Assembly (NCBI RefSeq): GCF_016862935.1
Contig: NZ_BONX01000031.1
Coordinates: 62,001 to 126,000 of the forward strand
Direction of reading: 5' to 3'
Origin: Plantactinospora mayteni
GTDB lineage: Bacteria > Actinomycetota > Actinomycetes > Mycobacteriales > Micromonosporaceae
Length of the DNA: 64,000 nt
Each line of letters begins with the position of its first letter. Position 1 is the first letter of the stretch. A program made the translations under genes and the position numbers. This document shows positions 1 to 64,000 of this stretch, in pieces. The notes under the pieces are model-generated. The model saw only the letters and a list, made by a program, of their open reading frames with translations, was not told the origin of the DNA and made no database searches.

Positions 1-231
1 GCCGGGGCGGTACCCGGGCGGGGCGTGCAGCGCCCAGGTCCGTTCCTTGCCGGCCCGGTCGATCGCCAGGGTGTGGTCGCCGGGGGCCGGGGAGACCGCC
101 GGCCGGGCGGCCCGGGACGCACCCGGGTCGGTCTCCGTACCGGTGTCGTCTTCCGCGCCGCAGGCCGTGGTCGTGCCGATGACCGCCGTCAACGCGATCG
201 CTGCCAGGATGGATCGTCCAATGCTGCGCAT
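1..231 (-). CDS. Secreted lipoprotein, LpqC / PHB-depolymerase-like esterase (N-terminal part)
   Basis: The gene starts at ATG 231 (GGGGA ribosome site 5 nt upstream) and runs off the left edge, so only 77 codons are visible. The N-terminus is a lipoprotein signal: basic MRSIGRS, a hydrophobic core, then the lipobox TTAC with the lipidated Cys near residue 24. A short Asp/Thr-rich linker follows. The segment GDHTLAIDRAG...WALHAPPGY is the usual first strand and loop of polyhydroxybutyrate-depolymerase/LpqC-type alpha/beta hydrolases. The catalytic triad would lie outside the window, so enzyme activity is inferred from family resemblance of the first strand only. It is divergent from a padR gene and shares the intergenic PadR box with it, so it may be a target of that regulator. 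Confidence 0.7.
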   Translation of the reverse strand, partial: MRSIGRSILAAIALTAVIGTTTACGAEDDTGTETDPGASRAARPAVSPAPGDHTLAIDRAGKERTWALHAPPGYRPG

Positions 232-266
232 CAGTTCCCCGTTCGATGTGCGGCTGCTCGTCGGGA

Positions 267-290
267 GACTATGTCAACATAGACATAGTC
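267..290. promoter_or_regulatory. PadR operator, perfect 8-bp inverted repeat
   Basis: GACTATGT, an 8-nt spacer and ACATAGTC form a perfect inverted repeat. It contains ATGT-N8-ACAT, the classical PadR-family binding site. It lies between the divergent lipoprotein gene (start 231) and the padR gene (start 314), so autoregulation and control of the lipoprotein are both plausible. Confidence 0.8.
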
Positions 291-313
291 GGGCCGCTCC
301 GGGAGATAACAGT

Positions 314-937
314 TTGGCTACCGTCAGTGCGCTGGGTTACGCCCTGCTCTGCGCCCTCCACCGTGGCCCGCTCACCGGCTACGAGCTGGTCCAGCGGATG
401 CGCAAGCCGATCGGCTACTACTGGACCGCCCAGCAGAGCCAGATCTATCCCGAGCTGGCCCGGCTGTCGGCGAGCGGGCTGATCGAGCACGACGCCGAGG
501 CCGGGCCGGGCCCACGGCAGCGCAAGACCCACCGCCTCACCGCCGCCGGCCGGGAGGCGCTGGCCGCCTGGCTGGTCGAGCCGCCCGCACTCCGGGCCTT
601 CCGGGACGAGGCGATCCTCAAGACGTACGCGCTGGCCGCCGCCGATCCGGACGGGATGCGCGAGTTCTATCTCGCCGAGGCCGAGACGTACCAGCGCCGG
701 CTGGACGACTTCCAGGCACAGCACGCCGACCTGCTCTCCGGGCACGCGGACGATCCACTCCATCCGCAGTTCGGCGCCTTCGCGACCCTGGAACTGGCGC
801 TGGCCGGCACGCCGCCCCGGATCCGCTGGTGCCGGTGGATGGCCGAGCGGATGACCGAACTCGCCCGGCTCCGGCGCGAGTCGACCCCGGCGGAAGGGTC
901 CACGCCGGCGTCGCGGACGAGCCCGCCGGACGGGTAG
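314..937 (+). CDS. PadR family transcriptional regulator
   Basis: A protein of 207 residues with the PadR winged-helix fold: the N-terminal segment ALGYALLCAL, then GPLTGYELVQRM and SQIYPELARL (recognition helix), a beta-wing region RKTHRLTAAGREAL, and a C-terminal helical Vir-like dimerisation domain. The start is TTG 314, because GGGAG lies at 301-305 and homology begins immediately after it; longer readings extend over the operator. The C-terminal about 20 residues are low complexity. Ligand unknown. A canonical ATGT-N8-ACAT box just upstream suggests autorepression, and the divergent lipoprotein is the obvious second target. Confidence 0.85.
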   Translation: MATVSALGYALLCALHRGPLTGYELVQRMRKPIGYYWTAQQSQIYPELARLSASGLIEHDAEAGPGPRQRKTHRLTAAGREALAAWLVEPPALRAFRDEAILKTYALAAADPDGMREFYLAEAETYQRRLDDFQAQHADLLSGHADDPLHPQFGAFATLELALAGTPPRIRWCRWMAERMTELARLRRESTPAEGSTPASRTSPPDG

Positions 938-1096
938 CCGGCGAGGTCGGCTGCTGGTCGCGGTCGAGGAGGTGGACTTCCGCGCGACGAACACCGGCGG
1001 CGGCCGCGACAGGTCGGCGACAGCGGAATGAAAGCGCACTCGCCTTAATCTCGTGCTGCCCTGGCCGACCGGCAGGGCCCGTACGAGGAGGTTGGT

Positions 1097-1117
1097 ATGC
1101 GCACCAAGGACCAGTGA
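1097..1117 (+). CDS. Putative leader peptide MRTKDQ before the MFS exporter
   Basis: A six-residue ORF (MRTKDQ, stop TGA) follows a very strong ribosome site, GAGGAGG at 1085-1091, 5 nt from the ATG. It precedes a 10-bp hairpin and the MFS gene. Its last codons contain GGACC, the same core as the right arm of that hairpin, so the two could compete for the left arm. Short leader ORFs followed by hairpins are typical of translation-dependent attenuation of drug-resistance genes. The function here is inferred, and I do not recognise the peptide. Confidence 0.5.
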   Translation: MRTKDQ

Positions 1118-1157
1118 GGTACGGCTTCATCCGACTCTGATCCGCAGGAGCCTGGTT

Positions 1158-1192
1158 CCGGTCCTGGTCGGCCGTTGGTCGCCCAGGACCGG
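1158..1192 (+). promoter_or_regulatory. Leader hairpin (possible attenuator) upstream of the MFS gene
   Basis: CCGGTCCTGG (1158-1167) pairs perfectly with CCAGGACCGG (1183-1192) around a 15-nt loop. It lies 41 nt after the leader-peptide stop and 31 nt before the proposed MFS start. No U-tract follows, which is common for actinomycete terminators. It may act by attenuation or by affecting ribosome access. Confidence 0.5.
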
Positions 1193-1223
1193 ACCGGCCC
1201 GCGACATCGACGATGGGACCAGA

Positions 1224-2465
1224 TTGCTTGAGGTTTCGTCGCCCCGGGTGACCTTTCGCGAGGTCCTCCGCATTCCGGAATTCCGGGCGGTGTGGCTCGC
1301 GGAACTGCTGTCGGTCTGTGGCGACCAGTTCGCGCGCGTGGCGTTGTCGGTCATGGTCTTCCAGAGCACCCGCTCCGCCGCACTCACCGCCCTGACCTAC
1401 GGACTCAGCTATGCGCCGTCCCTGATCGGCGGGATTCTCCTGACCGGCATCGCGGATCGGGCGCCACGCCGCAGGGTGATGGTGGTGGTCGATCTGCTCC
1501 GGGCCGGCCTGATCCTGCTGGTGGCGATCCCGGGGCTGCCGTTCTGGGCGTTGTGCGTACTGGTGGGCTCGGTCTCGCTGCTGAACCCGGTCTTCAAGGC
1601 GGCGCAGTTGTCGCTGCTGCCGCACGTACTGTCCGGCGATCGCTTCGCGGTCGGCATGGCGATCCGCAGCATGACCGGACAGACGGCGCAGTTGCTCGGC
1701 TTCGCCGGTGGGGGATTCCTGCTCGCCGTGGTGACACCGTCGACAGCGCTCGTGCTGGACGCGGTGACGTTCGCGGCCTCGGCCCTGTTCGTGCGGATCG
1801 GCGTGCGGCACCGGCCCGCCGCCTCGGGAGAGGGCGATGCGCGGGTTCCGCGCGGATGGCTGGCCGCACTGCGCAGCGGCGGCCGGATGGCCTTCGCCGA
1901 CCGAGGCGTCCGGACGCTTACGCTGCTGATCTGGCTGATGGCGTTCCTCACCGTCTACGAGGGCCTGGCCGCCCCGTACGCGGCGGCGCTCGGCGGGGAC
2001 TCGACGACCGTCGGGTTGCTGCTGGCCAGCGATCCACTCGGCGGAGTGGTCGGCGCCTACCTGTTCGGCCGATGGGTACCAGCCCACCTGCGTGCCCGCC
2101 TGGTCGGCCCGCTCGCGGTGGCCGCCGCCGCGCTGCTGCTGCTCTGCCTGTTCCGTCCGGGACTCGTCGCGTCGATCGCGGTGTTCGTCGTCTCCGGCGG
2201 GCTCGGCACGATCGTGGTCATGCAGGCGACCACGTTCCTCGCGGCGGCCGTTCCGGATGCCAGCCGCGGGCAACTGCTGGGTCTGTCGAACACCGGGCTC
2301 ACCGCGGCGACCGGGCTGAGCCCGGTGCTGGCCGGGGTCGTCGCCGAACGCATCGGAGCCGTACCGGCGGTCGGCTGGTCCGGGCTGGTGTGCCTGCTAC
2401 TCACGCTCCCCCTCGCCGTGGCCTGGCGGCGGGTGCTCAGCCACGAGCCGGGGCGATGGGACTAG
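1224..2465 (+). CDS. MFS transporter, probable drug exporter (MFS_3/EntS-like)
   Basis: About 413 residues and 12 predicted membrane segments. The MFS motif A between helices 2 and 3 reads GIADRAPRRRVMVVVD. The opening segment FREVLRIPEFRAVWLAELLSVCGDQFARVAL is typical of the MFS_3 (enterobactin/macrolide exporter-like) group. The start is uncertain: TTG 1224 has a GATGGGA site at 1212-1218, and GTG 1248 is an alternative. Substrate is unknown; small hydrophobic drugs or siderophores are usual. The gene sits alone behind a leader ORF and hairpin, which suggests inducible expression. Its stop codon overlaps the stop of the convergent DUF6457 gene by two bases. Confidence 0.8.
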   Translation: MLEVSSPRVTFREVLRIPEFRAVWLAELLSVCGDQFARVALSVMVFQSTRSAALTALTYGLSYAPSLIGGILLTGIADRAPRRRVMVVVDLLRAGLILLVAIPGLPFWALCVLVGSVSLLNPVFKAAQLSLLPHVLSGDRFAVGMAIRSMTGQTAQLLGFAGGGFLLAVVTPSTALVLDAVTFAASALFVRIGVRHRPAASGEGDARVPRGWLAALRSGGRMAFADRGVRTLTLLIWLMAFLTVYEGLAAPYAAALGGDSTTVGLLLASDPLGGVVGAYLFGRWVPAHLRARLVGPLAVAAAALLLLCLFRPGLVASIAVFVVSGGLGTIVVMQATTFLAAAVPDASRGQLLGLSNTGLTAATGLSPVLAGVVAERIGAVPAVGWSGLVCLLLTLPLAVAWRRVLSHEPGRWD

Positions 2466-2755
2466 GAGCCGGTCTCGCCGTTCCCGGTGCCGCCGTTCCC
2501 GGTGCCGCCGTTCCCGGTGCCGCCGTTTTCCGGCCAGTGGGCGGCGAGGGCGGTGAGGGCGGCAGCCGCGACCGCCGGGTCCGCGCCCCGACCGACCGCG
2601 AGCCCGAGCAGGTACGCGGTGACCGGTGCGCCGGGCCGGAGGACGTTGTGCGCCACGTCACGGGCCAGGTCGAGTACCTGGGACACGTCGACCTGCGCGG
2701 GATCGACATCGAGTTCGGCACAGGCCGCCGCCACCCAGCGGTCCATCGCGTTCAT
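2462..2755 (-). CDS. DUF6457 protein, small partner of MobA
   Basis: A protein of 97 residues. It matches DUF6457, small helical proteins that in actinobacteria sit beside molybdenum-cofactor genes and are sometimes labelled molybdopterin-guanine dinucleotide biosynthesis proteins. The biochemical role is unknown to me. The start is ATG 2755, because GGAGGA lies 9 nt upstream and the ATG overlaps the mobA stop (ATGA), implying translational coupling; a GTG at 2764 is too close to the ribosome site. The C-terminus is an expanded repeat of GTGNG (four copies, encoded by a 15-bp DNA repeat). Confidence 0.75.
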   Translation of the reverse strand: MNAMDRWVAAACAELDVDPAQVDVSQVLDLARDVAHNVLRPGAPVTAYLLGLAVGRGADPAVAAAALTALAAHWPENGGTGNGGTGNGGTGNGETGS

Positions 2756-3531
2756 CTGATCCACTCCTCCGCCCGGCGTACGTCGTCCTCAGTGTCGCAG
2801 TCGAACCAGGGTGGCGGCCCCGACCCCTGCCACGCCACCTCGGTCACGGTCAGTTCGGCGATCAGGGCCCGCATCGACGTACCGGTGAGGACGCCGTTCC
2901 GGCCGGCGGCCAGTCGGGTCAGCGCGGCCCGCAGCGGAGCGACCCGCCACACGCCGCAGAGAAACTGCGCCCGTCCGGCGTCGTCGACGTAGACCACCCC
3001 ATCGGCGCTGGTAGCCCCGGACAACGCGGTACGGAGCTGGCGTACCGCGTCGGCGGTCAGCAGCGGCAGGTCGGCGGCGAGCAGCGCGACGGTGCCGCCG
3101 TCGGACAGGGCGGGCGCGTCGGACAGGGCGGGCGTCGCGTCGAACGGGGTGGGCGGGGCTGCGCGGGAGGTGTCAGCCGGGAGTGTGTCCGGTAGCAGAG
3201 CAAGGCCGGCGGCGACCGCCGCGACGGGGCCGCCACCGGGCGGCTGCTCCCTGGTCGCCCGTACTCCGGCCGGTAGGTCGCCGGTCGGGCCGACCACGAC
3301 CCGGAGGTCGGCGTCGGCGACCGCCGCGAGCACCCGGTCCACCATCGGGCGACCGCCCACCGGCAGCGCAGGCTTGTCCGCACCACCCATCCGGCGGGCC
3401 GCCCCACCAGCCAGCACCACCGCCGCAAACCCGGCCTGGTCGGGCTCGGCCTGTTCAGGTTCTGCCTGTTGGGGCTCGGCCCGGTCGGGCTCGGCCCGGT
3501 CGGGCTCGGTGGACGGTCCCGTTCCGGTCAT
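2752..3531 (-). CDS. mobA: Molybdenum cofactor guanylyltransferase MobA
   Basis: A protein of 259 residues. The NTP-transferase signature LAGGAARRMGGADKP near residue 35-50 matches the MobA consensus (LxGGxSxRMGxDK); later come a GGGPVAAVAAGL loop and a metal-binding LAADLPLL. MobA transfers GMP from GTP to molybdopterin to make the bis-MGD cofactor. The ATG at 3531 is preceded by TACCGT and 6 nt, consistent with a leaderless transcript. Unusual: about 25 residues of AEPxx pentapeptide repeats precede the catalytic domain, and a further Ala/Ser/Pro insertion lies mid-protein, as if short repeats had expanded. It is coupled to DUF6457 and divergent from fdhD. Confidence 0.88.
   Translation of the reverse strand: MTGTGPSTEPDRAEPDRAEPQQAEPEQAEPDQAGFAAVVLAGGAARRMGGADKPALPVGGRPMVDRVLAAVADADLRVVVGPTGDLPAGVRATREQPPGGGPVAAVAAGLALLPDTLPADTSRAAPPTPFDATPALSDAPALSDGGTVALLAADLPLLTADAVRQLRTALSGATSADGVVYVDDAGRAQFLCGVWRVAPLRAALTRLAAGRNGVLTGTSMRALIAELTVTEVAWQGSGPPPWFDCDTEDDVRRAEEWIR
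3433..3509. repeat. 15-bp tandem repeat in the mobA N-terminus
   Basis: About five imperfect copies of a 15-bp unit (GGGCTCGGCCCGGTC and variants) encode the AEPDR/AEPEQ pentapeptides before the MobA domain. The first two copies are nearly identical, suggesting recent slippage. Confidence 0.8.
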
Positions 3532-3537
3532 CGGGTA

Positions 3538-3543
3538 ACGGTA
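3538..3543 (-). promoter_or_regulatory. -10 element of a leaderless mobA promoter
   Basis: On the minus strand TACCGT is followed by 6 nt and then the mobA ATG. This matches the actinobacterial TANNNT-N6/7-start pattern seen at several other genes in the window. Confidence 0.5.
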
Positions 3544-3591
3544 ACCGGGGCTTGCGGCCGTGGGCGGCGGGCCGCGAGGCAGGATTGGGGC

Positions 3592-4449
3592 ATGGGACGA
3601 GCCAGTGGTCGGCGGGGTGTACTGCGGATAGACCTGGACGCCGCCGAGGCGGGTGGTCGGGTCTCGGTGCGCCGGCAGGACCACCTCGCCGCCGAGGAGC
3701 CGTTGGAGATCCGGGTGGGTCCGGCCGGGCCGAACCGGCGTACCCCGCTGGCGGTCACCATGCGTACCCCCGGGGACGACATCGACCTGGCGATCGGGTT
3801 CCTGCTCACCGAGGGGATCATCCGGACCGCCGACGACGTACGCACCGCGCAACTCTGCGCCGGTACCGACACCCCGAACACCTACAACGTGGTGGACATC
3901 GTCCTCGCCGACGACGTACCGGCGCCGGCCACCGATCCGGCGCGGAACTTCTACACCACCAGTTCGTGCGGGGTGTGCGGCAAGGCCAGCATCGACGCCG
4001 TCCGGACCCGGTCCCGGCACGACGTGTCGACGGACCCGGTCACCGTGCCGGCACGTACCCTCGCCGAGCTGCCGGACCAGCTCCGGGCCGCCCAGCGCGG
4101 CTTCGACCGTACCGGTGGGCTGCACGCCGCCGGGCTGTTCAGCGCCGACGGGAAACTCGTGGTGCTCCGTGAGGACGTGGGCCGACACAACGCCGTCGAC
4201 AAGGTGATCGGCTGGGCGGTCCGGGAACAGCGGCTGCCGTTGCGTGGGCATCTGCTGCTGGTCTCCGGCCGGGCCAGCTTCGAGCTCACCCAGAAGGCAT
4301 GGATGGCCGGCATCCCGCTGCTCGCCGCCGTCTCCGCGCCGAGCACCCTCGCCGCCGAGCTGGCGACCGAGGCCGGCATGACCCTGGTGGGCTTCCTCCG
4401 GGGCGGCACCATGAACGTGTACGCCGGAGACACCCGGATCACCGTCTGA
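3592..4449 (+). CDS. fdhD: FdhD sulfurtransferase for formate dehydrogenase maturation
   Basis: A protein of 285 residues, normal for FdhD/NarQ. It contains the catalytic cysteine loop SSCGVCGKAS (about residue 123-132), with CxxC used to pass sulfur from IscS to the Mo-bis-MGD cofactor, and the conserved REDVGRHNAVDKVIG and SGRASFELTQKA segments. The start is ATG 3592; reading upstream only adds repeats shared with the mobA 5' end. FdhD acts in the cytoplasm and is required for active formate dehydrogenase. It is divergent from mobA-DUF6457, linking cofactor completion and sulfuration. No formate dehydrogenase gene is visible in the window. Confidence 0.93.
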   Translation: MGRASGRRGVLRIDLDAAEAGGRVSVRRQDHLAAEEPLEIRVGPAGPNRRTPLAVTMRTPGDDIDLAIGFLLTEGIIRTADDVRTAQLCAGTDTPNTYNVVDIVLADDVPAPATDPARNFYTTSSCGVCGKASIDAVRTRSRHDVSTDPVTVPARTLAELPDQLRAAQRGFDRTGGLHAAGLFSADGKLVVLREDVGRHNAVDKVIGWAVREQRLPLRGHLLLVSGRASFELTQKAWMAGIPLLAAVSAPSTLAAELATEAGMTLVGFLRGGTMNVYAGDTRITV

Positions 4450-4629
4450 CCCGCGCACCTGTGCCCGCCTCCGGCGAGGGCGGGGTGTCCCGGGTACGGA
4501 CTGTCGAGCTGCCCCGCCTGTGCGCCCACCCGGCTCCCGGAACTCCTGCCCTACCTGTGAGGTAATCGCCGGGGCGCGGGGGTGCTGGCAGGCTAGACGG
4601 GCAAACGTGATCAGCACTGGAGGCACGTC

Positions 4630-5064
4630 ATGGACACCCGAGCCACCGTCGAGGAACTGCTGCGCCGGATCGGTGCCGGCGACCCGGACCGGACCGCCGC
4701 GCTCTATGCCGAGACGGTCGACTGGAAGGTCAACTGGCCCGAGCAGACCCACCCGGCGGTGCCGTGGATCCGCCCCCGGGCCAGTCGGGCGGACGTCGTC
4801 GACCACCATCGGACCCTGGCGGCGAACAGCGTGCCGGGGCAGGGCTCCGCCGCGATCGACAGGATCCTGGTGGACGGCCGGGACGCAGTGGTGATCGGCG
4901 AGACCGCGCAGACCGTACGGGCCACCGGGAAGCGGTTCAGCACCCGATTCGCCCTGCACCTCACCGTCGAGGAGGGGCTGATCGTCCGGCACCACGTCTA
5001 CGAGGACAGCCTCGCCGTCGCGCTCGCCTGCGACCCGGCTCCCGCCACAGACACCGCTGGCTAG
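4630..5064 (+). CDS. SnoaL-like / NTF2-fold protein
   Basis: A protein of 144 residues with a SnoaL-like (ketosteroid isomerase-like) fold: an N-terminal helix ATVEELLRRIGAGD, then a strand with LYAETVDWKVNWPEQ, a helical cap, and a C-terminal beta sheet ending in EEGLIVRHHVYEDSLAVA. Members are small enzymes or binding proteins of diverse role, so substrate cannot be given. The start ATG 4630 follows GGAGG by 6 nt. It is convergent with the downstream DUF4192 gene and is probably monocistronic. Confidence 0.8.
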   Translation: MDTRATVEELLRRIGAGDPDRTAALYAETVDWKVNWPEQTHPAVPWIRPRASRADVVDHHRTLAANSVPGQGSAAIDRILVDGRDAVVIGETAQTVRATGKRFSTRFALHLTVEEGLIVRHHVYEDSLAVALACDPAPATDTAG

Positions 5065-5102
5065 CCCTCTCATCGGCCCGGGACCGCGCGCCACCCCGGC
5101 CG

Positions 5103-6215
5103 TCATCGCCGCCCGTCCCCGGGAGAGAGCGACTCGTCCTCGGGAGGGGGTGACTCGTCGCCAGGAGGGGGTGATTCCTCCTCGGGAGGGGGCGACGACT
5201 CGTCGGGGTCGGCTTCGGGCCAGTCGTCGAGTACGGAGGGGCCGATCCCGGCCTGCAATGCCTCGGCCAGGAGTTGGGCGAACGAGTAGTCGGGCTGCGC
5301 CTCCAGCGCACGTTCCACCGCCACGCTGGCCAGAGCACCCTGCCCCGCCCGCCAGGCGGCGAAGCCGAGCAGGGCCGCCGGCGCGGGCACCAGCTCGGGT
5401 GCCGCTCGGCGGAGCACGTCCGTCCAGAGCGCCAGGTGCCACTCCTCGCCACCGGTCCGCTGCCAGGCGTCGTCCCGGACCGGCAGGTGCACCAGGAGCA
5501 GACTGAGCCAGGCCACCTCGTCGTCGGTGAGCTGACCGCCCGTACGGTGCCGGTGCAGCGCCCGGCGTACCGCCGTGCGGCCGGCTGGGCGGAGTGCCCG
5601 GCGGCCCTGCGGATCCCCGGGCGGGGCCGTGTCGAGCAGGGTGCCGAGGCGGGACTCCGCCCTGCTGGCCGCCTCCCGCAGCGCGTCCCGGGCCGGGCCG
5701 TCGACCGGGGCGATCCGCCGGACCAGGGCGTCCCGGTCAGGCAGCGCGACCTGACCGGCGAAGGTGGCCGCAGCGGCGAGCTGACTGGTCGAGGAGTCGA
5801 ACCGCCGACCCTCGGCCGGACAGCAGTCGGCGTCTCCGCAGACGTACGACCAGTAGCGGTCGCCGGTCACCCGGAGCGCTTCGAGCACCGGCAGTCCGAC
5901 CCGATCGAGGGCGGCGTTCACCGCGTCCACCGCCGGGGTGACCCGGGCCGGCTCGCCGTACCCGATCACGGTCGTGGTCTCGACGCGCTGCCGGGCGACG
6001 ACGGCCGCGACCTGCGCGGCGGCCTCGCCGACCTCGACGGTGGCCGCCGGTCCGGCGCCGGGCAGGTCGCCACGGGCGACGAAGACGACCCGGTTGCCGC
6101 GCAGCGCGATCACCACCACGCTGTCGGCCGGGTGGAAACCCAGCAGGTACGGCACGGCGGCGAGCAGGTCGGTGGTCGAGCGGACGGCGAGGACGGCTCG
6201 ATCGATCGGGGTCAT
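5103..6215 (-). CDS. DUF4192 domain protein
   Basis: A protein of 370 residues matching DUF4192, a family of actinobacterial proteins with no established biochemical function. Recognisable segments are STTDLLAAVPYLLGFHPADSVVVI near the start, WSYVCGDADCCPAEG with three Cys (about residue 135-150), and DRDALVRRIAP. The start ATG 6215 leaves the conserved block at residue 10; an upstream reading would add an unsupported 22 residues. The C-terminal 35 residues are an acidic, proline-rich tail with repeated ESPPP units (5106-5200). The fifteen-base unit repeats suggest slippage growth. It is convergent with the SnoaL-like gene. Confidence 0.85.
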   Translation of the reverse strand: MTPIDRAVLAVRSTTDLLAAVPYLLGFHPADSVVVIALRGNRVVFVARGDLPGAGPAATVEVGEAAAQVAAVVARQRVETTTVIGYGEPARVTPAVDAVNAALDRVGLPVLEALRVTGDRYWSYVCGDADCCPAEGRRFDSSTSQLAAAATFAGQVALPDRDALVRRIAPVDGPARDALREAASRAESRLGTLLDTAPPGDPQGRRALRPAGRTAVRRALHRHRTGGQLTDDEVAWLSLLLVHLPVRDDAWQRTGGEEWHLALWTDVLRRAAPELVPAPAALLGFAAWRAGQGALASVAVERALEAQPDYSFAQLLAEALQAGIGPSVLDDWPEADPDESSPPPEEESPPPGDESPPPEDESLSPGDGRR

Positions 6216-6297
6216 GGCAGGCAGAGTGGCGAGCCGGCATCGACGATCGGGTACCCGCCGTCGGCAACCTGTGGACGACACGCCCGGCTATCCACAG

Positions 6298-6759
6298 CTA
6301 CTCCGGGTAGTCGCGCTGCTCGGCCGGGAACCGCGCCCCGCTGCCGAACGCATCGGATGTCGGCGGAGCCGGCGGGAGCCAGCCGAGAAACCGTGCGGCG
6401 AGGTCGATCGGTTGCCGGTTGGGCTGGTCCTCGATCGCGGCCAGCAGCCGACCGGCCAGGAAGACAGCCAGTCGGTGCCGGTCGTCCTGATACATCGCCA
6501 GCAGCACCAGCCGGGCGGGCTGACACGGCCAGGGTGCGCCGCACTCCCGGCAGCGGAACAGCGGGCGGGTCGGGGTGTGCGGCCGGAACCCGGCGTACGG
6601 CCGGCGGCTCACCACCGGGAGTTCCTGGCCCGAAGGCGCGGCGTCGGGGAGGGCGCGGCAGCGGTCGAGGCGGGGCATCGCCAGCGGAGTCCGCAGCGGC
6701 AGCAGCGCCACAATCGGCGCCAGTCCCGGCGGTGTACCGGATTTGATCGTGATCGCCAT
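6298..6759 (-). CDS. Hypothetical protein with CxxCGxxWPC motif
   Basis: A protein of 153 residues starting at ATG 6759. The only clear feature is CRECGAPWPC followed by an ARLVLLAMYQDD helix. Small proteins with a CxxCGxxWPC motif are frequent neighbours of XRE/DUF397 genes in actinomycetes and may bind a metal; some are auto-annotated as flavin reductases without support. A Pro/Arg-rich stretch precedes the motif. It is divergent from the XRE regulator at 7024. I assign no function. Confidence 0.6.
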   Translation of the reverse strand: MAITIKSGTPPGLAPIVALLPLRTPLAMPRLDRCRALPDAAPSGQELPVVSRRPYAGFRPHTPTRPLFRCRECGAPWPCQPARLVLLAMYQDDRHRLAVFLAGRLLAAIEDQPNRQPIDLAARFLGWLPPAPPTSDAFGSGARFPAEQRDYPE

Positions 6760-7023
6760 TCCATGATGCCGTCCTTCGTCCGCCGCGATGCGATGGATGC
6801 GGGGGTGGCGTCGGTGGCGTACACCCCGATGCCACCCCCGCGCACATCCGCCCGTCCTTTGGGGGAATCGTGTGGGTGGGTCCGGACGAATGCGCCTGCC
6901 TTCCACTCTGGACGCGACAGAACCGACCCGGGAAGATGGGCGGCGGCCAGGTGGAGTCGCCGGCTGCGGAGGTATTCGGGCGTAGAGAATCCAGCACCCC
7001 TCGTAGAGAGTCGGAGAGTGCGA

Positions 7024-7808
7024 ATGGGCATGTCAGCCAGCGAGTTTCTGCTATGGGAATTGGGCCGCCGGAGGGCGGTCGAGGGGCTCAGCCAGCACGA
7101 GTGGGGATCACGGGTCCACTTCTCGGCGCAGCACGTCAGCGCCGTCGAGCGGGGCACCCGACCGGCGAAGATCGACTATCTCCAGGCCGTCGACAACAAG
7201 TTCGGTACCTCGCTGGCGGTCTTCTACGAGAGCTTCGTCAAGCAGGAACTCGCCCCGGTCTGGTTACGCCCCTGGCTGGAGTACGAGGAGAAGGCCGCCG
7301 CCCTACGGCTCTACGGCGCACTGGTGATCCCCGGACTCTTCCAGACCGAGCGGTACGCACGAATGGTCCTCTCGTGTAGTCCGCTTCAACCCGAGGAGTT
7401 GGAACGCAAGGTCCAGCTCCGGCTGAGCCGGCAGGCCATTCTTGATCGCGCCGATCCACCTCGCATCTCGGCCATCACCGAAGAGCTGGCGCTTCGGCGC
7501 GGCGAGCCGGAGATCATGTCGGAGCAGGTCCGACACCTCGTCACGCTCGCGGAGCGGCCCATATCACCATCCGCGTCATTCCGGCTGACGCCCCGGCCCA
7601 CCTTGGCTGGGGTGGTCCGCTGGCGCTCGCCAGTTTCACCGATTCCGAGGACGTCGGCTACCTGGACAACCACCTGGAAGGGCAGACGGTGACCAGCCCA
7701 AACCAGGTGGCCACGCTGCACGAGGTCTGGGATAGTGTCAGCGCAGTTGCACTGCCAGCTCGCCAATCCCTGGACCTCCTCACGGAAGTGGCAAAGTCAT
7801 GGACTTGA
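7024..7808 (+). pseudogene. XRE family regulator with DUF5753, frameshifted
   Basis: The first 179 codons encode a helix-turn-helix (WGSRVHFSAQHVSAVERGTRPAK) and the start of the DUF5753 domain (LRPWLEYEEKAAALRLY, VIPGLFQTERYARMV). At 7558-7562 the reading frame changes: after codons for AERP the family-typical continuation HITIRVIPADAPAHLGWGG is found in the frame one base earlier, ending at TGA 7806-7808. One missing C in a CCC run explains it. The total length (785 nt) is one base short of 262 codons. The upstream frame would end at 7692 in non-homologous residues. It could be real decay or a sequencing error. It is paired with DUF397, whose ATG lies 10 nt inside its 3' end. Confidence 0.8.
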
Positions 7809-7990
7809 CCGACGCCGCCTGGCGTAAGAGCACCCGTTCCACCCCGAACGGCGGGGACTGCGTCGAGGTCGCCGACAACCTGCCAGGACACGTACTCGTC
7901 CGGGACAGCAAGGATCCCGACGGCGGCAATCTCACCTTCACCCCGACCGCCTGGCACGCCTTCGTCACCGATCTGGCTGGACGCCGCTGA
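7799..7990 (+). CDS. DUF397 protein
   Basis: A 63-residue protein with the full DUF397 signature: AAWRKSTRS, then NGGDCVEVADN, VLVRDSKDPDGG and a C-terminal TPTAWHAFVTDL. DUF397 proteins are the standard partners of XRE/DUF5753 regulators in actinomycetes and are thought to act with them in developmental or toxin-antitoxin-like control; the mechanism is not settled. The ATG overlaps the end of the upstream regulator by 10 bp, the usual coupled arrangement, so a frameshift in the regulator would also change translation of this gene. Confidence 0.9.
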   Translation: MDLTDAAWRKSTRSTPNGGDCVEVADNLPGHVLVRDSKDPDGGNLTFTPTAWHAFVTDLAGRR

Positions 7991-8015
7991 GAGGCGTCGC
8001 GAGACGTCCCCGCTG

Positions 8016-8333
8016 CTACGGCAGCTCGAGGAACTCCCGCAACGCGGTTTCGATAGTGCTCATCGTGCTGTGCGAGACGAAGCCGTGGTTGTCGCGGAGC
8101 GTGCTCCGGTCCAGGATCTGCATGACGCTGTGGATCCTGACGTACGCTCCGGCGAGCGGGTCGTCGTCATCCAGGCGTACCACCAGATGGTTTGGATGCG
8201 GCACGTCCCGGACGATGGTCAGCGCCCAGATGGCGAGTTCTTCGACGCTGTTGTACTCGTCGTTGCTGATCACCAACACTCGATGCCGGCTACCACCACG
8301 CAGCAGGGTCCAGATCTGCCCGCGCCTCACCAC
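8016..8333 (-). CDS. PemK/MazF-like toxin, no antitoxin beside it
   Basis: A protein of 105 residues with the PemK/MazF fold: RRGQIWTLL at the N-terminus, RHRVLVISNDEYN, then ALTIVRD and a C-terminal helix STIETALREFLEL. MazF-type proteins are ribosome-independent mRNA interferases. Start is GTG 8333 (GTG 8330 also possible). The upstream gene is an acetyltransferase, and no small antitoxin with an AbrB or RHH fold is visible on either side, so this is either an orphan or controlled by something not recognised. RNase activity is inferred from the family. Confidence 0.8.
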   Translation of the reverse strand: MVRRGQIWTLLRGGSRHRVLVISNDEYNSVEELAIWALTIVRDVPHPNHLVVRLDDDDPLAGAYVRIHSVMQILDRSTLRDNHGFVSHSTMSTIETALREFLELP

Positions 8334-8362
8334 TGCGAGTCACGCAGGGCGAGAGCCGCTGC

Positions 8363-8872
8363 TCAGGTGTGGAACTGCTGCCCGTGCAGCTCGATCGGGT
8401 CACGTCGGGCTCCCGAACCCGGCCGCAGTTCGACGGTCAGCTCGATCGCCGACAGCACGTCGTAGCCGGCGCCGCGCAGGCAGCGCAGCGCCTCCACGTT
8501 GCGGGACTGCGGCTTCACGGTGAGCCGGGCCAGGCCGCGCCGCCGGGCCTCCTCGGCCACCTGGTCGAGCAGCGCCCGGCCGATCCCCTGGCCCCGGAGT
8601 GGGGCGGTCACCACCACCGGTTCGATCCGGCCGTCCGGGCCGTCCATGATCAGCCCGACCAGGCCGACCACCCCGGCGTCCTTCCGCTCCGCCACCCACA
8701 CCCCGGAGAGGTCCAGCCGGGTCAGGTACTCCTCGAACGCCGCGCCCGGGTCGGCACCGCCGAAGGTCGGATCCTCGTACAGCTCGCGGTGCTGCTCGGC
8801 CAGCTCGGCCCAGAGCCGCCGGCCGGCCCGATGGTCGGCCGGCCGGTACGGTCGGATCGCGGTGGCGGCCAC
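8363..8872 (-). CDS. GNAT family N-acetyltransferase
   Basis: A protein of 169 residues with a single GNAT domain. The acetyl-CoA pyrophosphate loop reads APLRGQGIGRALL (Q/RxxGxG/A type, about residue 85-97); beta-5/alpha-4 follow as ARLTVKPQSRNVEALRCLRGAGYD. GTG 8872 is taken as start because the conserved IRPYRPADHRAG begins right after it; a longer reading adds 16 residues without homology. Substrate is unknown. It lies upstream of the pemK-like gene on the same strand (29-nt gap) and is divergent from the kinase-like gene at 8952. Confidence 0.82.
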   Translation of the reverse strand: MAATAIRPYRPADHRAGRRLWAELAEQHRELYEDPTFGGADPGAAFEEYLTRLDLSGVWVAERKDAGVVGLVGLIMDGPDGRIEPVVVTAPLRGQGIGRALLDQVAEEARRRGLARLTVKPQSRNVEALRCLRGAGYDVLSAIELTVELRPGSGARRDPIELHGQQFHT

Positions 8873-8951
8873 GTTCTCATATCTACTCCCGATCGCCGCC
8901 CCGCGACACCTGGTTGGCAAAGAGCAACCGACGAACAGTTACCTTGCCCAG

Positions 8952-9842
8952 ATGGACCTGGCGTACCTGCGGGCGCATCCCGGGCAGCTTCCGCTCTTCC
9001 TCACCCACCAGCGGATCCGGGAGACGCCGGTGTCCGGGGGCGACATCTGCACCGCCACCCGACTCACCCTGGACGACGGCAACTCCGTCTTCACCAAGTC
9101 GTGGCCGGAGGGGGCGGCGGAGCGGGTACCCGAGAATTTCTTCGCCACCGAGGCGGCCGGGCTGCGCTGGCTGCGCGCGGCCGGCGCGGTGCCGGTGCCG
9201 GAGGTGATCGCGGCGCTGCCGGAGCTGCTGGCCCTGGAGTGGGTGGAGCCGGGCGACCCGACCCCGGCGGCGGCCCGGAGGTTCGGCGCCGCGCTGGCCG
9301 CGCTGCACCGGGCCGGCGCGGACACCTTCGGCGCGGACTGGCCGGGCTTCGTGGGAGCGCTGCCGCAAGACAACACCCCGTCCGCCGGCCCGTGGCCGGT
9401 CTGGTTCGGCGAGCACCGGCTCAGGCCCTACCTGCGGCAGTCGGTCGACAACGGCGCACTCGCCGCGGCCGAGGTCACCCTGGTGGAGCGGGTGATCTCC
9501 CGGATCGAGGAGTACGGCGGCGCCGAGCCGCCCGCAAGGATCCACGGCGACCTGTGGCCGGGCAACCTGCTGTGGGGCGCCGACGGACGGGTCTGGCTGG
9601 TCGACCCGGCGGCGCACGGCGGGCACCGGGAGACCGACCTCGCCCAGCTCGCCCTCTTCGGCGGCGCCCCACACCTGGACACGATCGTGGACGCCTACCG
9701 GGAGGTGTGGCCGCTCGCCGACGGCTGGCGGGGACGGGTCCCGGTGCACCAACTCCACCTGCTGCTGGTGCACACCGCGCTCTTCGGGGCGGCATACCGG
9801 GATGCGGTAGCTACGGCGGCTCGGGCCGCGCTGTCGGTCTGA
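8952..9842 (+). CDS. Fructosamine kinase family protein
   Basis: A protein of 296 residues with the aminoglycoside-phosphotransferase/fructosamine kinase fold. Visible motifs: SGGDICTATRL (nucleotide loop), KSW with the ATP-binding Lys, HGDLWPGNLLW (catalytic loop; Asp base and Asn), and WLVDPAAHGGHRETDLAQLALFGG (the DPA replaces DFG, as usual in FN3K). Members phosphorylate ketosamines so that glycated proteins are repaired, although bacterial substrates are often unproven. The start is ATG 8952; upstream in frame overlaps the divergent gene. It ends 17 nt before moaA. Confidence 0.87.
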   Translation: MDLAYLRAHPGQLPLFLTHQRIRETPVSGGDICTATRLTLDDGNSVFTKSWPEGAAERVPENFFATEAAGLRWLRAAGAVPVPEVIAALPELLALEWVEPGDPTPAAARRFGAALAALHRAGADTFGADWPGFVGALPQDNTPSAGPWPVWFGEHRLRPYLRQSVDNGALAAAEVTLVERVISRIEEYGGAEPPARIHGDLWPGNLLWGADGRVWLVDPAAHGGHRETDLAQLALFGGAPHLDTIVDAYREVWPLADGWRGRVPVHQLHLLLVHTALFGAAYRDAVATAARAALSV

Positions 9843-9847
9843 CGCGC

Positions 9848-9853
9848 TACGGT
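9848..9853 (+). promoter_or_regulatory. -10 element of a leaderless moaA promoter
   Basis: TACGGT is followed by 6 nt and the moaA ATG (9860), fitting the TANNNT-N6/7-start architecture of leaderless actinobacterial mRNAs. There is no ribosome site in between. Confidence 0.5.
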
Positions 9854-9859
9854 CGAGCG

Positions 9860-10945
9860 ATGACCATTCCCGTTCGATCCGGCCCCGTCCGATCCGGGGG
9901 AGCGCCGGACCGGACGTCGGCGGACCGGCCGGACGTCGGAGGGCTTGTCGACCGGTACGGCCGGGTCGCGACCGACCTCCGTGTCTCGCTCACCGACCGG
10001 TGCAACCTGCGATGCACCTACTGCATGCCGGCCGAGGGGCTGCCCTGGCTGCCCAAGTCGGAGGTGCTGACCGACGACGAGATCATCCGCCTGGTCGGCA
10101 TCGCGGTACGCCTGCTCGGGGTGACCGAGGTCCGGTTCACCGGCGGCGAGCCGCTGATCCGCCCCGGGCTGCCGGAGATCGTCGCCGCCGTCGGCGCGCT
10201 CTCGCCCCGGCCGGTACTCTCGCTGACCACCAACGGGATCGGGCTGGACCGGCTCGCCGGGCCGCTGCGCGAGGCCGGGCTCGACCGGGTCAACGTCTCG
10301 CTGGACACCCTCGACCCGACCCGGTTCACCGAGCTGACCCGGCGCCCCCGGCTGGACGCCGTACTGGCCGGGTTGGCCGGGGCGGTGGCCGCCGGGCTGG
10401 CCCCGGTGAAAATCAACTCGGTACTGATGCGCGGGGTCAACGACGACGAGGCGCCGGAACTGCTCCGCTTCGCGCTCAGCCACGGCTACCAACTGCGCTT
10501 CATCGAGCAGATGCCGCTGGACGCCCAGCACGGCTGGGACCGGTCGACGATGGTCACCGCCGAGGAGATCCTCGCCGCGCTGCGGGCCGAGTTCACCCTG
10601 CTGCCCGACCCCGCCGAGCGGGGCGGGGCGCCGGCCGAGACCTGGTTGGTGCGGGGCTGGACGGACACCGTCGGCCGACCGGCCCGGGTGGGTGTGATCG
10701 GCAGCGTCACCCGGCCGTTCTGCGGGGACTGCGACCGTACCCGGCTCACCGCCGACGGGCAGGTCCGGAACTGCCTCTTCGCCACCGAGGAGTCCGACCT
10801 GCGGGCCGCGCTGCGGGGCGGCGCCTCCGACGACGAACTCGCCGACCGGTGGCGGGTGGCGATGTGGGGCAAGCGGGCCGGGCACGGCATCGACGACCCG
10901 ACGTTCCTGCAACCGGCCCGGCCGATGTCCGCGATCGGCGGCTGA
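9860..10945 (+). CDS. moaA: GTP 3',8-cyclase MoaA
   Basis: A protein of 361 residues, a radical SAM enzyme that makes 3',8-cyclo-GTP, the first step of molybdopterin synthesis. The N-terminal cluster motif CNLRCTYC (CxxxCxxC) lies near residue 49-56; VRFTGGEPLIRPGL is the SAM-binding segment; the C-terminal cluster is CGDCDRTRLTADGQVRNC. The last residues SAIGG carry the conserved C-terminal GG needed for activity. The first 35 residues are an added low-complexity stretch (SGPVRSGG). moaD follows after 2 nt, so the two form an operon; moaC is far away at 27.3-27.8 kb. Confidence 0.96.
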   Translation: MTIPVRSGPVRSGGAPDRTSADRPDVGGLVDRYGRVATDLRVSLTDRCNLRCTYCMPAEGLPWLPKSEVLTDDEIIRLVGIAVRLLGVTEVRFTGGEPLIRPGLPEIVAAVGALSPRPVLSLTTNGIGLDRLAGPLREAGLDRVNVSLDTLDPTRFTELTRRPRLDAVLAGLAGAVAAGLAPVKINSVLMRGVNDDEAPELLRFALSHGYQLRFIEQMPLDAQHGWDRSTMVTAEEILAALRAEFTLLPDPAERGGAPAETWLVRGWTDTVGRPARVGVIGSVTRPFCGDCDRTRLTADGQVRNCLFATEESDLRAALRGGASDDELADRWRVAMWGKRAGHGIDDPTFLQPARPMSAIGG

Positions 10946-10947
10946 CG

Positions 10948-11205
10948 ATGGACTCCACATCGACTCTGGTAGTGCGCTACTTCGCCGCCGCGCGGGCCGC
11001 TGCTGGCGTACCCGAGGAGACCGTGCCGGGCGGCGGCAGCCTCGACCAGCTCGCCGGTGAGCTGGCCGACCGGCACGGTGAGCGGCTGGCCAGCGTACTC
11101 AAGATGGCGAGCTTCCTGGTCGACGGTGTCGCCTGGCACGACCGGCGGGCGCCGCTGCCGGTCGGCGCGACGGTCGACGTCCTGCCGCCGTTCGCCGGCG
11201 GCTGA
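10948..11205 (+). CDS. moaD: Molybdopterin synthase small subunit MoaD
   Basis: A protein of 85 residues with a ubiquitin-like beta-grasp fold, ending in PPFAGG. The C-terminal GG is the thiocarboxylate carrier that donates sulfur to precursor Z together with MoaE. Its ATG lies 2 nt after the moaA stop. The partner moaE is at 24.9-25.4 kb on the opposite strand. The adenylating enzyme that charges the GG is not in the window. Confidence 0.93.
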   Translation: MDSTSTLVVRYFAAARAAAGVPEETVPGGGSLDQLAGELADRHGERLASVLKMASFLVDGVAWHDRRAPLPVGATVDVLPPFAGG

Positions 11206-11216
11206 GGAGGGCACGG

Positions 11217-12500
11217 TTGTTCGGAGTGCTCGGCTTCGCGGGGGCGTTGACGCTGGTCACCGGCCTGATCCACCTCTACCTGTGGAAGCGGCTGGTCCGG
11301 GACACCACCCGGCCGGGGCGCTGGCGCCGGGCTGGCGGCGTGACTGTGCTGATCCTGGCCCTGCTCGCCCCGGCGACGCTGGTCGGCACCCGCCAGGGCT
11401 TCTACTGGCTGGCCTGGCCGGGCTACCTCTGGCTGGCCGTGATGTTCTACCTGCTCGTCCTGCTGGCCGTGCTGGAGATCCCGATGCTGGCGACCCGGCT
11501 GGCGCTACGCCGCCGCACCCGGGCGGTCGTACCGGCAGCCGCCCCGGCCGCCACGCCCGCCCCGGAAGCCGCCCCGGCCGCCACGCCCGCCTCGGCCGAC
11601 GCGCCGGCAGTCGCGCCCGCCCCGGAAGCCGTCCAGGCCGACGCGCCGGCACCGGGCCACGACCCGGGGAGGCGGCTGCTGCTCGCCCGGGGCGCCGCCA
11701 TCTTCGCCGGGCTCACCGCGACCGGGATCGTCGGGTACGGCGTCCGCACCGCCCTCGGCCCGCCGCAGCTCGACCGGGTGCAGATCCCGCTCGCCAAGCT
11801 CCCCCGGAGCATGGACGGGCTGCGGATCGCCACCGTCTCCGACATCCACATCGGACCGCTGGCCGGCCGGGCGCACACCGAACGGATCGTGGCGACCATC
11901 AACCGGCTCGACGCCGACCTGGTGGCGGTGGTCGGCGACCTCGTCGACGGTACCGTCGGCGAACTCGGTCCCGCCGCCGCACCCCTGCGCGACCTCCGGT
12001 CCCGGTACGGCAGCTTCTTCGTCACCGGCAACCACGAGTACTACTCCGGGGTCGAGGAGTGGGTGGTGGAGTTGGACCGGCTCGGACTGCGGGTGTTGCA
12101 GAACCGGCGTACGGAGATCCTGGCCCGGGGCGGCGTCCTCGACCTCGCCGGGGTGAACGATCCGGCCGGCGAGGGGCTGGGCTTCGCCCAGGGACCGGAC
12201 TTCGATGCGGCGCTCGGTGGTCGGGACCCGAGCCGGCCGGTGGTACTGCTCGCGCACCAGCCGGTCAACGTGCACGAGGCGGCGAAACACGGCGTCGACC
12301 TGCAACTCTCCGGGCACACCCACGGTGGCCAGATCGTGCCGTTCAACCTGCTGGTCGGGTTGCAGCAGCCGGTCGTCTCCGGGCACGCCACCATCGACGG
12401 TACCCAGCTCTACGTCACCAACGGCGCCGGCTTCTGGGGCCCACCCGTCCGGGTCGGCGCCCCACCCCAGGTAACCCTGGTCGAACTCCGCTCGCCCTGA
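11217..12500 (+). CDS. Membrane-anchored metallophosphoesterase
   Basis: A protein of 427 residues. The N-terminal 90 residues hold three hydrophobic segments. A linker of about 60 residues rich in PAAAPAATP repeats, a further hydrophobic segment (ARGAAIFAGLTATGIVGYGV), and a calcineurin-like phosphoesterase domain follow. All five metal-binding motifs are present: SDIHIGP, GDLVDG, GNHEYY, LLAHQP and SGHTHGG. The catalytic domain is probably extracytoplasmic and resembles YkuE/UDP-diacylglucosamine pyrophosphatase-like enzymes; substrate is unknown. The start TTG 11217 is supported by GAGGAGG ending 6 nt upstream. The moaD stop is 11 nt before it, so it may be transcribed with moaAD without a shared pathway. 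Confidence 0.88.
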   Translation: MFGVLGFAGALTLVTGLIHLYLWKRLVRDTTRPGRWRRAGGVTVLILALLAPATLVGTRQGFYWLAWPGYLWLAVMFYLLVLLAVLEIPMLATRLALRRRTRAVVPAAAPAATPAPEAAPAATPASADAPAVAPAPEAVQADAPAPGHDPGRRLLLARGAAIFAGLTATGIVGYGVRTALGPPQLDRVQIPLAKLPRSMDGLRIATVSDIHIGPLAGRAHTERIVATINRLDADLVAVVGDLVDGTVGELGPAAAPLRDLRSRYGSFFVTGNHEYYSGVEEWVVELDRLGLRVLQNRRTEILARGGVLDLAGVNDPAGEGLGFAQGPDFDAALGGRDPSRPVVLLAHQPVNVHEAAKHGVDLQLSGHTHGGQIVPFNLLVGLQQPVVSGHATIDGTQLYVTNGAGFWGPPVRVGAPPQVTLVELRSP

Positions 12501-12523
12501 CCCACCACCGCCACGAAGGGTCA

Positions 12524-12586
12524 CACTGTTTCCCTGATGGAGTGGCTTCGGGCGCGGGGTGGGACCACTACTTCAGGGAAACAGTG
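12524..12586. terminator. Long hairpin with 14-bp perfect outer stem
   Basis: CACTGTTTCCCTGA (12524-12537) is repeated inverted as TCAGGGAAACAGTG (12573-12586). Inside it AGTGG/CCACT (12541-12545 with 12565-12569) extends the helix after a 3-nt internal loop. It follows the phosphoesterase stop by 24 nt and precedes the next start by 85 nt, so a transcription terminator is the simplest reading; no U-tract follows. Confidence 0.6.
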
Positions 12587-12671
12587 GTCTCACCCGGCGC
12601 GACGCGTCGGCACGGCGGGACGGGTGCGGAATCACACTCTCGCGTGGCGACACGCGTCCAGAGGTGAGGGC

Positions 12672-15600
12672 GTGACAGGATGCGGCGTGTCTCCGTTGCG
12701 CGCCGCACCCGCTGACGGCTCCCCCTCCGCCGCCGTGCCCTTCGTCGCGGACCTGCACATCCACTCGAAATACTCCCGCGCGTGCAGCCGTGACCTCACC
12801 ATGCCGAACCTCGCCTGGTGGGCCCGGCGCAAGGGGATCAGCCTGCTCGGCACCGGTGACTTCACCCACCCCGCCTGGTACGAACACCTGCGCGAGTCCC
12901 TGCACCCGGCCGAGCCGGGGCTCTATCGACTCAGCCCGGAGGCGGAGCGGGACATCGCCCGGCGACTGCCGCCCCGGCTGTCGAGCGTCGCCGAGGCGAG
13001 CCCGATGCGCTACATGCTCAGTGTGGAGATCTCCACCATCTACAAGCGGGACGACCGGACCCGCAAGGTGCACCACCTGATCTACCTGCCCGACCTGGAC
13101 GCGGTGGCCCGGTTCAACAGCACGCTCGGACGGATCGGCAACATCGGCTCGGACGGGCGGCCGATCCTCGGCCTGGACTCCCGGGACCTGCTGGAAATCA
13201 CCCTGGAGGCCAGCCCGGACGGCTATCTCGTCCCGGCACACATCTGGACACCGTGGTTCTCCGCGCTCGGCTCGAAGTCCGGCTTCGACGCGATCGCGGA
13301 CTGCTACGCCGACCTCGCCGAGCACATCTTCGCGGTCGAGACCGGGCTATCCTCCGACCCCGAGATGAACTGGCGGGTGTCCAGCCTGGACCGCTATCGG
13401 CTGGTCTCCAACTCGGACGCGCACTCCCCGCCGGCCCTGGCCCGGGAGGCGACCGTCTTCGCCACCGAACTCGACTACTACGCCGTACGGGCGGCGCTGC
13501 GCAGCGGGGACGGGCTGGCCGGGACGATCGAGTTCTTCCCGGAGGAGGGGAAGTACCACGCGGACGGGCACCGGCTGTGCGGGGTCAACTGGGAACCGCA
13601 GCGGACCCGGGAGGCGGGCGGGCGCTGCCCGGAGTGCGGCAAGCCGCTCACGGTCGGGGTGTTGAGCCGGGTCGAGGATCTGGCCGACCGGCCGGACGGG
13701 CACCGGCCGGCGAACGCGCCGCAGGTCACCCACCTGATCCAGCTCGCCGAGATCCTCGGTGAGATCAACAAGGTGGGGCCGAAGTCGAAGACGGTGGAGG
13801 GGCAGCTCAACACCCTGGTCGCCGGTCTCGGTGCCGAGCTGGACATCCTCACCGTCACGCCGGTCGACGAGATCCGCCGGGTCGGCGGCGAACTGCTCGC
13901 CGAGGCGATCACCCGACTCCGGCGCGGCCAGGTACGCCGGGTCCCCGGCTACGACGGCGAGTACGGCGTGATCACCCTCTTCGAGCCCGGTGAGCTGTCC
14001 TCCGGCTCCGGCGGTGCTGGCCGGGGTGGCGCTGGGCAGGCGGAAACGCTCTTCGCGGACGCGCTCTTCGACGTGCCCGTGCCGCGACAGCGACCGCCCG
14101 CGGAGCCGAAGGCGCCGGCCCGGGCCGGCCGGCCCGGGCCGCCGGCGCCCGACGCCGCGGCCGAGCCGCGCCGCCGCCCCCGGGTCGCCACCCCGCCGGC
14201 CGAGCCGGCACCGCCGCTCGCCCCGCCGCCATCCCCGCACGAGCCCTTCGAGCCGATGCTCGCCGGCATGGAGGAGGTCGGCACCGGACTGCTCGACCGG
14301 CTCGACGCGATGCAGCGGGTCGCCGCCTCCGCCCCGGGCGGGCCGCTGCTGATCGTCGCCGGCCCCGGCACCGGCAAGACCCGCACCCTCACCCACCGGA
14401 TCGCGTACCTCTGCGCCGAGCTGAACGTCTATCCGGAGCACTGCCTGGCGATCACGTTCACCCGGCGAGCCGCCGAGGAGCTGCGGCACCGGCTCGACGG
14501 GCTGCTCGGGCCGGTCGCCGAGGACGTCACCGTCGGTACCTTCCACTCGCTCGGCCTGACCGTCCTGCGGGAGAACGCCCGGGCCGCCGGGCTGCCGGAC
14601 GACTTCCGGATCGCCGACGACACCGAGCGGGCGACCGCGCGGGCCGAGGCCGGTGACGACGACGCCACGTATGTGAAACTGCTGCGCGGCCAGGACCTGG
14701 TGGACCTGGACGAGCTGGTCAGCCTGCCGGTGACGCTGCTGCGCGACGACCCGGAGCTGGTCGCGCGCTACCGGGACCGGTGGCGGTGGATCTTCGTCGA
14801 CGAGTACCAGGACGTGGACGCCACGCAATACGAACTGCTCCGGCTGCTCAGCCCGGCCGACGGCAACCTCTGCGCGATCGGCGACCCGGACCAGGCGATC
14901 TACTCGTTCCGGGGCGCCGACGTGGCGTACTTCCTGCGATTCTCGGAGGACTTCGTCGACGCCCGGCTGGTCCGGCTGACCCGCAACTACCGGTCGTCGG
15001 CGCCGATCCTGGCCGCCGCCGGGCAGGCGATCGCGCCGTCCACGCTGGTCCGGGGCCGCCGGCTGGACCCGGCCCGGCTCGACCCGGAAGCCCCGCTGGT
15101 CGGCCGCTACCCGGCGGCGTCCGTCGCGGACGAGGCCGATTTCGTGGTACGCACCGTCGACGAACTCGTCGGCGGGCTGTCACACCGTTCCTTCGACTCC
15201 GGTCGGATCGACGGCCGGACCAGCAACGTGTCGTTCTCCGACATCGCGGTGCTGTACCGTACCGACGCCCAGGCGGCCCCGATCCTGGACGCGCTGGCCC
15301 GGGCGAACATCCCGGTGCAGAAGCGCTCGCACAACCGGCTGCGGGACCGGCCCGGCGTCTCGGTGATCGCCCGCGAACTACGGCACGCCGACGGCCTCGG
15401 CGGCTCGATCGCCGCCCGGGTACGCCTGGCCGGGCAGGTACTCGCCGAGCGGCACGCCACCCCGACCCTGGACGCCACCGGCGGGATCGGCCCGGACGAC
15501 ATCTGGACGGCTGCCGACCTGCTCACCCCGCTGGCCCGGCGCTGCGGCGACGACCTGGAGCTGTTCCTCTCCCAGTTGGCCACCGGCGCCGAGGTCGACG

Positions 15601-15953
15601 CGCTCGACCCGCGCGCCGAGGCGGTCACCCTGCTCACCCTGCACGCCGCCAAGGGTCTGGAGTTCCCGGTGGTCTTCCTGCCCGGCTGCGAGGACGGGCT
15701 GCTGCCGCTGCGCTGGCCCGGCTCGACGCCGACGGACGAGGAGGTGGCGGAGGAACGCCGGCTCTTCTTCGTCGGGCTGACCCGGGCACAGGACCGGCTC
15801 TACCTCAGCCATGTCGCCCGGCGGCTGCGACACGGCCAGGAGCGGGACTGCGTACCATCGCCGTTCTTCGACGCGATCGATGCCGGACTCTTCGAGCGGC
15901 TCGGCGACAACGCACCCCGACGCCCGAAGGACCGCCAACTCCGGCTGCTCTGA
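12672..15953 (+). CDS. EndoQ-type PHP nuclease fused to UvrD/Rep-type helicase
   Basis: A 1093-residue protein of two parts. Residues about 20-440 match endonuclease Q, a PHP-fold nuclease that nicks 5' of deaminated bases: DLHIHSKYSR (HxH at 29-31), LLGTGDFTHPAWY (60-70), VHHLIYLPD, PAHIWTPWFS (about 187), SNSDAHSPPA (about 246), and a zinc-ribbon segment with CGVNW (about 302) and CPECGKPLTVGVLSRVEDLAD (319 on; 3 Cys visible). A Pro/Ala linker (about 450-520) leads to a superfamily 1A helicase: AGPGTGKTRT (Walker A, about 564), VDEYQDVD (about 709), IGDPDQAIYSFRGAD, LTRNYRSS, TLHAAKGLEFPVVFLPG and FFVGLTRAQDRLYLS. Start is GTG 12672 behind GAGGTGAGGG. Likely role: incision at damaged bases followed by unwinding; coupling in one chain is inferred. 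Confidence 0.88.
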   Translation: MTGCGVSPLRAAPADGSPSAAVPFVADLHIHSKYSRACSRDLTMPNLAWWARRKGISLLGTGDFTHPAWYEHLRESLHPAEPGLYRLSPEAERDIARRLPPRLSSVAEASPMRYMLSVEISTIYKRDDRTRKVHHLIYLPDLDAVARFNSTLGRIGNIGSDGRPILGLDSRDLLEITLEASPDGYLVPAHIWTPWFSALGSKSGFDAIADCYADLAEHIFAVETGLSSDPEMNWRVSSLDRYRLVSNSDAHSPPALAREATVFATELDYYAVRAALRSGDGLAGTIEFFPEEGKYHADGHRLCGVNWEPQRTREAGGRCPECGKPLTVGVLSRVEDLADRPDGHRPANAPQVTHLIQLAEILGEINKVGPKSKTVEGQLNTLVAGLGAELDILTVTPVDEIRRVGGELLAEAITRLRRGQVRRVPGYDGEYGVITLFEPGELSSGSGGAGRGGAGQAETLFADALFDVPVPRQRPPAEPKAPARAGRPGPPAPDAAAEPRRRPRVATPPAEPAPPLAPPPSPHEPFEPMLAGMEEVGTGLLDRLDAMQRVAASAPGGPLLIVAGPGTGKTRTLTHRIAYLCAELNVYPEHCLAITFTRRAAEELRHRLDGLLGPVAEDVTVGTFHSLGLTVLRENARAAGLPDDFRIADDTERATARAEAGDDDATYVKLLRGQDLVDLDELVSLPVTLLRDDPELVARYRDRWRWIFVDEYQDVDATQYELLRLLSPADGNLCAIGDPDQAIYSFRGADVAYFLRFSEDFVDARLVRLTRNYRSSAPILAAAGQAIAPSTLVRGRRLDPARLDPEAPLVGRYPAASVADEADFVVRTVDELVGGLSHRSFDSGRIDGRTSNVSFSDIAVLYRTDAQAAPILDALARANIPVQKRSHNRLRDRPGVSVIARELRHADGLGGSIAARVRLAGQVLAERHATPTLDATGGIGPDDIWTAADLLTPLARRCGDDLELFLSQLATGAEVDALDPRAEAVTLLTLHAAKGLEFPVVFLPGCEDGLLPLRWPGSTPTDEEVAEERRLFFVGLTRAQDRLYLSHVARRLRHGQERDCVPSPFFDAIDAGLFERLGDNAPRRPKDRQLRLL

Positions 15954-15986
15954 GCGCCATCGTGGACGTGCGGTGTCGTTCCTGGT

Positions 15987-16880
15987 TCAGGCGGCGAGGA
16001 GCACGGCGCCGAGCGTGCCGGTGAGCATCGCCGGGCCGTGCGGCAGGTGGTCGCGGCGGCCGATCCGGCGCAGCCGGAGCAGCACGGCGGCGTACCCGCT
16101 GGCGAGCAGCAGGCCGGCCAGTGCGCCGGAGAGCGCGGTGTTCCCGCCGTACCAGCCGGTGGCGAAGCCGAGCCCGAGTGCGAGTTTGGCATCCCCCGGC
16201 CCCAGCCCGCCGGGGGAGAGCAGGACCAGCCCGAGGTACGCCCCGGCCAGCGCCAGCGCGCAGGCCGCCGCCACCGCGTACCGGCCGAACTGGCCGGAGG
16301 TGAGCGTGGCGGCGCCGAGCAGCCCGGCGAGACCGGCCGCCGCCGGCAGGGTCAGCCGGTCGGGGAGCCGTCGCACCGCCACGTCCACGAAGCCGAGCAC
16401 GATGCCGAAGCCGGCGACCCAGGCGTAGGCGAGCAACGGGAGTACCCCGTCGATCCGGGCGGCGAGCGCGGCGAACACGGCTGCGGCGACGGCCTCGACC
16501 AGCCCGGCGCGTGGGCCGACCGCTCCCCGGCAGCGCGGACAGCGCCCGGTCGGCCGCAGTACGCCGAGCGGGTTGCGCCGGCTCGGCGTGCCGAGCGCCG
16601 CCGCGCAGTGCGGACAGTTCCGCCGGCCGGCCCGCCCGACACGATCCTCCGGCCCCCCGAAGTCGGCACCGTCCCCCCGACCGGCGAGGTCGACACCGTC
16701 GTCTCTACGGGCGAGGTGGGCGCCGTGCTCGGGAGCGGCGAGGTCGGACCGGGCCGGGCGGGGTTCCGGAGCCGGCCGCGCGGCGGGTGCGGGTACGGCG
16801 TACCGGAAGACCTGTCGGCGCAGCAGCGGTCCGAGCAGGACTCCGAGGAGTCCGGCCGCCGCCACCACGCCCGGCGTCAC
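15987..16880 (-). CDS. Prepilin peptidase (A24 family)
   Basis: A protein of 297 residues, a polytopic membrane aspartic protease that cleaves and may methylate type IV/Flp prepilins. Both catalytic Asp motifs are present: GFVDVAVRRLPDRL (about residue 160) and the GxGD-type GLGPGDAKLALGLG (about 230). A cytosolic zinc ribbon is formed by CPHC and CPRC (about 90-125), separated from the first membrane helix by a 50-residue low-complexity insert. GTG 16880 is chosen because it overlaps the upstream EamA stop (GTGA) and has AGGA about 6 nt before it. No pilin gene is visible in the window, so substrates lie elsewhere. Confidence 0.87.
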   Translation of the reverse strand: MTPGVVAAAGLLGVLLGPLLRRQVFRYAVPAPAARPAPEPRPARSDLAAPEHGAHLARRDDGVDLAGRGDGADFGGPEDRVGRAGRRNCPHCAAALGTPSRRNPLGVLRPTGRCPRCRGAVGPRAGLVEAVAAAVFAALAARIDGVLPLLAYAWVAGFGIVLGFVDVAVRRLPDRLTLPAAAGLAGLLGAATLTSGQFGRYAVAAACALALAGAYLGLVLLSPGGLGPGDAKLALGLGFATGWYGGNTALSGALAGLLLASGYAAVLLRLRRIGRRDHLPHGPAMLTGTLGAVLLAA

Positions 16881-18031
16881 GTCTCGTCCTGCCCCCGGGT
16901 CGCGCCGGTCCGTGCCCGGGGCGCGGGGCGGGTGCGTGGGCGTTCGGTGGAGACCACCAGGGCGACCCCGAGCACGATCACCGCACCGCCGAGCAGCACC
17001 TGCCCGGTCACCGACTCGTCGAGCAGCAGCGCGCCGAGGGTGACCGCGACGACCGGGTTGACGTAGGCGTACGTCGCCACCAGCGAGATCGGCGCGTGGT
17101 GCAGCAACCAGACGTACGCGGTGAACGCCACCAGTGAGCCGGCCAGGGCGAGGTAGCCGAGCGCCAGCCACGAGCGGGTGGTGACCGCGCCGAGGTCGAG
17201 GCCCTGCGTCTCGCCCCGGGCGACGCCGACAACGGCCAGCGCCGCCGAGCCGGCGAGCATCTCGTAGACGGTGGCCACGAACGGGTCCCCGGGCATGCGG
17301 AGCCGGCCGGAGAGGAACGAGCCGACGGACCAGGAGACGGCGCTACCGACCACGGTCAGCGCCCCGACGATCGGGGCCGCGCCGGCGCCTCCGGCCGGCA
17401 GTACCAGCAGCACCAGACCGGCGAAGCCGGCACTCACCCCGAGCAGGGTGGCCAGCCTGGGCCGGTCGCCGGTGCTGGCCCGGAGCACCACCACCAGCAG
17501 CGGCACCACGGCTACGAGCAGCGCCGCGACCCCGCTGGAGACCGCGACCGACGGCGGCCCCGACTCGGCCAGCACCAGCAGCCCGTTCCCGCCGGCCAGC
17601 AGCAGTACGCCGACCAGCCCGGCGTTGCCCAGTTGCCGCCAGGTCACCCGCAGTACGCCGGGTCCCCGCCACAGCCGCAGTACCACGGCCAGCACCCCGG
17701 CGGCGACCGCGAACCGGGCAGCCGCCGACAACAGCGGTGGCAGCGTCTCCACGGTGACCCGGATGCCGAGGTAGGTGGACCCCCAGACCAGGTAGACGAT
17801 GCCCAGCGCGATCCAGATCAGCGCCGAGCGGGTCGGCGGGCCCGGAGCGGGTCCGGTCGACACGGCGGGCTGGTCCACCGGACCGAAAGCCGTCTCCGAC
17901 CGGTCGCCTGGAGTGGCGCGTTCCGAGTCGCCTGGAGTAACGCGTTCCGAGCCGACCGGGGTGGCGCGCTCCGGGCCGATCGGGGCGGCCCCGGTCGGCG
18001 AGGTTGGCGCACTTCCGGGAGGTGGACTCAT
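16877..18031 (-). CDS. EamA/DMT family transporter
   Basis: A protein of 384 residues with ten hydrophobic segments arranged as two EamA repeats; typical motifs are YLVWGSTYLGIRV in helix 1, SAVSWSVGSFLSGR at the start of the second repeat, and YVNPVVAVTLGALLLDE near the end. It belongs to the drug/metabolite transporter superfamily (RhaT/YdcZ-like exporters of amino acids or metabolites); substrate unknown. About 70 N-terminal residues are cytoplasmic low complexity with three 8-residue ERATPGDS-like repeats. It overlaps the prepilin peptidase gene by 4 bp, so the two are coupled, although no functional link is evident. Confidence 0.87.
   Translation of the reverse strand: MSPPPGSAPTSPTGAAPIGPERATPVGSERVTPGDSERATPGDRSETAFGPVDQPAVSTGPAPGPPTRSALIWIALGIVYLVWGSTYLGIRVTVETLPPLLSAAARFAVAAGVLAVVLRLWRGPGVLRVTWRQLGNAGLVGVLLLAGGNGLLVLAESGPPSVAVSSGVAALLVAVVPLLVVVLRASTGDRPRLATLLGVSAGFAGLVLLVLPAGGAGAAPIVGALTVVGSAVSWSVGSFLSGRLRMPGDPFVATVYEMLAGSAALAVVGVARGETQGLDLGAVTTRSWLALGYLALAGSLVAFTAYVWLLHHAPISLVATYAYVNPVVAVTLGALLLDESVTGQVLLGGAVIVLGVALVVSTERPRTRPAPRARTGATRGQDET
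17901..17972. repeat. 24-bp tandem repeat in the EamA N-terminus
   Basis: Three consecutive 24-bp units (17901-17924, 17925-17948, 17949-17972) encode ERATPxxS octapeptides in the low-complexity leader of the EamA transporter. The first two copies differ at only a few bases. Confidence 0.8.
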
Positions 18032-18116
18032 CGGGGGGTCACGCTACGGTGGCCACAGCAGGCTCGTCCCAGGCGAGTGTCGAGCCTCTCACCGATCCGT
18101 ACCAGGAGGACAGTCG

Positions 18117-19028
18117 ATGGCCAACTACGGACCGCCCGGCGGACCGTACCCCGGTCCGTCGCAGCCGTGGAACGACCCGGACCGGCAGACCACCGACGAG
18201 TACGGCCAGCCCGTCGACCCCTGGGGCGATCAGGACCCGGCGGGCGGCGCGGGGCACTGGGGCGGCGCGCAGCCGTCGGCGCCGCCCGGCGGCCCCGGTT
18301 CCCCGGTCAGCCACCCCGGCTATCCGGCCGGATATCCCGAGCCGGCCGGTCCCGGCGCGGCGCCGACCTCGGGCGCGCCCGGCGCCGGCTATCCACCGAC
18401 CCGGCGACACGACGTCGGCCACGCTCCGGCACCGCACCACTCCGGCGGGCCCACGCCGTACGCCGCGCCGGCCGGCGGCTGGACCACGTCCGACGCCGAC
18501 CCGGTGTGGGCGACGCCGGCCCCGGACCCGTCGTGGTCCACCTCGACACCGGACCCGATGCCGAAGGGTGGCGGCAACCGGGCGTTCGTCGCCGTCCTGG
18601 TCGGGCTGGCGGTGCTGGTCCTCGGCGGCGCGGCGGTCGGCGTCTACCTCTTCGGCCGCGACGAGACGCCGTCGGACGCCCAGCCACCGGCCACCGAACA
18701 GACCGAAGAGCCGACCGGCCAGGCCAACGTGCCGGACGAGCAGGCGCCGACGACCGCGCCCGCGACACCGGACTCGCCGTCCACCGACGCGCGGTTCGTC
18801 AAGGCCGGTCAGTGCGTCCGAAACGAGGGTACGGAGGCGGCGCCGAAGCTGGCGATCACGAGTTGTGCGCCGCAGACCTACGAGGTACTCGCCCGCTACA
18901 ACGGCGTCACCACCGGTGCCCCGGACGCGAAGGCCAAATGCGCCCAGGTGCAGAACTACACGAACTTCTACTTCTTCAATAGCGAGCTGGACGAACTGGA
19001 CTTCGTGCTCTGTCTTCGGAAACGATAG
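18117..19028 (+). CDS. LppU/SCO3897-family membrane protein (first of pair)
   Basis: A protein of 303 residues: about 150 residues of Pro/Gly/Tyr-rich cytoplasmic sequence, one membrane segment (AFVAVLVGLAVLVLGGAAVGVYLF), a Thr/Pro/Glu-rich stalk, and a C-terminal extracytoplasmic domain of about 80 residues. The domain has the pattern FVKAGQCVRNEGT, ITSCAPQTYEVL, KCAQVQNY and DFVLCLRKR, with four Cys that could form two disulfides. This matches the LppU/SCO3897 family of unknown function. ATG 18117 follows AGGAGG by 6 nt. The next gene is a paralogue on the same strand, and a strong terminator follows that one. Confidence 0.78.
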   Translation: MANYGPPGGPYPGPSQPWNDPDRQTTDEYGQPVDPWGDQDPAGGAGHWGGAQPSAPPGGPGSPVSHPGYPAGYPEPAGPGAAPTSGAPGAGYPPTRRHDVGHAPAPHHSGGPTPYAAPAGGWTTSDADPVWATPAPDPSWSTSTPDPMPKGGGNRAFVAVLVGLAVLVLGGAAVGVYLFGRDETPSDAQPPATEQTEEPTGQANVPDEQAPTTAPATPDSPSTDARFVKAGQCVRNEGTEAAPKLAITSCAPQTYEVLARYNGVTTGAPDAKAKCAQVQNYTNFYFFNSELDELDFVLCLRKR

Positions 19029-19176
19029 CTTTCGGGGTGCCGCCACCCGGTACTCCGACGAGATGAGCGGAGGTTCGAGCGACCTACCGCGTACGACCCG
19101 CGCCCACCCCGACCCCTGCGCCAGCCATCCCAGGTTCCGTACCGCAGTCGGAGCGCGCGCCCGACCCTGGAGAAGT

Positions 19177-20283
19177 ATGTCGATCTACGGAACGCCTGCC
19201 GGACGGCAGCCCGAAGACCCGGACCGGTCCCCCTCGTCCGGCCCGCCGGCCGGTGGCAATCCGCCTCCACCACCGGGAACCCCGCCCCCGGGCCCCGGCT
19301 ATCCGCCGCCCCCGGACACCGGCTATCCGCCGCCGCCATCGCCGCCATCGCCATCGCCGACTCCGGGCTACCCGCCTGCCGGCTATCCGCCGCCGGTCGG
19401 CACGGGGCACGGACAGCCGAGCGACGCGCCGAATCCGGCGTGGGGCCAACCGCCGTCCAGCGGCGGACCGAGTCCCGAGTGGGGGCAGACACCGTCGAGC
19501 GGCGGACCGAATCCGGCATGGGGACAGCCGCCCTCCACCGGCGGTGCGGGTCCGGAGTGGGGACAGCCGCCATCCAGCGGCGGACCGAATCCGGCATGGG
19601 GCCAACCGCCATCCAGCGGCGGACCGAGCCCCGAGTGGGGGCAGCCGCCGTCCAGCGGTGGGGCGGCCCACCAGCCCGGGTACCCGGGCGCGACCGACCA
19701 ACCGCAGTCGGGCCCACCCGGCGCCCCGTACGGCGGCGGTCCGTACCAGCCCCCAGGCACTTCGTACGGGACTCCCGGTGCGCCCGGTGCGCCGTACGGA
19801 CCGCCGGGTGCGCCGCTCGGCCCGCCCGGTGCCCCGCCGAAGTCCGGTGGTGGGCTGAAGATCGCCCTCATCGTCGGCGGCATCGTGTTGCTGCTGCTCT
19901 GCGTGTGCGTGGGTGGCGGGATCTGGTGGCTGGTCGACCAGTCCGGCGACGACTCCGGCCCGGACATCGGGGCTCCCGGTCCGGCTCCGACCAGTTCGGT
20001 GCAGTCGACCCCGAGTGGCCCCGCCAGCACGCCGTCGAGTTCGTCGGACCGGTTCGTCAAGGGTGACTGCGTGGTCAACGACGGTACCGACGACGACCCG
20101 GAGCTCCGCAAGGTGCCGTGTGGACCGAACACCTACGAGGTGCTGTCCCGGATCCCGTTCACCACCGACCCGAAGCAGTGCAAGGACGACCCGATCTTCG
20201 GCTCGCCGGAGGCGGACGCCAACTACGTCGAGGACGGCCCGGTGGACCTGGGCGACTTCGTACTCTGCCTGAAGCGGCGCTGA
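19177..20283 (+). CDS. LppU/SCO3897-family membrane protein (second of pair)
   Basis: A protein of 368 residues with the same plan as its neighbour: a long Pro/Gly-rich cytoplasmic part, one membrane segment (IALIVGGIVLLLLCVCVGGGIWW), a Ser/Thr stalk, and a C-terminal domain FVKGDCVVNDGT, KVPCGPNTYEVL, QCKDDPIF, DFVLCLKRR with the same four Cys. The cytoplasmic part contains six copies of a 13-residue repeat (PNPAWGQPPSSGG or PSPEWGQPPSSGG, alternating). Start ATG 19177 after GGAGAAGT. Proline-rich cytoplasmic parts may serve as protein-interaction or condensate-forming segments; this is inference. Tandem duplication with the preceding gene is clear from the C-terminal domains. Confidence 0.78.
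   Translation: MSIYGTPAGRQPEDPDRSPSSGPPAGGNPPPPPGTPPPGPGYPPPPDTGYPPPPSPPSPSPTPGYPPAGYPPPVGTGHGQPSDAPNPAWGQPPSSGGPSPEWGQTPSSGGPNPAWGQPPSTGGAGPEWGQPPSSGGPNPAWGQPPSSGGPSPEWGQPPSSGGAAHQPGYPGATDQPQSGPPGAPYGGGPYQPPGTSYGTPGAPGAPYGPPGAPLGPPGAPPKSGGGLKIALIVGGIVLLLLCVCVGGGIWWLVDQSGDDSGPDIGAPGPAPTSSVQSTPSGPASTPSSSSDRFVKGDCVVNDGTDDDPELRKVPCGPNTYEVLSRIPFTTDPKQCKDDPIFGSPEADANYVEDGPVDLGDFVLCLKRR
19429..19662. repeat. 39-bp repeats encoding PxPxWGQPPSSGG
   Basis: Six 39-bp copies in tandem inside the second LppU-like gene. Units alternate between NPAW and SPEW types, giving a higher-order 78-bp period, which points to growth by duplication of a two-unit block. Confidence 0.85.
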
Positions 20284-20309
20284 CCAGCACCGATCGGCTT
20301 CGGTAGGCA

Positions 20310-20351
20310 AAACTAGGACTGTCTAGCATCCACGCTAGACAGTCCTAGTTT
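20310..20351. terminator. Perfect 18-bp stem-loop terminator
   Basis: AAACTAGGACTGTCTAGC (20310-20327), a 6-nt loop, and the exact reverse complement ending in TTT (20334-20351). It lies 27 nt after the stop of the second LppU-like gene. The core TCTAGC-N6-GCTAGA recurs at 20529-20546. Confidence 0.85.
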
Positions 20352-20360
20352 CTGCTCGAC

Positions 20361-20423
20361 GGCCCACGACCAGCAAACAACGACCCACGACCAGCAAACA
20401 ACGACCCACAACCAGCCACGACG
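20361..20423. repeat. Three 21-bp tandem repeats
   Basis: Units 20361-20381, 20382-20402 and 20403-20423, with core CCCACGACCAGCAAACAAC; the third copy is diverged. Intergenic, between the terminator and the ATPase promoter. It contains no gene. Confidence 0.8.
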
Positions 20424-20528
20424 ACCCGCGACGGACGACTCAGCCGAACCCCGGCCCCGCGACCACGACAGCGCCACCAGTCCGCCTCCGCCACCGGGGC
20501 GCGACACGAATACACCGGTCTACGGATG

Positions 20529-20546
20529 TCTAGCGCCCTGGCTAGA
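20529..20546. promoter_or_regulatory. Palindromic operator TCTAGC-N6-GCTAGA
   Basis: Perfect 6-bp inverted arms with a 6-nt spacer, located at about -39 to -22 relative to the proposed leaderless start of the ATPase gene (GTG 20568), so it covers the -35 region. The same arms and spacing occur in the core of the terminator 207 bp upstream. The binding protein is unknown. Confidence 0.55.
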
Positions 20547-20554
20547 AGGCCCGA

Positions 20555-20560
20555 TAGCGT
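20555..20560 (+). promoter_or_regulatory. -10 element of a leaderless ATPase promoter
   Basis: TAGCGT, then 7 nt, then GTG 20568. Same spacing as at moaC and nfo. There is no ribosome site before the GTG. Confidence 0.5.
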
Positions 20561-20567
20561 GCGATAC

Positions 20568-21830
20568 GTGGATCCGGTCCGCAACCCGTACGCGCCGGGA
20601 GCCGGCCAGCGCCCGCCCGAACTCGCCGGGCGGGGGCGCGAACTCGAGGTCTTCGACATCGTGCTGGAGCGGATCGCCCGAGGTCGCCCGGAACGCAGTC
20701 TCGTCCTCACCGGCCTGCGCGGAGTCGGCAAGACCGTACTGCTCAACACGCTCCGCTCCCAGGCGATCAACCGGCTGTGGGGTACCGGCAAGATCGAGGC
20801 CCGGCCGGACCAGTCGATCCGCCGCCCGGTGGCCGCCGCCCTGCACATGGCGATCCGGGAGCTGGCGCCCCGGCACCGGGCACCCGACCGGATCGACGAC
20901 TTCCTCGGCGTACTCAAGGCGTTCGCGCTGCGCTCGGCGCCGGCCGGAGCGGGGCGGGGCGCCGGGGCGACCCGGCTGCGGGACCGCTGGCAACCCGGCA
21001 TCGACGTACCGGCGGCGAGCGGGCGGGCGGACTCCGGCGACATCGAGATCGACCTGGTCGAACTCTTCACCGACGCGGCCGAGGTCGCCGCCGATGTCGG
21101 CACCGGGGTCGCGGTCTTCCTCGACGAGATGCAGGATCTCGGCCCCGAGGACGTCTCCGGGCTCTGCGCGGCCTGCCACGAGTTGTCCCAGCTCGGCGCG
21201 CCGCTGATCGTGGTCGGCGCCGGGCTGCCGCACCTGCCGGCCGTACTCTCCGCCGCCAAGTCCTACTCGGAGCGGCTCTTCCGCTACCAGCGGATCGACC
21301 GGCTGGACCGGATCGCCGCCGACCAGGCGCTCTGCGCCCCCGCCGCCCGCGAGCAGGTCGACTACGAGCCGAAGGCGCTCGACCTGCTCTACGAGAAGTC
21401 GGGCGGCTATCCGTACTTCGTCCAGGCGTACGGGAAGGCCACCTGGGACTCGGCGCCCCGGTCACCGGTGACCGCCGCCGACGTCCGGGTCGCCGCGCCC
21501 GAGGCAGAGGCCGAGTTGGCGGTCGGGTTCTTCGGTTCCCGCTTCGAGCGGGCGACTCCGGCCGAGCGGGAATACATGCGGGCGATGGCCGCGCTCTCCC
21601 TGGTCGAGGCGCCGGACGGCGACGACGGCACCGGGGGCGGTCCCCGGGACGACATGGACGCCGCCGTCTCCACCGCCGAGATCGCCCGCTCGCTCGGGCG
21701 CAAGCCGGCCAGCCTCTCGCCGGCCCGGGACGCGCTGATCAAGAAGGGGCTGATCTACTCGGGCGAGCGCGGCACGGTGGCCTTCACGGTCCCGCACTTC
21801 GGCCGGTACCTGCGCACCCAGCCGGCCTGA
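20568..21830 (+). CDS. AAA family ATPase
   Basis: A protein of 420 residues with an AAA/STAND-like ATPase core: PPELAGRGRELEVFD just before the nucleotide site, LTGLRGVGKTVLLN (Walker A, about residue 47-60), AVFLDEMQDL (Walker B, about 182-190), and a sensor-like VVGAGLPHLP. A C-terminal winged-helix-like segment (STAEIARSLGRKPASLSPARDALIKKGLIY) resembles DNA-binding or lid domains of archaeal-type ATPases. GTG 20568 is preferred over an earlier ATG because it follows TAGCGT by 7 nt as a leaderless start. Function unknown. The gene is isolated, between a terminator and a convergent acetyltransferase gene, and has its own palindromic operator. Confidence 0.8.
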   Translation: MDPVRNPYAPGAGQRPPELAGRGRELEVFDIVLERIARGRPERSLVLTGLRGVGKTVLLNTLRSQAINRLWGTGKIEARPDQSIRRPVAAALHMAIRELAPRHRAPDRIDDFLGVLKAFALRSAPAGAGRGAGATRLRDRWQPGIDVPAASGRADSGDIEIDLVELFTDAAEVAADVGTGVAVFLDEMQDLGPEDVSGLCAACHELSQLGAPLIVVGAGLPHLPAVLSAAKSYSERLFRYQRIDRLDRIAADQALCAPAAREQVDYEPKALDLLYEKSGGYPYFVQAYGKATWDSAPRSPVTAADVRVAAPEAEAELAVGFFGSRFERATPAEREYMRAMAALSLVEAPDGDDGTGGGPRDDMDAAVSTAEIARSLGRKPASLSPARDALIKKGLIYSGERGTVAFTVPHFGRYLRTQPA

Positions 21831-21883
21831 CCGGCACCGCTCGACACCCCGCGACCGGCACCACCCACGGGGCCGGCGGGGCC

Positions 21884-22423
21884 TCAAACCTGTGACCAGG
21901 GCGCCGGGAAGGTCACCTCGCCGCTCGGCACCGGGTCGTCGGAGCCGTCCACCGACGACAGCACCAGCGCCTGCCACGGAGCGCCCAGCCCGGACCAGGG
22001 GCTGGTCAGCCCGAACCGGGCGGCCGGCTCGAAGCCGAACCGGCGGTAGTAGGCGGGATTGCCGAGCACCACCACCAGGCGCTCGCCGAGTTCGGCGGCG
22101 GCGTCGAGCGCGGCCCGGACGACGTCCTGGCCGTAGCCTCGGCGCTGCCGGGCCGGCCGCACCGCCACCGGGCCGAGCGCCAGCGCAGGGACTCCGCCCG
22201 GCCACACTTCGACCCGGCTCAGCAGGGCGTAACCGACCAGCTCGCCGTCGACTTCGGCCACCATGGACAGCTCGGGCAGCCAGGCATCGCTGACCCGGAG
22301 CGCCTCGACGAGCTGCACCTCCGGGGGCAGCCGGGTGTCCGGGCTGGCGAACGCCTCGGCCACGACTTGGCGGATCGCCACGGCGTCGGCGGGGCCCTCT
22401 GCGCGGAGCCGCACAGTCGTCAC
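21884..22423 (-). CDS. GNAT family N-acetyltransferase (YhbS-like)
   Basis: A protein of 179 residues with the YhbS-type GNAT layout: IRQVVAEAFASPD, then LVGYALLSRVEV, the acetyl-CoA loop ALGPVAVRPARQRRGYGQDVVRAAL and the conserved LGNPAYYRRFGFEPA. Substrate unknown. GTG 22423 is the start; TACCGT lies 8 nt upstream on the minus strand, so it may be leaderless. It converges on the AAA ATPase gene and is divergent from the DoxX-family gene. Confidence 0.87.
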   Translation of the reverse strand: MTTVRLRAEGPADAVAIRQVVAEAFASPDTRLPPEVQLVEALRVSDAWLPELSMVAEVDGELVGYALLSRVEVWPGGVPALALGPVAVRPARQRRGYGQDVVRAALDAAAELGERLVVVLGNPAYYRRFGFEPAARFGLTSPWSGLGAPWQALVLSSVDGSDDPVPSGEVTFPAPWSQV

Positions 22424-22506
22424 AGCTCGCGACGGTACCGCGACCGCGCCGTCCAGTCTCTCACTTCGACGGGTGAAAGACGGCGCGAACGGGTAAGACT
22501 TGACCC

Positions 22507-23052
22507 ATGAGACCCGTACGCACCGTGGCCCGTACCCTGTTGAGCACGATGTTCGTGGTCAGCGGCGCCCGCGCCGTGGCGAACCCCGAACCGTACGTGG
22601 ACCGGGCGAAGCCGGTGACGGACCGGGTCGCGCCGCTGTTGCGAAGCATCCACGAGGACATCCCCACCGATCCGGCGAGTCTGGTCCGGGCCAACGGGGC
22701 CGCCCAGCTCCTCGGTGGGCTGCTGCTGGCCACCGGGCACTTCACCCGGCCGGCCGCGGCGCTGCTGGCCGGTACGCTGGTGCCGACCACCATCGCCGGG
22801 CACCCGTTCTGGGATCAGGACGACCCGGCGCAGCGGCAGGCACACCAGATCCATTTCATGAAGAATCTCGGGCTGATGGGCGGGTTGCTGCTCGCGGCGG
22901 CCGACACCGAGGGCCGGCCCGGCCTGGGCTGGCGGACCAGCCGCGCCGTGGGCGGCGGCCGTCGACGGGTACGCCGGGCGGTGCGCAGCGCCCGCCGGGA
23001 CGCGCGGATTGCCGTACGCTCCGCGACGGCGGCTCGGAAACTGCCTGGTTGA
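22507..23052 (+). CDS. DoxX family membrane protein
   Basis: A protein of 181 residues with four hydrophobic segments and DoxX hallmarks: ARTLLSTMFVVSGARAV in helix 1, ANGAAQLLGGLLLATG, and HPFWDQDD...HFMKNLGLMGGLLLAA. DoxX proteins are small quinol-oxidase-associated or redox membrane proteins; in mycobacteria a DoxX acts with superoxide dismutase and a thiosulfate sulfurtransferase. No such partner is nearby. The C-terminal about 40 residues are Arg-rich and probably cytoplasmic. Confidence 0.87.
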   Translation: MRPVRTVARTLLSTMFVVSGARAVANPEPYVDRAKPVTDRVAPLLRSIHEDIPTDPASLVRANGAAQLLGGLLLATGHFTRPAAALLAGTLVPTTIAGHPFWDQDDPAQRQAHQIHFMKNLGLMGGLLLAAADTEGRPGLGWRTSRAVGGGRRRVRRAVRSARRDARIAVRSATAARKLPG

Positions 23053-23276
23053 GTCGCTGATCGGCCCCGCTGGGCGCGGTCGGGGAGGGTCGGTTCCGGG
23101 GTTGCGGGGCGGTGTCGGGATCGCCGATCGGCCCACGGTCCATGCCGGACATATGCTAGTTTCACCTGACTGAGCGGCTGTGAATCACCTGAACCGCACT
23201 CCCTGCGTTAACGCGGTGGAAATGTCGCGAACCAGTGTGGGATCGGACACGGTCGCATAACGCAGGAGGCATTCGA
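23053..23276. other. Intergenic region before the mannosyltransferase
   Basis: Slightly AT-richer than the surroundings. It holds GCGTTAACGC (23204-23213), a perfect 10-bp palindrome, and a strong AGGAGG ribosome site (23264-23269) serving the short ORF at 23277. No protein gene is apparent. Confidence 0.5.
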
Positions 23277-23375
23277 GTGACCCACCGTTCTAGGCTCCTC
23301 GGAGGACCTGGGCGGAAGACCGACATTGGTACGGGGGTGGCCACGCCATGCCGGCGACCGTCGAAAGACGGCTAG
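23277..23375 (+). CDS. Short upstream ORF overlapping the mannosyltransferase start
   Basis: GTG 23277 has a textbook AGGAGG 7 nt upstream and opens a 32-residue, Arg-rich reading frame ending at TAG 23373-23375, 26 nt inside the next gene. The downstream ATG has a weaker GGGGTGG site, so translation of this ORF could couple to it. No homology recognised; it could be a leader peptide or a chance ORF. Confidence 0.35.
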   Translation: MTHRSRLLGGPGRKTDIGTGVATPCRRPSKDG

Positions 23376-24793
23376 GCCGCCTCGCCCCAGTCCGCCGCTT
23401 TGCTCGTGGAATCGACCGTCGAGCAGTCGTACGGATCGGCATTGTCGCCGTCGTCTGCTACGCCGCGTGGCTTGCCATCGCCACGTTCGGACGGCCGTAC
23501 AACTTCTTCGACATGAAGATCTACCACGGCGCGGTGGTCTGGTGGGCGGGCGGACACGAGCTATACGACTTCATCGCACCCAGGACCACCCTCGGCTTCA
23601 CCTATCCACCGTTCGCCGGCCTGGTCATGTTGCCGATGGCGGCCATCCCGCTCGGCCTCGCCGGCTGGCTCAACATCGTCGCCAGCGTCGCGACCCTGGC
23701 GATCGTGCTCGCCGCGCTACTCAAGCCGATCACCGACCGGCTCGGCTGGTCGCTCTGGTTCACCCTGGGCCTCGCCGTACCGATGGCGGTCGCCCTCGAG
23801 CCGGCCCGGGAGACGCTCGGCTACGGCCAGGTCAACCTGCTGCTCTTCGGTCTCGTCATGGCCGACCTGGTGGCGCTGCGCTGGCGGGCCCGGCGCGGCA
23901 GCCGGATCACCGCCGGTGACGGGCCGCTGCGCCGGCTCTTCTTCAGCGGCGCCTGGGCCGGAGTCGGGATCGGCCTGGCCACCTCGATCAAGCTCACTCC
24001 GGCGCTCTTCGTCGTCTACCTGCTGATCACCCGGCAGTGGCGGGCCGCGATGACCGCGGTGGGCACCGGCATCGCCGTCACCGTCGGCACCTTCGCGATC
24101 GCCGGTCGCGAGTCGACCACCTACTTCATGTCGGTGCTCTGGCAGACCGAGCGGGTCGGCGCGGCCGACATGACGCCGAACCAGTCGCTGGCCGGGGTGC
24201 TCGCCCGACTGTACGACTCGATCGAGACCCCCACCCTGCTCTGGCTCGCGTTCGCGATGCTGCTGCTGGCGCTCGGGCTCTCCCGCGCCTCGCACTCGCA
24301 CGCCGACGGCGACGAGCTGACCGCCTTCACCCTGGTCGGGCTCACCACCAGCGTGATCAGTCCGATCTCCTGGTCGCACCACCTGGTCTGGGTGATCCCG
24401 GCGATCGTGATCCTCGCCGACGCCGCGAGTCGACGCCGGGCGGCCAGCCGGGGGCCGGGGCCACGCGGTCCACTCTCGACGGCCGGCGCCGGCCCGATCG
24501 GGACGAGCGGGCTGCGCACGCCGATCTGGTTCCCCACCCTGACCGGTCTGCGGCACGGCGTAGCGGCGGTCGGGCTCTACCTGCTCTTCCTGATCTCACC
24601 GATCTGGCCGTACGAGCACCAGTTGCCGGAGGTGTCGCACTACCAGGACGGCTTCTTCGGCGCCCTGATGGAGAACTCCCTGGCCCTGGCGATCATCCTG
24701 CTGGTCGCCGCACTTCCGTGGCGGCCCGGTGCGGAGCCGGCGTTCTACGTCGAACACACCCGGTTCGACCGCCGGCTCGCCAGCCAGCGCTGA
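23348..24793 (+). CDS. GT87-type (DUF2029) polyprenol-dependent mannosyltransferase
   Basis: A protein of 481 residues and about 10-12 membrane helices, of the GT-C type. FFDMKIYHGAVVWWAGG after helix 1 carries the DxxxY segment used as a catalytic/acceptor loop in this family. STSIKLTPALFVVYLL and SVISPISWSHHLVWVIPAI are the hallmark segments of actinobacterial alpha-mannosyltransferases (PimE/MptC-like) that use polyprenyl-phosphate-mannose outside the membrane. Acceptor unknown, likely a phosphatidylinositol mannoside, lipomannan or glycoprotein. ATG 23348 is the start. It is convergent with moaE. Confidence 0.85.
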   Translation: MPATVERRLGRLAPVRRFARGIDRRAVVRIGIVAVVCYAAWLAIATFGRPYNFFDMKIYHGAVVWWAGGHELYDFIAPRTTLGFTYPPFAGLVMLPMAAIPLGLAGWLNIVASVATLAIVLAALLKPITDRLGWSLWFTLGLAVPMAVALEPARETLGYGQVNLLLFGLVMADLVALRWRARRGSRITAGDGPLRRLFFSGAWAGVGIGLATSIKLTPALFVVYLLITRQWRAAMTAVGTGIAVTVGTFAIAGRESTTYFMSVLWQTERVGAADMTPNQSLAGVLARLYDSIETPTLLWLAFAMLLLALGLSRASHSHADGDELTAFTLVGLTTSVISPISWSHHLVWVIPAIVILADAASRRRAASRGPGPRGPLSTAGAGPIGTSGLRTPIWFPTLTGLRHGVAAVGLYLLFLISPIWPYEHQLPEVSHYQDGFFGALMENSLALAIILLVAALPWRPGAEPAFYVEHTRFDRRLASQR

Positions 24794-24873
24794 CGGAGCG
24801 GTCCGTCGGTCGTCCGAGTGACGGCCGGCGGGCCGCCACGGCGTTCTCGCGCCGCAACCGCCCCCGCCCCCGG

Positions 24874-25389
24874 TCAGGGGCAGTTCACCCACTCCTCGGT
24901 ACCGTCGGCGAAGAGCTGCCGCTTCCACACCGGTAGCCGGGCCTTGACCTCGTCGACCAGTCGCGCGCAGGCCGCGAAGGCCGCCGCCCGGTGCGCGGTA
25001 CTCACCGCCGCCACCAGGGCCACGTCGCCGATCTCCAGCGGGCCGAGCCGGTGCGAGACCGCCACCGCGTGTACGTCCGGATCGGCCGCGATCTCGGCGG
25101 CCACCTCCCGGAGCACCTCGGCCGCGCTCGGGTGGCCCTCGTATTCCAGCCGGAGCACCGAGCGACCGTGGTCGTGGTCGCGTACGACGCCCTGGAAGGA
25201 GACCACCGCACCGGCGGCGGCGTCGGCGACCACGGACTCGTGGAAGGCCACGTCCAGCGGGGCGGTGCCGACCGCGGTGTGCAGCCGGCCGGTGGGCGGC
25301 ACGACTCCGCCGTCGACGGGCGACACAGTTCCGCTGTCCACGGCCGGCACGACTCCGCTGTCCACGGCCGGCTCGCTGCGTACGCTCAT
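24874..25389 (-). CDS. moaE: Molybdopterin synthase large subunit MoaE
   Basis: A protein of 171 residues. The MoaE core (about residue 40-170) has GAVVSFQGVVRDHDHGRSV, LEYEGHPSAAEV, VAVSHRLGPLEIGDVAL, STAHRAAAFAACARLVDEVKARLPVWKRQ (catalytic Lys/Arg region). MoaE with MoaD converts precursor Z to molybdopterin. The first about 30 residues are an extra VDSG/VVPP repeat leader encoded by three 24-bp units. ATG 25389 has GGAG 7 nt upstream and lies 1 nt after the moeA stop, so the two are translationally linked. It is the last gene of a moaC-mogA-moeA-moaE cluster. Confidence 0.93.
   Translation of the reverse strand: MSVRSEPAVDSGVVPAVDSGTVSPVDGGVVPPTGRLHTAVGTAPLDVAFHESVVADAAAGAVVSFQGVVRDHDHGRSVLRLEYEGHPSAAEVLREVAAEIAADPDVHAVAVSHRLGPLEIGDVALVAAVSTAHRAAAFAACARLVDEVKARLPVWKRQLFADGTEEWVNCP
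25298..25369. repeat. 24-bp tandem repeat in the moaE N-terminus
   Basis: Three 24-bp copies (25298-25321, 25322-25345, 25346-25369) encode an AVDSGVVP-type octapeptide. The same period occurs in the EamA gene at 17901-17972 though the sequence differs. Confidence 0.8.
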
Positions 25390-25390
25390 C

Positions 25391-26659
25391 TCACACTCCT
25401 CGCTGGGGGCGCTCGCCGGGCAGCAACGGCAGCGGTACGACCGGCACCCGGTCCCCCGGCTCGCCCTTGCCGCCCGGGGCGATCACGGCGAACCCAGCCG
25501 CCCCGGCGAGCCCGCGCAGCATCGCCGAGCCGACGTGCCGGACCGGGGTGGCGGTGTTGTCGGCGGGGTCGACCCGGACCAGCGCCAGATGGGTGTAGTC
25601 GCCCCGCCCGGCCACCGGCTCGGCGAGCGTCACCCGGGGCAGCTCCGGCATCACCCGGCCGCGCAGCCCGGCCAGCAGCGGGGCGACCAGCGAGACGATC
25701 GCGACGATCGCCGACTGTGGATTACCCGGCAGCCCGGCGACGAACCGGACCCGGCCGTCCGGCCCGGTCACCCGGGCGAGCAGCATCGGAAAGCCCGGGC
25801 GTACGGCCACGGTGTTGACGACGTATTCGGCGCCCAACTCGCGCAGCGCCGGGTGCAGGTGGTCGACCGGTCCGTGCATGGTGCCGCCGGTGGTGCAGAC
25901 CAGGTCGGCGGTGCCGAGCCCCTGGCGGAGCGCCTCGACGTGCGCCTCCAGGGTGTCGGCCACCGGCCCGACCACGTCGGCGGCGCTGATGGTGCAGCCG
26001 TACCGGCGCAGCCAGGCGGGGACGGCCGGGCCGAGCGAGTCGCGTACCCGGCCGGCGCCGGGACGGCCGGCGGTGAGCAGCTCGTCACCGAAGATGATCA
26101 GAGCGGCCCGGGGCGCCCGCTGGACCCGTAGGGCGTCATAGCCGCAGGACGCGGCCAGCCCGAGCACACCGGGGTCGACCGGGGTACCGGCCGGCAACAG
26201 TTCCTCACCGGCCCGCGCCTCCTCGCCCGGGGCACGCCACTCCGGCGCCGCCCGCAGCGTGCCGGCGACCAACCCGTCGGCGGTACGCGTCGACTCCTCC
26301 ACCCGGAGCACCCCGGCCGCACCCTCCGGCAGCATGGCGCCGGTGGCGATCTCGACGGCGGTGCCGTCCCCGGTGAGCGGCGGTGGCGTGCTCCCGGCGA
26401 GGACCCGGCCGACGATCCGCCACGGCCCGGCGCCGCGTACGGCCCAGCCGTCCACGCTCGACGTCGGAAAGGCGGGCAGGTCGGTGAGGGTGGTCAACGG
26501 CTCGGCCAGGGTCTGGCCGTCCGCCTCGGAGACCGGTAGCTCGACGGGCTCGGGTGCGGCGGCCACGCCGGCCTCGTAGACCCGGGACCGGGCCTGCACC
26601 CAGCCCAGCGTCGGCGGTACGGTCGACGAATCGGTCGCCACGACGGTCTCGGTGCTCAC
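25391..26659 (-). CDS. moeA: Molybdopterin molybdotransferase MoeA
   Basis: A protein of 422 residues, typical for MoeA (gephyrin E-domain). Domain III has DLPAFPTSSVDGWAVRG; the MPT-binding domain has LVCTTGGTMHGPVDHLH and GLPGNPQSAIVAIVSL; a C-terminal beta barrel follows (about residue 330 on). MoeA inserts molybdate into molybdopterin-AMP made by MogA. GTG 26659 is the start; GTGAGCACCGAG encodes VSTE. It is preceded by mogA on the same strand with a 133-bp gap holding no gene. Confidence 0.92.
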   Translation of the reverse strand: MSTETVVATDSSTVPPTLGWVQARSRVYEAGVAAAPEPVELPVSEADGQTLAEPLTTLTDLPAFPTSSVDGWAVRGAGPWRIVGRVLAGSTPPPLTGDGTAVEIATGAMLPEGAAGVLRVEESTRTADGLVAGTLRAAPEWRAPGEEARAGEELLPAGTPVDPGVLGLAASCGYDALRVQRAPRAALIIFGDELLTAGRPGAGRVRDSLGPAVPAWLRRYGCTISAADVVGPVADTLEAHVEALRQGLGTADLVCTTGGTMHGPVDHLHPALRELGAEYVVNTVAVRPGFPMLLARVTGPDGRVRFVAGLPGNPQSAIVAIVSLVAPLLAGLRGRVMPELPRVTLAEPVAGRGDYTHLALVRVDPADNTATPVRHVGSAMLRGLAGAAGFAVIAPGGKGEPGDRVPVVPLPLLPGERPQRGV

Positions 26660-26792
26660 GTCGACCCACCCGCCGCGCGTCCGGCCCGCTGCTGCACGCT
26701 CCTCACGTTCACCATACGAGCCTATCGTCGCGACCCGACGCTCCGCCGTGCAGTTCAGCCGGTACGCGTCCCTCGCCGCTCAGTCGGTGCGC
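26660..26792 (-). promoter_or_regulatory. Probable moeA promoter region
   Basis: A 133-bp gap between mogA and moeA. On the minus strand it contains CGATAGGCTCGTATGGTGAACG, with possible -10 elements TAGGCT or TATGGT. A separate moeA-moaE promoter is plausible but not proven. Confidence 0.35.
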
Positions 26793-27275
26793 TCAGTCGG
26801 TGCGCGGGTGGTCGCCACCGCGGAGCTGGTCGACCGCGTGCCCCAGGATCGGCCCGAGTACGGCGAGTCCGTCCCTGGCGCCGCCGGTGGAGCCGGGCAG
26901 ATTGACCACCAGCATCCGGCCGAGTACGCCGGCCAGGCCACGGGAGAGCGCCGCCGTCGGCACCTTGTCCCGGCTGTGCGCCCGGATCGCCTCGGCGATG
27001 CCCGGGATCTCGTAGTCGAGCAGTGCCCGGGTCACCTCGGGAGTCCGGTCGGTCGGGTTGATGCCCGTACCGCCGCTGGTCAGTACCACGTCGACGCCCT
27101 CGGCCGCCGCGCGGCGCAGCTCGGCGCCGACCGGGTCGCCGTCGGGTACCACCACCGGCTCGTCGACCTGGCAGCCGAGCTTCGTCAGGCCCTCGACCAG
27201 CAGCGGGCCACTGGTGTCGGCGTAGACGCCGGTGGCCGCCCGGTTGGAGGCGACCACCACCCTCGCCCGGATCAC
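26793..27275 (-). CDS. mogA: Molybdopterin adenylyltransferase MogA/MoaB
   Basis: A protein of 160 residues with the MoCF fold: VVVASNRAATGVYADTSGPLL, then VLTSGGTGINPTDRTPEVT (MPT-binding GTG loop), LSRGLAGVLGRMLVVNLPGSTGGARDGL. It adenylates molybdopterin before molybdate insertion by MoeA. GTG 27275 overlaps the moaC stop in a GTGA pattern, so the two genes are coupled. Whether the protein is MogA or the MoaB form cannot be told from the sequence. Confidence 0.9.
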   Translation of the reverse strand: MIRARVVVASNRAATGVYADTSGPLLVEGLTKLGCQVDEPVVVPDGDPVGAELRRAAAEGVDVVLTSGGTGINPTDRTPEVTRALLDYEIPGIAEAIRAHSRDKVPTAALSRGLAGVLGRMLVVNLPGSTGGARDGLAVLGPILGHAVDQLRGGDHPRTD

Positions 27276-27787
27276 GGCCGGTCCGCCGGTCGGGTCCAGT
27301 CGCCGGTCTTGCCGCCTTCCTTGCGCAGCACGCGTACCCCCTCGATCGAGGCCGCCGGGTCGACGGCCTTGACCATGTCGATCAGCGCGAGCCCGGCGGT
27401 GGCCACGGCGGTCAGCGCCTCCATCTCGACGCCGGTCCGGTCGGCGGTCCGGACCGTCGCGGTGATCTCGACGGTGTCGTCGCCGGGCGCCAGGTCGACG
27501 GTCACCCCGTGCAGGGCGATCGGATGGCAGAGCGGAATCAGGTCCGGGGTGCGTTTCGCGCCCATGATGCCGGCGATCCGGCCGACGGCCAGGGCGTCGC
27601 CCTTGGGCAGCCCGTCCCGGCGCAACAACTCGACCACCTCGGCCGTGGTACGCAGCCGGCCGGCGGCGACGGCCCGGCGCACCGAGACCGGCTTGGCGGA
27701 GACGTCGACCATCCGGGCCGCCCCGGCAGAGTCGACGTGGGTGAGGTGCGCGGGGTCGGCGCGCGTATCAGGTGCGGGGTCGGTCAC
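27272..27787 (-). CDS. moaC: Cyclic pyranopterin monophosphate synthase MoaC
   Basis: A protein of 171 residues. MoaC motifs are all present: LTHVDSAGAARMVDVSAKPVSVRRAVA, KGDALAVGRIAGIMGAKRTPDLIPLCHPIAL, GVEMEALTAVATAGLALIDMVKAVD, and VRVLRKEGGKTGDW (conserved catalytic Lys pair). It converts MoaA's product to precursor Z. GTG 27787 is chosen because a -10-like TAGGCT lies exactly 7 nt before it, implying a leaderless mRNA. The order moaC-mogA-moeA-moaE forms the cofactor cluster, while moaA/moaD are at 10 kb. Confidence 0.94.
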   Translation of the reverse strand: MTDPAPDTRADPAHLTHVDSAGAARMVDVSAKPVSVRRAVAAGRLRTTAEVVELLRRDGLPKGDALAVGRIAGIMGAKRTPDLIPLCHPIALHGVTVDLAPGDDTVEITATVRTADRTGVEMEALTAVATAGLALIDMVKAVDPAASIEGVRVLRKEGGKTGDWTRPADRP

Positions 27788-27794
27788 CTCCGCG

Positions 27795-27800
27795 AGCCTA
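27795..27800 (-). promoter_or_regulatory. -10 element of a leaderless moaC promoter
   Basis: TAGGCT on the minus strand, 7 nt upstream of the moaC GTG. Spacing identical to that at nfo (46037-46042) and the AAA ATPase gene. Confidence 0.55.
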
Positions 27801-27995
27801 GCGGGCAGTGCACCGGGGCGCGGTGAAGGGCGCCCGCACCGGCGGTACGCACGCAGACATGCCGGCGAGGAACCAGCCCGAAACGCGTCTCCCCGCCGAC
27901 GTAGCCGCGAGCCGGAGTGGCCGGTACGACGGTCTGCGCGATCCCCATCCGCCGGGACACCGGCCGTGGCACGCCAGACCATCAGCCGGGCACGG

Positions 27996-28640
27996 TCACC
28001 CGCGCCCCACGCGGACGGCAGCCCGGGGCAGGGCCGACGAAAGGCCGCCAGGTCGGGGGAGCAGGTAGGTCAACAGCCCCACGGAGAAAACGCAACCGAC
28101 CCCGACCAGTTGCCCGACGGTCGCATGCTCTTGCATGACCACCGCCCACCAGTAGTAGCGCGGTTCGCCGGACGGGTAGCCGAACACCATGCACACGACG
28201 GTGTACGCCACGACGGGGAGCCAGATCAGGTGCGCCCGCCCGAACCGGATCATCGCCAGCCCCACGGCCAGGTAGAGCAGGGCGTTCCGGGTCACCGCCG
28301 ACCACTGCGCGTCCGCGCCGGCGAACTGGCCGAGGTTCGCGGCCAGGATCGCGAGCCCCGCCCAGCCGACCGCCCACGTCAGGCGGGCCGCCACCGCCCG
28401 GGGCGGATCGGGCAGCGGGAGCTGGGCGGCGTTGACGCAGCCAATCGCGGCGCCGACTGCGGCGATCGCTGGCAGCAGCAGCATCACCGACACCGGGGTG
28501 AGCAGCCGGATCAGCCCGAAATCCTCGATCGTCGTACGGGCGAAGAAGATCGAGGCCGATGCCACGAGGACCGTAACCCCCGACGCGGGTCGGGTGCGGT
28601 GCACCGCCGCCCAGGCCCGTACCGCCAGCCAACTGCTCAC
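27996..28640 (-). CDS. Integral membrane protein of ABC transporter operon
   Basis: A protein of 214 residues with six hydrophobic segments and no soluble domain of note. I do not recognise the family. It is the third gene of an operon: its GTG 28640 overlaps the preceding permease stop (GTGA). By position it is likely a second membrane subunit of the ATP-binding-cassette system encoded upstream, matching the ATPase-permease-membrane-protein layout of small ABC export systems. It ends at 27996, leaving 208 bp without a gene before moaC. Confidence 0.65.
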   Translation of the reverse strand: MSSWLAVRAWAAVHRTRPASGVTVLVASASIFFARTTIEDFGLIRLLTPVSVMLLLPAIAAVGAAIGCVNAAQLPLPDPPRAVAARLTWAVGWAGLAILAANLGQFAGADAQWSAVTRNALLYLAVGLAMIRFGRAHLIWLPVVAYTVVCMVFGYPSGEPRYYWWAVVMQEHATVGQLVGVGCVFSVGLLTYLLPRPGGLSSALPRAAVRVGRG

Positions 28641-29893
28641 GTCAACGGCACCACCTCACACCGTTCAAACGCCGCCAAGGCGGTCCGCACCTCCTCGGGG
28701 CTGAGGATCCGGTGCTCGACGGGGACGTAGTCGAGTTTGTCACCCGCGATGTGCAGCCAGGTATCGAGCAGGGAGAAGAAGACCTCCCAGAAGCCTTCGG
28801 GCGTGAGTCCCCCGGTCATCCACTCGCAGTGTCCGGGCTCGATGAGGAAATAGGCCGCATCCTCGATCGAGTACCGCCCCTTTTCGTAGATATCGGCCGG
28901 CAACCACAACGACCTGACACCCCCGCCGCTCGCTCGATAGCTCTGGCTCTGCTCCACGATCCGCTCCGGGACGTACGCCGGATACCCGCTGCGTAACGCG
29001 GCCTGGGTGAGGGTGCGGATGCGGGAGTTGACAAGGTCGGCGTATCGGCGGTGCTCGTCGTACATGCAGACCTGCGGCCCGGTGCCCTCGCAGAGCGTGG
29101 GCGGCTGTGCGTCAGCCAGTTTCCGGTTCGCCGGCAGCACTGTCGGCGCTACCGCGATCATTACCACCGCCACCGCTGCGGCGGTTGCGCCGACTCCGGT
29201 CGGCCGACGCCATCCGGAGCGCATCGTCACAGGCACGACCAGGAACAGCAGCGCCGTTGCCAGCAGTACGACCGCCTGACCGCTGAGGTAGTCGGGGTTG
29301 TAGACCCGGCCGAGCTGGGTCACAGTGGCACCACCCAGAGCCAGCAACCGGAACCTCGGCTCGGCGTCGAAGGCATTACTGACCACGTAGTTCAGTACGT
29401 AGCCGGCGCCGGCACCGGCGATTCCCGCGAGGAGCGGGGTGGAGAAGCGCCCGATCGCCGAGCCGATCGCGGTGAACCACAGAATCGCGGCGCACTGCAC
29501 CAACGCGGCTCCGACCAGCGCCATCCAACCGGTACTGGGCCGCCATACCTCCCCTATCAGGATGCCGATGACGATCACCAGCAGGTGCAGGGCGATCAGC
29601 GGACCCGCACACCAGAGAGCGGTCCGCAGGTAAACCCGCTCCGGCCGCGGAACCGAGACCACCAGATGGATGTTGCCGGGGCGGGACAACCGCGCGGCGT
29701 CCACGGCCGCCGCGCCGGCTGCGAGTGGCCCGAGAAGAAACAGCGAGATAGCGAACCAGTCAACCGTCCACAGGCCCTCGCCCCGCCAGGGCACGCCCCG
29801 CATGAGAAAGATGGCCACCTCAAGACCAATCGCCGGAAGCAGCAACCACGGCCCGACGAGCGTACGCAGGGCGTACCTCACGTTGGCTGTCAT
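28637..29893 (-). CDS. ABC transporter permease-like protein with extracytoplasmic domain
   Basis: A protein of 418 residues. Residues 1-270 hold about seven hydrophobic segments. Residues about 270-415 are soluble and begin with a Cys pair (LCEGTGPQVCMYDEH), resembling the C-terminal domain of DUF7224-type ABC-2 membrane subunits. An ATG/TGA overlap with the upstream ATPase gene (29890-29893) shows coupling. Function unknown; likely exports or senses a peptide or cell-envelope compound. The C-terminal domain would be outside the cell if helix count is odd. Confidence 0.68.
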   Translation of the reverse strand: MTANVRYALRTLVGPWLLLPAIGLEVAIFLMRGVPWRGEGLWTVDWFAISLFLLGPLAAGAAAVDAARLSRPGNIHLVVSVPRPERVYLRTALWCAGPLIALHLLVIVIGILIGEVWRPSTGWMALVGAALVQCAAILWFTAIGSAIGRFSTPLLAGIAGAGAGYVLNYVVSNAFDAEPRFRLLALGGATVTQLGRVYNPDYLSGQAVVLLATALLFLVVPVTMRSGWRRPTGVGATAAAVAVVMIAVAPTVLPANRKLADAQPPTLCEGTGPQVCMYDEHRRYADLVNSRIRTLTQAALRSGYPAYVPERIVEQSQSYRASGGGVRSLWLPADIYEKGRYSIEDAAYFLIEPGHCEWMTGGLTPEGFWEVFFSLLDTWLHIAGDKLDYVPVEHRILSPEEVRTALAAFERCEVVPLT

Positions 29894-30612
29894 TCCGAGT
29901 CCCCCATCAGGCCCGCGATCGCCCGTTCCAGGTCGGTGTCGCCCGCGGCGTCCGGCTCGGCCAACCGCTCCAACCCGGGTACGTCGCCGTCGTACACCAC
30001 GGCACCCTCGTTGAGCACGATCACCCGGTCGGCCAGCCCACGTACGTCCTCCACCAGATGTGTCGCGACAAGGACGATCCTGTTCTGACTGACCTGGCCG
30101 ACGGTCTGACGCAGCCCGATCCGCTGCTTCGGGTCGAGGCCGACGGTCGGTTCGTCCAGCAGCACGAGCGCCGGACCGTGCACGAGGGCGTGCCCGATGC
30201 CGAGCCTGCGACGCATGCCGCCGGACAATTCACGTATCCGGCTGGACCGGCGATCACTGAGCCCGACCTGGTCGAGCACGAGTTCCACCGCCTCGGATCG
30301 GCGCTGCCGGGGGATCCGTTGCAGCCATGCCACGTAGTGCAGGAACTCCTCGCAGGTCGCAGAGCCGGGTAACTGCGGCTCCTGCGGCAGGTATCCCAGT
30401 CCCTGCCCAGCATCGTCGGTCTCCAGCCTGACCGACCCCGATGTCGGCCGATCCACGCCGGCCGCCAGCCGGAACAGCGTCGACTTTCCGGCTCCGTTGG
30501 GACCGACCAGGCAGGTCACGCCCTCGGTCACGGTCAGGGAGATCGGGCCGAGCGTGAACGCCCGCCGGTAGGTCTTGCACATGTCGGCAAGGACCAGACG
30601 AGTAGCACCCAT
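29890..30612 (-). CDS. ABC transporter ATP-binding protein
   Basis: A protein of 240 residues with a complete ABC ATPase: GPNGAGKSTL (Walker A, about residue 38-47), a Q-loop YLPQEP, the signature LSGGMRRRLGIGHAL (about 129-143), VLLDEPTVGLDP (Walker B and D-loop), and H-loop VATHLVEDV. The LSGGMRRR signature and DEPTVGLDP are typical of CcmA-like export ATPases. First gene of a three-gene operon. Start ATG 30612; the ribosome site GGAGA sits inside an imperfect palindrome (30610-30632). Confidence 0.92.
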   Translation of the reverse strand: MGATRLVLADMCKTYRRAFTLGPISLTVTEGVTCLVGPNGAGKSTLFRLAAGVDRPTSGSVRLETDDAGQGLGYLPQEPQLPGSATCEEFLHYVAWLQRIPRQRRSEAVELVLDQVGLSDRRSSRIRELSGGMRRRLGIGHALVHGPALVLLDEPTVGLDPKQRIGLRQTVGQVSQNRIVLVATHLVEDVRGLADRVIVLNEGAVVYDGDVPGLERLAEPDAAGDTDLERAIAGLMGDSE

Positions 30613-30632
30613 GTGGAGAGTCTCCAGACATG
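30610..30632. promoter_or_regulatory. Imperfect palindrome over the ABC operon start
   Basis: CATGT-GGAGA-G-TCTCC-AG-ACATG: the inner arms GGAGA/TCTCC and outer arms CATGT/ACATG match. On the minus strand it carries the ribosome site and the ATG. It could be a repressor site, though no regulator gene is adjacent. Confidence 0.4.
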
Positions 30633-30762
30633 TTCACGTCAGCGCCGACTGCCGCGCCGCAGGGGGCGACGACGGCCGATCGGCGCCGACAGGCCACGGA
30701 GGAGGGCAGGAGCAGACCGCAGGTTCGCAGACCGTACAGCCTGGCCCGTGCCGTCGAACCGA

Positions 30763-30849
30763 CTAGTAGATGGTGCTGGCGGTGCCGAGCGGCACCGGCA
30801 CCCCGCCGGTGAGTACCTGCATCGGCCCCAGAAGCCGAACCTCGATCAT
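30763..30849 (-). pseudogene. SARP/BTAD-type regulator N-terminal remnant
   Basis: ATG 30849 opens 28 codons reading MIEVRLLGPMQVLTGG...VPLGTAS and then a stop (TAG 30763-30765). The opening matches the N-terminus of SARP family regulators (LLGPxxV...G...xPLG). No helix-turn-helix or BTAD domain follows in any frame. It looks like a truncated gene, lying directly upstream of the ABC operon on the same strand. Confidence 0.5.
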
Positions 30850-31556
30850 CTACGACCCCAAGATGTACAAAAAGGACGAGTTGAGCAGGTCACCCCTCGC
30901 AGTGTATCGACGGACGCAGGGATACATTCACCGACGTCATTCGGAACCACGCTGGTCGAGCTGCACATGGTTCGTCGGTAATGACGCAATTTTCCGAGAT
31001 CACCGATGCGTCGCAGCAACCGAAAACCCAGGGTCAGCAGGTCGACACGAAGCGAGTTCTACCAGGTCATCCGATGGATTAAGGCACCCAGTACACCAAG
31101 ACTGGCCCTGATCGAGTCGGCGGAACTCCTTCAGCCAATCGCAGCACAGTCATATCCGGAGGCGGTCTGCCGATCGCGGCCCAGAGCAATGCAACCAGGC
31201 CCGGCACCAGCGCCGGGAGCACCAGGCCATCGGCCCTGAACCGCAGGCAAGCATGTCGATCATCGCCACTCAGTTTCCATACATGGACAGAACGTAGCGA
31301 ATGTGTCGACCCTTGGCTAATAGTGAGCATAGCGACATTTTTTGTCTCTATCTGCACCACTCTCCGCTTAAGCTCCTTCCATCAAGCAAACGGGATTGGC
31401 AGCAACGGATTACCGGAGGCCGGTAGCCCAGAAGCAGCCACGGGCTGAATGGAGAGCGATCATGCGCGGGCACAGCTGGGAGTGACACAGGTGTCGCCGG
31501 AAGGCGACTCACCGTAGTCTGGCGAGACGCACCCTCCGCATACCCTGGGAACGGTT
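30850..31556. other. Gene-poor, lower-GC stretch, probably decayed
   Basis: About 700 bp with visibly lower GC than the flanks and no convincing gene. Only short, unrelated frames exist; the longest (31079-31360, minus strand) has one hydrophobic patch and no recognisable family. It includes a T6 run (31335-31340). Read with the SARP remnant next to it, this looks like a region of gene loss or past insertion. Confidence 0.5.
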
Positions 31557-34079
31557 GTGACTCGTCCTGATGAACATGACACTGGGACCGACCGGCTGTG
31601 GCTGGCTGTCGGTCCCGTCGTCGTCTTCGCGGCCGTCTCGGCTGCGGTCTGCGTACATGCGATCATCCGTAGTGGCTCCACGACGGGCTCCAACCTTCAG
31701 ATGGCAGCGACCCTGGTCGCACTGGTCGCGGTCGGCACCGCCGCCTCGGTGAAGATCCGCATCCGGTCGACCACGCACGGCTTCACCTGGATCGAGAGCG
31801 CCTTCATGGTCGGCCTGGCGGTGGCTCCCGCTCCGTGGGTCGTGCTGAGTACGGGGCTCGGCGTCGGCATCACCTGCGCCATCGTCAAGCGAGCCAAGAT
31901 CAGGAGCGTGTTCTCGGTCGCGAAGGAGATGGTCCTGGTCAGCGCCAGCGCGTTGACGTTGCTCCTCCTCGGCCACCATGGAGGATCATCACTCTCCGTC
32001 GCCGACCTGATCGGTCCACTCGCGGTTGCGTACCTGGTGAACGTGGTGTTGGACGAGCTGCTGACGCTGCCGATCATCGGCCTGGCCACGGGCACGAAGG
32101 TCAGCTACCTCTTCAGGGAGAACTGGAATCTGCGTTTGGCCACCGTTGTCGCCCGTTTTTTCCTGATCCTGGGCACCCTGGTGATCCTCCAGGCGGACAG
32201 CCGGCTGCTCGCGGCGATCCCACCACTGATCCTCAGTCTCCACCTGGCGTACTCGGGACGCATCCGGGCACGTACCGAGCAGCAGGCATGGCAGCGCCTG
32301 GCCCGGGCGACCGACGCCCTCAACGCCGTGGACCTCAACACCGTACTGAGGACAGCGGTGACGGGCGGCGCGGAACTCTTCTCCGCCGACGAGGTGGAGA
32401 TCGAGTTGACCGGGACGGGTCGGCTGGTCAGGGGAACGGCCAAGGCGCTCAGCTACGACGGACCGCCCGGCGCGGTCGCCGACGGTGCCGGCCTGGTCAT
32501 CCCGGTACCCCTCGAGGGACACAACACGGGCGATATCGGGATGCTGCGGTTGCGCTTCCGGGGGCCGGTCAAGCTTTCCGAGCGGGAGCAGTACACCCTG
32601 CGTACCTTTGCCTCGGCGCTCTGCACGGCGGTCCGCAACGCGTCCGCGTACGCCGAGTTGAACCGGGTGGCCGAGGAGCACGCGCACGCTGCCGCGCACG
32701 ACGCGCTGACCGGCCTGGCCAACCGGCGACACCTGCTCGACCGGGGCGCCGAGCAGCTCGGCCAGCGCCGCACCGAGGGGGTGGTCGCACTGCTGCTGAT
32801 CGACCTCAACCACTTCAAGGAGGTCAACGACACTCTCGGCCACGCGGCCGGTGACCGGGTGTTGATCCAGGTGGCCGAGCGGCTGCGCGGTGCCGTACAC
32901 GGCGAGGACCTGGTCGCCCGGCTCGGCGGGGACGAGTTCGCGGTGCTCTTCCACGGCCTGCCCGCCCCGGCGGTCGCCGCGCACCGGGCCGAGGCGCTGC
33001 TCACCGCACTGCACGAGCCGATCGAACTGGACGGGATGCGGATCAGTGTCGAGGCCAGCGGCGGCATCGCGGTCGCGCCCAGCAGCGGCGGGATGACCGA
33101 GCTGCTGCGCCGCGCCGACGTGGCGATGTACCAGGCCAAGCGGGCCGGACGGCGGATCTCCACGTACGCCCCGGCCCGGGACACCGCCGACCTCGGGCGG
33201 CTCTCGCTCGGCGGCGACCTGCCCCGGGCGGTGGCCGACCACGAGTTCACGGTCAACTTCCAGCCGATCGTGGACCTCGGCAGTGGCGAGGTGGTGGCCG
33301 CCGAGGCGCTGGCCCGGTGGCGGCATCCGGCCCGGGGCACCATCGATCCGCTCCGGTTCCTGGAGACGGTGGAGCGGTCCGGGCTGCTGCCGGCGTTCGC
33401 CGAGGCCGTACTCGACCAGTCGCTGATCGCCGTCAACACCTGGCGGGAGGCCGGCTTCGACCTGCCGGTGGCGGTCAACGTCTCGCCGCGCAGCCTGCTG
33501 GACGCCCGGTTCCCCGGCTCCGTACTGGCCCGGCTGCGGGCGCACGATCTGCCGCCAGACCGACTGGTGCTGGAGCTGACCGAGACGCTGACGCTCAGCC
33601 AGCTCGAGGTGGTCGACCAGGTGCTCGGGCAGCTCCGGGACGCGGGGATCCAGCTCGCGCTGGACGACTTCGGCACCGGTTACTCGTCGCTGTCGGTGCT
33701 GTCCCGGATCCCCGTACACGAATTGAAGATCGACCGGGGTTTTGTCACCGCGATGGAGACCTCGGCCGAGGCGGCTGCGGTGATCCGGTCCACCGTCGAC
33801 CTGGGCCGCAGCCTCAACCTGAGCGTGGTGGCCGAGGGTGTGGAGAGCGAACCGCAGCGCCGCGCGCTCTGGGAACTGGGCTGCGCCGCCGGGCAGGGCC
33901 ACCTCTTCGCCCGACCGATGCCGGCCGCCCGGCTGCTCGCCGCCCTGCACCAGGGCGCGGGCGGTCGCCCCGGCACGCTGGCCCCGGCGTTGCACGACGA
34001 GGGCGCCGTGGTCCGGCTCTCCCCCGGCCGCCGGCCCGGCCCGCGCCGCGCCGAGCGCCTGCCACATCTGCCCGCATAG
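31557..34079 (+). CDS. Membrane-bound GGDEF-EAL cyclic-di-GMP protein
   Basis: A protein of 840 residues: about 210 residues with seven or so membrane segments (MASE-like sensor), a GAF-like region (about 245-370), a GGDEF domain with RLGGDEF (about 455-461) intact, and an EAL domain with AAEALARW (about 583), ELTE, LDDFGTGYSSL, KIDRGFV and AEGVES. Catalytic residues are present for both diguanylate cyclase and phosphodiesterase activity; an RxxD inhibitory site is not seen before GGDEF (sequence there is GEDLVA), so product inhibition may be absent. GTG 31557 follows GGGAA by 6 nt. Net activity cannot be predicted. Confidence 0.9.
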   Translation: MTRPDEHDTGTDRLWLAVGPVVVFAAVSAAVCVHAIIRSGSTTGSNLQMAATLVALVAVGTAASVKIRIRSTTHGFTWIESAFMVGLAVAPAPWVVLSTGLGVGITCAIVKRAKIRSVFSVAKEMVLVSASALTLLLLGHHGGSSLSVADLIGPLAVAYLVNVVLDELLTLPIIGLATGTKVSYLFRENWNLRLATVVARFFLILGTLVILQADSRLLAAIPPLILSLHLAYSGRIRARTEQQAWQRLARATDALNAVDLNTVLRTAVTGGAELFSADEVEIELTGTGRLVRGTAKALSYDGPPGAVADGAGLVIPVPLEGHNTGDIGMLRLRFRGPVKLSEREQYTLRTFASALCTAVRNASAYAELNRVAEEHAHAAAHDALTGLANRRHLLDRGAEQLGQRRTEGVVALLLIDLNHFKEVNDTLGHAAGDRVLIQVAERLRGAVHGEDLVARLGGDEFAVLFHGLPAPAVAAHRAEALLTALHEPIELDGMRISVEASGGIAVAPSSGGMTELLRRADVAMYQAKRAGRRISTYAPARDTADLGRLSLGGDLPRAVADHEFTVNFQPIVDLGSGEVVAAEALARWRHPARGTIDPLRFLETVERSGLLPAFAEAVLDQSLIAVNTWREAGFDLPVAVNVSPRSLLDARFPGSVLARLRAHDLPPDRLVLELTETLTLSQLEVVDQVLGQLRDAGIQLALDDFGTGYSSLSVLSRIPVHELKIDRGFVTAMETSAEAAAVIRSTVDLGRSLNLSVVAEGVESEPQRRALWELGCAAGQGHLFARPMPAARLLAALHQGAGGRPGTLAPALHDEGAVVRLSPGRRPGPRRAERLPHLPA

Positions 34080-34086
34080 AACGCCA

Positions 34087-34111
34087 GGCACGGCACGGCA
34101 CGGCACGGCAC
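34087..34111. repeat. Five tandem GGCAC pentamers
   Basis: A simple-sequence run of five GGCAC units just after the GGDEF-EAL stop codon. Likely hypervariable in copy number. Confidence 0.85.
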
Positions 34112-34140
34112 GGAGCCGCTGCCGCACCTGCCAGCGCAAT

Positions 34141-34255
34141 AGACGCACCCATCGCCGAGAGCATGCCGGCGTAACGGACGTACCCATCGCCGAGAGCATG
34201 CCGGAGTAACGGACGTACCCATCGCCGAGCGCCTGCCGGAGTAACGGACGCACCC
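34141..34255. repeat. 35-bp tandem repeats, 3.3 copies
   Basis: Units 34141-34175, 34176-34210 and 34211-34245 plus 10 bp of a fourth. The unit contains ACCCATCGCCGAGAGCATG and ends GTAAC. Copies differ by a few bases. It lies between the GGDEF-EAL gene and the next gene start (34285). It is not CRISPR: the units are contiguous with no spacers. Confidence 0.85.
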
Positions 34256-34284
34256 GCCTCAGGCCGTCTGCCACACTTGCCCGC

Positions 34285-35700
34285 GTGAGTGCCACGGACG
34301 AACTGGAGACCTCCTCGGCCAACGGCCGGAGATACTGGCGCCGGGCCGACCGGGCCGCCGGTGGTCTCGCCGCCGACCTGGTGCTCTATCTCCTCTCCAC
34401 CGGCTTCGCCGCCGTCACCGCCGCCACCTCCACTCTGCTGCCGCACCGGGCCTGGGGCAGCGTCGCCGCCGTCGGCTACCTGCTCGGCACGATTGTGGTG
34501 CTCGGTCAACTCCTGGTCCGGCGCCGCCGGCCCGACTCCCGGCTGGCCGGTACCGCCGCCCGGGGCGGGTTGACCGTCGTCACCTGGGCCGCCACCGCGC
34601 TGCTGCCGCTGGTCTGGCAGGCGGTCGAGCGGGTCGGCGGGCGGCTCGACCGGGCCCAGGAGGAGGTGGTGGTGGTCGAGCACTCCGGCGCCCGGCTGCT
34701 CGACCACGGCACGCCGTACCTGACCCGGGACGCCATCGCCGCACTGCCCGGCGGAGAGCAACTGCTCGGCTACACCCCGTACCAGCCGGGCATGGCGCTC
34801 TTCGGGCTGCCCCGCGCCGTCGCCGGCACCGTGTGGTGGACGGACGCCCGGATCTGGTTCGCCGTCGCCACCGCCGTCGCACTCGGCCTGGCCGTGCTGC
34901 TGCTCCGCCGCCCGGCGGCGACGATCGCCGCTGCCGACCGGTCCGGCGCGGCCGTCTCCGGTGTCGACCGGGCCGGCGCGGTGTCGGCGCGGTGGGCCGG
35001 TGCCCGGGACGCGGCGCTGGTCCGGGCGGTGCAGCTTGCGACGGTACTGCCGGTCTGCGCGCTGACCCTGGCGACCGGCGGCGACGACCTGCCGGTCCTC
35101 GCCCTCTGCCTGCTCGCCCTCGCCTGCGCCGCCCGGGACCGCTTCGTCGCCGCCGGGCTGGCGGTCGGGCTGGCGGCGGCACTGAAACTCTTCGCCTGGC
35201 CGGTCGCGCTGGTCCTGCTGGTGCACGCCGTCGTCCGGGGGCGCCGGACCGGGCTGCGGCTGGCCGCCGGGGCGGTCGGCCTGCCACTCGTCGCGCTCGT
35301 CCCGGCCCAACTCGTCGACTCGGCGGCGCTGGTCGAGAACGTGCTGCGCTTCCCGCTCGGCCACGGCCTGGTCAGCAGCCCGGCCGCGTCACCGTTCCCC
35401 GGATACCTGATCGCGCAGGCGCTGCCGGCCGGCCGGGTGGTCGCCGCCGCGCTGCTGGTCGCGGCCGGACTGCTGATCGCCGTCCTGCTGCTGCGCCGCC
35501 CGCCCCGCACGGCCGCCTCCGCCGCGCTGTTCTGCGGGTACGGGCTGCTCGCCGCGATCCTGCTGATGCCGTCGACCCGGTTCGGGTACCTGCTCTATCC
35601 GGTCGCCTTCCTGGCCTGGGTCCCCGCGCTCCGGCTCGCCCGTACCCCGCACGACACCCCCGAATCCGATCGCGCACCGGTGCCGACGGCCATCCCGTGA
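34285..35700 (+). CDS. Multi-spanning membrane protein, GT-C-like
   Basis: A protein of 471 residues and about ten hydrophobic segments. The layout (a long extracytoplasmic loop after helix 4 with LDHGTPYLTRDAIAALP and GYTPYQPGMALFGLP, and a conserved LAAALKLFAWPVALVLLVH and FPGYLIAQALP) resembles DUF2029/GT87-like polyprenyl-dependent glycosyltransferases, though no D-containing catalytic motif is conclusive. Glycosyltransferase function is therefore inferred. GTG 34285 is the start. Its stop overlaps the start of crcB (GTGA), so these genes are coupled although unrelated in pathway. Confidence 0.65.
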   Translation: MSATDELETSSANGRRYWRRADRAAGGLAADLVLYLLSTGFAAVTAATSTLLPHRAWGSVAAVGYLLGTIVVLGQLLVRRRRPDSRLAGTAARGGLTVVTWAATALLPLVWQAVERVGGRLDRAQEEVVVVEHSGARLLDHGTPYLTRDAIAALPGGEQLLGYTPYQPGMALFGLPRAVAGTVWWTDARIWFAVATAVALGLAVLLLRRPAATIAAADRSGAAVSGVDRAGAVSARWAGARDAALVRAVQLATVLPVCALTLATGGDDLPVLALCLLALACAARDRFVAAGLAVGLAAALKLFAWPVALVLLVHAVVRGRRTGLRLAAGAVGLPLVALVPAQLVDSAALVENVLRFPLGHGLVSSPAASPFPGYLIAQALPAGRVVAAALLVAAGLLIAVLLLRRPPRTAASAALFCGYGLLAAILLMPSTRFGYLLYPVAFLAWVPALRLARTPHDTPESDRAPVPTAIP

Positions 35701-36173
35701 ACGCCGACGGCGATCCGGTGAACCCGCCCCGCTCCGTCGAGCCCCACGAGCCCGACGAACCCGACGAGCCCCCTGCGCTGCCGGGCCGGCCCGGCTGGGA
35801 CGTCTTCGCCGTGGTCGCCCTCGGCGGGGCGCTCGGCTCGGCCGGCCGGTACGGGCTGGCGGTGCTCTGGCCTCACGCCGCGACCGGCGTACCGTGGGCG
35901 ACCCTGGTCACCAACCTCTCCGGCTGTGCCCTGATCGGCCTGCTGATGCGGCTGGTCACCACCGCCGTCGCCCCGCACCGGCTGGTCCGGCCGTTCCTCG
36001 GCACCGGGATCCTCGGCGGCTTCACCACGTTCTCCACCTACGCGGTGGAGACCCGGGGACTGCTCGCCGCCGGGCGCCCGGGTGTCGCCGTCGGCTACCT
36101 GCTCGGCACGCTCGCCGGAGCACTGGTCGCGGTACGCCTGGGAATGTGGGCGGCGGATCGGGTGCGGTCGTGA
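35697..36173 (+). CDS. crcB: Fluoride exporter CrcB/Fluc (first subunit)
   Basis: A protein of 158 residues with four membrane helices and Fluc signatures: GGALGSAGRYGLAV (helix 1), WATLVTNLSGCALIGLLM (Asn in helix 2) and GTGILGGFTTFSTYAVET (helix 3 break and Phe/Thr pore residues). About 35 N-terminal residues are Pro/Glu/Asp-rich and non-conserved. GTG 35697 overlaps the preceding stop. With the next gene it probably makes an antiparallel heterodimer exporting fluoride. No fluoride riboswitch was recognised upstream. Confidence 0.92.
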   Translation: MNADGDPVNPPRSVEPHEPDEPDEPPALPGRPGWDVFAVVALGGALGSAGRYGLAVLWPHAATGVPWATLVTNLSGCALIGLLMRLVTTAVAPHRLVRPFLGTGILGGFTTFSTYAVETRGLLAAGRPGVAVGYLLGTLAGALVAVRLGMWAADRVRS

Positions 36174-36192
36174 CCGGACGTGCGGGCCGACG

Positions 36193-36561
36193 ATGCTGAC
36201 CTGGGCGGCGATACTCGGCGGCGGTGCCGTCGGCGCGGTCTGCCGGTTCACGGTCAACTGGCTGGTCGAGCGCCGGTCCGGCCCCGCGCCGTGGGCGACG
36301 TTCATGGTCAACGTCGCCGGCTCACTGGTGCTGGGCCTGCTCGCCGGCGCGGGTGCCGCCCTGCCGGGCTGGGTCGGCGCGCTGGTCGGCACCGGCTTCT
36401 GCGGCGCCCTGACCACGTACTCGACGTTCGGCTACGAGACCGTGCAGTTGCTCCGGAGCGGGCCGGGCGGGCGTGGCTGGGCGGTGCTGAACGTGCTGGC
36501 CAGCCTCGTCGTCGGGCTCGGCGCCGCCGCCCTGGGCTGGCAGCTCGGGAGCCTCCGATGA
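36193..36561 (+). CDS. crcB: Fluoride exporter CrcB/Fluc (second subunit)
   Basis: A protein of 122 residues with four helices: GGGAVGAVCRFTVNWL, WATFMVNVAGSLVLGLL and GTGFCGALTTYSTFGYETV, matching Fluc. Paired crcB genes usually encode two inverted subunits that assemble into one dual-topology channel. It begins 19 nt after the first crcB. Its stop overlaps a short frame (36558-36650). Confidence 0.92.
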   Translation: MLTWAAILGGGAVGAVCRFTVNWLVERRSGPAPWATFMVNVAGSLVLGLLAGAGAALPGWVGALVGTGFCGALTTYSTFGYETVQLLRSGPGGRGWAVLNVLASLVVGLGAAALGWQLGSLR

Positions 36562-36650
36562 CCCAGTCACCGCCCGTGCCGTTGCCGCGGGTGGACGGCC
36601 GCCCGGTCGGGCGCGTCGGCCCGGTCGCCCCCGACAGGCCGAGACGGTGA
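36558..36650 (+). CDS. Short frame after crcB
   Basis: A 30-codon frame starting in an ATGA overlap with the crcB stop and reading a Pro/Arg-rich peptide. No ribosome site can be separated from the coding sequence and no homology is seen. It could be a vestigial gene start; probably not a gene. Confidence 0.2.
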   Translation: MTQSPPVPLPRVDGRPVGRVGPVAPDRPRR

Positions 36651-36902
36651 CGCACCGGGATCGTCGGCCTCCCCGGGGCACGAGCCCATACTGACGGGGC
36701 CCGCCCGGCGGACATGTCGCGCTCTCCTGACCGCTTTCTGCGGCATCTGCCGAGCAGAGTCGGCCGACGGGGCGTAAACCTGAGGCGTGGCTCCTCCGAT
36801 GCCTGAAGGCACCAGCATCCGGCATCACACAACCAACGGTGAAGGGAGGGAGCGCGGGATTCCCCGACGCCGAGAGACGCCGGTCCCCTCCGCGCAAATC
36901 TG
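36651..36902. other. Gap before the phosphoribosyltransferase
   Basis: About 250 bp without a recognisable gene. It contains the near-perfect GGTGAAGGGAGGGAGCG ribosome-like stretch well before the next start, and no clear -10 box. Likely promoter region of the phosphoribosyltransferase gene. Confidence 0.35.
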
Positions 36903-37538
36903 ATGGACGCGACCTATCGGGATCGGGCGGAGGCCGGCGCCGTACTCGCCGACCGGCTCGCCACGATCGCCGGCGACCCCGACGTGGTCGTCCTCGGGCT
37001 GGTCCGGGGCGGCGTACCGGTGGCGGCGGCGGTGGCGGAACGGCTCGGCGCCCCGCTGGACGTACTGGTGGTCCGGAAACTGGGCCTGCCGGAGGCGCCC
37101 GAGGTGGCCTTCGGCGCCGTCGGACCGGGCGGGCTGCGGGTACTCAACGAGGAGATCGCCGGCACGCTGGCCCCGGAAGAGGTGGACACGGTGGTCCGGG
37201 CCGAGACCGCCGAGTTGGAGCGGCGCGAGTCGCTCTACCGGGAGGGCCGGCCGCCGTTGCGGCTGGACGGCCGGATCGCGGTGATCGTCGACGACGGGCT
37301 GGCCACCGGCGCCACCGCGCGGGCCGCCGTGGGGGTCGCCCGGCAACTGGGCGCCCGGCGGGTGGTGGTCGCCGTGCCGGTCGGCGCGCCACAGTCGTAC
37401 GACCTGCTCAGCCGCGCCGCCGACGAGGTGGTCTGCCCAGAGCGCCCGGCCGACTTCGGCGCCGTCAGCCGCTACTACGACGACTTCCATGAGGTGTCGG
37501 ATGCCGAAGTGGTGGCCGCGCTGACAGGAACTCGGTGA
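36903..37538 (+). CDS. Phosphoribosyltransferase family protein
   Basis: A protein of 211 residues. The PRPP-binding loop VIVDDGLATGATARAAVG (about residue 124-141) is the type-I phosphoribosyltransferase signature. N-terminal VVVLGLVRGGVPVAAAVAERL and VLVVRKLGLPEAPEVAFGAVG match the actinobacterial COG1926 group, whose members are often beside erythromycin-esterase-like hydrolases. The substrate base is unknown. ATG 36903 is the first in-frame start; no ribosome site is obvious. It is followed by a zinc-ribbon gene, with which it may not be co-transcribed. Confidence 0.87.
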   Translation: MDATYRDRAEAGAVLADRLATIAGDPDVVVLGLVRGGVPVAAAVAERLGAPLDVLVVRKLGLPEAPEVAFGAVGPGGLRVLNEEIAGTLAPEEVDTVVRAETAELERRESLYREGRPPLRLDGRIAVIVDDGLATGATARAAVGVARQLGARRVVVAVPVGAPQSYDLLSRAADEVVCPERPADFGAVSRYYDDFHEVSDAEVVAALTGTR

Positions 37539-37548
37539 TTCGACCGGG

Positions 37549-37554
37549 TACCGT
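37549..37554 (+). promoter_or_regulatory. -10 element of a leaderless zinc-ribbon gene
   Basis: TACCGT, 6 nt, then ATG 37561. This spacing decides the start among three close candidates (GTG 37558, ATG 37561, ATG 37567). Confidence 0.45.
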
Positions 37555-37560
37555 CGAGTG

Positions 37561-37965
37561 ATGCAGATGACCTGTCCCAAGTGTCGTGGCGACATGCGCC
37601 AGTACGAGCGCAGCGGCGTCACGGTTGACCAGTGCACCGAATGCCGTGGCATCTTCCTCGACCGGGGCGAGTTGGAGAAGCTGTTCGAGGCCGAGGCCAA
37701 CTGGAGCCAGCAGCAGTCGTCGGCGTCGCAGCATGCCCCCGCCCCGGGTGCCGGATACGCGCCGCCTCCGCCTCCGCCGGCACCGCACCAGCCCGCCTAC
37801 GGGGGCCCGAGCCACGTACCGCCACCGCCGCCGCCACCGCCCGGACACGGCTACCCGCCGGCACCGGCCCCGGCGTACGGGCATCACGGGCAGCCGCACC
37901 ACGGCTACCACGGGCACTACCGGCACAAGAAGCGGAAGGGCTTCCTGAACGACTTCTTCGACTGA
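37561..37965 (+). CDS. TFIIB-type zinc-ribbon protein, proline-rich
   Basis: A protein of 134 residues. The N-terminus is a zf-TFIIB domain: MTCPKCRGDM and QCTECRGIFLDRGELEKLFE supply CxxC...CxxC ligands (about residue 5-35). A tail of about 70 residues follows that is rich in Pro, Tyr, Gly and His (PAPGAGYAPPPPP, GHHGQPHHGYHGHY), and a basic C-terminal KKRKGFLNDFF. Zinc-ribbon proteins of this type are common in bacteria; function unknown, possibly nucleic-acid or protein binding. Start ATG 37561 by leaderless spacing. Confidence 0.82.
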   Translation: MQMTCPKCRGDMRQYERSGVTVDQCTECRGIFLDRGELEKLFEAEANWSQQQSSASQHAPAPGAGYAPPPPPPAPHQPAYGGPSHVPPPPPPPPGHGYPPAPAPAYGHHGQPHHGYHGHYRHKKRKGFLNDFFD

Positions 37966-38101
37966 TCGGCCCCGTCGGCAGGACGGCACCGGTCCCCGCT
38001 GCGAGACCGGTTACCGGATCGGCCGGCTGACCGGAGTCTTCGCGGATCCCCGTGCCCGGCAACGAACCTCCGCGCGTCGTCGACGGGCGGGCGTACGTAC
38101 G

Positions 38102-38851
38102 GTGCTGAGCGCGGGGATCTTGCCATTGGCGGAGGTGGGTCGGCTGGACGGCGTACACGCGTACCGGCCTGCGGGCGGCCCGGCTTCCCGGGCGGCGGAG
38201 CCGCGGCGTGCGCTCGGTGCGGCGTACGACCGGATCACCGCGACCGTCGACGGCCTCGCCGACGCCGACCTGCTCCGGCCGACCCGCTGCCGGGGTTGGC
38301 TCGTCGTCGACCTGCTCCTGCATCTCGTCCTCGACGCCCAGCGGGCCCTGGTCACGCTCGCCAGCCCGGCGGTCGGGCCGGCCGACGTGGACGGCGTCAG
38401 CTACTGGCTGTCGCCGAGCGGTCCGGAAGAGGGGCTCCACGCCGGCTGGGTACGCCGGTCCGCGGCCGCCTTCGACCGGCCGCGCGGGGTGGTCCGGCTC
38501 TGGACCGACACCGCACCGGCGGCGGTGCGGGCCGCCGCCGCGGCCGACCCGCTCGGGTACGTCACCACCCAGGGCCACGTGCTGGCGGTGCCGGAGTTCC
38601 TCGCCACCCTGGTCACCGAGGCGGTCGTGCACCATCTCGACCTGACGGTGGACCTTCCCGGCGGGCCGGAGCGGGGCGGCGTCGCCATCGCGGTGGCGAC
38701 CCTGGACGGGCTGCTCAGCGACGAGGCGATCCGCCCGGCCGACTGGTCGGACACCGACTATCTGCTGAAGGGGACCGGGCGGCTCCCGCTGACCGCGCAC
38801 GACCGGTTGGTACTCGGCGAGGCCGCCGGCTGGTTCCCACTGCTCGGCTGA
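38102..38851 (+). CDS. Maleylpyruvate isomerase-fold (MDMPI/DinB superfamily) protein
   Basis: A protein of 249 residues with the MDMPI N-terminal four-helix bundle: AAYDRITATVDGLADADLLRPTRCRGWLVVDLLLHLVLDAQRA carries the first metal-binding His, and TEAVVHHLDLTVDL the second and third. Members act as mycothiol-dependent isomerases or bacillithiol/mycothiol transferases. The C-terminal half is shorter than full maleylpyruvate isomerases. GTG 38102 is the start by default; conserved sequence begins around residue 40, so a later start is possible. Convergent with dnaB. Confidence 0.75.
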   Translation: MLSAGILPLAEVGRLDGVHAYRPAGGPASRAAEPRRALGAAYDRITATVDGLADADLLRPTRCRGWLVVDLLLHLVLDAQRALVTLASPAVGPADVDGVSYWLSPSGPEEGLHAGWVRRSAAAFDRPRGVVRLWTDTAPAAVRAAAAADPLGYVTTQGHVLAVPEFLATLVTEAVVHHLDLTVDLPGGPERGGVAIAVATLDGLLSDEAIRPADWSDTDYLLKGTGRLPLTAHDRLVLGEAAGWFPLLG

Positions 38852-38883
38852 GCCGACCGCGCCGGGGCCGCGCGGGGTGGGGC

Positions 38884-40320
38884 TCAGACGATGGCCATGT
38901 CCACGAACCGGGACAGGTGGAGTTGGGCGGCGACAGTGACGGTGTCCGTCGGCCCATTCCTGTGCTTGGCAACAATGAAATCCGCCTCGCCGGCCCGGGG
39001 CGACTCCTTGTCGTAGTAGTCGTCGCGGTGCAGCAATATGACAACGTCCGCATCTTGCTCAATTGACCCAGATTCACGCAAGTCGGACAGTTGGGGGCGC
39101 TTGTCGGTACGTTGCTCCGGGCCACGGTTCAGCTGGCTGACCGCGATCACCGGGCACTCGACCTCCTTGGCCAGCAGCTTCAGCCCCCGGGACAGCTCGG
39201 CGACCTCCTGCTGGCGGCTCTCGGTGCGCTTCGGCGAACTCATCAGCTGGAGATAGTCCACCACGATCATCTTGAGGTCGTGCCGCTGCTTGAGCCGGCG
39301 GGCCTTGGCCCGGATCTCCATTAGGTTCATGTTGGGGGTGTCGTCGACGAAGAGTGGCGCCTCGCTGATCTCGCCCATCCGGCGGGCCAGCTTGGTCCAG
39401 TCGTCGTCCGAGAGCTGCCCGCTGCGCAGCACGTGCAGCGGCACCCGGGCCTCGGCCGAGAGGAGCCGCATCACGATCTCGACCTTGCTCATTTCCAGCG
39501 AGAAGATGGCGCTCGCACAGTTGTGGCGAATTGCGGCATTTCTGGCGAAATCCATGGAAGCTGTTGATTTTCCCAAACCAGGTCTGCCGGCCACGATAAC
39601 CAACTGCCCCGGGTGCAGCCCGTTGAGCAGCCGGTCCAGGTCGGTGAAGCCGGTCGGTACCCCGGTCATCACGCCGCCCTGCGCACCGACCGCCTCGATC
39701 TCGTCCAGCGTCGGCTGGAGCATGTCGGCGAGCACCGCGAAGTCCTCGCTGACCCGCTTCTCGGTGACGTCGTAGACCGCCTGCTGGGCCAGGTCCACCA
39801 CGTCGTCGACGTCCCGCCCGCCGCCACCGGCCGAGCCGTAGCCGAGCTGGACGATCCGGGTACCCGCCTCGACCAGGCGGCGCAGCACCGCGCGCTCGCC
39901 GACGATCCGGGCGTAGTAGGCGGCGTTGGCGGCCGTCGGCACGCTGGCGATCAGCGTGTGCAGATAGGGTGCGCCGCCGACCCGGGCCAGGTCGCCGGAG
40001 TCGGCGAGCGCGGCGGCGACGGTGATCGCGTCGGCCGGCTCACCCCGACCGTAGAGATCCAGGATCGCGTCGAAGACCGTCGAGTGCACCGGCCGGTAGA
40101 AGTCGTTGGTCCGGAGGATCTCGACGACGTCGGCGATCGCGTCCTTGGAGAGCAGCATCCCGCCGAGCACGCACTGCTCGGCCGCGATGTCCTGCGGCGG
40201 GGTCTTGTCGAACTGCCCGTCGCGCGGCGCCGGGACGTCCGTCGACGGCGCCGACGGTCGCGACTCTCCACGCGGCGGGCGCGGCTCCCCACGGACGTCG
40301 TCGGTGACCGACACGGGCAT
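38884..40320 (-). CDS. dnaB: Replicative DNA helicase DnaB
   Basis: A protein of 478 residues, intein-free. The N-terminal collar domain (about residue 40-150) has AAEQCVLGGMLLSKDAIADVVE; the RecA-type ATPase has VIVAGRPGLGKST (Walker A, about 239), FSLEMSKVEIVMRLL, MIVVDYLQLM (Walker B), and VIAVSQLNRGPEQRTDKRPQLSDLRESGSIEQDADVV. DnaB unwinds the replication fork. ATG 40320 has GGAGGGGG just upstream. The gene is divergent from a disordered membrane protein; a DnaA box lies 257 bp upstream. Confidence 0.97.
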   Translation of the reverse strand: MPVSVTDDVRGEPRPPRGESRPSAPSTDVPAPRDGQFDKTPPQDIAAEQCVLGGMLLSKDAIADVVEILRTNDFYRPVHSTVFDAILDLYGRGEPADAITVAAALADSGDLARVGGAPYLHTLIASVPTAANAAYYARIVGERAVLRRLVEAGTRIVQLGYGSAGGGGRDVDDVVDLAQQAVYDVTEKRVSEDFAVLADMLQPTLDEIEAVGAQGGVMTGVPTGFTDLDRLLNGLHPGQLVIVAGRPGLGKSTASMDFARNAAIRHNCASAIFSLEMSKVEIVMRLLSAEARVPLHVLRSGQLSDDDWTKLARRMGEISEAPLFVDDTPNMNLMEIRAKARRLKQRHDLKMIVVDYLQLMSSPKRTESRQQEVAELSRGLKLLAKEVECPVIAVSQLNRGPEQRTDKRPQLSDLRESGSIEQDADVVILLHRDDYYDKESPRAGEADFIVAKHRNGPTDTVTVAAQLHLSRFVDMAIV

Positions 40321-40778
40321 CCCCCTCCGCCACACCGGCTGGCTCCCAGCGAACCGCCGACGTACGACATTTCTCGGCTGACCCACGGCTCCGGTCGGCC
40401 GTCGGGCCGGACCGGCCCTGGCCAGCCGGCTTGACCGGGGGATGTCGGCACGGGTGGCAGGGTCAGGGCGCAACGATACGGACGTCGAGGTCGGGGACTC
40501 AAGCACGGCGGTGGACGGAGTTCGGGACAACCTGTGGACGGTTCCCGACGGGGTGTGTGCGGCCCTGTGCACAGGCTGTGGATAACGATTGGGGAAGATA
40601 GCCTGGAGCGCGGCTGACCTGCGCCGACTCGATCCCCACCTTGTGGAGGAAAGAAACAGGCCAAATTCGGGCTACCGGGACGGCGTATCATCGGGCGACG
40701 GCAATCTTGCGTACGGCTACTCGCGAACGACCTACCAGATCCTCTCGATCGACCAACCAGAAAGGTCACGCCTCGGCT
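40321..40778. other. dnaB upstream region
   Basis: 458 bp with no protein gene; an open frame continuing dnaB has no homology. It holds a perfect DnaA box, an adjacent 12-bp palindrome and a possible second box (40532-40540, CTGTGGACG). Confidence 0.5.
40564..40585. promoter_or_regulatory. 12-bp palindrome next to a perfect DnaA box
   Basis: CCTGTGCACAGG (40564-40575) is a perfect palindrome. One base later TGTGGATAA (40577-40585) is the reverse complement of the DnaA box TTATCCACA. Located 257 bp upstream of the dnaB start and about 200 bp upstream of the divergent gene. DnaA-dependent control of dnaB, or a site that titrates DnaA, is plausible. Confidence 0.6.
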
Positions 40779-43253
40779 GTGGACCATCGGGATCGGGGGC
40801 GGGGTGAGCTCGCCCGAGATGAGTGGCAGGACAGCGCCGGCCGGAGCGACCCGGTGACGCCCTGGCCGGATGATCCTTATTCGCGTCCGGACGGCGGTTA
40901 TCGCACCCCGAGTCGGCAGCGGGCCCGGCACCGTGGCGCGCCGGACCCGGTCGACAGCTACACGCCGTCCTGGGCCCGGGAGTCCACCGAGCCGCTCCAG
41001 TCCAGCGCCCCCGTGGCATACTCCGACTCCTCCGGCTGGACCTCCGACCCCGAGCCGGACCGTGCCGACGGGGGCCGGCACCATCGTGCCGATGCGGCAG
41101 CCGGGCCGGCCAGCGGGAGCGACCGGCCCGGGCGTCGGCGGGTCGCCCCGGAGGTGACCTGGGACAGCACCGGGGAATACTGGCGCGGCCCGGGCGGCGC
41201 GGCCGACGAGGCAGCGGGCGGCGAGAGCAGCGACGACGGCTGGCGCAGTGCCGGCGGCACCGCCGGTTGGCGGCGCGACGACGCGACCGGGGGCACACGG
41301 AGCGGAGGCACGCGGAGCGGGGCCACCGACACCGGGGCGACCGGCGGGCGCGGCAGGCGTCGCGCCGCCGACCGGCACTCGGACGAGGTCGACGACTGGG
41401 CCGCCGCCGCGCCGACCAGCGGTTGGGTCGGTGCCGCACCCACCAGTGGCTGGATCGGCGCGGCACCCACCACCGGGGCCGGCGCCGCCCCGACCAGCGG
41501 CGGATGGATCTCCGAGGCACCCACCTCGGGCGGTTGGGCCGCCGCCGCGCCCACCACCGGGGCCGGCGCCAACAGCGGGCTGCTCGGCGACCGTTCCACG
41601 ACGTCCAGGCAGGGCCGACGGCGTCGCGCCGACCCGGACGACGACCCGACCGCGACACCCCGCTCGGGCTGGGGCGTCGGAGCCGCCGATGCGCCGTCCG
41701 GCGAGACCGGCCGGTGGGGCCGGGCCGACACCCCGGTCGGTTGGCGGGAGCGGGCCGACGAGGCGGGGTCCGGCCGATGGGGCCGGGCCGACGACCGGGA
41801 GCCCGGCCCGCCGGTCGACCCGCCGCAGCGTGCGCCGGGCCGTCGACGCCGCGCCGAGCCGGCCGGATGGGAGCCCGGCGATCCGAGCGGCTCGGTGCCG
41901 CCCGCCGGGCGGCGGCGCTCCCGGCACAGCGCCGCGGAGGACCCGACGGAGGTCGCGGAGCGGCCGGACGCCATCCCGTCGAGCGGGCCGGGCCAGGGGA
42001 CCGAACAGTCGGGAGCGACGGCCCGCTGGGTACGGTCGCCCGGCGAGGCCGACTCCGGCGGCGGTACCGGCCGCCGGTCCCGGAGCGCCGACCCGCTGCC
42101 GGGTCCGGCCGGCCCCGGTGCCCGCCGACGGCAACGCGAGCCGGACGCCGAGCCCGTGCGCCGCTCCCGGGACGCCGGTCCGGTACGCCGGGTCGGCGAG
42201 GAGCGGGGTGCCCCGGGTCGACACTCCGATCCGGGACCGGAGCGGCGCGGAGACGCCGGCAGCGCCGGTTGGCATGCCGATGCCGGGCCGTGGGACCGGC
42301 TCACCGACACCGGGATGCTGGACCGGGTCACCGACTCCGAGCCGCCGGGCGGTCCCGCCACCGGCCGTCGCCGCGACCGGAGTACCGACACCGGTCAGTG
42401 GGACGGGTTCACGGACACCGGCCAGTGGGACAGGTTCACCGACACCACCGAGTGGCGGCACGGCGAACTCGCCGGGTTGGCCCGGGGCGCCGAAACCGGG
42501 CGCGACGACCCGACCGACGGCGGTTCCCGGGACCCGGGCCGTACCGAGGCGGACGGTGCCGACACGTTCTGGTCCGGCACCCGGCTGGCCGGCGACGACC
42601 CTCGCTGGATGGGCATCCCGGACTCGGCTCCGCGTTCTCCGGCAGTCGCGTACCCGCCACCGGCCCGACCGGTGTCGCCGGCACGCTCGGCACCCACCCG
42701 ACGGCCGGCAGCGGCGCCGGGTGGCGGTCGCGCCGGTACGACGAACCCCGCCCGCAGTGCCGGTACGGCGGGCTCCGCCCGCAGTGTCAGCGGAGCGGGT
42801 ATGCCCACCCGACGCGCACCGAGCGGCACCCTGCTGACCTCGGCGACCAGGACAGGCCGACCGAGCCCGCTGAGTCGACGACTCGAAGACGACCTGCTCG
42901 ATCCGCAGCCCAGCGGCCCGCTCACCGCCGTCCTCTACACCGCCGCCTGGTACGCGGTCGCCGTACTGGCCGTCTTCGTCTGGATACTCACGCTCGACGC
43001 CAGTGTGCCGGTCGACTGCGTACCCGGGGTCTCCGGCGCCTGCGAGTCGGAGCGCGGTCAGGCGATGTCCGCGCTGCTGGCCGCGGTGCCCCGGTTCCTC
43101 GCCGCGCTGGCGACCGGCCTGGTGGTCGCCGCTCTGATGCGCTGGTTCAACCGCACCTGGCGGGCGGTGACCATCGGGCTCTCGGCCGCGGTCGTCGGTG
43201 GTGGGCTCTCCACCGTCATCTTCAGCGCGCTCAGTGGTCAACCGATCGGCTGA
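40779..43253 (+). CDS. Large disordered protein with C-terminal membrane segments
   Basis: A protein of 824 residues. About 690 residues are low complexity and rich in Gly, Arg, Asp, Pro, Ser and Thr, with internal repeats such as APTSGW/APTTG (41400-41580) and many GRADDR/GRRRR patches. Three membrane helices follow near the C-terminus: VLYTAAWYAVAVLAVFVWILTL, LAAVPRFLAALATGLVVAALM and AVTIGLSAAVVGGGLSTVIF, with a short Cys-containing loop (VDCVPGVSGACESE). No family recognised. GTG 40779 is chosen as the first plausible start. It is located between dnaB and rplI, so it may belong to the replication or division neighbourhood. The N-terminal part would be cytoplasmic. Confidence 0.6.
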   Translation: MDHRDRGRGELARDEWQDSAGRSDPVTPWPDDPYSRPDGGYRTPSRQRARHRGAPDPVDSYTPSWARESTEPLQSSAPVAYSDSSGWTSDPEPDRADGGRHHRADAAAGPASGSDRPGRRRVAPEVTWDSTGEYWRGPGGAADEAAGGESSDDGWRSAGGTAGWRRDDATGGTRSGGTRSGATDTGATGGRGRRRAADRHSDEVDDWAAAAPTSGWVGAAPTSGWIGAAPTTGAGAAPTSGGWISEAPTSGGWAAAAPTTGAGANSGLLGDRSTTSRQGRRRRADPDDDPTATPRSGWGVGAADAPSGETGRWGRADTPVGWRERADEAGSGRWGRADDREPGPPVDPPQRAPGRRRRAEPAGWEPGDPSGSVPPAGRRRSRHSAAEDPTEVAERPDAIPSSGPGQGTEQSGATARWVRSPGEADSGGGTGRRSRSADPLPGPAGPGARRRQREPDAEPVRRSRDAGPVRRVGEERGAPGRHSDPGPERRGDAGSAGWHADAGPWDRLTDTGMLDRVTDSEPPGGPATGRRRDRSTDTGQWDGFTDTGQWDRFTDTTEWRHGELAGLARGAETGRDDPTDGGSRDPGRTEADGADTFWSGTRLAGDDPRWMGIPDSAPRSPAVAYPPPARPVSPARSAPTRRPAAAPGGGRAGTTNPARSAGTAGSARSVSGAGMPTRRAPSGTLLTSATRTGRPSPLSRRLEDDLLDPQPSGPLTAVLYTAAWYAVAVLAVFVWILTLDASVPVDCVPGVSGACESERGQAMSALLAAVPRFLAALATGLVVAALMRWFNRTWRAVTIGLSAAVVGGGLSTVIFSALSGQPIG

Positions 43254-43283
43254 GTTCTGGTCCGCTGCCGGACACCTGACGAC

Positions 43284-43317
43284 TCCGGGGTGCCGTCCGA
43301 TCGGACGGCACCCCGGA
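43284..43317. terminator. Bidirectional terminator, 17-bp perfect palindrome arms
   Basis: A 34-bp perfect palindrome (TCCGGGGTGCCGTCCGA joined to its reverse complement) between two convergent genes: the large disordered protein (stop 43253) and rplI (stop 43340). It can terminate both transcripts. Confidence 0.85.
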
Positions 43318-43339
43318 ACTCTCTATGTCGCCTGGCCGG

Positions 43340-43789
43340 CTACTTGCCCGGTACGACCTTCAGGTCGAACCGCGCGGTGACCTCCGGGTGCAGCTTGACC
43401 CGCACCTGGTGGCTGCCGATCGACTTGATGGCGCCCGGCAGTTCCAGCCGACGCCGGTCGAGGGACGGCCCACCGGCCGCCTTCACCGCGTCCACCACGT
43501 CGCCGGGGGTCACCGAGCCGAAGAGCCGCCCGCCGTTACCGGCGCGCGCGGTCAGGTTGACCTTGAGGCCCTCGATCTGGGCCTTCACCTCGTTGGCGTG
43601 ACCGAGGTCCCGGATCTCCCGGGCCGCGCGGGCCCGCCGGATGACCGTGACCTGCTTCTCCGCGCCCTTGGTCCAGCTGATCGCGAAGCCCTGCGGCAGC
43701 AGGTAGTTACGGCCGTAGCCGTCCTTCACCTCGACGATGTCGCCGGGGCCGCCGAGGCCCGACACCTCCTGGGTCAGGATGATCTTCAT
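43340..43789 (-). CDS. rplI: Large-subunit ribosomal protein bL9
   Basis: A protein of 149 residues, usual length. [36 protein letters not shown] is the conserved N-terminal rRNA-binding domain; a long central helix and C-terminal domain ([16 protein letters not shown]) follow. Last gene of rpsF-ssb-rpsR-rplI; ribosome site GAGGAGG before ATG 43789. Confidence 0.97.
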
Positions 43790-43803
43790 GTCGGTGCCTC
43801 CTC

Positions 43804-44043
43804 TCAGCGGGCCGTGGCCGTGTATGGCAGCAGTGCCATCTCGCGGGCGTTCTTGACCGCACGTGCGATCTGCCGCTGCTGCTGGGAGGTGACCCCGGTC
43901 ACCCGCCGAGCGCGGATCTTGCCGCGGTCGGAGATGAACTTGCGCAGCAGCGCCGTGTCCTTGTAGTCGATGTAGGTGATCCCGTCCTTGTCGAGCGGGT
44001 TCACCTTCTTCTTCGGCTTGCGCAGTGCCGCAGCCTTTGCCAT
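43804..44043 (-). CDS. rpsR: Small-subunit ribosomal protein bS18, zinc-ligand-free form
   Basis: A protein of 79 residues. Core sequence [26 protein letters not shown] and [14 protein letters not shown] are classical bS18. Unusual: the zinc ligands (CxxC near residue 15, then Cys and His after RRVTG) are replaced, reading [11 protein letters not shown] and VTSQQQRQ, so this is a C-minus (zinc-independent) paralogue. In several actinobacteria the C-minus copy sits outside the main operon and is zinc-regulated. It binds bS6 in the 30S platform. ATG 44043; 14 nt before rplI. Confidence 0.95.
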
Positions 44044-44087
44044 TGCTCTTGCTCCTGGTTTGCGATCCCGGGTGCTCCGCACCCGAA

Positions 44088-44624
44088 TCAGAACGGGGGC
44101 TCGTCGTCGAAGTTGCCGCCGCCCGAACCGGACGAACGCGAGGAGGCCGGAGCCGCCGTGGCCCACGGGTCGTCGAAGTTGCCTCCGCCACCACCCTGGC
44201 CGCCGCCGCCACCGCCACCGCCACCGCCACCGGAGGCGCCGAACCCGCCGCCGCCGGAGCGCGACATCTTCTGCACCTTCGCCGTGGCATACCGCAGCGA
44301 CGGGCCGATCTCGTCGACCTCCAGCTCGATGACGGTGCGCTTCTCGCCCTCACGGGTCTCGTAGGACCGCTGCCGGAGCCGGCCCGACACGATCACCCGA
44401 GCACCGCGCTGCAACGACTCGGCGACGTGCTCGGCTGCCTGGCGCCACACGGTGCACGCGAGGAAGAGCGGCTCGCCGTCCTTCCACTCGTTCGTCGTCC
44501 GGTCCATGAACCGGGGCGTCGAGGCGACCCGGAACTTGGCGACCGCAGCGCCGGACGGGGTGAAACGCAACTCGGGGTCGTCGGTCAGGTTGCCGATGAC
44601 CGTGATGGTGGTATCTCCTGCCAT
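44088..44624 (-). CDS. ssb: Single-stranded DNA-binding protein SSB
   Basis: A protein of 178 residues. OB-fold (residues about 1-110): [83 protein letters not shown] glycine-rich linker (about 50 residues) leads to the acidic tip DDEPPF that recruits DNA-repair and replication proteins. ATG 44624 has GGAG 8 nt upstream, overriding an earlier ATG in frame (MREEMVMAG). Confidence 0.97.
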
Positions 44625-44715
44625 GACCATCTCCTCGCGCACTCATCAGTCCCTGAAGACTGCCAGAGCAGTACGACAGGGCGGATGAGGCTGATCCGGG
44701 CGTGCCGGAAACGCG

Positions 44716-45006
44716 TCAGCGCGTCTCCGGCCGGATGACCTTGGTGCGCAGCACGGACTCGTTGAGTCGGAGCTGCCGGTCCAGCTCGGCCACCGCCGCA
44801 GGCGTCGCCTGTAGGTCGATGACGGCGTAGATTCCCTCGGCCTTCTTGTCGATCTCGAACGCGAGGCGCCGACGACCCCACACGTCGAGCTTCTCCACCG
44901 AGCCACCCGCGGTCCGGATCACGTTGAGGTACGTGTCGAGCGACGGGGCGACGGTGCGCTCCTCGAGGCTTGGGTCGAGGATGACCATGATCTCGTAATG
45001 ACGCAA
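44716..45006 (-). CDS. rpsF: Small-subunit ribosomal protein bS6
   Basis: A protein of 96 residues with the bS6 ferredoxin-like fold: [61 protein letters not shown] 45006 is the start, with GAGGAGG 10 nt upstream. It leads the operon with ssb, rpsR and rplI; a bS6-bS18 pair also regulates its own mRNA in many bacteria. Confidence 0.96.
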
Positions 45007-45332
45007 GACGTGCTCACCTCCTCTGGGCTAGCGGCCACGGTCCTTCCGTGGCAGGAGGTCATGCGTCGTTGCCGCGCGGTCTCGGGAGGGATCCCGTCGC
45101 GCTCACGGACAACCTGAGCAGGATACCCGGTCCACCGGCGTCGGGCGTCGTCGGACCCCGTCCCCGGACCGGCACCCAAGAGCCTCCTCCGGTCACGGCG
45201 ACCGGAGGAGGCTCTTGGACGTAGAGCCGCGGGGCGCATCCCGTCCGCATTCTTTGGGTGGGACCTGGGGAGGAACGACCACACCGATGAGTTGGACGGA
45301 AGGCGCCCCGCGGAGCCTATTGTATTGTCATC
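45007..45332. other. rpsF leader region
   Basis: 326 bp without a gene, upstream of rpsF on the minus strand. It contains the perfect 19-bp hairpin at 45176-45218 and a second, longer-range inverted pair (GCGCCCCGCGG at 45303-45313 against CCGCGGGGCGC at 45228-45238). Candidate site for autogenous control of the ribosomal operon. Confidence 0.45.
45176..45218 (-). terminator. Perfect 19-bp stem-loop upstream of rpsF
   Basis: CCAAGAGCCTCCTCCGGTC and its exact reverse complement flank a 5-nt loop. It follows the upstream membrane protein's stop by about 115 nt and precedes rpsF by 170 nt, on the minus strand. A terminator between the two is likely; no U-tract. An rpsF leader regulatory element is the alternative. 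Confidence 0.6.
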
Positions 45333-45857
45333 TTACGCGATAACAGTCTGTGTTGTGCGTTGAGCGAGAATTGCCCGAATTGCTCCTGCCGAGACGCCGA
45401 CCACACAGACTGTGGCCACCAGCGCCAGCAGCGATACCTGCCCGGCGGGCCGGACCGGGTCGACCGGACGTACCTGGACGGCGGCAGCCCCGCCGAGTCG
45501 GTCGGGCGGCGGAGGGTAGCTGCCCGGCGCCGCGTCCTGCGGCGCCCTGGCGCTCCGTGGGCCGGCCACATCGGGACCATGCGGCACCGACCCCACCTCG
45601 ACTCGCCCGACCGACCCGGCGAGGAAAACCCGGACCGGCGTTTCACCGGCCCCGGAGAGTGAATCTTTCTCAACCTCCCCTTGCGGTCCGGCGGACCGTA
45701 GGGTCGGAGGCGGTGCGTGAGCGCCGCGCCATTCAGGTTGAAAAAGGTTCAGTGGTCCCGACACCTCGACCGCGACGCCCGACAGCAGCGGCGGTGCGCC
45801 CGCGACAAGCGCGGCGACCGCCACGGTGGCTCGGCGGCGACGGAGCGACAGGGCCAC
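45333..45857 (-). CDS. Hypothetical secreted or membrane protein upstream of rpsF
   Basis: A protein of 174 residues. An N-terminal signal-like segment (LRRRRATVAVAALVAGAPPLLSGVA), a Pro/Gly-rich middle (APPPTLRSAGPQ, GSYPPPPDRLGG), and a C-terminal hydrophobic segment (SLLALVATVCVVGVSAGAIRAIL) suggest it is exported and held by a C-terminal helix. No family recognised. GTG 45857 has GAGGGAAG about 6 nt upstream. It is divergent from nfo and lies on the strand of rpsF but is separated from it by the 19-bp hairpin. Confidence 0.6.
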   Translation of the reverse strand: MALSLRRRRATVAVAALVAGAPPLLSGVAVEVSGPLNLFQPEWRGAHAPPPTLRSAGPQGEVEKDSLSGAGETPVRVFLAGSVGRVEVGSVPHGPDVAGPRSARAPQDAAPGSYPPPPDRLGGAAAVQVRPVDPVRPAGQVSLLALVATVCVVGVSAGAIRAILAQRTTQTVIA

Positions 45858-46036
45858 GTCTTCCCTCTTCCGGCACAATTCGTGGATCGATCCGGCCCGG
45901 ACGCCGGGCGAACGGATCTCACCTGGAGAAACGATCCATCCGCCGCGCGGTGACGCGTACCGCCCGGAGACCGTACGGCGCCGACCGGCCGGCCCGGAGG
46001 GGTACGCCCGTCCCCGCCCGACCGGCCGGCGCGACG

Positions 46037-46042
46037 TAGGCT
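46037..46042 (+). promoter_or_regulatory. -10 element of a leaderless nfo promoter
   Basis: TAGGCT, 7 nt, then ATG 46050; same arrangement as moaC. Confidence 0.55.
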
Positions 46043-46049
46043 CGCCTTC

Positions 46050-46829
46050 ATGCGTATCGGAGCCCATGTCGACCCCACGGATCCGTTGGACGAGGCGGCC
46101 CTCCGGAAAGCGGACGCGGTCCAGTTCTTCCTCGCCGATCCACAGAAGGACTGGAACACCCCGCAGCCACGGGCCGACGCGGCCAGGCTGCGCGAATCCG
46201 AGGTGGACATCTACATCCACGCGCCGTACGTCATCAACCTCGCCACCACCAACAACCGGATCCGCATCCCCAGCCGGAAGCTGTTGCTCGGGCACGCCAC
46301 CGCCGCCGCCGCGGTCGGTGCCAAGGGCCTGATCGTGCACGGCGGGCACGTGAACGCGGGCGACGACATCGCCAGGGGCTTCGACAACTGGCGCAAAGCG
46401 TTCGCCCAGGCCGCCGAGTCCGGCGGGCACGACGTCCCTGTGCTGATCGAGAACACGGCCGGCGGCGACAACGCCTGCGCCCGCCGGTTCGACAACCTGG
46501 CCCGGCTCTGGGACGCGGTGGGGGAATACGACGTGGGCTTCTGTCTGGACACCTGCCACGCGCACGCGGGCGGCGAGGACCTGCTGGACATCGTCGACCG
46601 GGTACTGGCGATCACCGGCCGGATCGACCTGATCCACGCCAACGGCTCCAAGGACGCCTTCGGCTCCGGCCGGGACCGCCACGAGAACCTGGCCAGCGGC
46701 ACCATCGATCCGCAACTGGTGGTGGCGGTGGTCCGGGCGGCCGGCGCGCCGGTCATCGTCGAGACACCTGGCGGGGTCGACGGCCAGGCCACGGATATCG
46801 GCTATCTCCGCGACCACGTAGGCCGGTAG
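46050..46829 (+). CDS. nfo: Deoxyribonuclease IV (AP endonuclease family 2)
   Basis: A protein of 259 residues, TIM-barrel AP endonuclease. The zinc-binding signatures are visible: DIYIHAPYVINLATTN, GLIVHGGHV, VLIENTAGG (Glu ligand), GFCLDTCHAHAGG (Asp/His ligands), DRHENLASGTI and VIVETPGG (Glu). The enzyme cleaves abasic sites in base-excision repair. ATG 46050 is placed by the TAGGCT box 7 nt upstream. It is followed by a large membrane protein after 13 nt. Confidence 0.93.
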   Translation: MRIGAHVDPTDPLDEAALRKADAVQFFLADPQKDWNTPQPRADAARLRESEVDIYIHAPYVINLATTNNRIRIPSRKLLLGHATAAAAVGAKGLIVHGGHVNAGDDIARGFDNWRKAFAQAAESGGHDVPVLIENTAGGDNACARRFDNLARLWDAVGEYDVGFCLDTCHAHAGGEDLLDIVDRVLAITGRIDLIHANGSKDAFGSGRDRHENLASGTIDPQLVVAVVRAAGAPVIVETPGGVDGQATDIGYLRDHVGR

Positions 46830-46842
46830 GGGCGAGGACCCG

Positions 46843-49086
46843 ATGTCGACGGACCAGTCCAACGCCAACGAGACCACCCGGTCCAGCGCGCCGACCGGCA
46901 CCGCCGCCCCGGACCCGACCCCGGACGCCGCGGCCACGACCGGGCCGGCGGCCACGCCGGCCGCATCGGGTGCCCCCACCAGCTCGGATTCCGGCGCCAC
47001 CGGCCCGGGACCGAGCGCGGACCGGACCGAGACCTCCGACCCGGTGCCGGCCGGCAAGACCGACACCGGGCCCGAGCAGCCGCCGGAGTCCGGCAGCGCC
47101 GGAGGCGACGACGCCGAGGGCGGCAAGACCGAGGGCGGCGAGGGCGGGCCGGCGAAGGACGGGGCGGCGAAGGACGGCCCGGAGCAGAACGGCAAGGACG
47201 GCGGCCCGGAGCAGAACGGCAAGGACGGGAAGGACGGCGGCGCGGAGCAGGAGAGCGGCAAGGACGGGAAGGACAAGGCGGCCGGTGACGCGAAGCCGGC
47301 GAAGCCCGCCGACCCGTTCGCCGCGTTCGCGCCGGCTCCCGAGGTGGTACCGGGGCGGGCCCGACGGATCGGCCGGGCGGTCGGTCGTCGGCTGGTACAC
47401 GAGTGGACCCTGGCCGGACTCGGCGCGCTGGCCCTGGCGGTCCTGATGACCTGGCCGACCCTGCGCTATCCACGGCACACCCTGCCGCAGGACACCTGGG
47501 ACCCGACGCTACAGGCCTGGCAGGTCGCCTGGTCCGGGCACATCCTGCTGACCAAGCCGGCCCAGCTCTGGCAGAGCAACGCCTTCTTCCCGGAGACCTG
47601 GACCTTCGCCTTCTCCGACACGCTGCTCGGGTACGCCCCGGCGGGCATGATCGGTCAGGGCCCGGAGGCGGCGATCCTCCGCTACAACATCCTCTTCGTG
47701 CTGGCCCACGCGCTCGCCACGGTCGGGGCGTACGCGCTGGTGCGGCAGCTCGGGGCGGGACGGATCGGCGCCGTGGTGGCGGGGATCAGCTTCGCGTACG
47801 CGCCGTGGCTGCTCGGCCAGGCCGGCCACCTGCACGTACTCTCCAACGGCGGCATCCCGCTCGCGCTGGCCATGCTGGCACGGGGACACGGCTGGTCGCT
47901 GCGGCACGGCTACCGCCCCGAACGTCGACGTTCCGGCTGGGCGTTCGCCGGCTGGCTGGTCGCCGCCTGGCAGCTCAGCCTCGGCTTCGGCATCGGCCTC
48001 GTCTTCGCGTACGTGCTGGGTCTGATCGCGGTCGTGGTGCTGCTGGGCTGGCTGGTCCGGCGGATCCTGCGCCGGCCACGGCAGCAGTGGTTCGGGTTCC
48101 GGCTGTTGCTGGCCGACTTCTGGGGCGGCGCGGTCTTCGCGGCGACCGGTGCCCTGCTGGCGATCCCGTACTTCAAGGTCGCCGAGTTGCACCCGGGCGC
48201 CCGGCGCACCGCCGAGGAGCTACAGAACTACTCCCCGCCGCCGGGTGGGTTCCTCACCGCACCGCCGGAGTCGCTGATCTGGGGCGACCTGCACGAGCCG
48301 GTCCGGTCCGGGTTGCCCGGGCTGCCGGAGACCACCCTGCTGCCGGGGTACGTCCTCTTCGCGCTCGCCCTGGCCGGCCTCTTCCTCTCGATCTGGACGG
48401 TACGCCAGCGCCTGGCGCTGCTGGCGGCCGTACTCGCCGCCGGGGTGCTGGCGATGGGCAGCCGGTTCTTCGGCGGCACCTGGACCTATCTCCCGCTCTT
48501 CGAGCACCTGCCCGGCTGGGAAGCCCTGCGTACGCCGGGCCGGCTGATGATCTGGGTCACCCTGCTGCTCGGCGTCCTCGCCGCCGGCTCGGTCAGCGCG
48601 TACACGGAACGGGCCCGGCAGATCTCGGCCGCCGAACGGGTGCCGCCCCGCCCCGGGCCGTTCCTCCGGCTGGTCACGCTGCTGCCGATCGTGCTGGTAC
48701 TGGCCGAGGGACTCAACACCACACCGCACCCGGTGGTACCGGTGCAGCCGGTGTCGATGCGGGTCGCCAACGGCCCGATCCTCGTGCTCCCGTCGGACCA
48801 GAAGACCGACCAGAACGTGATGCTCTGGTCGACCAGCCGGTTCCAGGACATCGTCAACGGCGGCAGCGGGTTCACCCCGGACCGGCTCGCCGAGGTACGC
48901 GAGGCCACCGCGAACTTCCCCGACCAGGCGAGCATCGACTTCCTGCGCAACATGGGCGTACGTACGGTGATCGTGCTCCGGGACCGGGTGGCCGGTACCC
49001 CGTTGCAGGCCACCGTCGACCTGCCGGTCGACACCCTGGGGATCAGCCGGGAGGACGTTGGGGAAACGATCGTCTACCGGCTCTGA
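46843..49086 (+). CDS. Large membrane protein with disordered N-terminus, GT-C/YfhO-like
   Basis: A protein of 747 residues. The first 160 residues are low complexity with repeated PEQNGKDGG-type units. Then come about 10-12 membrane helices with a large outer loop after helix 1 (PTLRYPRHTLPQDTWDPTLQAWQVAW; FFPETWTFAFSDTLLGY), as in YfhO-like bacterial membrane glycosyltransferases; the catalytic Asp cannot be placed confidently. A C-terminal extracytoplasmic segment (GPILVLPSDQKTDQN...RTVIVLRD) follows. Glycosyltransferase activity is inferred. ATG 46843 with GAGG upstream. Gene is 13 nt after nfo. Confidence 0.68.
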   Translation: MSTDQSNANETTRSSAPTGTAAPDPTPDAAATTGPAATPAASGAPTSSDSGATGPGPSADRTETSDPVPAGKTDTGPEQPPESGSAGGDDAEGGKTEGGEGGPAKDGAAKDGPEQNGKDGGPEQNGKDGKDGGAEQESGKDGKDKAAGDAKPAKPADPFAAFAPAPEVVPGRARRIGRAVGRRLVHEWTLAGLGALALAVLMTWPTLRYPRHTLPQDTWDPTLQAWQVAWSGHILLTKPAQLWQSNAFFPETWTFAFSDTLLGYAPAGMIGQGPEAAILRYNILFVLAHALATVGAYALVRQLGAGRIGAVVAGISFAYAPWLLGQAGHLHVLSNGGIPLALAMLARGHGWSLRHGYRPERRRSGWAFAGWLVAAWQLSLGFGIGLVFAYVLGLIAVVVLLGWLVRRILRRPRQQWFGFRLLLADFWGGAVFAATGALLAIPYFKVAELHPGARRTAEELQNYSPPPGGFLTAPPESLIWGDLHEPVRSGLPGLPETTLLPGYVLFALALAGLFLSIWTVRQRLALLAAVLAAGVLAMGSRFFGGTWTYLPLFEHLPGWEALRTPGRLMIWVTLLLGVLAAGSVSAYTERARQISAAERVPPRPGPFLRLVTLLPIVLVLAEGLNTTPHPVVPVQPVSMRVANGPILVLPSDQKTDQNVMLWSTSRFQDIVNGGSGFTPDRLAEVREATANFPDQASIDFLRNMGVRTVIVLRDRVAGTPLQATVDLPVDTLGISREDVGETIVYRL

Positions 49087-49129
49087 CATCCCCGCCGCCC
49101 GTCGGCGGTTCCGGCTCCCGCCGGGCGGG

Positions 49130-50632
49130 TCAGGTCGTGGCCGGCACCGGTTCGACCGGTGCCGGCCGGCCGCGGAGTCGGGAGAGCCAGGAGGCGTCCG
49201 GGGCGCCGTCGTAGATCCCGCCGTCGGGGTCGTCGAGGTAGGTGCTCCGGACCGGGTCGCCCTCGGGCCGCAGGATGTCCCGGACGACCAGCACGCAGAG
49301 CAGCACGACCGTGCTCAGCCGCAGCGTGGCGGCGAGCACGAAGACGCCCTCCGGGACGACCTGCTTGCCGCCGGCCAGGAGCAGTTCGCCGTAGAACGCG
49401 ACGAAGTAGCCGACCTCGGCGAACTGCCAGGCGAGGAAGGCACCCCAGCGCGGTCGGGCCAGCACCAGCAGCGGCAGCAGCCAGAGGTTGAACTGCTGCG
49501 ACCACACCTTGCTGAAGATCAGGAACGCCGCGACCATCAGGAAGACCAGCGCGGCCAGCCGGGGCCGACGCTTGGCGAACAGCGCCAGCGCGCCGATGGC
49601 GAGGAACGCGACGGTGATCAGGGCGTACGACAGGGTGTTCAGGGTCGGGATGTTGTCGCTGAGCCACTGGAACGGCCCCTGGTCGCCGGGGCTGCCACTG
49701 TTCCACTTGCCGTCCAGGTAGCGGCCGATATACCAGAGCGTGCCCCAGTCGACCGCCCGCTCGCTGTTCAGGTCGAAGAAGCGTCGCCAGTTGTCCGGAT
49801 AGAGGATCGCGACCGGTAGGTTCACCGCCACGATGGTGACGATGGCCGAGCCGATCGTCACCAGCATCTCCTTCACCCGTGCGGTACGCAGCCCGAGCAG
49901 GAAGAGCGGCCAGAGCACGAAGAGCGGCCAGAGTTTCGCGGAGGTGGCCAGCCCGAGCAGGATCCCGGCGGCCAGGGGTTGTCGTTTCGCCCAGGCGTAC
50001 ATGCCGATCGCGGCCAGCCCGATGGCGAGCAGGTCCCAGTTGACGGTGGCGGTGACCAGCAGCGCGGGGGAGAGCGCGAACATCGCCGCGTCCCACGGTC
50101 GGCGGCGGCGCAGCGCCAGGATCATCGCCACGGTGGCCACCGCGAGCGCCCCGAGGACCAGCGCGTTGAGGTTGTAGAACCACTGCGCCTGGTTGATCTC
50201 GGGCCGGTCCACCCCGATGTTGTGCACCGGCAGACCGAGCGCGCCCATGAAGTATCCGGTGACCACCGGGTATTCCACCGGGTGGTCCCGGTAGGGGACC
50301 TTGCCCTCGTTGAGCCCCTCGGCGTAGTAGAGGGCGAGCACGTCGGTATAGCAGAACCGGGTGTACTGGATGTTGTTCTGCCAGGCGCCGTCCTGGCAGG
50401 GCGACTTCTGCACCCAGTGCAGCGCCAGGGTGAGGCAGGTCAGCGCCAGCACGATCCGGGCGGCCGTCCAGAACCGGCCGCTGGCCTGGGTGCCCCGGCG
50501 TTCGACGCCGCTGGCGTGTGCGCCGATCGGGCCGCCGATGGCCTCGGAGAGCCCTCGGACGAAGCCGTCCGACCGGGAGGGGTGGTCGGCCTTCTCAGGT
50601 TCGTCGATGCCAGCCGGCGACTGCGCGCTCAT
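49130..50632 (-). CDS. GT87/DUF2029 mannosyltransferase
   Basis: A protein of 500 residues with about 11 membrane helices. CQDGAWQNNIQYTRFCYTDVLALYYAEGLNEGKVPYRDHPVEYPVVTGYFMGAL is the family's large loop after helix 1 (with Asp in YTDV), followed by SAKLWPLFVLWPLFLLGL and a C-terminal DPDGGIYDGAPD tail. It belongs to the polyprenyl-phosphate-mannose-dependent alpha-mannosyltransferases of mycobacteria-like actinomycetes. Acceptor unknown. ATG 50632 is the start. Convergent with the preceding gene; PBP lies upstream on the same strand after a terminator. Confidence 0.83.
   Translation of the reverse strand: MSAQSPAGIDEPEKADHPSRSDGFVRGLSEAIGGPIGAHASGVERRGTQASGRFWTAARIVLALTCLTLALHWVQKSPCQDGAWQNNIQYTRFCYTDVLALYYAEGLNEGKVPYRDHPVEYPVVTGYFMGALGLPVHNIGVDRPEINQAQWFYNLNALVLGALAVATVAMILALRRRRPWDAAMFALSPALLVTATVNWDLLAIGLAAIGMYAWAKRQPLAAGILLGLATSAKLWPLFVLWPLFLLGLRTARVKEMLVTIGSAIVTIVAVNLPVAILYPDNWRRFFDLNSERAVDWGTLWYIGRYLDGKWNSGSPGDQGPFQWLSDNIPTLNTLSYALITVAFLAIGALALFAKRRPRLAALVFLMVAAFLIFSKVWSQQFNLWLLPLLVLARPRWGAFLAWQFAEVGYFVAFYGELLLAGGKQVVPEGVFVLAATLRLSTVVLLCVLVVRDILRPEGDPVRSTYLDDPDGGIYDGAPDASWLSRLRGRPAPVEPVPATT
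49139..49167. terminator. 13-bp stem-loop at the convergent gene ends
   Basis: GGCCGGCACCGGT (49139-49151) and its exact complement flank TCG (49152-49154). It lies 53 nt after the plus-strand gene's stop and inside the last codons of the convergent mannosyltransferase, so it can terminate the plus-strand transcript. Confidence 0.6.
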
Positions 50633-50712
50633 GAACAGGCATCCTGCCGTACCGGGCCGGGTTACGTCCGGCCCGGTCCACCCGTGTCGGCGGATGGCGT
50701 CGAAAACGCGGC

Positions 50713-50742
50713 CGGCGGCCGGGTCGTGGGACCCGGCCGCCG
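50713..50742 (-). terminator. Terminator of the PBP gene
   Basis: A 13-bp perfect stem (50713-50725 with 50730-50742), loop GTGG, followed on the minus strand after 4-5 nt by GTTTTCG. It lies 55 nt after the PBP stop codon (50797). Confidence 0.8.
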
Positions 50743-50796
50743 ACCGAATAAATCGATGATTCTCAGTGCCCTGAGGTCACGGGCGCGGGTCGGCGG

Positions 50797-53664
50797 CTAG
50801 CCGCCACCGCCGCCTCGACCGTTTCCGCCGCCACCGCCGTCGTCCGGCGGAAGGTCCGGATCACCACCAGTACCGGGGTCACCACCGGCCGGCGGGCAGA
50901 TCAGCGGGGGCGGGTTCGGCCCCTGGCAGATGGGGTTGCCCCCGCCGTTGTTGCCGCCGCCGTTGTTGCCGCCGCCCTGATCCGGGAAGGTCGGCGGAGG
51001 CAGCTCCTTCTTCTTGCCGTTGCCGGCCTCCTTGTCACCGATGTCCTTGGAGTCCGGCAGGGACATCGCCGTCTTGCCGGCAAGGGCCTTGCTCATGTAC
51101 TGCTGCCAGATCTCGGCCGGCAGTCCGCTACCGCCGATGTTGCCGCCATCCTTGGTCTTGATCTCGGGCTTCTTCGAGTCCTTGCTGCCCACCCAGACCG
51201 CGGTGGCGTACTGCGGGGTGTAGCCGACCATCCAGGCATGGGCGTTGAACTCGGTCTTGGCGTATTCCCAGGTGCCGGTCTTGCCGGCCTCTTCGCGGCC
51301 CTCGATGTTGCCGTTGTTCTCCTTGGGAATGTTCTTCAGCACCGAGGTGACCTCGTCGGCCACGTCCTTCCGGATCCGCTGCTTCGGATCGGCCTTGGCG
51401 CCGCCGATCTTCTTCCACTGACCCGTCTCCGGGTCCTGCTGCTCGATCAACTCGATGAAGTGGGCCTTGTTGTAGACCCCGCCGTTGGCGAGCGTGGCCA
51501 GCCCGTTGGCGTGGTCGAGCACGGTGATCGGGTACTGCCCGTACGCCACCACGTTGAAGAACGGGTCCGGCGCCAACTCCTCCGGCTTCTCCTTGGCGAG
51601 GTCGTGCCACTTCGGCGGGATGTCCTTGGTCTCCCACATGGTCCGGACGCCGGCCTGCCGAGCCATCGACAGCACCTTGTCCGCGCCGATCTTCTCGGTC
51701 ACGTGGTAGAAGGGCACGTTGTACGACTTGATCGTGGATTCCTTGAGCGTGCAGGACTGGTCACAGGTCCTACGCACGTCCCGACCGGCGTTCTGCACCC
51801 TGATCTCGGTGTCCTTGACGGTGAACGGCCGGGCATCCCAGATCGAGTCGATCGAGATACCCGCCTCGATCGCGGCGGCCAGGGTGTAGACCTTGAAACT
51901 CGAGCCCGGCGGGTGCCCACCGCTCACGACCCCGTCGTTGGTGTTCAGGCCGGCGTAGTCGTAGTCCGCCCCGCTGTCGCCGCCGTAGTAGGCCAGCACC
52001 TTGCCGGTCTTCGGCTCGACCGAGACCAGCGCGGCCATCAGGTTCTTGGGCTCGTCGTAAATCGGCGAGCCCTTCTTGCGCTGGGCCGCGTTCTCGGCCT
52101 CCTTCTGGAGCTTCCAGTCGATGGTGGTCGTGATCTTGTAACCACGGTCCCGGAGCGCCGTGGAGCAGTCGAGCTTGCCGGCCGTCGGCGCGCCGAGGGT
52201 GCAGAGGCCGCGCTCCGCCATCTCAGCCTTGACGTAGTTGACCACGTTGCCGCGCGGGGTCTTCACCCCGAATGCCTCGTTGGCGCTCTTGCGGGGCAGC
52301 ACCTTCGGATAGGTGAGCTTGGCCCGCTCCTCTGCCGACAGCCACGTCTTCTCGACCATGCCGTTGAGGACGTAATCCCAGCGGCCCTTGGCCTCCTCGA
52401 GGTTGTCCGCCGGGTCGAAGCCCTTGTGCCCGGTGGCCTCGTCGATCTGCGGCTGCTTGATCACCGCCGCCAGCACCGCGCCCTCGGCCACGTTGAGCTT
52501 GCTCGCCGACTTGCCGAAGTAGGTCTGCGCCGCGATCTCGATGCCGTACGCACCCCGACCGAAGTAGATCGTGTTGAGGTAGTGCTGCATGATCTCGTCT
52601 TTGTCGAACTGGTCGTTCAGCTTGGAGGCGAGGATCGCTTCCTTGACCTTGCGCTGGTAGCTGTCGTCCTTGAGGTTCTCGTACGCGTTCCGGGCGTACT
52701 GCTGGGTGATGGTCGAGGCACCCTGCTTGCTACCGCCGGTGAAGTTGTTCCAGGCGGCCCGGGCGATACCTGCGTAGTCGATACCGTCGTGCGTGTAGAA
52801 GTTGCGGTCCTCGGCCGAGGCGACCGCACGCTGTACGTGCTGCGGGATCTGCTTGCTCGTGACGATCTGCCGGTTCTCGTCGCCCAGCTTGGCGACGACG
52901 TCCTTCTTGTTGGCGGCGTAGATCGTGGTCGACAGCGGCAGTTCGAGTTGGTCCGGCATCGGGACGCTTGTCGAATACCAGGTCGCGGCGACCACGCCGC
53001 CGCCGGCCAGCATGATGAAGACCGCGAAGGCCGCGATCAGCATGTTGACCCGCTTGCGCTTCTTGGCCCGCTTCTGCGCCGCCGGGTCGAGGTCACCCGA
53101 GCCCCGACGACCCCGGCGGCCACCGGGTCCGTTCGGGTCGTCCGGTCCACCCGGACCGGCCGGCGAGACGGGCACCACGGCCCGGCCCACCCGGGCCCGG
53201 CCGGCAGCGCCATTCGCGCCACCACCGCTGACCGAGGCCGTGCCGACGCTGGCCCGGCCGGCTCCGTAGCCACCACCGGAGCCGGGCGCGTCGGGAACCG
53301 AGGCGCTGCCGACGCCGGCCCGGCCACCGACCCGGGCCCGCCCGGGGGAGGCCGAGCCGACCGAGGCGGAACCGGAGGCGGGCGACACGGGCGCGGCCCA
53401 GCCGCCGTCGGCGGAGGCCCGCCCCGGCGGTGTGGCCCGGCCGGACGAGGCCCGGCCGCTGACGCTGGCCCGGGCCGACGTGCCGCCGGCCCGGCCGTGG
53501 TTGGCGGGCCAGCCGCCCCGGTCACCGTCGGACGAGCGGCTAGCGGCTCCCGGATCGTCCCGGGACGGGCGCTGGTATGGATCGTCCGCTGCTCCGTGGT
53601 CGCCGTTCGCGCCCGGGTACTGGGCCCGACCGCGCGCGGAACTAGGATCGCCGTACGAGTTCAT
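50797..53664 (-). CDS. Class A penicillin-binding protein (transglycosylase/transpeptidase)
   Basis: A protein of 955 residues, PonA/PBP1-like. About 205 cytoplasmic residues with repeats (RASV/GRAS motifs), one membrane helix (about 207-229), a GT51 transglycosylase (EDRNFYTHDG about 283; GASTITQQYARN about 320) and a transpeptidase with SxxK as SSFK (about 589), SxN as SYN (about 645) and KTGT (about 796). The C-terminal 110 residues are Gly/Asn/Pro-rich. It polymerises and cross-links peptidoglycan outside the membrane. ATG 53664 with AGGG 8 nt upstream. Next upstream is DUF5318, then the padR-ino1 pair. Confidence 0.95.
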   Translation of the reverse strand: MNSYGDPSSARGRAQYPGANGDHGAADDPYQRPSRDDPGAASRSSDGDRGGWPANHGRAGGTSARASVSGRASSGRATPPGRASADGGWAAPVSPASGSASVGSASPGRARVGGRAGVGSASVPDAPGSGGGYGAGRASVGTASVSGGGANGAAGRARVGRAVVPVSPAGPGGPDDPNGPGGRRGRRGSGDLDPAAQKRAKKRKRVNMLIAAFAVFIMLAGGGVVAATWYSTSVPMPDQLELPLSTTIYAANKKDVVAKLGDENRQIVTSKQIPQHVQRAVASAEDRNFYTHDGIDYAGIARAAWNNFTGGSKQGASTITQQYARNAYENLKDDSYQRKVKEAILASKLNDQFDKDEIMQHYLNTIYFGRGAYGIEIAAQTYFGKSASKLNVAEGAVLAAVIKQPQIDEATGHKGFDPADNLEEAKGRWDYVLNGMVEKTWLSAEERAKLTYPKVLPRKSANEAFGVKTPRGNVVNYVKAEMAERGLCTLGAPTAGKLDCSTALRDRGYKITTTIDWKLQKEAENAAQRKKGSPIYDEPKNLMAALVSVEPKTGKVLAYYGGDSGADYDYAGLNTNDGVVSGGHPPGSSFKVYTLAAAIEAGISIDSIWDARPFTVKDTEIRVQNAGRDVRRTCDQSCTLKESTIKSYNVPFYHVTEKIGADKVLSMARQAGVRTMWETKDIPPKWHDLAKEKPEELAPDPFFNVVAYGQYPITVLDHANGLATLANGGVYNKAHFIELIEQQDPETGQWKKIGGAKADPKQRIRKDVADEVTSVLKNIPKENNGNIEGREEAGKTGTWEYAKTEFNAHAWMVGYTPQYATAVWVGSKDSKKPEIKTKDGGNIGGSGLPAEIWQQYMSKALAGKTAMSLPDSKDIGDKEAGNGKKKELPPPTFPDQGGGNNGGGNNGGGNPICQGPNPPPLICPPAGGDPGTGGDPDLPPDDGGGGGNGRGGGGG

Positions 53665-53780
53665 TCGTCACACCCTGCCGGTCGCGGTGATGGCCATGCG
53701 CGCCACCACCGGGTTGCCGTGAGTTGGAACACGCTCCACCCGGTATCGGAGATGCCGATCTACGGATGGTGCGACATCGG

Positions 53781-53803
53781 AAAAAACCGGACTTATCCGG
53801 TTT
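53781..53803 (-). terminator. Intrinsic terminator of the DUF5318 gene
   Basis: On the minus strand: AAACCGGA, loop TAAG, TCCGGTTT, then TTT. An 8-bp stem ending in a run of six T makes a classical Rho-independent terminator, 61 nt after the DUF5318 stop and rare in GC-rich genomes. Confidence 0.85.
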
Positions 53804-53864
53804 GCGAGATAAGACTCGTCCCGTCGGCGGGGGAAGATCCCGCAGGCCGGGGAACGAGTCGTGG

Positions 53865-54332
53865 TCACCGGCGCGCCTCACGCCTTCGTCTGACCGAGGT
53901 GCCCGTCGACACGGCCACGGCCGCACCGGCGACCGGCTCGGCGGCACCGACGCTGTCGTCGGCGGACAGGCCGTCCCGGCCGAGCAGGAACTGCTCGACG
54001 AGATGGTTCCAGTCGCAGCCGCGGCACACCTCCACCACGTACACCTGGAACTCACGCAGGGTCATCGCCAGCACCGACAACTCCGCTCGGGTGCGGGCCT
54101 GACCGGCCGACTGCTTGAGTTCATCGCCGTAAATGTAGTGGACGTGGGTCAGATTTTCTCGCCGGCAGACCGGACAGAGCGTCTCGGTCGGCTCGCCGTG
54201 GAACCGGGCAGCGTTCTTGAGGTAGGGCGAGGCGTCGCACACCTCGTGCGTCCCCACCCGGCCCGAATGCACCTCACGCAGCACCGCTCGCTTCTGTAGC
54301 GAGTAGTCGACGACCTGGCGCTGCGAACGCAT
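53865..54332 (-). CDS. DUF5318 family zinc-ribbon-like protein
   Basis: A protein of 155 residues. It matches DUF5318, a conserved actinobacterial protein near PBP/ino1 genes. Two Cys pairs (CPVCRRE about residue 53-56 and CRGC about 103-106) could bind zinc; the segment RQVVDYSLQKRAVLREVHSGRVGTHEVCDASPYL is the conserved N-terminal block. Function unknown. ATG 54332 is used. Divergent from padR; it ends in an intrinsic terminator before the PBP gene, so it is not in an operon with it. Confidence 0.82.
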   Translation of the reverse strand: MRSQRQVVDYSLQKRAVLREVHSGRVGTHEVCDASPYLKNAARFHGEPTETLCPVCRRENLTHVHYIYGDELKQSAGQARTRAELSVLAMTLREFQVYVVEVCRGCDWNHLVEQFLLGRDGLSADDSVGAAEPVAGAAVAVSTGTSVRRRREARR

Positions 54333-54410
54333 GGGCAGAAGAGTACTGGGTCCGGCCGGACGAGGCGACCACCGTCACTTACTGTAATCGAGCCCGTGGC
54401 GTAGCGGAGT

Positions 54411-54463
54411 TTGCCTCGACGCGTCGGAGGGTCTACGGTGCGATGTATCGGGCCGATACATCG
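54411..54463 (+). promoter_or_regulatory. padR-ino1 promoter with 23-bp palindromic operator
   Basis: TTGCCT (54411-54416), a 17-bp spacer and TACGGT (54434-54439) form a good -35/-10 pair. The perfect palindrome CGATGTATCGG-G-CCGATACATCG (54441-54463) overlaps the predicted transcription start. ATGT and ACAT are 11 bp apart here (8 in the classical PadR box), so the protein may still be the PadR at 54532. Confidence 0.65.
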
Positions 54464-54531
54464 GCCTGGTGAATGGGCTCCCAACGGCGGGAAGCCACTG
54501 GGGTCCGGCGGAGACACTGAGAGGGGTGCTC

Positions 54532-55149
54532 GTGTTCGAGCTCGCCATCCTCGGTCTCCTACAGGAGTCCCCGATGCACGGCTACGAACTCCGCAAGGAG
54601 CTCACCGCCAAGCTCGGGGCGATCCGGGCGGCGATCAGCTACGGCTCGCTCTATCCGACCCTGCGTCGGTTGCAGGCGGCCGGCTGGATCACCGAGGCGG
54701 CCGAGACACCGGCCACCGCGGAGGAGATCCCGGCGCTGACCAGCCGTCGAGGCCGGGTCGTCTACAAAATCACCGCGGAGGGCAAGGAACGGTTCGCTGA
54801 ACTGATCGCCCAGACCGGTCCAGAGAGTTACGAGGACACCGGGTTCGGGGTGCATTTCGCATTCTTCGCCCGTACCGACCGAGCGACCCGACTCCGGATC
54901 CTGGAGGGCCGGCGCCGCAAGGTGGAGGAGCGCCGCGAGGGCCTGCGCGACGTGTTGGGCCGAGCGGCCGAACGGCTCGACGCGTACACGCTCGAACTTC
55001 AGCGTCACGGCCTCGACGCCTGTGAGCGCGAGGTCCGCTGGTTGGAGGAGCTCATCGCCAACGAGCGCTCCGGCCGGACCCCGGATGGGTCCACCCCGGG
55101 CACCGCCCCGGGTCCGTCAGAAGAGAACATCCCGCCTCCGCCTGGGTAG
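54532..55149 (+). CDS. PadR family transcriptional regulator
   Basis: A protein of 205 residues. The PadR domain has FELAILGLLQESPMHGYELRKELTAKLG, SYGSLYPTLRRLQAAGWI and VVYKITAEGKERFAELI. The C-terminal half is helical with a GVHFAFFARTDRATRLRILEGRRRKVEERREGL coiled segment. A GTG is at 54526 and 54532; GAGGGG (54521-54526) favours 54532. Immediately upstream of ino1 (50-nt gap), with its operator over the promoter, so it is likely an autoregulator that also controls inositol phosphate synthesis. Confidence 0.83.
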   Translation: MFELAILGLLQESPMHGYELRKELTAKLGAIRAAISYGSLYPTLRRLQAAGWITEAAETPATAEEIPALTSRRGRVVYKITAEGKERFAELIAQTGPESYEDTGFGVHFAFFARTDRATRLRILEGRRRKVEERREGLRDVLGRAAERLDAYTLELQRHGLDACEREVRWLEELIANERSGRTPDGSTPGTAPGPSEENIPPPPG

Positions 55150-55199
55150 TCCAGGAATGAGTCGGAACGGCCGTGATGAACACAAAGGAGGCAAACGCG

Positions 55200-56279
55200 A
55201 TGGGCTCCGTCCGCGTCGCCATCGTCGGTGTGGGTAACTGCGCCTCGTCCCTGGTCCAGGGCGTCGAGTACTACCGCAATGCCGACCCCAACGACCGCGT
55301 CCCGGGTCTCATGCACGTCACCTTCGGCGAGTACCACGTCTCCGACGTGGAGTTCGTCGCGGCGTTCGATGTTGACGCCAAGAAGGTGGGCATGGACCTC
55401 GCGGAGGCGATCGTCGCCAGCGAGAACAACACCATCAAGCTCTGCGACGTGGCGCCGACCGGCGTGCTCGTGCAGCGCGGTCCGACCCTGGACGGGCTGG
55501 GCCAGTACTACCGGGAGATCGTCGAGGAGTCCGACCGCGAACCGGCCGACGTCGTCGCGGCGCTGCGCGAGGCCCGGGTCGACGTGGTGGTCTGCTACCT
55601 GCCGGTCGGCTCCGAGGAGGCCGCGAAGTTCTACGCCACGGCCGCGATCGAGGCGGGCTGCGCCTTCGTGAACGCGCTGCCGGTCTTCATCGCCTCCGAC
55701 CCCGCCTGGGCGCAGAAGTTCGTCGACGCCGGGCTGCCGATCGTCGGTGACGACATCAAGAGCCAGGTCGGCGCGACCATCGTGCACCGGGCGCTGGCGA
55801 AGCTCTTCGAGGACCGGGGTGTCGAGCTGCTCCGCACGTACCAGCTCAACTTCGGCGGCAACATGGACTTCATGAACATGCTGGAGCGCAGCCGCCTGGT
55901 CTCCAAGAAGATCTCCAAGACCCAGTCGGTGACCTCGCAGATCCCGCACGAGATCAACAAGGGTGACGTACACATCGGACCGTCGGACCACGTGCCGTGG
56001 CTGGACGACCGCAAGTGGGCGTACATCCGGCTGGAGGGGCGCTCCTTCGGCGACGTACCGCTGAACGCGGAACTGAAGCTGGAGGTCTGGGACTCGCCGA
56101 ACTCGGCCGGCGTCATCATCGACGCGGTCCGGGCCGCGAAGATCGCCCTCGACCGGGGCATCGGCGGACCGATCCTCTCGGCGTCGAGCTACTTCATGAA
56201 GTCGCCGCCCGAGCAGTACGCCGACCACGACGCCCACCAGGCCGTCGAGAACTTCATCGCCGGCACCATCGAGCGCTGA
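55200..56279 (+). CDS. ino1: Inositol-3-phosphate synthase
   Basis: A protein of 359 residues, actinobacterial form of myo-inositol-1-phosphate synthase. The NAD-binding start [22 protein letters not shown], then [57 protein letters not shown] and [29 protein letters not shown] mark the family. It makes the precursor of phosphatidylinositol and mycothiol. ATG 55200 has AAAGGAGG at 55184-55191 (8 nt away); earlier ATGs in frame lack this. It lies 50 nt after the padR gene and is followed by a strong terminator. Confidence 0.95.
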
Positions 56280-56294
56280 CGACGACGCTCGGCA

Positions 56295-56337
56295 GGCGGG
56301 GTCGGACCGGAGAGGGTCCGGCCCCGCCTTCTGTTTC
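56295..56337 (+). terminator. Terminator of ino1
   Basis: A 14-bp stem with one G-U pair (56295-56308 with 56315-56328), loop GGAGAG, then TTCTGTTTC. It ends 49 nt downstream of the stop. Confidence 0.85.
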
Positions 56338-56386
56338 CCGGCCGGCTTGCGTCGTTACCGCCGGCGTGCTCGCCTGGACCGGCATC

Positions 56387-56424
56387 GTGCGGTGGCACCT
56401 AAATATAGAGTGCGGTGGCACCTA
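56387..56424. repeat. Two 15-bp direct repeats in AT-rich intergenic DNA
   Basis: GTGCGGTGGCACCTA at 56387-56401 and 56410-56424, period 23 bp. Each contains GGTGGCACC, a 9-bp palindrome, and each is followed by an AT-rich tail (AAATATAG and TATAGGG). Located between convergent ino1 and ogt, so no obvious gene is driven by it. Confidence 0.75.
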
Positions 56425-56530
56425 TATAGGGCGGGCACGGGTATGGCGCGGTCGAGCCGTTGGCGGCGCGGCCATATCCGGACACCGCCGCGGTGATCGC
56501 CGCCGACGGCCACCCCACCGCCAGCCGGGA

Positions 56531-57040
56531 TCAGGCCCAGGCGCGCTCGAAGGCGACCCGCGCCTCCAACTCCAGCAACTGGCGCTTGCGGGGCAGGCCG
56601 CCGCCGAAGCCGACCAGCTTGCCGCCGGCACCGACGATCCGGTGACAGGGCACGATCACCGGGATCGGGTTGCGGTTGCAGGCCACCCCGACCGCCCGGG
56701 CCGCAGCGGGATCGCCGACCGCCGCCGCCACCTCGCCGTAGGTGCGTGTCTCGCCGTACGGGATCTTCGACATCTCGGTCCAGACCGCCCGCTCGAACTC
56801 CGAACCCCGGCGCACCGAGAGCGGCACGGCGAACTCCGTCAACTCCCCGGCGAAGTACGCCCGAAGCTGCTCGACCGCCGTCGTCAGCCGGGCGGCGTCC
56901 TGGCCCTGGCCGGGTGGGCCGGGCAGGGCGGTGGCGGGCAGCGCCCCTTCCACCGGCCCGAAGTGCACGCCACAGACGCCGACGTCGTCGACTCCGACGG
57001 AAAGCTCCCCGATCGGGGAGTCGAGCACGATCCAGCGCAT
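56531..57040 (-). CDS. ogt: Methylated-DNA--protein-cysteine methyltransferase Ogt
   Basis: A protein of 169 residues. The C-terminal methyltransferase domain has IPYGETRTYGEVAAAVG, CNRNPIPVIVPCHRIVGAGGKLVGFGGGLPRKRQLLELE, with the alkyl-acceptor Cys in PCHR. The N-terminal half includes TEFAVPL and YFAGEL. It repairs O6-alkylguanine and O4-alkylthymine by suicide transfer. ATG 57040 is chosen; upstream ATGs lack homology. Divergent from a tetR gene. Confidence 0.92.
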   Translation of the reverse strand: MRWIVLDSPIGELSVGVDDVGVCGVHFGPVEGALPATALPGPPGQGQDAARLTTAVEQLRAYFAGELTEFAVPLSVRRGSEFERAVWTEMSKIPYGETRTYGEVAAAVGDPAAARAVGVACNRNPIPVIVPCHRIVGAGGKLVGFGGGLPRKRQLLELEARVAFERAWA

Positions 57041-57146
57041 CCCGCCATTCTCTCCCCCGCGCCCACCCAGGCGCACGGTGCCGCCCGCGCCCGGCTGGCT
57101 GGCCCGACCCCCGGATCCCGATCCGAGAGTGGCTCAGGTCACATCC

Positions 57147-57180
57147 TGACCGATCGGTCAACTCTCTGACCGATCGGTCA
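57147..57180. promoter_or_regulatory. Tandem TetR operators
   Basis: Two identical 14-bp palindromes TGACCGATCGGTCA (57147-57160, 57167-57180), 20 bp centre to centre, just upstream of the tetR start (57208). Their twofold symmetry and equal spacing fit cooperative TetR binding. Confidence 0.8.
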
Positions 57181-57207
57181 GGCATGCTCGAATCCGGAGG
57201 TGTGGCG

Positions 57208-57786
57208 ATGGCACGCAGCAACAGCCGGACCCGGGACGAGATCCTGGTCGTCGCGGCCCGGCAGTTCGCCCGGATGGGCTTCAAGGGCACCTCGCTGCAC
57301 GACATCGCGGTCGAGGTGGGCTGTTCGAAGGCCACCCTGCTGTACCACTTCGACAGCAAGGAGGCGATCCTGCTGGCCCTGGTCGCGCCCGCCGCCCGGG
57401 ACCTGGCCGCCCTCGACGCCCGGCTCGACGGGCTCGCCGCGGACGAGGCCCGGGAGACCGCCGTCGACGGCTTCCTCGACCTCGTGCTCACCTACCGGCG
57501 GGAGGTCGCGCTGATCTACGACGACCCGGCGCACCTGCTCGAACAGCCGGCATTCGCCGACCTCGCCCCCGTCACCGCCCGCCTGGTCGACGCCGTCGCC
57601 GGGCGTTCCACCGACCCGGCCGACCGGATCGCCGCCGAGGTACTGCTCGCCGGCATCTCGGCGGTCGTCATCGAGCACACCGACGACGACGAGGCCGACC
57701 TCCGCTCGGCGCTCCTCCGGGTGGCCCGCCGCGCGCTGCGCCCCGAGGCCGGCGTACCCGCCGTGGACCTCCGCGCGCAGCCCTGA
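57208..57786 (+). CDS. TetR family transcriptional regulator
   Basis: A protein of 192 residues with a TetR DNA-binding domain: RDEILVVAARQFARMGFKGTSLHDIAVEVGCSKATLLYHFDSKEAILLAL. The ligand domain is helical, with LLEQPAFADLAPVTARLVDAVAG. ATG 57208 follows GGAGG by 7 nt. Two operators upstream imply autorepression; the next gene, an MMPL transporter, is the probable target. Confidence 0.9.
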   Translation: MARSNSRTRDEILVVAARQFARMGFKGTSLHDIAVEVGCSKATLLYHFDSKEAILLALVAPAARDLAALDARLDGLAADEARETAVDGFLDLVLTYRREVALIYDDPAHLLEQPAFADLAPVTARLVDAVAGRSTDPADRIAAEVLLAGISAVVIEHTDDDEADLRSALLRVARRALRPEAGVPAVDLRAQP

Positions 57787-57836
57787 ACGCACACCGGTCC
57801 CACCACCACACCCGATCCTCGACCGAAGGAACCGAC

Positions 57837-60032
57837 ATGGCGACCCTCCTCTACCGACTAGGCCGGGCATCGTTCCGGCGCCGCCGGCTCGTGGTGGTCC
57901 TCTGGCTCGTCCTGCTGGCCGCGCTCGGCGGGGCAGCGGTGGCGTTCATGGGCCCGACCTCGACCAACTTCTCGATCCCGGGTACCGAGTCGCAGCGGGC
58001 GATCGACGCGCTGAAGCGGGAGTTCCCCGAGGCGAGCGGCGCGACCGGCACCATCGTGGTGGCCGCGCCCGAAGGCCAGCAACTCGGCACCCCGGACCGC
58101 CGGGCGGCAGTGACCGAGCTGGTACGCGAGGCCGGCACCCTGCCCGGTGTGGTCGGCGCGCTCGACCCGTTCACCACCGGGGCGCTCTCCCAGGACGGCC
58201 GGCACGCGCTCGTGCAGGTCCAGTTCGCCGAGCAGGCCGACGAGATCACCGAGGCGCAGCGCGAGGCGTACGAGCACAGCGGCTCGGCCGCGACGGCGGC
58301 GGGGCTGCGGGTGGAACACGGTGGCGAGGTGATGTCCAGCGTGCCCGAGGTGGGCGGCACCGAGGGCATCGGCGTACTGATCGCGCTGGTCGTACTGGTC
58401 GTGACGCTCGGTTCACTGGTCGCGGCCGGGATGACGATGCTGAACGCACTGATCGGGGTCGGCGCCGGAATGGCCGGCCTCTACGCGCTCAGCAACGCCA
58501 TCGAGCTGACCAGCACCGCACCCGTACTCGCCCTGATGCTCGGCCTCGCGGTCGGGATCGACTACTCACTCTTCATCACCTCGCGCTACCGGCAGAACCT
58601 GCTGGAGGGGTTGGAACCGGAGGAGGCGGCCGGGCGGGCGATCGGCACGGCCGGCTCGGCGGTGCTCTTCGCCGGGGTCACCGTGGTCATCGCGCTCGCC
58701 GGGCTGGCCGTGGTCAGCATTCCGTTCCTGACGATCATGGGACTCGCCGCCGCCGGCACCGTCGCGGTCGCCGTACTCGTGGCGTTGACGCTGCTGCCCG
58801 CGCTGCTCGGCTTCGCCGGCCGGCGGATCCTGCCGCGCCGGCTGCGGCGCACCGCGACCGGCGCGGAGCCGGCCGCCGGCGCCGAGGGGTTCGGGTTCCG
58901 CTGGGCCCGGCTGGTCATCCGGCTGCGGGTACCGCTGATCCTGGTCGCCGTGCTCGGGCTCGGGGCGCTCGCGCTGCCCGCCGCCGACATGCGGGTCGCG
59001 CTGCCGGACCACGGCACCGCCCCGCAGGGAACGCCGCAGCGCGAGGCCGCCGACCTGATCACCGAGGGGTTCGGGCCCGGGTTCAACAACCGACTCGCGC
59101 TGGTGGTCTCCAGCGACTCGCCCGAACGGACCGGCACGGTCGCCCAGGAGGTGACCGCCGTACTCCAGGGCACCGAGAACCTGCTCGCGGTCAGCCCGCC
59201 GAACCTGAGCCGGGATCGGCTGACCGCGCTGCTGGCGGTGATCCCGACGACCGGTCCGACCGACCCGGCGACCGAAACCCTGGTGCACCAGATCCGGGAG
59301 AAGGTCGCCCCGATCGACGGGACCGCCGGCACCGAGGTGGCGCTGACCGGCCAGACGGCGGTCGGGATCGACGTCTCGGAGAAGCTCGCCGACGCGATGC
59401 CGTGGTATCTGCTGCTCGTGGTGGGCCTGTCGGTACTGCTGCTGATGCTGGTGTTCCGGTCCCTGCTGGTACCGCTGAAGGCGGCGCTGGGCTTCCTGCT
59501 CACCGTCGGGGCCACCTTCGGGCTCACCGTACTGGTCTTCCAGCAGGGTCACCTCAGTGAGCTGGTCGGGCTGGACACCCCGGGACCGCTGGTCAGCTTC
59601 CTGCCGATCCTGCTGATCGGCATCCTGTTCGGCCTGGCCATGGACTACGAGGTGTTCCTGGTCTCCCGGATGCGGGAGGACTTCGTGCACGGCGACACCC
59701 CGACCCAGGCCACCATCAACGGCATGGGGCACGGTGCCCGGGTGGTGACCGCCGCCGCGCTCATCATGACCTCGGTCTTCGCCGGCTTCGTACTGCTCGA
59801 CGACCCGGTGATCAAGTCGATGGGCTTCGCCCTCGCCATCGGGGTGGCGATCGACGCGTTCGTGGTCCGGATGACGATCGTGCCGGCGGTGATCTCGCTG
59901 CTCGGCCGGAGCGCCTGGTGGCTGCCGGGCTGGCTGTCGAAGCTGCTGCCCAACGTCGACATCGAGGGCGAACGCCTGCGCCAGCACCTCGCCACCGACC
60001 CCGAACCCGCACGGGTCCCCGCCGGGGTCTGA
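57837..60032 (+). CDS. MMPL family (RND-like) transporter
   Basis: A protein of 731 residues with about 11-12 membrane helices in two halves. Each half has a large periplasmic loop after helix 1 and the MMPL signature: FSIPGTESQRAIDALKREFPEASG in the first loop, GVDYSLFITSRYRQ-type segment (VGIDYSLFITSRYRQN) and AMDYEVFLVSRMREDF in the second. Such proteins export lipids or drugs using the proton gradient (Asp-Tyr pairs are the relay). ATG 57837 follows GAAGGA. It is controlled by the upstream TetR, probably in response to a lipid or drug. Confidence 0.92.
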   Translation: MATLLYRLGRASFRRRRLVVVLWLVLLAALGGAAVAFMGPTSTNFSIPGTESQRAIDALKREFPEASGATGTIVVAAPEGQQLGTPDRRAAVTELVREAGTLPGVVGALDPFTTGALSQDGRHALVQVQFAEQADEITEAQREAYEHSGSAATAAGLRVEHGGEVMSSVPEVGGTEGIGVLIALVVLVVTLGSLVAAGMTMLNALIGVGAGMAGLYALSNAIELTSTAPVLALMLGLAVGIDYSLFITSRYRQNLLEGLEPEEAAGRAIGTAGSAVLFAGVTVVIALAGLAVVSIPFLTIMGLAAAGTVAVAVLVALTLLPALLGFAGRRILPRRLRRTATGAEPAAGAEGFGFRWARLVIRLRVPLILVAVLGLGALALPAADMRVALPDHGTAPQGTPQREAADLITEGFGPGFNNRLALVVSSDSPERTGTVAQEVTAVLQGTENLLAVSPPNLSRDRLTALLAVIPTTGPTDPATETLVHQIREKVAPIDGTAGTEVALTGQTAVGIDVSEKLADAMPWYLLLVVGLSVLLLMLVFRSLLVPLKAALGFLLTVGATFGLTVLVFQQGHLSELVGLDTPGPLVSFLPILLIGILFGLAMDYEVFLVSRMREDFVHGDTPTQATINGMGHGARVVTAAALIMTSVFAGFVLLDDPVIKSMGFALAIGVAIDAFVVRMTIVPAVISLLGRSAWWLPGWLSKLLPNVDIEGERLRQHLATDPEPARVPAGV

Positions 60033-60047
60033 GCAACGCCCGATCGT

Positions 60048-60083
60048 GGGCTGTTACTCCCCCTCTGGGGGTAGTAGCAGCCC
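60048..60083. terminator. Hairpin after the MMPL gene
   Basis: GGGCTG-TTACT-CCCCC, loop TCT, GGGGG-TAGTAG-CAGCCC: an imperfect stem-loop with both G/C-rich arms paired. It follows the MMPL stop (60032) by 15 nt. Confidence 0.6.
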
Positions 60084-60177
60084 AGGATCCGTTTGCGGAA
60101 GCCAGCCCGCGGCCGGGGAGGGGGAGGGAGGCAAACTTTTCTCGGTCCCTGGCGTCTGAGGGGGCGGGAGGTGTGCC

Positions 60178-60702
60178 GTGGGTCGGGCGTCCGAGCGGGA
60201 ATTCACCGCGTTCGTGCACGAGCGGGGCGATGTGCTGCTCCGCGTCGCCCAGGCACTCGCCGGTGACCGCTACGCCGCCGAGGACCTGTTGCAGAACGCG
60301 CTGGCGAAGGCGTACGCCCGGTGGCCCCGGATCCGGGGCGACGCGGAGCCGTACGTCCGGCAGATCCTCTACCACGACCAGGTCTCGGTCTGGCGGCGGC
60401 GCGGGCGGCGGGCCGAGGTGCCGCATGCCGAGGTGCCGGAACCACCCGCCGCCGACACCCAGCACGACCACGACACGGCGGTCCGGATGATGCTCCGGGA
60501 CGCGCTGATGATGCTGCCACCCCGACAGCGGGCGGTACTGGTGCTGCGCTATCTGGAGGACCAGACGGTGGAGCAGACCGCCGCCGCGCTCGGCTGCCGC
60601 CCCGGCACCGTGGCCAGCCAGGCATCCCGGGCACTGAGCAAACTCCGCGAACTCGTGCCGGAGTTCGCGGAGCTGACCCAACGGGCGGAGGCGCTGCGAT
60701 GA
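60178..60702 (+). CDS. SigE-family RNA polymerase sigma factor (ECF type)
   Basis: A protein of 174 residues with region 2 (FVHERGDVLLRVAQALAGDRYAAEDLLQNALAKAYARWPRI) and region 4 (MLPPRQRAVLVLRYLEDQTVEQTAAALGCRPGTVASQASRALSKLRELV). It matches the actinobacterial SigE-like group (sometimes labelled SigM), which directs small stress regulons. GTG 60178 follows GGGAGG by 6 nt. It is followed by a membrane-anchored partner, whose gene overlaps through a duplicated start region. Confidence 0.9.
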   Translation: MGRASEREFTAFVHERGDVLLRVAQALAGDRYAAEDLLQNALAKAYARWPRIRGDAEPYVRQILYHDQVSVWRRRGRRAEVPHAEVPEPPAADTQHDHDTAVRMMLRDALMMLPPRQRAVLVLRYLEDQTVEQTAAALGCRPGTVASQASRALSKLRELVPEFAELTQRAEALR

Positions 60703-60736
60703 GCGAGCGCGCGGAGGTACTGCGATGAGCGAGCGC
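60685..60736. repeat. 26-bp tandem duplication of a translation start region
   Basis: Copies 60685-60710 and 60711-60736 differ at two bases and each contain GGAGG and an ATGA start/stop. The first copy overlaps the sigma-factor stop and the second starts the next gene. Confidence 0.9.
60699..60728 (+). CDS. 9-residue mini-ORF created by the duplication
   Basis: ATG 60699 overlaps the sigma-factor stop (ATGA) and reads MSERAEVLR, stop 60726-60728, which overlaps the next ATG (60725) in the same way. A direct result of the 26-bp duplication; likely a coupling relay rather than a functional peptide. Confidence 0.4.
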   Translation: MSERAEVLR

Positions 60737-61933
60737 GCGGATCGGCTGCTGCGGGAGGCCGTGGCCGAGTTGGCCGGTACCCCGCACCAGCCGCCGGACT
60801 TCGCGGCCACCGCCGTCGTCCAGGGGCGGCGGATGCGCCGACGCCGGCAGACGATCGCGGCGGCAGCGGCGATCGTCGCGGTCGGTGCGATCGTGGCACC
60901 GTACGTCTGGCTCCGGCCCGACCCGCAGCCACCGGCCGAGGCGATCGGCGGGCCACCGGCGGCGACCACTCCGGCGGTCACGCCGACGGGTGCGCCGTCC
61001 CCCCGGCCCACGCCCTCGGACGCCTGGCCCAACGGGCCGGTGGAGCTGCCCGGCGATGCCCTGGTGCTCAGCGCGGGCTCGACCAGACAAGGGGGCCCGA
61101 CCTGGGCTTACGACGCCACCCGGCGCCGCTATGTCAGCATCCCGGCGATCTACACCTCGGTCCGGATGGCTCCGCACCGCCCGGTGGCCGCGGTACGCCG
61201 CACCGACCGACCGACCGACGTCGGGCTGTACGACCTGGCGACCGGCAAGCCGGAGTGGTTTCGGACCGACGGCGTCGTCACGGCCATGGAGTGGTCGCCG
61301 GACGGAAGCCGACTGCTGGCCACCGTCCAGGACAAGAAGAGCGCGATCTACTCGATCGGACTGCTCATCCCCGACGACGGACCCATCCGGTACCACCCGG
61401 TAAAGACGCGTCCAATGACCTGCACCGCTCTCTGCCGCTTCACCTGGCTGCCGAACGGCCGGGAGGTGGCACTGCCGCAGGCCGACCCCGTCGTCGACCG
61501 TCCGGGGTCAGACGCGTCCCGTCGATCCGGGCTGCAACTCTTCACCGCCGACGACGGCACGCCGACCCGGTTCCTGCCGGTCCAGGGCGACGTCTCCAGT
61601 TCGGCGGCGTGGTCTCCTGACGGCTCGCTGGTGGTGGTCTCCTCGTGGTCGGGGTCATCGGCCCCGGGCACCCCGGGCCCGCCGGCCAGCGGGAAGCCGA
61701 CCGCGCAGCTCGTCTCGGCGCAGACCGGGGAGGTGGTACGGCAACTTCCGAGCGCCGACGTAACGTGGGTCACGTCCGGCCAGTTCCTCTATCTGGAAAC
61801 GGTCCAGCCCGGCCGGCTCACCGCGGTGCTGGTCGATTCGACCGGTGTCGAGCAGGAGCGGGCCGAACTCCCGCGCGAACTGCTCAGGAGCGACGACGTC
61901 ACGGTCGCGGGCATCACGGTCGCGGGCAGGTGA
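60725..61933 (+). CDS. Membrane-anchored WD40/PD40-like partner of the sigma factor
   Basis: A protein of 402 residues. About 35 cytoplasmic residues (SERADRLLREAVAELAGTPHQPPDFAATAVVQGRRMRRRR) precede one membrane helix, a Pro/Thr linker (about 68-100) and an extracytoplasmic beta-propeller-like domain with blades such as VVTAMEWSPDGSRLLATVQ and AAWSPDGSLVVVSSW. Its position directly after the sigma factor suggests an anti-sigma-like or sensor role, but no zinc anti-sigma motif is present. ATG 60725 is supported by GGAGG in the duplicated segment. Confidence 0.75.
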   Translation: MSERADRLLREAVAELAGTPHQPPDFAATAVVQGRRMRRRRQTIAAAAAIVAVGAIVAPYVWLRPDPQPPAEAIGGPPAATTPAVTPTGAPSPRPTPSDAWPNGPVELPGDALVLSAGSTRQGGPTWAYDATRRRYVSIPAIYTSVRMAPHRPVAAVRRTDRPTDVGLYDLATGKPEWFRTDGVVTAMEWSPDGSRLLATVQDKKSAIYSIGLLIPDDGPIRYHPVKTRPMTCTALCRFTWLPNGREVALPQADPVVDRPGSDASRRSGLQLFTADDGTPTRFLPVQGDVSSSAAWSPDGSLVVVSSWSGSSAPGTPGPPASGKPTAQLVSAQTGEVVRQLPSADVTWVTSGQFLYLETVQPGRLTAVLVDSTGVEQERAELPRELLRSDDVTVAGITVAGR

Positions 61934-62232
61934 TCGTCGGGTAACGATCCGGTACGCAGCACGCCGGAACCGGGAAGTTTTGCCCCCATTCGGGACTGCG
62001 AACGGCTAGTGTCGCACGGACGTCCGGCCGGGGTGGGTGCGGTGAACCAGGCCCCGATCCGCTGCCCACCGGCCGGCGTCCGAGCCTTCCCGACCGGGGG
62101 TCCAAGCCGTCCCGATCGGGGACCGCCGCATCGGATCCGGCGCCTCCGACCGACACCGTCCAATCTGGATTCACCTGCCGGGACGCAGGCACGGTCAACT
62201 CACGGGTTGCCCGGGCAGGTTACCTTTCAGTC
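61934..62232. other. Intergenic region before nfeD
   Basis: 299 bp with no gene. It ends in GGTTACCTTTCAGTCGTG, where a TACCTT box lies 6 nt before the nfeD GTG, consistent with a leaderless promoter. Confidence 0.4.
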
Positions 62233-62745
62233 GTGGCAGCGGGGACTCTGATCTTCCTCATCATCGGCGGCGCCGGAGTCGCGGTGCTGGTGCTCGCCCT
62301 GCTCGGCACCGAGTTGGCGCACATCGGCAACCCGAACATCGACGGCCCGATCAGCCTGGAGACGATCGCCGGGTTCGCCGGCGTACTCGGCTTCGGCGGG
62401 GCCATCGCCAACGAGGTACTCGGCGGGCGTACCCTCGGCCAGGTCGTCGCCGCCGCTGGCCTGGGCGCGCTGGCGGCGCTGCCGGCCGGCTGGCTCGCGG
62501 CCCGGCTCTCCCGGGCGGCCCGCAACATGCGGACCGACGCCACCCCGACCCGCAACGACCTGGTCGGGGCCCTCGGGGTGGTGGTCACCCCGATCCCCGA
62601 CGCCGGCTATGGCGAGGTGCGGGTCCGGGTGGGTGGCCAGCCGGTGAAACTCAACGCCCGAGCCGAGCGACCGATAGCGCTCGGCGCGCAGATCTTCGTC
62701 GTCGAGGCGCTGACCGAAACCAGCGTCCTCGTCGAGACCTACTGA
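62233..62745 (+). CDS. NfeD-like membrane protein
   Basis: A protein of 170 residues: two membrane segments (LIFLIIGGAGVAVLVLALLG and VVAAAGLGALAALPAGWLA) and a C-terminal OB-fold with LVGALGVVVTPIPDAGYGEVRVRV, LNARAERPIALGAQIFVVEAL. NfeD proteins work with flotillin/stomatin in membrane microdomains or quality control. GTG 62233 is chosen by leaderless spacing. The flotillin gene follows after 133 nt. Confidence 0.83.
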   Translation: MAAGTLIFLIIGGAGVAVLVLALLGTELAHIGNPNIDGPISLETIAGFAGVLGFGGAIANEVLGGRTLGQVVAAAGLGALAALPAGWLAARLSRAARNMRTDATPTRNDLVGALGVVVTPIPDAGYGEVRVRVGGQPVKLNARAERPIALGAQIFVVEALTETSVLVETY

Positions 62746-62878
62746 CCCCGGGCCGGTCCGCCCGCCGAGCGCCACCGCCCGGACACCGGCGCCACCCACC
62801 CGGTACACCCGTCCACCACCCACGAACCCCGACAGTCGACCGCGCACGTCAAACCCCCAATCCGAAACGGACGGTGCA

Positions 62879-64000
62879 ATGCTGATCCTCATCGCCATCG
62901 GCGGAGCAGTGCTCCTGGCCCTCATCCTCGTCATGTTCGTGCTCTCCCGGATCAAGGTCGCCGGGCCGAACGAGGCATTCATCGTCACCGGCCGCAAGGG
63001 CCGTACGACGCAGAGCGCCGACGGCAGCCGCTCCACCGACATGTCCGGGCAGAAGGTCGTACTCGGCGCCTCGGTCTTCGTCCTGCCGGTGGTGCAGAAG
63101 CTCCAGTCGCTCGACCTGTCCAGCCGGCGGATCGACGTCAGCATCAAGGGCGCGGTCAGCAAGCAGGGCATCCGGGCCGAGCTGCACGGCGTCGCGATCG
63201 TCAAGGTCGGCGGTACCGAGGACGCGATCCGCGCGGCGGCGCAGCGGTTCCTGCACCAGCAGGACGAGATCGAGAGCTTCACCCGCGAGGTACTGGCCGG
63301 TGCGCTCCGCTCGATCGTCGGCCGGCTCACCGTCGAGGAGATCATCCGGGACCGGGCGGCCTTCGCCAGCGCGGTCGCCGAGGAGGCCGAGCACTCGATG
63401 ACCAACCAGGGTCTGGTGCTCGACACCTTCCAACTCCAGGACATCCTGGCCGAGGGCTCCTACCTCCAGGACCTCGGCCGGCCCGAGGCGGCCCGGGTGC
63501 TCAAGGACGCGGCCATCGCCGAGGCGCGGGCCCGGCAGGTCGCCGAGACGGAGCGGCTGCTCGCCGAGGAGGCGATCGCCGAGGCGAACCGGAACCTGGC
63601 GCTGAAGCAGGCCGGCATCCAGGCCGAGATCGACGCGGCCAAGGCCAAGTCCGCCGCCGCCGGCCCGCTGGCCCAGGCCGAGCGGGACCAGGCGATCCTG
63701 ACCGAGCAGCAGAAGGTCGCCGAGCGCAACGCCGAGCTGAAGCAGCGCCAGCTCGACACCGAGGTCCGCAAGCCGGCCGACGCGGCCCGGTACAAGGTGG
63801 AGCAGGAGGCCGAGGCGTCCCGCAACGCGGCGGTGCTGGGCGCCGACGCCGAGCGGCAAGCCACCATCGCCGCCGCACAGGCGCACGCCGAGCAGGCCCG
63901 ACTGACCGGTGAGGGCGAGCGGGCCCGCCGGGCGGCCCTGGCCGAGGCGAACGCGATCGAGGGTGCCAAGGAGGGTGAGGCCGAGCAGCGCCGGCGTACC
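62879..64000 (+). CDS. Flotillin family protein (C-terminal part outside window)
   Basis: 374 codons to the window edge, no stop. A membrane hairpin (LILIAIGGAVLLALILVMFVLS) is followed by an SPFH/band-7 domain (IVTGRKGRTTQSADGSRS, VVLGASVFVLPVVQKLQSLDL, IDVSIKGAVSKQGIRAELHGVAIVKVGG) and a long coiled-coil rich in Ala/Glu/Arg (ARARQVAETERLLAEEAIAEANRN, NAELKQRQLDTEVRKPAD), as in flotillins. These scaffold membrane microdomains. ATG 62879 is the first plausible start; its ribosome site is weak. Paired with the NfeD gene upstream. Confidence 0.92.
   Translation, partial: MLILIAIGGAVLLALILVMFVLSRIKVAGPNEAFIVTGRKGRTTQSADGSRSTDMSGQKVVLGASVFVLPVVQKLQSLDLSSRRIDVSIKGAVSKQGIRAELHGVAIVKVGGTEDAIRAAAQRFLHQQDEIESFTREVLAGALRSIVGRLTVEEIIRDRAAFASAVAEEAEHSMTNQGLVLDTFQLQDILAEGSYLQDLGRPEAARVLKDAAIAEARARQVAETERLLAEEAIAEANRNLALKQAGIQAEIDAAKAKSAAAGPLAQAERDQAILTEQQKVAERNAELKQRQLDTEVRKPADAARYKVEQEAEASRNAAVLGADAERQATIAAAQAHAEQARLTGEGERARRAALAEANAIEGAKEGEAEQRRRT

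Follow-up and report, generated by a model that had tools for sequence, protein, structure and literature searches.

A nuclease and a helicase in one reading frame

The window, a 64,000-nucleotide stretch of the genome of Plantactinospora mayteni, a soil-type actinomycete, contains at positions 12672–15953 of the forward strand a gene that joins an EndoQ-like nuclease to a UvrD-type helicase. By our frame check it is a single open frame of 1,093 codons plus a stop, with a GTG start as given. A second GTG on the same strand (12687–12689) has a ribosome-binding-like AGGA 6 bases upstream, kept in 11 of 12 aligned Micromonosporaceae upstream regions, and is a plausible alternative start that would give a protein of 1,088 residues. 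A sequence-only reading of this DNA had proposed a nuclease and a helicase within one 1,093-residue protein; the frame is indeed intact, and the EndoQ-segment and SF1A motifs quoted there were all located in the translation.

The fusion is no chance event, since both halves lie in one frame in 79 of the best 80 loci of our genome scan, which span nine phyla as titled; the scan was made with the full-length query and retains its 80 best matches, which biases it towards fusions, and the phylum names are those of the record titles, where some MAG labels may be wrong. One locus titled Proteobacteria (L051) pairs with an actinobacterial row in the tree. There were 590 pattern matches in the scan, many of which could be plain UvrDs, and we claim no total for the fusions. 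Our 82-row alignment comprises 77 of the 80 scan loci, four added loci (L090, L091, L093 and L094) and the window; outside it stand L064 and L073, which were checked separately, and L071, whose contig carries the helicase half only.

An EndoQ-like N-terminal half

Residues 24–437 (12741–13982, forward strand) form a predicted EndoQ domain, with a PHP fold, a zinc ribbon and a C-terminal part, and carry the motifs HIHSKYS (residue 29), GTGDFTHP (60), HIWTPWF (190), SNSDAHSP (246), CPECG (319) and GVLSRV (329). An EndoQ profile matched with E 3e-68, spanning profile positions 4–414 of 433. No PHP family in Pfam-A matched the fusion protein at E ≤ 0.001, and three of the four PDB sequences that matched the N-terminal part at this threshold are EndoQ (3.8e-47 to 1.9e-46), 5zb8 being the best (E = 3.8e-47). 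The fourth is an unrelated-looking entry (E 1.2e-4). The search with TIGR00375 that the sequence-only reading had suggested gave a divided answer, as the match is significant (154.6 bits, E 4.7e-45) but falls below the curated cut-off of 326.6, which the stand-alone actinobacterial EndoQ-like protein L091 also misses (189.7). TIGR00375 is an NCBIfam 'hypoth_equivalog' model without a tested function; it stays below the cut-off on all three fusions scanned, so EndoQ–helicase fusions are probably filed simply as helicases.

The predicted fold of the domain matches PfuEndoQ (5zb8 and 7k30) with a target TM of 0.88–0.89 and an rmsd of 2.8–3.6 Å, at an identity of only about 30% in the structural comparison. 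Residues E76, H84, H139, G169 and S171 of PfuEndoQ correspond to E119, H134, H190, G225 and S227 of the fusion, and all are kept in 82/82 aligned rows. On the forward strand, E119 (13026–13028) and H134 (13071–13073) are putative catalytic zinc ligands, the role of the former being taken from an excerpt of PMC8307549, whereas H190 (13239–13241) would serve both as zinc ligand and as base-pocket residue, and G225-L-S227 (13344–13352) would line the pocket. According to the same excerpt, alanine changes at PfuEndoQ E76, H84 and H139 abolish activity, and H139, G169 and S171 keep T and A out of the pocket (PMC8307549). D249 of SNSDAHSP (13416–13418, forward strand) corresponds to the position where PDB chain 7k31 has N. 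The putative zinc ribbon, H300-x2-C303 ... C319-x2-C322 (13569–13637, forward strand), has C303, C319 and C322 in 82/82 rows and H300 in 81/82, its first ligand being His where PfuEndoQ has Cys, and the stretch from E119 to H134 is 7 residues longer than its PfuEndoQ counterpart. Taken together, the kept residues and the PfuEndoQ-like predicted fold support the EndoQ identity proposed for this half and, because the catalytic and pocket residues are kept in every aligned row, the nuclease looks active and lesion-specific.

Linker and helicase motor

A Pro/Ala linker (residues 447–528; 14010–14255, forward strand) with pLDDT under 50 connects the two halves; it is disordered and the structure model has a pTM of 0.57, which leaves the placement of the domains free in the model. 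Within it, QAETLF (14037–14054, forward strand) is a possible second clamp-binding motif, and Qxx(x)LF occurs in 46/81 fused linkers and LF or LLF/LLD in 78/81.

The UvrD/PcrA-type SF1A helicase that follows (residues 540–1076; 14289–15899, forward strand) carries PGTGKTRT (residue 565), TFHSLG (623), VDEYQD (709), GDPDQAIYSFRGA (737), RNYRSS (771), TLHAAKGLEFP (989) and GLTRAQD (1035), and its SF1A motifs are near-invariant among the aligned fusions. The C-terminal part matches Pfam UvrD-helicase (2e-63) and UvrD_C (6.6e-31). It scores 364 bits against the 911 of the pcrA equivalog model and likewise stays below the UvrD and Rep cut-offs, and on these scores it is best placed within the PcrA/UvrD/Rep superfamily at large. 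Between aligned blocks, the window protein has 59 residues of 2B where PcrA has 132, and 13 of 1B where PcrA has 59. The 2B stretch measures 69–103 across fusions with uncut ends and unbroken frames, and its reduction is family-wide. A shrunken 1B was considered as a family trait and rejected, with 45–76 residues in 32 of 33 fusions from outside Micromonosporaceae (L081 has 19); the 1B reduction is found mainly in Micromonosporaceae, whose 48 rows have 30 residues (38 rows), 41–52 (7) or 9 (3).

A predicted clamp-binding tail

The last five residues, 1089–1093 (15936–15950, forward strand), read QLRLL, a predicted beta-clamp-binding motif on a tail that is disordered in the model. It had escaped the sequence-only reading, and takes the form QLSLF or QLDLF elsewhere. 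The consensus of beta-clamp clients is a QLxLF-type peptide, often C-terminal (PMC4549789), from which the QLRLL of the window deviates at the last position, where the consensus has F. Of the 80 fusions whose C terminus is uncut, 78 finish with such a motif, that of the window among them, a count that leans on related sequences and is made up of 76/78 (47/47 Micromonosporaceae and 29/31 others) and the two added loci L064 and L073 (2/2); it omits L091, which is not fused, L033, which has frame breaks, and L051 and L063, which run into contig ends. In shuffled tails the motif arises in 0.4%, and seven other SF1 helicase frames from the same genome do not end in it, these controls being the frames matched to the listed length, with a frame at C72 and matches on C26, C12 and C3 left out. 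The excerpt of PMC4858679 describes a PIP box at the C terminus of archaeal EndoQ that binds PCNA, which stimulates the enzyme, and mentions that bacterial EndoQs carry a clamp motif. Judged by this conservation, the C-terminal tag probably fastens the fusion to the replication clamp.

Distribution and genomic context

Trees built half by half group the rows mostly by phylum: the labels change 11 and 9 times, where the minimum is 8 and shuffling gives 19.2 and 17.4 on average. The two trees are in broad agreement, which points to an old fusion. The proposal that it is an alternative route in actinomycetes fits poorly, as the fusions come from nine titled phyla and TIGR00375 finds a match in only 9 of the 396 Actinomycetota genomes sampled (EndoQ-like in 7), against 42 of 49 sampled genomes in its own family, Micromonosporaceae. 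There the gene is missing from 7/49, and in other families of the same order from 28/32.

We compared the flanks of 41 loci and the window, excluding the fusion gene's own frames and using naive frames of at least 110 codons, a procedure that short or diverged partners would escape. No conserved repair partner stood beside the gene at the 31 loci from outside Micromonosporaceae, where only three neighbour clusters were shared by 3 loci or more, among them an ABC-transporter ATPase, the commonest at 5 loci, and a sigma-factor-like frame at 3. An operon or partner-gene reading was dropped on this comparison. In Micromonosporaceae the flanks are common to the family. The nfo and ogt genes noted earlier in the window fared unequally: ogt is there (56564–56800, opposite strand, about 40 kb from the fusion gene), but the supposed nfo (46056–46781) is below the nfo cut-off, and the match above it sits on another contig. 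Neither is evidence of a pathway shared with the fusion.

Proposed mechanism and alternatives

With moderate confidence, we read the protein as a clamp-tethered endonuclease–helicase for deaminated DNA, which nicks and then unwinds in long-patch repair; we infer its activity, the strand on which it loads and its binding to the clamp. The conserved QLRLL would tether the protein to the beta sliding clamp, close to new or repaired DNA. The EndoQ domain, going by its kept residues and fold, would swing an abasic sugar or a uracil, hypoxanthine or xanthine out of the helix and cut the backbone immediately on its 5' side, so that the lesion strand has a 3'-OH and a 5'-phosphate at the nick; cleavage chemistry of this kind is established for other EndoQs. 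The long, flexible linker would allow the 3'-to-5' UvrD-type motor to load at the fresh nick and, running on the intact strand, to peel off the lesion-bearing strand, while a clamp-bound polymerase would extend the 3'-OH and a flap nuclease or exonuclease would take off the flap. The same motor on the nicked strand would leave the lesion behind, and productive loading is assumed. Fusion and 2B reduction would couple unwinding to nicking by one molecule, and the nick would thereby be committed to long-patch repair without a glycosylase. According to the review PMC8438529, a DNA helicase works with FEN1, polymerase and ligase to repair the EndoQ nick; since a separate helicase is placed after the nick there, the fusion would supply it in the same chain.

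It counts against this explanation that four UDG-family hits, EndoV and Nfo are already present in the host; with these and a separate PcrA/UvrD-like helicase (L110) in the genome, the fusion would be an additional route and not a replacement. More tentatively, at a little short of an even chance, the family may represent an unnamed, phylum-spanning bacterial excision pathway, in which one clamp-bound polypeptide locates deaminated bases, nicks on their 5' side with no glycosylase involved, strips the damaged strand and acts with replication.

The helicase could also open DNA before the EndoQ cut, by scanning for or presenting single strands, or could clear proteins. PfuEndoQ reportedly cuts single-stranded DNA efficiently at U and Hx (PMC11354406), and the flexible linker permits either order of action, with no sequence feature to separate the two; the review text places the helicase after the nick, however (PMC8438529, in part), and UvrD is described as displacing the nicked strand during mismatch and excision repair (PMC7690668), so that we consider a helicase-first order unlikely. 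Less probable still is a domain that has shifted to another substrate (for instance a different altered base, misincorporated nucleotides or AP sites alone), making the fusion a different repair enzyme: the low identity to PfuEndoQ, the His ligand and the lengthened E119–H134 stretch would fit, but the T/A-blocking pocket residues are invariant in the alignment, and specificity is common to the archaeal and Bacillus EndoQs characterised in the excerpts of PMC6202378 and PMC8438529. An anti-phage enzyme destroying uracil- or hypoxanthine-containing foreign DNA is very improbable, even with PADLOC matches to GajB and RTasHel helicases (1e-69 to 1e-67) and the suggestion, in part of the review PMC8307549, that bacterial EndoQ may join in antiviral defence: in the 25 of 50 PADLOC families listed the best stretches all lie in the helicase half, matches that any UvrD would give, while the gene sits among family-wide flanks in 42/49 sampled Micromonosporaceae, is matched by no plasmid or phage record, was confirmed in none of the viral contigs searched with two peptide patterns, and ends in a clamp motif that points toward replication or repair.

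Relation to known systems

EndoQ, UvrD and the clamp motifs on bacterial EndoQs are already known; the literature we searched holds no description of an EndoQ–UvrD fusion and, including PMC8438529 in part, presents EndoQ as euryarchaeal apart from a small number of bacteria, Bacillus and Desulfovibrio among them. Archaeal EndoQs (PfuEndoQ and TkoEndoQ; PDB 5zb8, 7k30–7k33) resemble the fusion in whole-domain fold, in catalytic and pocket residues, and in a clamp-binding peptide at the extreme C terminus (a PIP box in archaea), but they are stand-alone proteins of 421–424 residues without a helicase, use PCNA in place of the beta clamp, and carry Cys at the position of H300. Bacterial stand-alone EndoQs (Bacillus pumilus, B. 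subtilis and L091) share the EndoQ domain and the C-terminal clamp motif and differ in having no helicase half. L091, from Actinomycetota, ends in QLSLL and is separated from the fusions by a very long branch (2.8 changes per column); for bacterial EndoQs in general, the clamp motif is that noted in PMC4858679.

On the helicase side, UvrD, PcrA and Rep share all the SF1A motifs checked, at 25–32% identity in structural alignments, whereas the motor of the fusion lies behind an EndoQ domain, has a reduced 2B and carries a clamp motif at its end. AddA, RecB, AdnAB and Gabija GajAB also couple an SF1A motor to a nuclease; their nuclease folds, however, are unrelated to EndoQ and come after the motor or on another chain, and these systems act at ends or on foreign DNA, not on base lesions. 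A fusion with motor and clamp tag across nine phyla as titled supports a helicase step after the EndoQ cut, and makes that step directly testable with one recombinant protein. Such a protein would add a glycosylase-free route of uracil and hypoxanthine repair to bacteria already equipped with UDG, EndoV and Nfo and, if our reading is true, would be a bacterial counterpart of the archaeal EndoQ–PCNA 'repairsome' with the helicase step built in.

A nuclease–helicase fusion with an intact EndoQ centre

The gene at 12672-15953 (+) encodes 1,093 residues in an uninterrupted frame of the 9.84 Mb host genome, and its translation contains the EndoQ and UvrD motifs quoted in the sequence-only reading. 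The single-chain EndoQ–UvrD fusion that this reading had proposed is confirmed, with both halves lying in one frame in 79 of the best 80 loci kept from a scan of genome contigs with the full-length query, a scan from which the frequency of stand-alone EndoQ cannot be read. Among these 80 loci, the closest named relative is that of Plantactinospora endophytica (L048), at 96% identity. At L071:10001-11782 (Micromonospora sp. 15K316), the helicase half stands alone on the contig, starting at residue 515 within the linker, which may reflect domain loss or misassembly.

Searched against the PDB with phmmer, residues 1-445 match three EndoQ sequences (E 3.8e-47 to 1.9e-46), the sole further match being entry v31Bagel8 (E 1.2e-4), and an 18-row profile finds the archaeal enzyme PfuEndoQ with E 3e-68, the alignment covering positions 4-414 of the profile's 433. 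The AlphaFold2 model of the fusion protein (mean pLDDT 85.6) superposes on 5zb8 and 7k30 with target-normalised TM-scores of 0.88-0.89 and an r.m.s.d. of 2.8-3.6 Å. PDB matches, profile and fold support the EndoQ relationship; speaking against a formal assignment, the match to the EndoQ-type model TIGR00375 stays below its cut-off (154.6 versus 326.6 bits), but this cut-off is also missed by the stand-alone actinobacterial protein L091 (189.7) and by two other fusions (148.8 and 150.9).

According to the available passages of PMC8307549, a zinc essential for cleavage is bound in PfuEndoQ by E76, H84 and H139, and T and A are kept out of the pocket by H139, G169 and S171. The residues aligned with E76, H84, H139, G169 and S171 (E119, H134, H190, G225 and S227) are kept in all 82 aligned rows, including the window protein and L091, as is D249, which is Asn in chain 7k31. 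The H29-x-H31 motif is intact in 81 of the 82, the exception being L091, where Tyr replaces the first His. In the zinc ribbon, H300-x2-C303/C319-x2-C322, PfuEndoQ has Cys in place of H300.

A reduced helicase motor

The assignment of the C-terminal part to UvrD is borne out by the Pfam models UvrD-helicase (2e-63) and UvrD_C (6.6e-31). By sequence, its nearest solved relatives are PcrA and UvrD; it falls far below the equivalog cut-offs for PcrA, UvrD and Rep, and a separate strong helicase match (L110, 312 bits) lies elsewhere in the host genome. Measured between aligned blocks, two stretches that we take to be the 2B and 1B subdomains are shortened in the window protein, to 59 residues versus 132 in PcrA and to 13 versus 59. 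In one view, the 2B subdomain restrains Rep, PcrA and UvrD. By our measure, the 2B stretch spans 69-103 residues in those fusions whose ends are uncut. The 1B stretch is 30 residues long in 38 of the 48 Micromonosporaceae rows; seven other rows have 41-52 residues and the remaining three have 9. Outside this family it spans 45-76 residues in 32 of 33 fusions. The three shortest, from Catellatospora and Hamadaea records (L038, L039 and L040), represent an extreme natural reduction for an SF1A motor.

A disordered linker and a clamp-type tail

Both the linker (residues 447-528) and the tail, which ends in QLRLL, are disordered in the model. The pattern Q[LM]x[LF][LFIVM] occurs within the last 20 residues of 76 of 78 fusions with an uncut C terminus (47/47 Micromonosporaceae rows and 29/31 others) and is exactly terminal in 73, compared with 0.4% of shuffled tails; with two added loci (QLSLF and QLDLF) it is present in 78 of 80. 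L060 and L062 lack it and carry QETLF and QRTLF, and seven further SF1 helicase frames in the host genome do not end in such a pattern. The β-clamp consensus is given as QLxLF, usually C-terminal, in the portion of PMC4549789 available. Tails from distant phyla (for example QLSLF, QLDLF, QLELF and QLKLF) match it, whereas in those of Micromonosporaceae the final F is replaced by L, I, V or M. A weaker second candidate, Qxx(x)LF, is found in 46 of 81 linkers of fusions, just past the EndoQ domain (14037-14054 in the window), and is possibly a relic of the C-terminal clamp peptide of a pre-fusion EndoQ.

Distribution and history

By record title, on which the phylum spread rests and in which metagenome-assembled genomes may be mislabelled, the fusion occurs in nine groups: Actinomycetota, Pseudomonadota, Planctomycetota, Acidobacteriota, Verrucomicrobiota, Myxococcota, Binatota, Poribacteria and Melainabacteria. 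Among 396 evenly sampled Actinomycetota genomes, nine had TIGR00375 matches, two of them weak, partial and in short frames; five of the other seven are fused, one contig (L092) ends inside the linker, and one is the stand-alone L091. Among relatives, 46 of 81 genomes matched (42/49 of the same family and 4/32 from other families of the order). All but two of these 46 matches sit in frames of 934 codons or more; the two exceptions have frames of 750 and 464 codons. No relatives were found in the plasmid or phage records searched, and a search of viral contigs with two peptide patterns confirmed none.

Trees of the two halves group rows mostly by phylum, with 11 label changes for EndoQ and 9 for the helicase, against a minimum of 8 and averages of 19.2 and 17.4 after shuffling. 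Over 37 rows, pairwise distances of the two halves correlate at 0.73; with mean distances of 0.35 versus 0.48, EndoQ is better conserved than the helicase. These patterns fit one old fusion whose halves were passed on jointly, along with losses and possibly some transfers; as many of the deep forks are weak and the tree holds a single stand-alone protein, one origin is plausible rather than established. L091 itself (8380-9624, -) ends in QLSLL and is set apart from the fusions by a very long branch.

Gene start and genomic context

The frame of a presumed upstream gene on the same strand ends at 12500. There are two candidate GTG starts, 12672 and 12687, the latter preceded 6 bases upstream by AGGA in 11 of 12 aligned sequences. 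Further upstream, GCGTGGC at 12642-12648 is invariant amid variable surroundings in 12 aligned Micromonosporaceae sequences and is a possible promoter or regulator site.

Neighbours are common to Micromonosporaceae loci; outside this family just three neighbour clusters reach at least 3 of 31 loci, the largest, an ABC-transporter ATPase, being found at 5. As for the repair genes reported for the window, ogt was located at 56564-56800 (-), and the supposed nfo corresponds to an nfo-like frame at 46056-46781 that scores under the family cut-off (118.5 versus 129.65 bits), a match above it lying elsewhere in the genome, on contig C10. The genome also has four UDG-family matches and EndoV. Because few neighbours are kept outside the family and the genome holds these UDG-family, EndoV and nfo matches, the fusion gene appears to be a single unit adding to standard repair.

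Discussion

The earlier interpretation of the fusion is partly supported, and the clamp motif, the reduced motor and the breadth of distribution are added to it. In the literature searched, covering titles, the starts of abstracts and passages, we found no description of an EndoQ–UvrD fusion, although the architecture may well appear in domain databases; the portions available of PMC4357722, PMC4858679, PMC6202378, PMC7776575, PMC8307549, PMC11354406, PMC4549789, PMC7690668, PMC8438529 and PMC3820547 do not describe it.

At the level of sequence, the nuclease centre and its pocket are intact in the fusion, as are the motor motifs; the tether is flexible, the terminal clamp-type peptide is conserved, and the coupling of the two halves is lasting. 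UvrD-type motors move 3' to 5'. We lean, with restrained confidence, towards clamp-tethered incision at deaminated bases followed by strand displacement by the protein's own motor. The terminal peptide would tether the fusion to the clamp, the EndoQ domain would incise 5' of U, Hx, X or AP sites, and the helicase would load at the nick. Moving on the intact strand, the motor would displace the lesion strand, the useful direction for repairing a 5' incision, while a clamp-bound polymerase could extend the 3'-OH, the end that EndoQ leaves according to the text available from PMC4357722. The direction of unwinding is a less likely part of this scheme than either the specificity of the nuclease or the binding to the clamp.

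In the parts available of two reviews, repair of the EndoQ nick is ascribed to a DNA helicase, FEN1, polymerase and ligase (PMC8438529), and EndoQ is suggested, from its PCNA link, to localise to newly made DNA (PMC7690668); the fusion is consistent with both proposals. Passages of PMC4858679 describe a C-terminal PIP box through which archaeal EndoQ binds PCNA, which stimulates the enzyme, and point out clamp motifs in bacterial homologues. As in archaeal EndoQ, the clamp-type motif of the fusion is terminal, despite the helicase of about 550 residues between the EndoQ domain and the tail.
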